A DNA stretch of 20,419 bases from a virus, in the IMG/VR virus record IMGVR_UViG_3300033153_003104, positions 1 to 20,419 of that record; one strand, written 5' to 3'. Shown here one piece after another: positions 1 through 20,419 of the stretch; within the stretch, counting starts at the first letter, position 1; the number at the start of each line of letters is the position of its first letter. Both the position numbers and the translations under genes were made by a program. The notes below the pieces were generated by a model. The model was not told where the DNA came from. It ran no database searches and worked only from the letters and a program-made list of their open reading frames with translations.

Positions 1-315
1 CATATTGCAGCAATAGTAAGTGATACTCAAATAAATATAGATGATGATATATTTCCAGTTGGAACTAGCTCTGGAGACGGATACAAAATAACTGGACCTG
101 TAGTTTGGACAGTTGCTGATCAAATAGGTACTAATGACGGGACTTCAGTTAATATGTCAATACAAAATTTACAAGGAGAAGCACCTAACTATTCAGGAGC
201 AGGTACTTCATCAAATATGTATATTGAAGATAGAGAAGGTAACGCTCCTAATTCAGAAAACAATGCTTTATCTTATAATATGTATCCTGATGATATAGAA
301 AATGACGTACCATAA
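1..315 (+). CDS. C-terminal end of an unidentified protein, probably virion structural (partial)
   Basis: An open frame enters from the left edge in frame 1 and ends at TAA 313-315, giving about 104 residues. The fragment is rich in Asn, Ser, Gly and Asp and is acidic, ending in DDIENDVP; it has no Lys/Arg-rich stretch, no membrane segment and no motif I recognise. This composition and its position directly upstream of fibre genes fit a tail, baseplate or fibre protein, but that rests on context. The start lies outside the window, so full length and domain order are unknown. A gap of 98 bases with a promoter-like signal follows, so this gene probably ends a transcription unit. Confidence 0.7.
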   Translation, partial: HIAAIVSDTQINIDDDIFPVGTSSGDGYKITGPVVWTVADQIGTNDGTSVNMSIQNLQGEAPNYSGAGTSSNMYIEDREGNAPNSENNALSYNMYPDDIENDVP

Positions 316-348
316 GTCTTATAAAAAGTAAATAATGATAAATACAAC

Positions 349-379
349 TTGCATTATTTAAACATTTTTAGTATATTAT
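349..379 (+). promoter_or_regulatory. Putative Bacteroidota-type promoter before the fibre genes
   Basis: TTG at 349-351 is followed after 20 bases by TATATTAT at 372-379, and the ATG of the next gene lies 34 bases downstream. A TTG (-33) with a TA-rich -7 element at this spacing resembles the Bacteroidota promoter layout (TTG and TAnnTTTG), although the -7 is not canonical. The same pair occurs before 4168 and 19922. A second, overlapping TATATTAT lies at 377-384. The whole gap is very AT-rich, so chance matches are possible. Confidence 0.45.
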
Positions 380-413
380 ATTATATGTTTTTATTTATTT
401 AAAAAATTAAATT

Positions 414-785
414 ATGGGCTTAGGAAACGGAAATCCAAACTATGGTAACAAAGGAAGTGGTTACGCATTTGAGTCAGCCAATCTCAAACTTTTAAAACAA
501 ATTGTTATAGCATTAGGAGGAGGACCAACTCCTGTAACTAAAACTGCTACATTAATTAGAGGTTTTATTTCTGGTACAACACCACTTACTTATTCAGTAT
601 CTTTTTATAATGCACACGCAAGTTCAATAGCTGCTCTAGATACAGGAGATGGTTCAGTAGATATATTACCAGGTGAATCACTTTCTTTTTCAGCAGATGG
701 AGAAGGAAAAATAGGAACTATAATATATACTTCAGATAGTACTGCAACTGGTGTAGGAGATTTAGTCATTACAACAGTAACTTAA
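414..785 (+). CDS. Small fibre or virion protein with conserved-looking N-terminal anchor
   Basis: This gene encodes 123 residues. The N-terminus (MGLGNGNPNYGNKGSGY, then FE and LKLL at about residues 19-27) resembles an opening I associate with fibre-type proteins of Bacteroidota phages, where it would probably fit the protein to the virion; that is recall, not a search result. The remainder (about 40-123) is Thr/Ser/Gly-rich and predicted beta-rich, with no catalytic motif, and ends in alternating hydrophobic residues (DLVITTVT). ATG 414 follows an A/T-rich leader without a Shine-Dalgarno sequence. The next fibre gene begins 13 bases after the stop, so the two are probably co-transcribed from the promoter at 349. 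Its exact role (fibre, adaptor or decoration) is open. Confidence 0.75.
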   Translation: MGLGNGNPNYGNKGSGYAFESANLKLLKQIVIALGGGPTPVTKTATLIRGFISGTTPLTYSVSFYNAHASSIAALDTGDGSVDILPGESLSFSADGEGKIGTIIYTSDSTATGVGDLVITTVT

Positions 786-797
786 AAAATAATTATT

Positions 798-1148
798 ATG
801 AGTACTAATATTAGAAATGTTTTTACAAGTAATCAAACTTTAGCAATAAGAGATGCAAATGCACCATCAGCTGCAAATGTTTTTGCAACAATGGCTGATG
901 TTGGTGGAGGAGGTTCAGATATTTATACTACCGATGGTAACATATTAGCAGGAGTAGATAGAGTGGCTACGATAGACAATACTGCAACTCTTACTTTTGC
1001 AGGAGCATCGGCTTCAGGAGATTTTGTTATCAAAGGGGGACACGCAACTGCAATTCAATCTTTACATACGGATGCGAGTGGATATAACTTTTTTGATAAT
1101 TACCAATTAACAATAAGAACCAATATAAGTGGCACACCTTATAAATAG
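798..1148 (+). CDS. Tail fibre protein, N-terminal part (frame broken at about 1143)
   Basis: This 116-residue frame starts at ATG 798. The first 35 residues (with IRDANAPSAANVFATMADV) look like an adaptor segment. A Gly-rich linker (GGGG) then leads into a repetitive beta region, IYTTDGNILAGVDRVATIDN, of the kind found in fibre shafts. It stops abruptly at TAG 1146-1148 in mid-shaft. The fibre sequence continues at once in the next forward frame (1129-1728). Removing one A from the AAA at 1143-1145 would read through as TPY-NSAFFYNTG. I therefore think this is the first part of one fibre gene of about 310 residues. Sequencing or assembly error, a real mutation, or programmed +1 shifting cannot be separated from one sequence. 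Confidence 0.75.
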   Translation: MSTNIRNVFTSNQTLAIRDANAPSAANVFATMADVGGGGSDIYTTDGNILAGVDRVATIDNTATLTFAGASASGDFVIKGGHATAIQSLHTDASGYNFFDNYQLTIRTNISGTPYK

Positions 1149-1728
1149 TGCTTTCTTCTATAATACAGGTAAAATTCAACTTTATAAAGATGTAGGAATA
1201 GGTGGTATTTATGGTGCAAATACAAGATTAAGAATTGTAGGTAGTGGCTCAACAACTGCAACCACAAGTTTAAAATTAGAAGATAGTGCAGGAAATAGGC
1301 AACTTCAAATGTATGATAGTGGGTTATTGGCATTAGAAACTCAATCTTCAACAGGTGCTAATTTAAGTTTTTATAGTGCAGGTGGTGGTGCTCTTATTGC
1401 TACATTTCAAAAAACATCAAGTACAGGAATGTTACTAAATATGAGGTCAAGTGGCACTACATTTTTTTATACAAGAGATATTTGGACAGCCTTTCCGTTT
1501 TGGGGTGGAAGTTGGAGAGGAGTAAAAATTGGTGGAGCAAATGCTCCTCCTGACCTTTCTGCTTGTTTAGAATTAGATAGTACAACTAAAGGGTTCTTAC
1601 CACCACGAATGGCAACTGCTGATTATGATCCTGGAATAGCAGCTCCAGCAGCAGGATTAATGGTTTATGATACAACAACAAACCAATGGATGGGTTATAA
1701 TGACACATCTTGGGTAATAATAGGATAA
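1129..1728 (+). CDS. Tail fibre protein, C-terminal part with LPPRM-type tip module
   Basis: This open frame lies one frame over from the preceding gene and overlaps it by 20 bases. The only early start is GTG 1129, and the first in-frame ATG is about 60 residues in, which argues that this is the continuation of the 798 fibre rather than an independent gene. It carries shaft-like beta repeats (INSAFFYNTGKIQLYKDVGIG, LRIVGSG, LKLEDSAG). It ends in a recognisable module at about residues 143-199 (LELDSTTKGFLPPRM, then GLMVYDTTTNQWMGYN and a terminal SW near the end). That ending is common at the C-terminus of fibre and surface proteins linked to Bacteroidota and their phages. The role would be receptor contact or presentation of a tip. 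The following tailspike gene starts one base after the stop. Confidence 0.75.
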   Translation: MAHLINSAFFYNTGKIQLYKDVGIGGIYGANTRLRIVGSGSTTATTSLKLEDSAGNRQLQMYDSGLLALETQSSTGANLSFYSAGGGALIATFQKTSSTGMLLNMRSSGTTFFYTRDIWTAFPFWGGSWRGVKIGGANAPPDLSACLELDSTTKGFLPPRMATADYDPGIAAPAAGLMVYDTTTNQWMGYNDTSWVIIG

Positions 1729-1729
1729 T

Positions 1730-3097
1730 ATGGGAACAAGACATGAAATAAGAAGTACAGGAGCATTATACTCAAATGTTAATTCAACTACTATTGAAGA
1801 AATAGATAGTGTTTCTGATTTTCCTGCAGCAGTAGCTGGTGTGATTGGTCTTAGAGCAGATACTACATATATAATAAGAGGATTAGTAGATATTGGAACA
1901 GACAGATTAAATGTACAAGCTGCTGGAATTTCAATTAAAGGACATGATAGAAATAAAGATATATTGTATTATGATGGAGTAAATACAATGATTACTATAG
2001 GTGATCCTACTTTAGCTACATATAATGAATTTAATTTCACTTTAGATGGTCTTGGTCTACAAGCTCCTAATGGAAGAATATTAGAGGCTGAAAATATAGA
2101 TAGCACAGTAGAGGTGGGTTCTGTTTTTGGCAGAACTAAAGTTTTACAAATATCTAATTGTGAAATAAAAGATACTTTAAAAGTATGGACTATAGTAGGT
2201 TTTGAATTAGTAGACTTATTAAATAACTTAATATGGTTTGTTGATGGGTTAACATCAGATAGTGGATGTCAATTTAAAAGCGTAAGACATTTAGAAATTA
2301 ATTCTTGTGAAGTATTTAATTGGACTGCTGTAGTTACCAATGCTCCAAGAATGATTGAAATTATGCCTGATAATATATCTACAGCAGGCGGTTTAGTAAG
2401 TCAATTTAATGCAGTTGTTAATATAGCTGGTTGTATTATTCACCCTATAAACGATCAGATAGGATTATATATTGATTCAGCATCAGAAACAAAATTTGGA
2501 ACAGTAGCATCTAATACTTTTATTGATGTTAGTTTAAATACTCCAACAGGAAAATTATTTGACCCCCTTCCTTCTGGTGGTGGGTACTCCTTGCCAAGTA
2601 CTCTTACTTATGATATTGGGTTAAATCAAGGTATTCCTAATAGTGTTTCTTATATATTTGTTACAATGACAGGGGTTGGTGTTGCACAAGATGTAAATCC
2701 CATTCTTGATATTGATTTTGATGGAAATTGTACAGCTACCAATTCACAACGATTTACAACTGAAACATTTGTAGATGGCGGTATTACAGGACAAACTGTA
2801 ACTTATATAGGAACTAAAGATATATATGTAACAATATATTGCACAATGCAAATGACAAGAAGTGGGGGTGGTACAGATGCATATACTTATTCATTATGGC
2901 AAGATCCTGCTACTGGAACATTTGCACAACTTCCAGCAGGTGAATATCAAACAGGAGGTGTTCATTCAGGAGAAGTTAGTATTACAATGGTTTATGCAAC
3001 TACTATTTTAACAGGTTATAAATTCAAAATTAAGGCAGAAAGTTCCTCAAATGATACAATTCAATCAACCCAAATGCAGTGGGTAGTAAAAGAATAA
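1730..3097 (+). CDS. Tailspike-like protein: parallel beta-helix with C-terminal jelly-roll-like domain
   Basis: This gene encodes 455 residues. After a short N-terminal segment, residues of about 28-290 show the rhythm of a right-handed parallel beta-helix of the pectate-lyase/tailspike type: an entry with LRADTTYIIRG, then repeated short strands and Asn turns (ISIKGHD, LQISNCEI, LEINSCEVFNW, VVNIAGCIIHP, SNTFIDV). A Gly/Pro hinge (PLPSGGGYS) leads to a C-terminal domain of about 305-455 made of beta strands with alternating hydrophobics, suggestive of a jelly-roll trimer tip. Such proteins bind or cleave surface polysaccharide. I cannot identify catalytic acids with confidence, so hydrolase activity is not claimed. 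ATG 1730 lies one base after the preceding stop, indicating coupled translation with the fibre. Confidence 0.75.
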   Translation: MGTRHEIRSTGALYSNVNSTTIEEIDSVSDFPAAVAGVIGLRADTTYIIRGLVDIGTDRLNVQAAGISIKGHDRNKDILYYDGVNTMITIGDPTLATYNEFNFTLDGLGLQAPNGRILEAENIDSTVEVGSVFGRTKVLQISNCEIKDTLKVWTIVGFELVDLLNNLIWFVDGLTSDSGCQFKSVRHLEINSCEVFNWTAVVTNAPRMIEIMPDNISTAGGLVSQFNAVVNIAGCIIHPINDQIGLYIDSASETKFGTVASNTFIDVSLNTPTGKLFDPLPSGGGYSLPSTLTYDIGLNQGIPNSVSYIFVTMTGVGVAQDVNPILDIDFDGNCTATNSQRFTTETFVDGGITGQTVTYIGTKDIYVTIYCTMQMTRSGGGTDAYTYSLWQDPATGTFAQLPAGEYQTGGVHSGEVSITMVYATTILTGYKFKIKAESSSNDTIQSTQMQWVVKE

Positions 3098-3113
3098 CTA
3101 AAAAACAAAAACA

Positions 3114-3437
3114 ATGGCATTAGAAATAACAGCACAAGGAGATGCTAAATTAGTAATTAGCGGAACAACAACAGAACTTGCTTCAATTTATGCAAGAATA
3201 GAATTTGCTTGTCCTAAAAATGGAGCAAGTATGCAAGGAGCATTATATAATTATGCAGCTAAAGCTGAATATGATGCAAATCCAGGATCATTATTAAAAT
3301 TAGATGATTTAACAACAAGTTATAATGTTGAAATTGATATAGCTACAGAAACTCAATCTCTACAAACAGGACATGATAAGATTAAAGAAGAATTAGAAAC
3401 AGCAGGATATTCTGTTTCTATAGTAGATCTTGTATAA
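3114..3437 (+). CDS. Small unidentified protein of the fibre region
   Basis: This gene encodes 107 residues beginning MALEITAQGDAKLVISGTT. The first 30 residues look like a beta hairpin, and the centre (ALYNYAAKAEYDANPGSLLKLDDL) looks helical. The C-terminal 45 residues alternate helix and strand and end in VSIVDLV. There is no signal peptide, membrane segment or cysteine cluster (one Cys). ATG 3114 follows an A-rich leader. The next gene starts immediately after its stop with no spacing, so the pair is probably translationally coupled. It sits between the tailspike and the presumed membrane protein of the lysis segment, so it may be a fibre chaperone, a minor tail protein or something unrelated. 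I do not recognise the family. Confidence 0.7.
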   Translation: MALEITAQGDAKLVISGTTTELASIYARIEFACPKNGASMQGALYNYAAKAEYDANPGSLLKLDDLTTSYNVEIDIATETQSLQTGHDKIKEELETAGYSVSIVDLV

Positions 3438-3824
3438 ATGTTTTTAGAGACAATACATAGTGTCAATGATTTTCATCTTACTGGCAAAGATGTTATATAT
3501 TTATTAACTTTTGTTGTATCTTTATTAACTGCGTGGTTTAAATTGAAGCACGATAACGACAGGCAAACAGATAGAATTACAGATATTAATATTAAAATTG
3601 ATAAATGTTTTGCAGACTCTAAAGAAGAAATTATGAACGCCAAAAATGGCAGAATAGCAATAAGGAAAGACTTTGACAGAAAGTTAGAAAAAACATCTGA
3701 TGAGATAAAAAACACTAAAGAGAACTTTACTAAGCAGATGGGAAAGATGACTGAATCTATTAATGAAGTTAAAACTGATACTGCTGAAATTAAAGGTATG
3801 ATCAGTAACTTACTAAACCAATAA
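3438..3824 (+). CDS. One-helix membrane protein with long coiled coil, holin candidate
   Basis: This gene encodes 128 residues. A single hydrophobic segment lies at about 18-34 (VIYLLTFVVSLLTAWF), followed by a highly charged Lys/Glu/Asp-rich region from about 36 to the end with heptad-like spacing (DIKGMISNLL-type ends, repeated K and E), typical of a coiled coil. This N-in-membrane, long-charged-tail layout is seen in small phage lysis proteins (holin or holin-associated) and some inner-membrane spanins. The L,D-transpeptidase-like gene lies two genes downstream, which supports a lysis role. No partner spanin lipoprotein is visible. ATG 3438 directly abuts the previous stop. Alternatives are an inner-membrane tail or injection protein. 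Confidence 0.65.
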   Translation: MFLETIHSVNDFHLTGKDVIYLLTFVVSLLTAWFKLKHDNDRQTDRITDINIKIDKCFADSKEEIMNAKNGRIAIRKDFDRKLEKTSDEIKNTKENFTKQMGKMTESINEVKTDTAEIKGMISNLLNQ

Positions 3825-3835
3825 AATATAATATA

Positions 3836-4063
3836 ATGTCTAAACCAACAAAAGACAAAGAGATTGTAAAAGAAACAATTTCAGAAAATGGTATTGTTTC
3901 AGAAACAAACCTCAAAAAAGAAGATCTATTAAAAGATCTTAATCTAATATTTAGCTATGCAAGATCACATGTAGCTAACAATCATCCGTTAGAAGAAAAC
4001 ATAATGATTGGATTAATTGAAATTAAGAAAGTTTTAATTAATATCATAAATAAAAACGAATAG
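3836..4063 (+). CDS. Small unidentified protein
   Basis: This gene encodes 75 residues. The first 30 are charged and probably disordered (SKPTKDKEIVKETISENG). The remainder is predicted helical and amphipathic (DLLKDLNLIFSYARSHVAN, then MIGLIEIKKVLINII). There is no membrane segment long enough to be convincing and no cysteine. It begins 11 bases after the membrane-protein gene and ends at TAG 4061-4063, inside a small A/T-rich inverted repeat that may act as a weak terminator. It is probably the last gene of the fibre/lysis transcript. I do not recognise the family; length, context and a clean A/T-rich leader support it as a real gene. Confidence 0.6.
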   Translation: MSKPTKDKEIVKETISENGIVSETNLKKEDLLKDLNLIFSYARSHVANNHPLEENIMIGLIEIKKVLINIINKNE

Positions 4064-4090
4064 TATATTTCATACTATATCTTTTCTTAC
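4060..4090 (+). terminator. Weak A/T-rich hairpin followed by T-rich stretch
   Basis: ATAGTAT at 4060-4066 pairs perfectly with ATACTAT at 4072-4078 across a five-base loop, and a T-rich stretch follows (to about 4088). The stem has only one G-C pair, so it is weak, but it falls exactly at the end of one gene run and just before a promoter-like signal, where a terminator is expected. Confidence 0.35.
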
Positions 4091-4109
4091 ACAATTTAAG
4101 TTTATGAAT

Positions 4110-4140
4110 TTGTAAAGTTTAAACTTTATAAGTATATTTA
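4110..4140 (+). promoter_or_regulatory. Putative promoter of the packaging/head transcript
   Basis: TTG at 4110-4112, 20 bases, then TATATTTA at 4133-4140, 27 bases before ATG 4168. Of the candidate promoters here it comes closest to the TTG / TAnnTTTG pattern of Bacteroidota. It opens a dense gene run from 4168 through the portal gene. The spacer is largely filled by a perfect 16-bp palindrome, suggesting the promoter is controlled by a dimeric DNA-binding protein. Confidence 0.5.
4113..4128. promoter_or_regulatory. Perfect 16-bp palindrome, candidate operator
   Basis: TAAAGTTTAAACTTTA equals its own reverse complement over all 16 bases. It starts right after the TTG of the putative promoter and ends four bases before the -7-like element. 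A dimeric regulator bound here would overlap the polymerase footprint. No other copy was noticed in the window. Confidence 0.45.
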
Positions 4141-4167
4141 CTTTTAATAATTTAAAAACTTAATAAA

Positions 4168-4470
4168 ATGAGTGAACAAACCATAGAAAAAGAAGTTCAA
4201 GGCGCACCAGCACCTGAACAAATGTCTGTTGAAGAAATGAAAAAGAGGAGAAATGAGATTAATGAATATTATAAGGAAGAAATTCCCTACTTAAAAGTAA
4301 AAGCTGACTATGAAGAACTTGTAACAAGAATTGAAGTTGCTAGATTTGATAGATTAGGTATACAAATGCAAATGGCGCAAGCTATGGCACCTCCTCCTGA
4401 GCAAAAAGAAAATGCAACTCCACCTAAAAAAGATTCTAAAAAGAGAACATTAAAAAAACAAGAATCATGA
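4168..4470 (+). CDS. Small charged helical protein, unidentified
   Basis: This gene encodes 100 residues. A short disordered N-terminus with Ala/Pro (QGAPAPEQ) is followed by a helical, highly charged core at about 18-75 (VEEMKKRRNEINEYYKEE, then DYEELVTRIEVARFDRLGIQ), which could form a coiled coil. The end is Pro/Lys-rich and basic (APPPEQKE, then KKDSKKRTLKK). It is the first gene after the palindrome-containing promoter, and its stop overlaps the next start (ATGA, 4467-4470), so its expression is coupled to the enzyme gene downstream. I recognise no family; a structural or accessory head role is possible but not shown. Confidence 0.7.
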   Translation: MSEQTIEKEVQGAPAPEQMSVEEMKKRRNEINEYYKEEIPYLKVKADYEELVTRIEVARFDRLGIQMQMAQAMAPPPEQKENATPPKKDSKKRTLKKQES

Positions 4471-5072
4471 GTTATACTAAAGAACAAGTAGAAGCAGCTG
4501 TTCTCTCAAAAGATTACTCATATTTTACAAATGGAGATTATAATGTAAATATTGTTGGTATAAGAAACTCTGATACATGTGACAGAGTTACTAATCACTA
4601 TGATGATTGGATGACTTTATCTTATAAGATAAATGGTGAATGGAAGTATCATGTATGGCCAATTACCACTGATCCAGGACTATATTGGATGGACCATCCA
4701 TTAAATAATGATGGTTGTGCTATTTTAGTGCCTAATCAGTATAAAGGAGTCTATAAAATAGATGGTCATGGAAGATCTAGATATACGGCCTTATGCCAGA
4801 GGCTTGGGAGTGTTAAAGTATATCGTGATGGAGATAAGGATGATATTTATGATTTTAATTCTGCCACAATAGATGAAGGTAAATTTGGAATTAATATTCA
4901 TCGTAGTTCTGCGTATAATACTACTACTGAAATAAATAAGTATTCAGCAGGTTGTCAAGTATTTTCAAATCCTGATGATTTTAAAGTATTTATGCGCATA
5001 ATTAAGAAAAGTGCGGATGAATGGGGAAATAAATTTACTTATACTTTAATAGAATCAAAAGATATAGAATGA
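4467..5072 (+). CDS. L,D-transpeptidase-like (YkuD-type) enzyme, probable endolysin
   Basis: This gene encodes 201 residues. The catalytic signature is His145 in GINIHRSS followed 14 residues later by Ser160-Ala-Gly162-Cys163 in NKYSAGCQVF. This matches the spaced His and (S/T)-x-G-C pattern of YkuD-type L,D-transpeptidases and carboxypeptidases, with Ala in place of the usual His before the Gly. Enzymes of this fold act on the peptide stems of peptidoglycan through the Cys nucleophile. No signal peptide is seen, so export would need a holin or wall access during infection. Phages often use peptidoglycan enzymes as endolysins, and the membrane protein at 3438 could be the partner. It overlaps both neighbours by ATGA. 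A virion-associated wall-penetration role is an alternative. Confidence 0.7.
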   Translation: MSYTKEQVEAAVLSKDYSYFTNGDYNVNIVGIRNSDTCDRVTNHYDDWMTLSYKINGEWKYHVWPITTDPGLYWMDHPLNNDGCAILVPNQYKGVYKIDGHGRSRYTALCQRLGSVKVYRDGDKDDIYDFNSATIDEGKFGINIHRSSAYNTTTEINKYSAGCQVFSNPDDFKVFMRIIKKSADEWGNKFTYTLIESKDIE

Positions 5073-5485
5073 AGGCTATAATAAATCAAGTACAGAAAAG
5101 AGGTAACTTAGATTTATGGGATATTGTCAGATTTCAAATTCTAATTTATTGTCATTTTAATGGTGTTAATATTCCTGATTCAGATTTGGAATGTTTAACA
5201 TTATTGGCAATGAATGGTGAATCAGAACTTACCTCCTTTTGTAATGCAGCATGTAATGATGATCATAGGGATAGAGATCATAATTTAAAATATGAGAAAG
5301 AAATTTTTAAAAGCCCCCAGTGTGTTAGAAATTCAGTAAATAGAGTAGAAAATAAAAGTCTTGTAAAGAAAACGGGTAAGGGAAAAAAGAAGATTAATGT
5401 TAACTCTAATATGAAGATTCAAACTTTAGGTAATATTTTTGTTGATATAAGGCTTTTAAGAAAAGATGCGACCAAAGAAGATTAG
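5069..5485 (+). CDS. Probable winged-helix DNA-binding protein; small terminase candidate
   Basis: This gene encodes 138 residues. An N-terminal helical part (LWDIVRFQILIYCHFNGVNIPDSDLECLTLLA in pieces, about 17-50) is followed by a segment at about 85-138. There, IFKSPQCVRNSVNRVENKSL, a basic Lys/Gly wing-like stretch (VKKTGKGKKKINVN) and the strand IQTLGNIFVDIRLL fit a helix-turn-helix plus wing. A weak metal-site-like His/Asp patch (CNDDHRDRDH) lies between them. The next gene is HU-like and the large terminase lies three genes further on, so a role in DNA recognition for packaging, possibly as small terminase, is reasonable but inferred. It overlaps the upstream gene by ATGA and the downstream gene by 20 bases. 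Confidence 0.65.
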   Translation: MKAIINQVQKRGNLDLWDIVRFQILIYCHFNGVNIPDSDLECLTLLAMNGESELTSFCNAACNDDHRDRDHNLKYEKEIFKSPQCVRNSVNRVENKSLVKKTGKGKKKINVNSNMKIQTLGNIFVDIRLLRKDATKED

Positions 5486-5876
5486 AGAGATAGTTAAGAA
5501 AACAGCAAATGATTTAGATCTTCCAGAGTCTACTATAGATGTCATAACTAGTTTTTATTGGTTGCAGGTTAGAAATACAATTAATGAGGTTGACACACAC
5601 TCTTTATCTATTAATGGTTTAGGAACCTTTTATATTAAACCTTGGGTACTTAATAAGTTAATTTCAAAGAATGAAATATTTATTAAGAATTTTACAAATT
5701 CTAATATAAAAAAAATGACATTTCAGAAGTATGCAATCTTAGACCAAGCACAGTCAAGATTGAAAATATTAAAAGAAATAAAAGAAGATATATTATTAGA
5801 AAAAGAAAGAAAGAAAGAGATCACTAAAAAACGTAAAAAACATGTCTCTGATAAAAATTTGGAAAGAGAAAAATAA
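5466..5876 (+). CDS. HU/IHF-like DNA-bending protein
   Basis: This gene encodes 136 residues. The first 75 follow the HU/IHF plan: an N-terminal helical pair (KKIREIVKKTANDLDLPESTIDVITSFY, about 4-31), a second helix (VRNTINEVD) and the signature turn SINGLGTFYIK at about 48-58, equivalent to the GFGTF motif of HU. The usual Pro-tipped DNA-intercalating arm is not obvious, and the C-terminus (about 85-136) is a long, very basic helix instead, so DNA contact may differ. HU/IHF proteins bend DNA; IHF assists terminase at the lambda cos site, and IHF-like genes are known in crAss-like phages. Position beside the winged-helix gene and upstream of the terminase suggests packaging or genome compaction. 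Both ends overlap the neighbouring genes. Confidence 0.75.
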   Translation: MRPKKIREIVKKTANDLDLPESTIDVITSFYWLQVRNTINEVDTHSLSINGLGTFYIKPWVLNKLISKNEIFIKNFTNSNIKKMTFQKYAILDQAQSRLKILKEIKEDILLEKERKKEITKKRKKHVSDKNLEREK

Positions 5877-6141
5877 AATACTTGAAGGAATAAAAAATAA
5901 AGTATTTAAAAGAAAAGATGTTGAAAATATTGCTGCTGAAAGATTCAATATATGTAGTAATTGTCCAAATATTGATTATTCAGGAGATAAGTGTTATATG
6001 AGAGGTACACAACCTTGTTGTGCATTATGTGGATGTGATCTTTCATTAAAAATAAGAGCGTTATCTGCTGCATGCGATGATAAAAGATGGGATGCAGTTT
6101 TAAGTGAAGAAGAAGAAGACCAACTAAATGAATCATTATGA
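5842..6141 (+). CDS. Eight-cysteine, probable zinc-binding small protein
   Basis: This gene encodes 99 residues. A basic N-terminus (about 1-33) precedes a Cys-rich core: C38, C41, C51, C59, C60, C63, C65 and C78, spaced as C-x2-C, CC-x2-C-x-C and single cysteines. Two CxxC-like knuckles suggest one or two zinc sites or, less likely, an iron-sulfur site. The C-terminus is strongly acidic (SEEEEDQLNE). It overlaps the HU-like gene by 35 bases and the nuclease gene by ATGA, so the three are a tight translational unit. I take ATG 5842 as start because no better methionine precedes the Cys core. No catalytic motif is seen; it may be a cofactor or adaptor of the neighbouring DNA enzymes. Confidence 0.7.
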   Translation: MSLIKIWKEKNKILEGIKNKVFKRKDVENIAAERFNICSNCPNIDYSGDKCYMRGTQPCCALCGCDLSLKIRALSAACDDKRWDAVLSEEEEDQLNESL

Positions 6142-6950
6142 GTTTAATATTTGAAGAAGAAGGACATTCCTATAAAAGCCTCAATCCAAATGAAGAAATA
6201 ATATGGAAAAGTGTAACTGAAGTTGTAGGAAAGTTTAAAGAAAAATTTAATGCTGAAGCACAATCAGTTAAATCTTCAAAGAATAAACGTTCAAAATGGT
6301 ATAAAATTCCACCAAAGAAAATATTAGAGATATGGAATAATGAGTCTAATAGAGCAATGACATTAGGTACCTTTTATCATAATCAAAGAGAGACTGATTT
6401 AATTGATTTAGATACTTTAACTATAGAAGGTGAAGAATTACCAATTATACCACCTAAGATAATTGATGGACTAAAATATGCTCCAGATCAAAAACTTATA
6501 TCAGGTATATATCCTGAACATTTTGTTTATTTAAAATCAGCAGGTATTTGTGGACAAGCAGATTATGTAGAAATTATAAATGGAAAAATAAATGTTACAG
6601 ATTATAAGACAAATAAAGAAATAAAAAATAAAGCATATAGATCATGGGAGGGAATTCCCAAGATGATGACTGATCCTATTGGTCATATAGAAGATTGTAA
6701 TTTAAATCATTATAATTTACAATTGAGTTTATATATGTATATTATACTAAAACATAATCCAAGATATGATCCAGGTGAGCTAATTGTGCAACATGTTGTC
6801 TTTGAAAAAGAAGGAGCTGACGAATATGGTTATCCAATTATTAAGCATGCTGATAATGGAGATCCTATTTTAAAAGATGTTATAAAATATAAAGTCCCTT
6901 ATTTAAAAGATGAAGTACTTTCAGTTATTAATTGGTTAAAAGATAAATAG
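6138..6950 (+). CDS. PD-(D/E)XK (RecB/Cas4-like) nuclease
   Basis: This gene encodes 270 residues. The RecB/Cas4-type motifs are in order: Gly77-x3-His81 in LGTFYHNQRE, then GQAD with Asp142, then the core VTDYKTN with Asp155 and Lys157, and finally Gln195-x3-Tyr199 in NLQLSLYMY. Together these make a full set of predicted active-site residues for a metal-dependent DNA nuclease. The last 60 residues are probably a small C-terminal extension. The gene lies between the cysteine-rich gene and the terminase block, unusual for a replication enzyme, so it may trim or resolve DNA before or during packaging. The alternative is a recombination exonuclease that merely sits here. ATGA overlaps the upstream gene; the downstream ATG abuts its TAG. 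Confidence 0.82.
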   Translation: MSLIFEEEGHSYKSLNPNEEIIWKSVTEVVGKFKEKFNAEAQSVKSSKNKRSKWYKIPPKKILEIWNNESNRAMTLGTFYHNQRETDLIDLDTLTIEGEELPIIPPKIIDGLKYAPDQKLISGIYPEHFVYLKSAGICGQADYVEIINGKINVTDYKTNKEIKNKAYRSWEGIPKMMTDPIGHIEDCNLNHYNLQLSLYMYIILKHNPRYDPGELIVQHVVFEKEGADEYGYPIIKHADNGDPILKDVIKYKVPYLKDEVLSVINWLKDK

Positions 6951-7475
6951 ATGCTAGTTAAATTATTTGATATAGAAAATGATAAACTTGTTCCTACTGA
7001 ACATTGTTATACAATAAAATGGTTAAAAAATATTATGGATGAATATTCTAAAGATGAAGAGTATTTAAAAATATATGCGTATCTTTTTTACATGACATTT
7101 CCAAATCCTGATTTAAATCCTTATTTTAATATGATTGAGATGGACAAGGAGGAGGTTATATTAGATGATATTGGAGCAGATTTTTCAACTGAAGATGAAA
7201 TGATTGTTCTTGGTTTAGAAAAATGTAAAGAAATGTTCTCAACTCCAACACATAGAGCATTTATGGGTATTAAAGGTATGTTAGATAAATTAGCAAAGTT
7301 TATGGAAAATACAGAAATTACAACGGGTAGAGATGGAAATATGAATTCAATTATATCAGCTGCAAAAAACTTTGATCAAATAAGACAATCATACAAAGGT
7401 GCCTATAAAGATCTGCAAGATGAACAACAATCTCATGTAAGAGGTGGAAAAGGATTAGCATATGATCAACATTAA
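6951..7475 (+). CDS. Unidentified protein directly upstream of large terminase; second small terminase candidate
   Basis: This gene encodes 174 residues. The sequence is mostly helical. An N-terminal part with IKWLKNIMDEY and an aromatic stretch (YLFYMTFPNPDLNPYF), an acidic middle (EMDKEEVILDDIGADF), a helical region around CKEMFSTPTHRAF and MLDKLAKFM, and a C-terminal tail AAKNFDQIRQSYKGAYKDL ending in a short RGGKG stretch are visible. There is no recognisable DNA-binding motif. Its place six bases before the large terminase gene is the classical position of the small terminase subunit, but small terminases usually show an N-terminal helix-turn-helix, which I do not see here. A terminase accessory or head protein is therefore equally likely. 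Confidence 0.65.
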   Translation: MLVKLFDIENDKLVPTEHCYTIKWLKNIMDEYSKDEEYLKIYAYLFYMTFPNPDLNPYFNMIEMDKEEVILDDIGADFSTEDEMIVLGLEKCKEMFSTPTHRAFMGIKGMLDKLAKFMENTEITTGRDGNMNSIISAAKNFDQIRQSYKGAYKDLQDEQQSHVRGGKGLAYDQH

Positions 7476-7481
7476 GGCAAA

Positions 7482-9695
7482 ATGTTTAGAAAAGAAGAGT
7501 ATCCAATAAGAATACCTACATGGAAGAAAGGTGAGTGGACAGAAACTGAATTTAATTCTCAAGAACACTTTAATGACTTTTTAGTATCAGTATTTACTGA
7601 ACCAGGTACATGTGACTTTGACAACGATGTTCACGAGTTTAATAAAGAATCACAAGTATATAAAGAGAAAGGTTATTATTGTAAAGCACCTTTTAAAAGT
7701 AAGGATTATAGAAAATATTGGGATGATCAAAAAAATAAATGTAGAAAAGGTGTAATTTATATTGGTAAAAAAAGATCCTGGTTTCTTTCAAGGGACTACT
7801 ACATGTGGTTAAACTTTCTTCCAATTTTTGATAAAGAAAAGAATATATATGATTTTCCTGAAATATGGGATGTTCAGTACTATATGTCTCTTTACGAAGT
7901 ATTGGCAGAATTAAATAATAAACATACTGTTGTTCTTAAAAAGAGACAAATTGCATCTTCTTATTATCATTGTGCTAAACTAATTAACCAATACTGGTTT
8001 GAAGAAGGTGCTAAATTAAAAATAGGGGCATCATTAAAAGATTATATAAATGAAAAAGGATCATGGAAGATGGTTCAAGAATATTCAGATTTTCTTAATG
8101 AGCATACAGCATGGGTAAGAGCTCATAATCCTCATAAAGTTTTAGACTGGGAACAAAAGATTCAAGTTACTATAAATGGAAGAGATATTAATAAAGGTTT
8201 AAGAAGTACAATTTCTGGTATGTCATTTGAAAAGAATGCAACAACCGGAGTTGGTGGACCATGTAAATATTTCTTTCATGAAGAAGGAGGTATTGCACCA
8301 CGGGCAGATCAAACATATGAATATATGAGACCAGCCTTGCATTCAGGAATGATAACTACTGGAATGTTTATTATTGCAGGTTCAGTAGGTGACTTATCTC
8401 AATGTGAGCCATTAAAAGAATTTGTTTTAAATCCTGAAGAAAATGATTTTTATTCTGTTGAATCAGACTTAATTAATGAGAAAAAAGTAATTGGTAAACA
8501 TGGTTTATTTTTACCTGAACAATGGTCAATGCCACCATATATTGATAAATATGGAAATTCATTAGTTGAAGAAGCAGTTAAGGCAATTGATGAACAAAGA
8601 CTTAAATGGAAAGAAGATCTTAATCCAGATAAGTATCAATTACGTATATCTCAAAAGCCAAAGAATATTGCTGAGGCTTTTGCCTTTAGAAAAGAGTCTG
8701 TATTTCCATTACATTTATTAAATGCTCAAGCAAGACGAATTGAAGAAAAGGAATATGGTTATGAATTTCTTGATCTCCATGTAAGTGATGAAGGTGTTAT
8801 TGAAACAACAGAAGCTAAGAAATCACCAATAAGAGACTTTCCAATATCAAAGAAGACTGATGATAAGGAAGGAGCGCTTGTAGTTTGGGAACGTCCTGTT
8901 AAGAAACCAGAATTTGGTATTTATTATGCCTCTATTGATCCTGTATCAGAAGGTAAAACAACAACTTCTGAATCTTTATGTTCAATTTATGTGTATAAAA
9001 ACCCATTAGAAGTCACAACATTGGATGAAAATGGTAATCCAAAAACTAAAATAGAAAGAGATAAAATTGTTGCCGCATGGTGTGGAAGATTTGATGACAT
9101 AAATAAAACTCATGAAAAGATGATGTTGATAATAATGTGGTATAATGCTTGGACTCTTATTGAAAATAATATTTCTCTTTTTATACAGTATATGATATCT
9201 AAAAGAAAACAAAAGTATTTAGTTCCAAAAAGTCAGGTTTTATTTTTGAAAGATCTTGGAGCAAATAAAGCTGTTTATTCAGATTATGGTTGGAAAAATA
9301 CTGGAAGTTTATTTAAGTCTCACTTAATAAGTTATGCTATAGAATATTTAAAAGAAGAAATAGATGAGCAACATGATGAGAATGGTGAGACAATAAGTGT
9401 TAACTTTGGAGTTGAAAGAATACCTGATCCAATGCTTATAAAAGAAATGTCAGCATATCATGAAGGATTAAATGTTGACCGTTTAGTAAGTTTTGCTGCT
9501 CTTATCGCCTTTGCTAAGATTCAACAATCAAATAGAGGATTTAAAAAAATACGTGATGATGGAAGTAAGAAAAACTTGGAAAATTCACAAAATTTATTTA
9601 AATTAAATAACAGCATGTTTCGTAATATAGGTAGGAAAAAAAACAAGAAGTCAGGATACAAAATACATAGGAATCCTTATAAGAATCTTCGTTAA
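7482..9695 (+). CDS. terL: Terminase large subunit (packaging ATPase and nuclease)
   Basis: This gene encodes 737 residues. The ATPase half has a deviant Walker A (VLKKRQIASSYY, about 151-162), in which the lysines precede the loop rather than lying before the Ser/Thr, as in lambda gpA-type terminases. Walker B follows at CKYFFHEEGG (Glu267/Glu268), and a coupling-type motif FIIAGSVGD lies near 296-304. The nuclease half carries the RNase H-like triad Asp486 (YASIDPVSEG), Glu561 (LIENN) and Asp666 (NVDRLVSF). This enzyme cuts concatemeric DNA and drives it into the prohead through the portal encoded next door, nine bases downstream. Length is on the long side for the family, with extra N-terminal (about 1-140) and C-terminal basic segments. 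Confidence 0.93.
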   Translation: MFRKEEYPIRIPTWKKGEWTETEFNSQEHFNDFLVSVFTEPGTCDFDNDVHEFNKESQVYKEKGYYCKAPFKSKDYRKYWDDQKNKCRKGVIYIGKKRSWFLSRDYYMWLNFLPIFDKEKNIYDFPEIWDVQYYMSLYEVLAELNNKHTVVLKKRQIASSYYHCAKLINQYWFEEGAKLKIGASLKDYINEKGSWKMVQEYSDFLNEHTAWVRAHNPHKVLDWEQKIQVTINGRDINKGLRSTISGMSFEKNATTGVGGPCKYFFHEEGGIAPRADQTYEYMRPALHSGMITTGMFIIAGSVGDLSQCEPLKEFVLNPEENDFYSVESDLINEKKVIGKHGLFLPEQWSMPPYIDKYGNSLVEEAVKAIDEQRLKWKEDLNPDKYQLRISQKPKNIAEAFAFRKESVFPLHLLNAQARRIEEKEYGYEFLDLHVSDEGVIETTEAKKSPIRDFPISKKTDDKEGALVVWERPVKKPEFGIYYASIDPVSEGKTTTSESLCSIYVYKNPLEVTTLDENGNPKTKIERDKIVAAWCGRFDDINKTHEKMMLIIMWYNAWTLIENNISLFIQYMISKRKQKYLVPKSQVLFLKDLGANKAVYSDYGWKNTGSLFKSHLISYAIEYLKEEIDEQHDENGETISVNFGVERIPDPMLIKEMSAYHEGLNVDRLVSFAALIAFAKIQQSNRGFKKIRDDGSKKNLENSQNLFKLNNSMFRNIGRKKNKKSGYKIHRNPYKNLR

Positions 9696-9704
9696 TTAAA
9701 TGAT

Positions 9705-12488
9705 ATGGAAGTATTAAACGCACTAGACTTAAAAAAAGGCAAGAAAGCAAAAATGAATAAAATGGGTAATTTAACCCAACCTATTCAATTTTTACCTGCA
9801 AGTCAAAAAAATGAAGAATGGTCAGCTTGGAATATGGATTGGTATGAGTGGCAAGGACTAAAACAATTGAGAAGAAACTCAAGGAGATTACTTAAAAATT
9901 ACAAATTAGCAAATGGTATTATAGATAAAAATGATTATGTTGTTGAAGATGATAATGAATATACTGATGTTATTGAAACCTTAACTGAAAGAGATTCTTC
10001 AGATGCGCTTGAATTAAAATTTTATCCAATAATACCAAATGTTGTTAATACACTAATTGCAGAATTTGCAAAAAGAACTTCAAAAATAACATTCAGAGCA
10101 GTTGATGATACGTCATATAATGAGATGATGGAACAAAGAAGTTCTATGATTGAAGAACATTTAGTTGCAAAAGCACAACAAGAGATGTTAGCATCACTAA
10201 TGGAACAGGGAGATCCAAATGATCCAAAATTTCAGGAACAGATGCAACAACAAATGTCTCCAGAAAATATTAAAACTCTTCCCCAAATCCAGGAATTTTT
10301 TGAAAAAGAATATGTAAATGTCATTGAAGAATGGGCTCAACATCAACAAGAAGCAGATGAAGCAAGATTTCATATGGAAGAGTTAGAAGAAAGAGGTTTT
10401 AAGGATATGTTGGTTAGTGACAGAGAATTTTGGCATTTTAGAATGGGTGAAGATGATTATGACATTGAATTATGGAATCCAGCTTTAACTTTTTATCATA
10501 AATCTCCAGATATAAGATATATAGCAGATGGTAACTGGGTTGGTAAAATAGAAATGATGACTGTTGCTGATGTTATTGATAAATATGGATGGGTAATGAC
10601 AGATGATCAATTGGAAGCATTGGAGGAAATTTATCCAATTAAATCAGCTGGTTATACAATAAAAGGATATCAAAATGATGGTTCATATTATGATGCAACA
10701 AAATCTCATGCGTGGAATACAGAACTTCCCTCACTTGCATATAGACAATTTGTTTCTATGCACGATGGAGGATGGGACTATGGAGGAGATATAGTAAATT
10801 GGATATTAGGTGAATCTGAAGATTTTTATGATTGGGGACCAAGAGATTTATTACGTGTTACTACAACTTATTGGAAAACACAAAGAAAGGTTGGTCATTT
10901 AACTAAAGTTAATGAAACTGGTGAACTTATAGAAGAAATAATAACTGAAGAATATAAAGTTACAGATAAACCAGTTTATAATACAAAGTTCTTTAAAAAT
11001 AAAACAAAAGAGAATCTAGCTTTTGGTGAGCACATTGATTGGATATGGATAAATCAAACATGGGGTGGTATTAAGATTGGACCAAATCATCCTACATTTT
11101 GGGGAATGAATGAAGGAGGAGGCGTTAATCCAATGTATATTGGTATTAATCAGAATGAAGTAGGTCCTTTAAAATTTCAGTTTAAAGGAGATAAAACCTT
11201 GTATGGATGTAAACTTCCAGTAGAAGGGAGAATATTCACTGACAGAAACTCAAGATCTGTTTCTCTTGTTGATTTAATGAAGCCTTGGCAAGTTGGATAT
11301 AACTTAGTTAATAATCAGATTGCTGATATATTAATAGATGAACTGGGCACAGTAGTATTATTAGATCAAAACGCACTTCCAAGACACTCATTAGGAGAAG
11401 ATTGGGGTAAGAATAATCTTGCTAAAGCTTACGTAGCTATGAAGGATTTTCAAATACTTCCTTTAGATAGTACAATAACTAATACAGAAAATCCATTGGC
11501 ATTTCAACATTTTCAACAATTAAATCTTGAACAGACAAATAGATTGATGTCTAGAGTTAACTTAGCAAATTACTTTAAACAGCAAGCATATGAAAATATT
11601 GGTGTAGGACCACAACGTATGGGCGCACCTGTTGAGCAACAAACGGCTGAAGGGGTGAGAGTAGAACAATCAAACTCTTATGCTCAGACAGAAAAATATT
11701 TCATAAATCATTGTGATCATTTAATGCCACGTGTACATCAAATGAGAACTGATCTTGCACAATATTATTCATCACATAAACCTTCTATAAGATTACAATA
11801 TCTTAATACTAATGAAGAACAAATGAATTTTGAGATTCATGGTACAAAACTCTTATTAAGAGACTTAAATGTTTATGCATCAACTAAAGCTAATCATAGA
11901 GCTGTTATGGAACAGTTAAGACAACTTGCAATGTCTAATAATACTACAGGAGCTTCTATATTTGATCTTGGTAATATAATTGCAGCAGATTCTATACCTG
12001 AAATAAAAACAGTTATGAAAGGAGCTGAAAATAAGATTGAGCAACAAAAACAACAAGAACAACAACATCAACAACAAATGCAAGAACAGCAAATACAGGC
12101 TGAACAACAAGATAAACAACAAGAAAGACAATTTAAAGTTACTGAGGCTGAGAAAGAAAGAAGAAAAGATGTTCTTATTGCAGAAATAAGATCTTCTGGT
12201 TATGGAGCTATGATGGACATTAATGAGAATAAAGTATCTGATTATCAGGATTCAATGAAGGACTTAAGAGAAACAGACAGATTTAAGGAACAAACTGAGA
12301 TTGATAGAGAAAAAGAAATAAATAAAACAAATACTAATAGAGAGAAAATGGGTCTTGAGAGAGAGAAACTTCAAACTGAAAGAGATGTTGCAAATAAAAA
12401 TCTTGAGATTGCAAGAGAAAATAAGAATCAGTATGATTTTAAGAAGAAAAGTGATGAGAAAGAAAAGAAGAAGAAAAAGAAAAAATAA
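9705..12488 (+). CDS. Portal protein with long charged coiled-coil C-terminus
   Basis: This gene encodes 927 residues. It lies directly between large terminase and scaffold-like gene, the usual portal position. The core (about 70-720) has features common to large portals: IPNVVNTLIAEFAKR early, WNPALTFYHKSPDIRYIADGN in the middle, MKPWQVGYNLVNNQIADIL at the base of the clip/stem region, and GAPVEQQTAEGVRVEQSNSY near 640-660. From about 765 to the end the chain becomes Gln-rich and then Lys/Glu-rich, a long coiled coil ending in a run of lysines; this may form a barrel inside the capsid, as in P22. The portal is the dodecameric DNA entry vertex and nucleates prohead assembly. Identification rests on order and overall sequence character. 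Confidence 0.85.
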   Translation: MEVLNALDLKKGKKAKMNKMGNLTQPIQFLPASQKNEEWSAWNMDWYEWQGLKQLRRNSRRLLKNYKLANGIIDKNDYVVEDDNEYTDVIETLTERDSSDALELKFYPIIPNVVNTLIAEFAKRTSKITFRAVDDTSYNEMMEQRSSMIEEHLVAKAQQEMLASLMEQGDPNDPKFQEQMQQQMSPENIKTLPQIQEFFEKEYVNVIEEWAQHQQEADEARFHMEELEERGFKDMLVSDREFWHFRMGEDDYDIELWNPALTFYHKSPDIRYIADGNWVGKIEMMTVADVIDKYGWVMTDDQLEALEEIYPIKSAGYTIKGYQNDGSYYDATKSHAWNTELPSLAYRQFVSMHDGGWDYGGDIVNWILGESEDFYDWGPRDLLRVTTTYWKTQRKVGHLTKVNETGELIEEIITEEYKVTDKPVYNTKFFKNKTKENLAFGEHIDWIWINQTWGGIKIGPNHPTFWGMNEGGGVNPMYIGINQNEVGPLKFQFKGDKTLYGCKLPVEGRIFTDRNSRSVSLVDLMKPWQVGYNLVNNQIADILIDELGTVVLLDQNALPRHSLGEDWGKNNLAKAYVAMKDFQILPLDSTITNTENPLAFQHFQQLNLEQTNRLMSRVNLANYFKQQAYENIGVGPQRMGAPVEQQTAEGVRVEQSNSYAQTEKYFINHCDHLMPRVHQMRTDLAQYYSSHKPSIRLQYLNTNEEQMNFEIHGTKLLLRDLNVYASTKANHRAVMEQLRQLAMSNNTTGASIFDLGNIIAADSIPEIKTVMKGAENKIEQQKQQEQQHQQQMQEQQIQAEQQDKQQERQFKVTEAEKERRKDVLIAEIRSSGYGAMMDINENKVSDYQDSMKDLRETDRFKEQTEIDREKEINKTNTNREKMGLEREKLQTERDVANKNLEIARENKNQYDFKKKSDEKEKKKKKKK

Positions 12489-12569
12489 TCATATCTATAT
12501 ATTCAGCTTATTGTTACTTATTCCCTCTAGTTTTTTAAACTTTAATTATTTATAAAGAAAATTTTTAAT

Positions 12570-12582
12570 TATATTATATTAT
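12570..12582 (+). promoter_or_regulatory. Weak promoter-like element before the scaffold gene
   Basis: Two overlapping TATATTAT copies (12570-12577 and 12575-12582) lie 25-30 bases before ATG 12607, exactly as found at 372-384. No TTG lies at the expected distance upstream, so only the -7-like half is supported. The gap of 118 bases (12489-12606) holds nothing else that I can support. Confidence 0.3.
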
Positions 12583-12606
12583 AAACATACACAAACTAAC
12601 AAAACT

Positions 12607-13878
12607 ATGAGTAATATTGATCCAAATACCACTGTAGAACAGGTAGCTGTAGAAGACTTAGACAATCTTTTAGGAATGCCTGGTGCAGATAGTGTAATCA
12701 CACCTACTGAAGAGAAACCATCTTTTTTTACAAAAGATAGTGTTGACATGAGTTTCTTAGATAAAGACAATGAGGTAGAAGAAGCTACTATTTCTGAAAC
12801 TACAGAAGAAACTACAGAAGAACCAACTGCTGAAACTACTACAGAAGAACCAACTGAAAAAACAGAAACATTTGATAATCTTGTTAAAGAGGTTGATGGA
12901 ATTATTAATGAAGATTCTGATACTAATATAGGAAGACCTAAATTGGATAAAGAAGGAATGGCTCAATTAGTTAAGGAGCTTGTTAAAGAAGAGTTAGTAG
13001 TTCCGTTTGAAGGTGAAGAAAATTTTAAGGATTATACTTTAAACGATTATAAAGAACTTATTAAAGCAAACTTTGACAATAAGCAAAGTGAGTATAGTAA
13101 ATCATTACCTCATGAATTTAAAAATCATTTACCACCTGAATTACAATATGCTGCTGATTATGTGTTTAATGGTGGGGAAGACTTAAAAGGTTTATTTAAT
13201 TATTTAGCTAAAGCAGAAGAAGTAAAAGACTTTAATACTGATACTGAAAAAGGTCAGGAATCAATTATCAAGGAATATCTTTATGCAACAAAATATGGTA
13301 ATGAAGAAGAAATTCAGGAACAAACTGAAGAATGGAAAGATTTAGGCAAACTTGAAGAAAAAGCAGGTAAGTTTAAACCAAAATTGGATAAAATGCAAGA
13401 ACAAATTGTCCAAAGAAAAGTTGCAGATCAAGAAGCAAAGCAAAAACAACAAGAAGAAGCCTCATATCATTATATGACAAGTGTTTATGACACACTTAAA
13501 GATGGTAAAGTAGGTGAAATAGATATTAATTCAAAAATTCAGAATATGCTTTATGCTGGGTTAGTTCAACCAAACTATCCATCTATTTCTGGAAAACCCA
13601 CTAACTTATTTGGTCATCTAATTGAGAAGTATCAATTTGTAGAACCAAATCATGGCATTATTGCAGAAGCTTTATGGTTACTTGCAGATCCAAACGGATA
13701 TAAAGATCAAATAAGATCTGTAGCAAAAAATCAAGAAGTACAAAATACTGTAAGAAAATTAAAAACTGAGCAATCAAGTAGATCTGCTAGTGCATATGCA
13801 GAAGAAAGTTCCTCTTCAGACAAAAGAAGTACTAAGCAAGGTATCCAAAAACCAAATAAGAACTTTTTTGAACGATAA
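12607..13878 (+). CDS. Capsid scaffold-like protein
   Basis: This gene encodes 423 residues between portal and major capsid protein, the normal place of a scaffold. The N-terminal 100 residues are acidic and disordered, with Thr/Glu repeats at about 61-84 (ETTEETTEEPTAETT). The middle (about 110-240) is helical and ordered, and about 245-295 is a charged Lys/Glu/Gln coiled coil (DKMQEQIVQRKVADQEAKQK). The C-terminus is Ser-rich then basic with an aromatic end (KPNKNFFER); scaffolds often contact the capsid protein through a basic C-terminal tail. Scaffolds guide shell formation and leave or are cleaved before DNA entry. No protease signature is seen in it. A weak promoter-like element precedes it. 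Confidence 0.78.
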   Translation: MSNIDPNTTVEQVAVEDLDNLLGMPGADSVITPTEEKPSFFTKDSVDMSFLDKDNEVEEATISETTEETTEEPTAETTTEEPTEKTETFDNLVKEVDGIINEDSDTNIGRPKLDKEGMAQLVKELVKEELVVPFEGEENFKDYTLNDYKELIKANFDNKQSEYSKSLPHEFKNHLPPELQYAADYVFNGGEDLKGLFNYLAKAEEVKDFNTDTEKGQESIIKEYLYATKYGNEEEIQEQTEEWKDLGKLEEKAGKFKPKLDKMQEQIVQRKVADQEAKQKQQEEASYHYMTSVYDTLKDGKVGEIDINSKIQNMLYAGLVQPNYPSISGKPTNLFGHLIEKYQFVEPNHGIIAEALWLLADPNGYKDQIRSVAKNQEVQNTVRKLKTEQSSRSASAYAEESSSSDKRSTKQGIQKPNKNFFER

Positions 13879-13924
13879 AACATTAATAAATAAATAAATA
13901 ATAACAATTAAAAACAAGTAAATT

Positions 13925-15541
13925 ATGGCAACTCCAGTATTAAACAATGGAATTTTCCTTAGAGACACGCAATATAATGCGTCCTCGCATTTGGACTCTT
14001 ACCACCTTGTGAATATGCTGAAAGACGCAGAACCCATGGATCTTGGGCCAGTAGACATTTGGGCTATGGCGCAGAAAGTGGAAATGCCTCTATATCAGAT
14101 GTCTTCATTTGGGGGAAAGAACGTAATCATGGTAGATAATGCTCGTGGTGAGTATAAATGGCAGACACCTGTATCTCAAGATCTTCCTTATATAGTATGT
14201 GACGTTGATGATGCAAACACAACTAAAGGTATTGATGGGACAACTTTTAAAATTCAGCTTAATAAGCGTGAATTTGGACATGGGGATATTATTACTTATG
14301 ACAAGTATAATGGTACTGAACTTTATATTACCGCTGATGATATTTTACCAGTAGGTGACGGTTTTGTATATACCGTACAATTAGTTAATAATGACTCACA
14401 AGGGTTTTTAGATAACACTTTCTTAGCATCAGGAACTAAATTCTTCAGAAAAGGTTCTGCAAGAGGTGAATATGGTGAAAGATTTTCAGATCTAATCACA
14501 GGAGCTGGGTTCAGAGAATTCTACAATTATGTAGGAGGAGCTGAAGCTCACGTTCATTATTCAATTTCTTCAAGAGCTGATTTAATGATCAAAGGTGGAA
14601 TGAATGCAGATGGCACTGTTCCAGTAACTGAGATTTGGAGAAACTTTGATAAGAATAATAATCCTTCTGTTGCTTCGTTAGAACAACTAGTTGGAAGTAT
14701 GGGATCTTCATATGTTAAGAAAGCAATGGCAAACGGAAGTTTATCAAGGACATTCTTAACAAGTTTAGAAGCAGCTCATTTGAGTAAAATTGCTAATGAC
14801 ATTGAAACCTACTTGATGTGGGGTCATGGTGGTAGAGTAAGACAAGATGGTCCAGATGATATTAGATTATCTGTTGGTCTTTGGAAACAACTTGATAACT
14901 CCTTTAAAAGAGTTTATAATAAAAGTGGTTTCACACTTGATCTTTTCAAAGCTGAACTTTATAACTTTTACCAAGGACGTGTTGAACTTAATGGACCAGA
15001 TCCACAAAGACAACTTATTGTCCAAACAGGTATTGGTGGTATGAAAATGGTTAATGAATCAATTAAGCGTGAAGCTGTTGGTTCTGGACTAGTTATCAAT
15101 GCATCTGATGTTGGTGCTATAACTGGTAAAGGCATGGATCTTAACTTTGGTTTTGCATATACTTCATATGTGATTCCATTCTTAGCAAATGTTAAGTTTG
15201 TATTGAATCCAGCATTTGATAATCTTCATACTAACAATGTTGAAAATCCAATCATTGATGGTCATCCACTTAGCTCTTATAGCTTTGTTATTTTTGACAT
15301 CACTGATACAGGAAATGATAACATCTTCCTATTGAAATTAGAATGGGATAATCAACTTAAATGGTGGTATCAAAATGGAACAATGGATTACATGGGTAGA
15401 GCTCAAGGTTTTGCATCTACAGGTCAGTTTAACGGTTATCGTGTGTATATGTCACAGACAATGCCAGCAATCTGGGTTAAAGATCCAACTAAAGTTCTTA
15501 AGATTGTAATGAGGAACCCCGTAACAGGAGGTTCATTTTAA
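13925..15541 (+). CDS. Major capsid protein
   Basis: This gene encodes 538 residues. It follows the scaffold-like gene and is followed by a strong terminator, as expected for the most abundant virion protein. The N-arm (DTQYNASSHLDSYHLVNML, about 11-29) precedes a mixed alpha/beta body with several Gly-rich turns. Typical capsid-like segments include VGSMGSSYVKKAM, LMWGHGGRVRQDGPD, LDLFKAELYNFYQGRVEL and QRQLIVQTGIGGMKMV. The family fold of all tailed-phage capsids is HK97-like; I infer rather than see this. The first 200 bases are clearly richer in G+C and in codons ending in G or C than the neighbours (47-48% in 13981-14100 by hand count). ATG 13925 follows an A-rich leader without Shine-Dalgarno. 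Confidence 0.87.
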   Translation: MATPVLNNGIFLRDTQYNASSHLDSYHLVNMLKDAEPMDLGPVDIWAMAQKVEMPLYQMSSFGGKNVIMVDNARGEYKWQTPVSQDLPYIVCDVDDANTTKGIDGTTFKIQLNKREFGHGDIITYDKYNGTELYITADDILPVGDGFVYTVQLVNNDSQGFLDNTFLASGTKFFRKGSARGEYGERFSDLITGAGFREFYNYVGGAEAHVHYSISSRADLMIKGGMNADGTVPVTEIWRNFDKNNNPSVASLEQLVGSMGSSYVKKAMANGSLSRTFLTSLEAAHLSKIANDIETYLMWGHGGRVRQDGPDDIRLSVGLWKQLDNSFKRVYNKSGFTLDLFKAELYNFYQGRVELNGPDPQRQLIVQTGIGGMKMVNESIKREAVGSGLVINASDVGAITGKGMDLNFGFAYTSYVIPFLANVKFVLNPAFDNLHTNNVENPIIDGHPLSSYSFVIFDITDTGNDNIFLLKLEWDNQLKWWYQNGTMDYMGRAQGFASTGQFNGYRVYMSQTMPAIWVKDPTKVLKIVMRNPVTGGSF

Positions 15542-15561
15542 TAATTAATATAACTCAAACC

Positions 15562-15594
15562 AAAAAGGGGAGGCTAAACCCTCCCTTTTTTTTT
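15562..15594 (+). terminator. Strong intrinsic terminator after the major capsid gene
   Basis: GGGAGG at 15568-15573 pairs with CCTCCC at 15580-15585 across a six-base loop. A G-T wobble and five A-T pairs extend the stem, and nine T residues (15586-15594) follow. It is the only convincing Rho-independent terminator in the window and lies 21 bases after the capsid stop. Confidence 0.9.
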
Positions 15595-15619
15595 GATTTA
15601 TTGTATAAACTTTAAAAAA

Positions 15620-16261
15620 ATGGCAAAAGAAGTATTAACAAAAATATACGCAAAAAGCCCTGATCCAGACTTAGAAGCAATAGCAAGGAAACAAGAATAT
15701 GGGCAGGCACAATTAGCAAGACTTGCACATGTTAATTCATTAAGAAGTGACATAAATGCAAAACTTGCAACTGATTTAACACCAGGAACTCCTCTTTTAG
15801 ATACAGGGAGATTATATATGTTAAAAAAATCAGGAACTAAAATAACATATACTGATGGAGTTTTTGATGGCTGGTTATTTATAGCAAGAGAGTTTGTTGA
15901 TCTTAACCTGGGCGCACCAGTAGTAACAGCAATGGGTACTATTACTCATACTGGAACTAATGACTTGCGTATTTGGAAACTTTCAGGAACAGTATCCTGT
16001 CTTAATGATAGTACAGGTACAACTACCTTATATGTAACAACAATGGGACCTGGAGCACAATTAGATGATGCAGCAGCTGCACCAGCTTTATCTCCAGTTC
16101 TAGATGTTTGTAGAATTGAACTTCCTGAAGGAGGAACAGCTGAAACACATGACATTGGAGTACGTGCATCTGCTACAGCAGCATCTGCTAGCAATCAAGG
16201 ATGGTTTGATACAGAAGTTGAATTTTTACTTCCTGAAGGTATTATACCAACCAATTCTTAA
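15620..16261 (+). CDS. Probable capsid decoration or head-surface protein
   Basis: This gene encodes 213 residues. I start it at ATG 15620 (A-rich leader) rather than at the TTG nine codons upstream, which falls inside the terminator T-tract. A helical N-terminus (about 15-50) precedes LLDTGRLYMLKKSGTK and a beta-rich, Thr/Gly/Ala-rich body with short strands (TITHTGTNDLRIWKLSGTVSC, then TTTLYVTTMGPG). It ends in FLLPEGIIPTNS. There is no enzyme motif. Direct position after the capsid gene and beta character fit a decoration or head-fibre protein. Since the terminator lies between them, it would receive only readthrough transcription, implying a lower level than capsid unless a promoter is hidden in the 59-base gap. 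A different virion role is possible. Confidence 0.65.
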   Translation: MAKEVLTKIYAKSPDPDLEAIARKQEYGQAQLARLAHVNSLRSDINAKLATDLTPGTPLLDTGRLYMLKKSGTKITYTDGVFDGWLFIAREFVDLNLGAPVVTAMGTITHTGTNDLRIWKLSGTVSCLNDSTGTTTLYVTTMGPGAQLDDAAAAPALSPVLDVCRIELPEGGTAETHDIGVRASATAASASNQGWFDTEVEFLLPEGIIPTNS

Positions 16262-16286
16262 ATAATAATAATTAAAACCAACAATT

Positions 16287-17306
16287 ATGAATGATTACAC
16301 ACAAGTAGAAGTAAAAACGTTAAACACGCCTAGAAAGGTTTCAATTAAACCATTCTTTAATCCTTCAAAAGAAAATATGGGATTAGAGAATTATGGTATG
16401 GCTTTATATGACGGAGTTTATCATGAAGAACAATTAGCATGTATTGAGAAGAACGGAATTAAAAGATTTGTTACAGGACTTAATGAGTTTGCTCCTGAAG
16501 TTAAACTCATTAACGACCCTGAAGTTAAAGCTTCTAAAATTAAAGAAATAAGAAATATTATTTCTGAATTAGAAAAAGATTTAGCAGCAAACGTAATGGA
16601 TGTTGATGATGAAAAATTTTGGGAAAAGGTAACACTTTTAAGACCTAACAATGATGAGTTTTGGGGAAAGATATCTTTAAGAGTAGGAAATGATACAACT
16701 CATTTAGATCCTGAAAAAAATCCTTATGATTTAATTAAACTATATGCAATAGAAGCAGGTGGTTTCACATTGGTTGCAAAAAGTCTGGAAACAGCACAAT
16801 CAATGCCGTCAGCACCAAAGTTTTATTTAGATAGATATGAGGAAACTATTTCAACTAAAAATGAAGTTAAAAAGATACGTAATAAAGCTTTATCTCAATT
16901 ACAGAATATGTATGATAAGAATAGTAAAAAATTATTATATGTTACAAAGGTGATTGTACCTGGAAGTCCACAATATATTAATTCAACACCTAATGATGTT
17001 TTATATGAGGTTATGGATGATTATATAAATGGAAATACATTTGAAAGAGATGCGAAAAGATCTGCTGAAACTTTCTTAAAAACGTCTAAGACTTCTATGG
17101 AAAATTTAAAACTTAGATCCTTAATTAAGGACGCTACATATCACAAGTATATAGCTCCAAAAGCAGATGGATTCATATATCATTTAAAATCAAGTACAAT
17201 GTTGGGAAGAAATCCTGGTGATGTATTAGAATATTTAAAGAACCCATTAAATGAGCAAATTTTGGTTGCCATACTTGAGCCTGTAGAAAAACTATGGAAT
17301 AGATGA
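16287..17306 (+). CDS. Unidentified 339-residue head-region protein
   Basis: This gene encodes 339 residues. The first half is mixed helix/strand with MGLENYGMALYDGVYHEEQL, an Asp/Glu/Lys-rich helix (KEIRNIISELEKDLAANVMD, about 84-103) and the segment LRPNNDEFWGKISLRVGN. The second half is strongly helical and basic (KKIRNKALSQLQNMYDKNSKK, in pieces), followed by a C-terminal part with GFIYHLKSSTMLGRNPGDV and LVAILEPVEKLWNR. No cysteine cluster, membrane segment or catalytic motif is obvious. Its stop overlaps the start of the first small glycine-rich gene (ATGA at 17303-17306), so they are coupled. Context suggests a virion or assembly protein; I do not recognise the family. Confidence 0.65.
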   Translation: MNDYTQVEVKTLNTPRKVSIKPFFNPSKENMGLENYGMALYDGVYHEEQLACIEKNGIKRFVTGLNEFAPEVKLINDPEVKASKIKEIRNIISELEKDLAANVMDVDDEKFWEKVTLLRPNNDEFWGKISLRVGNDTTHLDPEKNPYDLIKLYAIEAGGFTLVAKSLETAQSMPSAPKFYLDRYEETISTKNEVKKIRNKALSQLQNMYDKNSKKLLYVTKVIVPGSPQYINSTPNDVLYEVMDDYINGNTFERDAKRSAETFLKTSKTSMENLKLRSLIKDATYHKYIAPKADGFIYHLKSSTMLGRNPGDVLEYLKNPLNEQILVAILEPVEKLWNR

Positions 17307-17701
17307 AAAAGTTACCCAAAAAACAACGAGGTGGATACATTGGTGATGGAAGTATAGGAGATACAACCACTGGTCAGATATCACAAACAAGAGATGCTAC
17401 TAATAATGACGTCATGAAGTATTTCAATGATCTTGAAGCCAGTCGTAATAGGAGAGATCCTGGAATGCAAGGAGATAGAGTTCCTTTAATAGATCCAATA
17501 AGACCTAATCCTACTGGAAATACTGAAATAAGAGAAAACACAACTACTGATGATAGTGGGATAAAATATCCTGAAGGTAGAAAAGTTCCAGTAAGATTTA
17601 AAAAAGGTGGATCATGGGAAGGTATAGGTGAAAAAAAGCTTAAGAAACCAAAATATAAAAAAAATAAAAAGGCTAAACCTAATAAGAAAGGTCTTTTTTA
17701 A
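17303..17701 (+). CDS. Small basic double-glycine protein A (two shared modules)
   Basis: This gene encodes 132 residues, starting with LPKKQRGG (GG at 10-11). A second shared block, RDATNNDVMKYF at about 30-41, matches the N-terminus of the next two genes (RDxxNND-hydrophobic-K/R-YF). The middle is Pro/Asn/Asp-rich and disordered. RFKKGGS at about 98-104 recurs in the 18160 gene, and the tail is extremely basic (KKLKKPKYKKNKKAKPNKK). There is no folded domain I recognise. The basic tail could bind DNA. It overlaps the upstream gene by ATGA and is the largest member but one of the family. Function unknown; capsid cargo protein or DNA-condensing peptide are guesses. Confidence 0.7.
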   Translation: MKKLPKKQRGGYIGDGSIGDTTTGQISQTRDATNNDVMKYFNDLEASRNRRDPGMQGDRVPLIDPIRPNPTGNTEIRENTTTDDSGIKYPEGRKVPVRFKKGGSWEGIGEKKLKKPKYKKNKKAKPNKKGLF

Positions 17702-17712
17702 TGTTCTAATAT

Positions 17713-17895
17713 ATGAACAGAGATATAAAAAATAATAATATCATTAGATATTTTCAAGAAGGTGGTAATCAATATGGTGACTATGGACCTAAAAAAATAC
17801 GTAATAAAGATAAAGTCTATAAACGAGGAGAATTTAGAAAAGGTAAAACAAAAGAAGAGTGGATAAGATCTGGTGGTAGACTGTTAATGCGTTAA
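17713..17895 (+). CDS. Small basic double-glycine protein B
   Basis: This gene encodes 60 residues: MNRDIKNNNIIRYFQEGG, then a Tyr/Gly-rich piece (NQYGDYGPKK) and a basic remainder with another GG at 54-55 (RSGGRLLMR). Its first 18 codons match those of the following gene at 47 of 54 bases, so the two arose by duplication. No motif outside the family is seen. It starts 11 bases after the preceding stop. The same NN-hydrophobic-RYF block occurs inside protein A. At only 60 residues, whether it is real rests on the conserved paralogous N-terminus; synonymous changes between the copies (ttt/ttc, ggt/gga, atc/att) support translation. Confidence 0.68.
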   Translation: MNRDIKNNNIIRYFQEGGNQYGDYGPKKIRNKDKVYKRGEFRKGKTKEEWIRSGGRLLMR

Positions 17896-17976
17896 AGAAA
17901 AGTGTTTGGGATAAACGTTAATATGAACAGAGATGTAAAAAATAATGATATTCTTAGATATTTCCAAGGAGGAGGT
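17713..17976 (+). repeat. Pair of 54-bp direct repeats opening genes B and C
   Basis: Copies at 17713-17766 and 17923-17976, 47 of 54 bases identical by hand comparison, start at the two ATG codons and end at the double glycine. Three of the seven differences are third-base synonymous changes. The copies are 210 bases apart. Confidence 0.85.
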
Positions 17977-18117
17977 GCAGTTAAAGATTGGTGGGGAGAT
18001 AGATATGCAAGAAGAAGAGATAGAAAGAGAAAGAAAAGTAATAAAGCATCTAGAAATAAAATGCAAAAGCAATGTGATTTTAATAAAAAAAATCCAATGT
18101 GTAAAAGAAGAAGATAA
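17923..18117 (+). CDS. Small basic double-glycine protein C, paralogue of B
   Basis: This gene encodes 64 residues from ATG 17923; an upstream GTG at 17902 is less likely because the homology with protein B begins exactly at this ATG. The N-terminus MNRDVKNNDILRYFQGGG is followed by WW (about 23-24) and a dense Arg/Lys region (ARRRDRKRKKSNKASRNK, about 29-46) with two late cysteines (51, 60). The arginine/lysine density is protamine-like and suggests nucleic-acid contact. It lies 27 bases after gene B and 42 bases before gene D. Only the first 18 residues match B; the rest has diverged or been exchanged. Confidence 0.65.
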   Translation: MNRDVKNNDILRYFQGGGAVKDWWGDRYARRRDRKRKKSNKASRNKMQKQCDFNKKNPMCKRRR

Positions 18118-18159
18118 GAACTTATAAAGTATTTGGAATAGATACTAAAAATATAAATT

Positions 18160-18435
18160 ATGGCAAATTTACCTAAAAAACAAAAAGGTGGGGGAATAAG
18201 TAAAGTAGAACCACAAGTGATAACAGGATTTGGAACAGGTCCTAATTACACAGCAGGAAACACACCTTGGTATAAAGAAGGTGGAAACATTACAAAAAGA
18301 GAAAAAAGAGCTGGAAAAGCCTACGCAAAAGGGAAAGATAAAAAGGGAAATAGAATTCTTGATAAGAATACAAAAGGGATGGATAAATTTAAAAAAGGTG
18401 GATCACAAAACGGACCAACAGGATTTGGATATTAA
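18160..18435 (+). CDS. Small basic double-glycine protein D
   Basis: This gene encodes 91 residues. It begins MANLPKKQKGGG, matching protein A (LPKKQ then R/K then GG, at the same residues 4-11). It continues with a Gly/Thr/Asn-rich linker, a second motif WYKEGGN at about 37-43, a basic helix-like stretch (TKREKRAGKAYAKGKDKKG) and a third motif KFKKGGS at about 76-82, again as in protein A. It ends GPTGFGY. Three evenly spread double-glycine motifs in 91 residues make it the clearest example of the family. ATG 18160 follows an A-rich leader. No known domain is visible; probably mostly disordered. Confidence 0.7.
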   Translation: MANLPKKQKGGGISKVEPQVITGFGTGPNYTAGNTPWYKEGGNITKREKRAGKAYAKGKDKKGNRILDKNTKGMDKFKKGGSQNGPTGFGY

Positions 18436-18436
18436 T

Positions 18437-18456
18437 ATTTAAAAATTAAAGTCATG
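18437..18456 (+). repeat. 20-base leader identical to that of the 18920 gene
   Basis: ATTTAAAAATTAAAGTCATG at 18437-18456 is repeated exactly at 18903-18922. Each copy ends in the start codon of a gene. It may be a translation-initiation leader of the Bacteroidota type (A/T-rich, no Shine-Dalgarno) or a relic of duplication. Confidence 0.8.
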
Positions 18457-18897
18457 AGAAAAATAGTTAGAAAATATAAAGGTGGAACTAAAGATATAAA
18501 AACCTATCAAGAAGGAGGGATGCCTTCATGGATAAAGGATCAATATAAAGAAATATCAAAAAGTGGTGAACATAGAACAGATGGACCAATACCACCACCA
18601 GCAGCTGATCGTTGGAATGTTGGACCAACACCTCCACCAGCAGCTGATCGTTGGGGGCCTCCTGTCAACACCAATCCTCCTTGGCAACCAGCTACAGACC
18701 CACGCCAATTAACACCTCCTAATACTTCACCAGATCAATGGAGACCAGCTCAAGGTGATACAACTCAGGGTCAAGTGATGCAAGATGGTGGTGGAATTTT
18801 TGGTAAAGATTATAAAAAACAAAATAAAAAACATAAATTAACCAATCCTGGAAAAAGAGGTGGTGGAAAACAATATAGGCGTAAAGCAGGTAAATAA
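18454..18897 (+). CDS. Small basic double-glycine protein E with Pro-rich tandem repeat
   Basis: This gene encodes 147 residues. The N-terminus MRKIVRKYKGG has its GG at 10-11 like proteins A and D, quickly followed by TYQEGG (21-22), like the YF/YK-x-EGG motifs of B and D. The middle (about 40-105) is Pro/Trp-rich and disordered, including two copies of a 13-residue unit GP(I/T)PPPAADRW and further PxW or QW motifs. A third motif (MQDGGG, about 109-114) and a very basic Gly/Lys/Arg tail with RGGG (about 135-138) close it. Pro-rich repeats suggest a flexible spacer or ligand for a partner. It is the last clear family member before the gene at 18920. Confidence 0.7.
   Translation: MRKIVRKYKGGTKDIKTYQEGGMPSWIKDQYKEISKSGEHRTDGPIPPPAADRWNVGPTPPPAADRWGPPVNTNPPWQPATDPRQLTPPNTSPDQWRPAQGDTTQGQVMQDGGGIFGKDYKKQNKKHKLTNPGKRGGGKQYRRKAGK
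18582..18654 (+). repeat. 39-bp tandem repeat (1.9 copies) coding GP(I/T)PPPAADRW
   Basis: Unit 1 is 18582-18620 and unit 2 begins at 18621, with 34 bases conserved to 18654 and only two differences. The repeat keeps frame (13 codons) and lies in the Pro-rich middle of protein E. Copy number could vary between related phages. Confidence 0.85.
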
Positions 18898-18919
18898 TTA
18901 ACATTTAAAAATTAAAGTC

Positions 18920-19132
18920 ATGGCAGGAGAACCATATCAAAAAGACGGAGACTATGCTTCATATTTAAAGCATTGCATGGATGTAGCTAAAAATAGAGCT
19001 TTATCACAAACTCCAAGTAGTTCAGCATCTGTAGAAGGAATTGGAGAAGCAGAAGCAAAAAATAAAAGATTATTATCTGAGCAACCTTCTGCAAGTAAAA
19101 CTGTACCAGGAATGCCAGGTAAATTGAAATAG
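18920..19132 (+). CDS. Small unidentified protein
   Basis: This gene encodes 70 residues: MAGEPYQKDGDYASYLKHC, a short helix (MDVAKNRALSQ), then a Ser/Ala/Glu-rich disordered tail (SSSASVEGIGEAEAKNKR) ending PGMPGKLK. It lacks the double-glycine motif and the high basic charge of the five genes upstream, so I do not count it in that family, although it shares its 20-base leader with gene E. It ends six bases before the connector gene and may be an accessory head-tail protein. No family recognised. Confidence 0.6.
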   Translation: MAGEPYQKDGDYASYLKHCMDVAKNRALSQTPSSSASVEGIGEAEAKNKRLLSEQPSASKTVPGMPGKLK

Positions 19133-19138
19133 TTTGAA

Positions 19139-19846
19139 ATGAATAATACCACTCTTCAACTTAAAATACAACAAAGGTTGAATAAACTTGCTAGTACAGA
19201 CTATGATAACATAGAATGCTGGCAGATTGTTGAGGCCTTTAATAAAGCACAGATTGAGTGGCCACGTAGACAAATACGTGGTAGTAATGCATTTAAGGAT
19301 GGTGATGAAGGTTCTGTAAGAAGAATAGATGATTTACAGCGTCTTTTATTAGAAGAAAAACTACCTCTTACAGATAAACAAATCTTTTATGAGTCTGTTT
19401 CAGAACTTCCAGTTGATTATTTAGAGTATAAAAGAATTGATGTAAAAGGAGTACATGAGTGTTGTGATGAAGGAAGACCTATGATTGTATATTTAGCTGA
19501 AGAGGATAATAGAGCTCAATTATTAAGAGATGTTCACAAACAACCAAACTTTGAATGGGGTGAAACTTTTTCAACTTTAATTAATAATAAAGCAAGAATA
19601 TTTACTAATGATCAATTTCAATTAGAAGACGCAATTTTAACATATTATAGAAAACCTATTAACATTCAAATTGCAGGTTGTACAGATCCTTATACCCTGG
19701 TTGTTTCAGTGGTAGATGTTGAATCTGAATTTAAAGATGACATTGTAGAATTAATAATTGATGAAACTATTGCTATACTTGCAGGCGACATTGAATACGG
19801 AACTCAAATGCAAAGAGGAACACAAGCTGCTGAAAGAAGTAATTAA
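19139..19846 (+). CDS. Probable head-tail connector / neck (tail stabilisation) protein
   Basis: This gene encodes 235 residues. The N-terminal third is helical (LKIQQRLNKLASTDYDNIECW, IVEAFNKAQIEWPRRQIRG, about 5-47), as in gp4-type stabilisation and adaptor proteins of podoviruses and crAss-like phages. It is followed by a beta-rich middle (FYESVSELPVDYLEYKRIDV) and a C-terminal helical end (DDIVELIIDETIAILAGDIE) typical of the closing helix of such connectors. It would sit beneath the portal and join head and tail. Position after the head genes and before a structural gene agrees. Identification rests on general pattern and order, so the exact ring it forms is uncertain. Start ATG 19139 lies six bases after the previous stop. 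Confidence 0.68.
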   Translation: MNNTTLQLKIQQRLNKLASTDYDNIECWQIVEAFNKAQIEWPRRQIRGSNAFKDGDEGSVRRIDDLQRLLLEEKLPLTDKQIFYESVSELPVDYLEYKRIDVKGVHECCDEGRPMIVYLAEEDNRAQLLRDVHKQPNFEWGETFSTLINNKARIFTNDQFQLEDAILTYYRKPINIQIAGCTDPYTLVVSVVDVESEFKDDIVELIIDETIAILAGDIEYGTQMQRGTQAAERSN

Positions 19847-19851
19847 ATACT

Positions 19852-19881
19852 TTGCAGTTAAGAAAAAAATTATTATATTAT
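19852..19881 (+). promoter_or_regulatory. Putative promoter before the last gene
   Basis: TTG at 19852-19854, 19 bases, then TATATTAT at 19874-19881, 40 bases upstream of ATG 19922. It has the same elements and nearly the same spacing as the sites at 349 and 4110, within a 75-base gap that has no other function I can see. Confidence 0.45.
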
Positions 19882-19921
19882 AGTATGTATATATGTTTAT
19901 AAATTTTAAAAATTAGAAAAA

Positions 19922-20419
19922 ATGGCTTATTTTAATCATGCGTTTCAAAAAACGCTTTTAGCTACAGGAGCATTACCCTCTTCAACTAGTGGAGCAGGTG
20001 AATCAACTGCAGCGTTACTTGCTACTTATGGTCCAGCAGAGACATTTGTTATTAATCCCCAGACATGGGCAGCAGATTATGTTGCTTTATTGACTGGTGG
20101 TAATAATATTGTTTTAGCAGGAACCTCAATAATGTCTCAGGACAAAATTGGACCTTTTCATGGTGGATATCAAACCACATCAAAAACAAAAATGATTAAT
20201 CCAAAGTATGTGCAATCAGTTTACCAAGTAAATTGTTGTGAAGCTAGGACTAACGTTATTGGTGTTGGAAAAATAGATCCTGATGGTTCTTTTGATGCTA
20301 CAGATTGTTGTAGAACATTTGAATGTGATGAGACCTATTATTTAAGAATTGATCTTAAAGGTTCTCCAGCATTAAGGTATCTTAATCACAACATGTATTA
20401 TGTAGCTTCTGCATATACA
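19922..20419 (+). CDS. N-terminal part of a virion structural protein with cysteine pairs (partial)
   Basis: The frame is open from ATG 19922 to the right edge, 166 codons. It begins MAYFNHAFQKTLLATGAL, has an Ala/Thr/Gly-rich, beta-looking body (TFVINPQTWAADYVALLTGG), and contains two cysteine pairs and a further Cys (105/106, 129/130, 135) around VNCCEARTN and DCCRTFECDE. It continues with LRIDLKGSPALRYLNHNMYYV. No signal peptide or enzyme motif is evident. Position after a connector and its own promoter suggest an abundant tail or baseplate protein; a tail tube or contractile sheath is possible, but I cannot decide without the rest. The cysteines may bind metal or stabilise the assembled particle. 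Confidence 0.75.
   Translation, partial: MAYFNHAFQKTLLATGALPSSTSGAGESTAALLATYGPAETFVINPQTWAADYVALLTGGNNIVLAGTSIMSQDKIGPFHGGYQTTSKTKMINPKYVQSVYQVNCCEARTNVIGVGKIDPDGSFDATDCCRTFECDETYYLRIDLKGSPALRYLNHNMYYVASAYT

Follow-up and report, generated by a model that had tools for sequence, protein, structure and literature searches.

How a phage selects the proteins that travel in its head is understood in few tailed-phage models. The internal proteins of phage T4 are small and diverse, only their targeting sequence is conserved, and their lysines contact the packaged DNA (PMC3012670). For PhiCrAss001, PMC10172136 describes gp45 as a virion cargo protein bound to the portal and the tail barrel via separate short segments, along with an unassigned 14-residue helix at the muzzle. 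Polyvalent proteins, in turn, contain multiple domains, and their injection along with the DNA has been predicted (Iyer et al. 2017, PMC5512222).

The locus considered here lies in a window of 20,419 nucleotides (IMG/VR record IMGVR_UViG_3300033153_003104, positions 1 to 20,419; all features below are on the + strand), which holds five small genes, A to E, all confirmed as ORFs, in late direction beside the capsid gene of a crAss-like phage. The explanation that we prefer, with modest confidence, is that A–E are accessory virion cargo, similar to internal head proteins, with a common short docking tag, and that they are probably ejected with the DNA.

The original prediction had compared these genes with the T4 internal proteins, and the comparison is apt functionally, although the tag differs in sequence. 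Like IPI–IPIII of T4 and the T-even phages with their capsid-targeting sequence, these are diverse small basic accessory proteins that have mainly a short tag in common and vary between close relatives; moreover, the cassette proteins, known here from their genes, are presumably packed with the DNA and then ejected. A short conserved tag on otherwise diverse proteins is thus found here as in the T4 type, but it is not always N-terminal. Unlike that of T4, the tag has another sequence, position, and copy number (internal, C-terminal, and repeated copies occur) and is also present on giant cargo-block proteins, and scans of a 108.7-kb relative gave no recognisable gp21-like protease. A–E would therefore resemble the T4 internal proteins in their working, without being members of that group.

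Five Small Genes and Their Shared Modules

The slot that holds the five genes is anchored on the left by a conserved gene for a 339-aa protein (16287–17306), 77% identical in the relative L277, and on the right by a CrAss_Ring_1-like ring/adaptor gene (19139–19846; phrog_29507, virion structural protein), with CrAss_Ring_1 itself being matched by one member of the set containing the G002 homologue. The neighbourhood also includes the major capsid protein (13925–15541; phrog_11589, with crAss-like relatives) and an acidic 423-aa protein (12607–13878; net charge −35, of which −23 in the first 100 residues), termed scaffold-like from its position and charge and a candidate partner of the basic tags. 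The last gene of the cassette (18920–19132; 70 aa) is without a GG motif and is kept in close relatives.

Protein A (17303–17701; 132 aa, net charge +15) consists of the leader KKLPKKQRGG, with the motif LPKKQRGG at 17312–17335, a RDATNNDVMKYF block (17390–17425) that is kept as KDIRNNELLAYF in L277 and is similar to the xLKYFNDxR openings of cassette proteins in L008, L009, L016, and others, an FKKGGS motif (17597–17614), and a Lys-rich tail. Protein B (17713–17895; 60 aa, +10; MNRDIKNNNIIRYFQEGG) has a homologue in L277, and the six residues of its YFQEGG motif (17749–17766) recur in a cargo protein of 1104 aa, within its leader (L146, 3831). Protein C (17923–18117; 64 aa, +17; MNRDVKNNDILRYFQGGG) is an N-terminal paralogue of B with YFQGGG at 17959–17976, and YFQxGG is also found within cargo-1 proteins, e.g., at residue 899 in L115. 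In protein D (18160–18435; 91 aa, +14), the leader MANLPKKQKGGG with its motif LPKKQKGGG (18169–18195; LPKKQNGG in cassette protein L243 7431) is followed by YKEGG (18271–18285), FKKGGS (18388–18405), and a C-terminal NGPTGFGY. Finally, protein E (18454–18897; 147 aa, +15) has a MRKIVRKYKGGTKDIKTYQEGG leader with the motifs KYKGG ... YQEGG (18472–18519), PPPAADRW repeats, and a Gly/Lys tail; YQEGG is also present in cargo proteins of L118, L154, L155, and L159, and at the N-terminus of a 1019-aa cargo protein of G003 as MGTIKRMKYQEGG.

Regarding the modules named in the original prediction, the leader (LPKKQRGG in A, LPKKQKGG in D), the (Y/F)(Q/K)EGG motif (FQEGG in B, YKEGG in D, YQEGG in E), and FKKGGS in A and D were all found as described. 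The RDxxNND block stands for A, which has RDxxNND-KYF with no GG after it, but B reads RDIKNNN and not NND. Similarly, the GG at residues 10–11 is correct for A, D, and E, but is a preference only: the motif is also internal, and among 467 cassette proteins of relatives the most frequent positions of the first GG are 17 (n = 39) and 10 (n = 31). The ATG start of C at 17923 (the alternative is a GTG 21 nt upstream) places the GG of B and C at 16–18, the second preferred position.

Module sharing among A–E exceeds composition-matched chance. When residues were shuffled within each protein, the 12 common 4-mers compared with 3.1 expected (1 of 2000 shuffles reached 12), and the three common 5-mers with 0.24 (14 of 2000). 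Residues enriched around the GG are M (7×), Y (4×), and F (3×) at −3, Q (4×) at −2, and S (3×) at +1. No PHROG family was matched by A, D, or E, and the Pfam scan of set A4 gave no window protein nameable as a match.

A Hypervariable Cassette in Related Phages

Bounded by the 339-aa gene and the ring/adaptor gene, the slot is occupied by a hypervariable cassette of 0–15 genes across 77 distinct related loci, and at least one motif gene is present in 68 of the 73 loci that hold cassette proteins. An absence of similar genes in relatives had been named as speaking against the original prediction; instead, 467 unique cassette proteins were collected across these 77 loci. With motif expressions composed after inspection of the data, and with one protein taken per cluster because cassette rows are related and their counts non-independent (clustering helps, yet it chains via common modules), [YFLIVM][QKRM].GG is present in 37 of 97 proteins versus 5.3 after shuffling, KKGG in 24 versus 3.1, and the KAQxG core in 14 versus 2.1. 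Among the cassette proteins, 9 have FKKGGS and 62 have KKGGS. The predicted location between capsid and connector is the usual one, though not the only one, as some small genes with the motif are found outside it (G002 10817 and 23360, G004 8206, G003 53030). In a tblastn search against phage isolates, a KKGG-rich cassette protein gave no matches.

Since 97% of the cassette proteins are basic, with a median net charge of +18, and the T4 internal-protein lysines touch packaged DNA (PMC3012670), A–E might be condensing or charge-neutralising proteins, whose basic bodies bind the packaged DNA and whose GG are flexible low-complexity spacers with no specific partner. We regard this as unlikely to be the explanation, because the residues around the GG are position-specific and the motif recurs in large cargo proteins, both of which speak for a specific motif; the two readings are, however, compatible, and condensation does not exclude a docking tag.

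The small genes evolve under purifying selection versus L277, with dN/dS of 0.50 for A (Fisher p = 0.006), 0.53 for B, and 0.28 for D (p = 0.003), a pooled Fisher p of 4e-5 for A, B, and D, and flanking values of 0.14 (339-aa gene) and 0.16 (ring). Values of 0.28–0.53 are not the dN/dS near 1 that had also been named as speaking against the prediction. The A homologue A′ (L277, 10843–11166) is 48% identical, while B has a dS of 0.25 where the flanking genes have 0.8–1.0, which suggests that B was recently exchanged. Between relatives, either leaders are constant with bodies replaced, as in E, where L277 keeps the leader (MRKIVRKSKGGTTNIKSYQEGG) and the body is unalignable, or the leader is gained or lost, as in D, for which L277 and L284 have homologues with body and C-terminus conserved but without the LPKKQKGG leader. 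The leader codons vary synonymously (pS 0.48 versus pN 0.22), so selection acts at the peptide level, and the reading of the GG as a DNA-level recombination signal was dropped.

The cassette of relatives also has homing endonuclease, endonuclease VII, endolysin-like, and carbonic-anhydrase-like genes; one member's Lar-like restriction-alleviation match was set aside, since the protein behind it is an endonuclease VII protein and matches the families of that enzyme better. The small phage proteins DUF6321 and DUF5872 occur in the same cassette in relatives and are absent from the five genes of the window; DUF6321 relatives were found in 550 phage records, mostly of cyanophage and pelagiphage. 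Such company, together with the apparent recent exchange of B, would suit non-virion accessory genes for host takeover that are expressed late, in which the motif is common via repeat recombination and not function. This we consider quite improbable, as motif residues hold while codons vary synonymously and the other variable genes of these genomes are without the motif.

The Same Motif in Large Cargo-Block Proteins

What is new here is that small cassette proteins and large cargo-block proteins carry the same motif vocabulary. In relatives, whose sequences provide the cargo match because the window stops short of its own cargo block, large proteins of the block from the muzzle to the virion RNA polymerase open with this vocabulary and repeat it internally, e.g., as MLRKVRIKSVPKARTGYQ, MKKKVRIYKA...FLAKAQMGG, and QQYFQEGG. 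The core lies within the first 70 residues in 78 of 149 cargo leaders (1.7 expected). In six proteomes the motif is confined to the cargo block (69 hits versus 24.5 expected) and the cassette (18 versus 3.6), the rest being at chance level (25 versus 22.4). A matrix trained on cargo-2 leaders only scored 33 cassette proteins at 10 bits or more versus 2.9 shuffled; the "rest of proteome" set still included cassette genes and is no control. With this LPKAxxG matrix, the A leader motif reaches only 7.4 bits and D 6.0, away from its leader, while B, C, and E fall below zero and are linked to the cargo by the shorter YFQEGG/YQEGG type. KKGGS is also found near the cargo-2 C-terminus in L116 and L117, and where the bodies of cargo-1 and cargo-2 are locally most similar, the match is a repeated motif, PEYMAYGGYxPxAxxGI.

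The genes of the large tagged proteins lie between the muzzle and the gp46-like gene, and that of cargo-2 is directly upstream of the gp46-like (C2) gene, like gp45 (C1) of PhiCrAss001. The hhalign comparison of the cargo-2 profile with crAss001 gp45 was not significant, the gp45 N-terminus (MAKKKIKRRGKMPPNIFDTGG) resembles the tag only loosely, and the sections of PMC10172136 used here describe no such tag. The cargo-2 C-terminus is weakly similar (hhalign) to gp40 of phage phi4:1, a virion protein detected by mass spectrometry (MS). The MS-verified cargo of phi14:2 and phi4:1 is without the leader, and hence the tag is particular to one clade. A large tagged protein of 485 aa that opens MKIRIIGLPKAQIG is present in Leptolyngbya phage Lbo-JY46, a relative in culture. 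Searches with cargo-2 by tblastn against phage isolates and, with its model, by Foldseek against the PDB gave no matches, and its profile gave only a chance-like match in the PDB sequence search; the motif was not found described in a literature search.

Like polyvalent proteins, the mosaic chains in the cargo block of relatives join SET, GNAT, and PG-binding domains, which in a 1757-aa protein of G005 are separated by motif copies. Unlike them, the units are also scattered as separate 60–150-aa proteins with the same tags, no peptidase domain was recognised in the scanned chains, and A–E do not show the combination of unrelated enzymatic domains within a single chain.

Cleavage or Docking at the GG

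These domain-parting copies, and leaders that are short, N-terminal, and separable, would also be expected if a head protease cut at GG or AQ-x-G, trimming leaders and separating cargo modules as in T4, phiKZ-like phages, and the core proteins of adenovirus. The motif positions agree with this as well, since the motifs sit in low-confidence, probably disordered segments of both models made: AF2 of A (two sequences) has low confidence, GG regions included, except for a helix at 26–49 over the RDxxNND-KYF block, and in AF2 of cargo-2 the motifs at 10–16 and 299 fall in segments with pLDDT < 50. However, the Pfam scan of the 108.7-kb relative (73 genes, three giant genes, and cargo proteins) gave only an S74 tail-fibre chaperone as protease; S78 and C39 were absent from 12 records with positive controls; and S77 (gp21 type), as well as C48 in the 12 records, gave no match, these being weak negatives with silent controls. 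Moreover, there are several copies per small protein, some 5–10 residues from the C-terminus, where cuts would be pointless. The adenain cleavage consensus of adenovirus is (M/I/L)XGG, while the enrichment here is at −3, two residues ahead of the GG (M-x-x-G-G). Proteolytic maturation is accordingly a doubtful explanation, and the predicted cleavage at GG is unsupported, with no prohead-type, C39, or adenain/Ulp1-like protease recognised in the tested records. Copies near C-termini, up to several per small protein, are more in keeping with docking sites than with a single cut at the leader, and docking on one virion protein, the other option of the original prediction, is the preferred reading.

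Very small proteins with a GG near the N-terminus also recall secreted, bacteriocin-like double-glycine-leader peptides matured by a C39 transporter. This is hardly credible: the C39 peptidase was missing from the 12 records while its control was positive in 8 genomes (the window being a fragment), the leaders are basic, and the GG is repeated at C-termini.

Proposed Explanation and Significance

In the docking explanation, A–E would represent what this phage carries in a hypervariable cassette, whose products would be virion-cargo proteins that are small, basic, and largely disordered, each with at least one copy of aromatic/Met/Leu-[QK]-x-G-G or [LIV]-P-[KQ]-[AK]-[QKR]-x-G. In relatives, the same motif is used by the large cargo-block proteins, which by position correspond to crAss001 gp45 and the proteins next to it; most likely, therefore, it is a shared address or docking tag, which would load cargo into the procapsid or a tail store and may set the order of cargo for ejection. 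The small basic bodies would accompany the DNA, with possible roles in neutralising or binding it or in acting on the host, while modules would swap between phages with the tags staying constant. The location of the small proteins in the virion, their docking partner, their ejection, and their host effect are what we infer. The cargo hypothesis of the original prediction is thus retained as to virion-cargo-like proteins with a common tag, to judge by a motif seen also in the cargo block, and not as to cleavage at GG.

More tentatively, a single short GG motif could serve one crAss-like clade as an address for cargo in general, in a modular and protease-free loading code that covers large ejected proteins, mosaic effector-like proteins, and interchangeable small basic proteins, such that any tagged recombined body would be packed and injected.

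If true, a tag common to giant and tiny cargo would be a sequence rule by which ejected proteins could be predicted in a phage group that is very abundant and mostly uncultured. It would also open a route to new host-takeover or anti-defence proteins, possibly provide a tag for loading foreign cargo, and give hundreds of hypothetical proteins a testable role.

The small basic proteins and their surroundings

In the window, a 20.4-kb IMG/VR record from a crAss-like phage, the genes run in the order TerL, portal, an acidic scaffold-like protein, the capsid protein, a 222-aa gene, a 339-aa gene, the five small genes A–E (17303–18897), a 70-aa gene, and a ring/adaptor gene. Relatives of the capsid protein are found in the Leptolyngbya phage Lbo-JY46, in gut crAss-like phages, and in the Cellulophaga phages phi4:1 and phi17:2. 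An A-rich box, TTTAAAAATTAAAGTCATG, occurs in nearly identical copies before E (18434–18456) and before the 70-aa gene (18902–18922).

The original prediction saw in A–E a shuffled family of double-glycine proteins, and the common words, the positions of the GG, and the basic character on which it was built hold with small corrections. The level of 4-mer sharing among the five proteins was equalled in only 1 of 2000 trials in which residues were shuffled within each protein. When compared with L277, the closest relative, A, B, and D are under purifying selection (pooled p = 4e-5), albeit weaker than that on the flanking genes.

A hypervariable cassette in the relatives

The 339-aa gene and the ring/adaptor gene serve as anchors of a cassette, and both are present in 77 distinct loci among those fetched, with 0 to 15 genes, most commonly 5–9, lying between them. 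The cassette proteins have a median length of 93 aa, and 97% are positively charged. Single-linkage clustering chained 244 of the 467 into one cluster via common modules, which fits a mosaic construction. Gene order is unlike that of even the closest relative, as L277 has B, D, E, A, and the 70-aa gene in place of A, B, C, D, E, and the 70-aa gene. When E is compared with its L277 counterpart, the leader and YQEGG are retained and the body is replaced, while the D leader, LPKKQKGG, is present in the window and missing from the homologues in L277 and in a second close relative, L284. In the comparison with L277, the dS of B is 0.25 against 0.8–1.0 in the flanks, and these values suggest that B was recently exchanged.

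Other families were noted in and next to the cassette of relatives. A Cys-rich protein of 32–34 aa with a CDGSH signature (KCGKSQDSDGYCDGSH) comes first in the cassette of two close relatives (L277, 10008–10112; L284, 10022–10120), and another cassette family, DUF6321 (L009, 15208–15459), has matches in 550 phage records, mostly of cyanophages and pelagiphages. Immediately downstream of the ring gene, some relatives encode a ferritin-like protein (PF00210, E 7.6e-21; L009, 16560–17156 and similar), and others have a DUF5856-type protein in that position.

The same motif on large cargo-block proteins

The link between the cassette motifs and a set of large proteins is new and was not part of the original prediction; it is known from relatives, as the window stops before its own cargo block, i.e., the genes from the muzzle gene to the virion RNA polymerase. 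In the long relatives, large proteins of this block open with the same kind of leader, such as MLRRVRIKSVPKARTGYQ, MKKKVRIYKAPDGNGKYVNKTSQFLAKAQMGGTPD, MRKVRIKGLPKAGHGG, and MAKFKITGLPKAQIGG, or QQYFQEGG in L146. Of 149 large cargo-block proteins, 78 have the core motif in their first 70 residues, against 1.7 expected, and the motif is repeated internally as AYGGYLPQAQSG or YGGNLYKAKDG. Where the bodies of these proteins are unrelated, their top local matches consist of just the motif. Across six proteomes, with the limits of cargo block and cassette drawn by synteny, the cassette holds 4.9 times and the cargo block 2.8 times the expected number of motif hits, whereas the remaining proteins stay at chance level, with 25 hits against 22.4 expected. 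These ratios are descriptive because the motif patterns were composed with the data already in view. A matrix trained on the cargo proteins gives A a moderate score only and does not match B, C, and E, whose tie to the cargo proteins is instead the YFQEGG-type motif.

The leader was not found on the cargo proteins read from the cultured relatives phi14:2 and phi4:1, and for this reason the tag is a trait of the clade of the window, with Lbo-JY46 at its edge.

Some genes of the relatives have features of their own. A 1757-aa cargo-block protein of the genome G005 (L108, 6703–11976, minus strand) carries SET, GNAT, and peptidoglycan-binding domains according to Pfam, along with stretches that by eye resemble HAD, zinc-ribbon, and lytic-transglycosylase domains, and GG motif linkers lie between the parts. 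A SET-like opening segment (GLFAKNPIKQGERIGLAH) also occurs in phage proteins of L092 (14339–17062), where Pfam support is weak, and near the left ends of L154 and L155. In L125, L126, L130, and L182, an ORF of 211–213 aa, GIY-YIG-like in appearance, starts with MATYLQS, the residues with which the gp46-like cargo gene also begins, an arrangement that looks like the insertion of a homing element right behind the start of that gene.

Nature of the motif

In the AlphaFold2 model of cargo-2, the large protein encoded upstream of the gp46-like gene, the motifs at residues 10–16 and 299 fall in segments with pLDDT <50, and next to these segments the model has a folded domain and a helix of 100 residues. 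For protein A, the model, a weak one built from two input sequences, has a moderately confident helix only over the RDxxNND-KYF block. The codons of the leader vary synonymously. This variation and the low-pLDDT placement fit a short linear motif selected at the peptide level.

It had also been proposed that A–E may be cut at the GG. This reading, in which the motifs are protease cleavage sites, is less likely because copies of the motif are found at C-termini too, a 108.7-kb relative yielded no recognisable protease, and neither S78 nor C39 was found in 12 records with working controls, although all of these records may be incomplete. A host protease, or one from a family not yet described, could still do the cutting.

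Possible role in the virion

The tag instead probably recruits proteins to the internal store of the virion, and it would do so through the binding of one common partner, for which the acidic scaffold-like protein (net charge -35) is a candidate, as are portal or tail parts. A parallel is offered by gp45 of crAss001, a protein found in the virion, where separate pieces of it dock to the portal and the tail barrel (PMC10172136). The large tagged proteins of the relatives occupy the equivalent gene position, although the comparison did not establish that they are homologous to gp45 in sequence. T-even phages, in turn, have a diverse set of internal proteins with the targeting sequence alone in common (PMC3012670); by analogy, the small tagged proteins of the cassette would be accessory internal proteins in the T-even manner.
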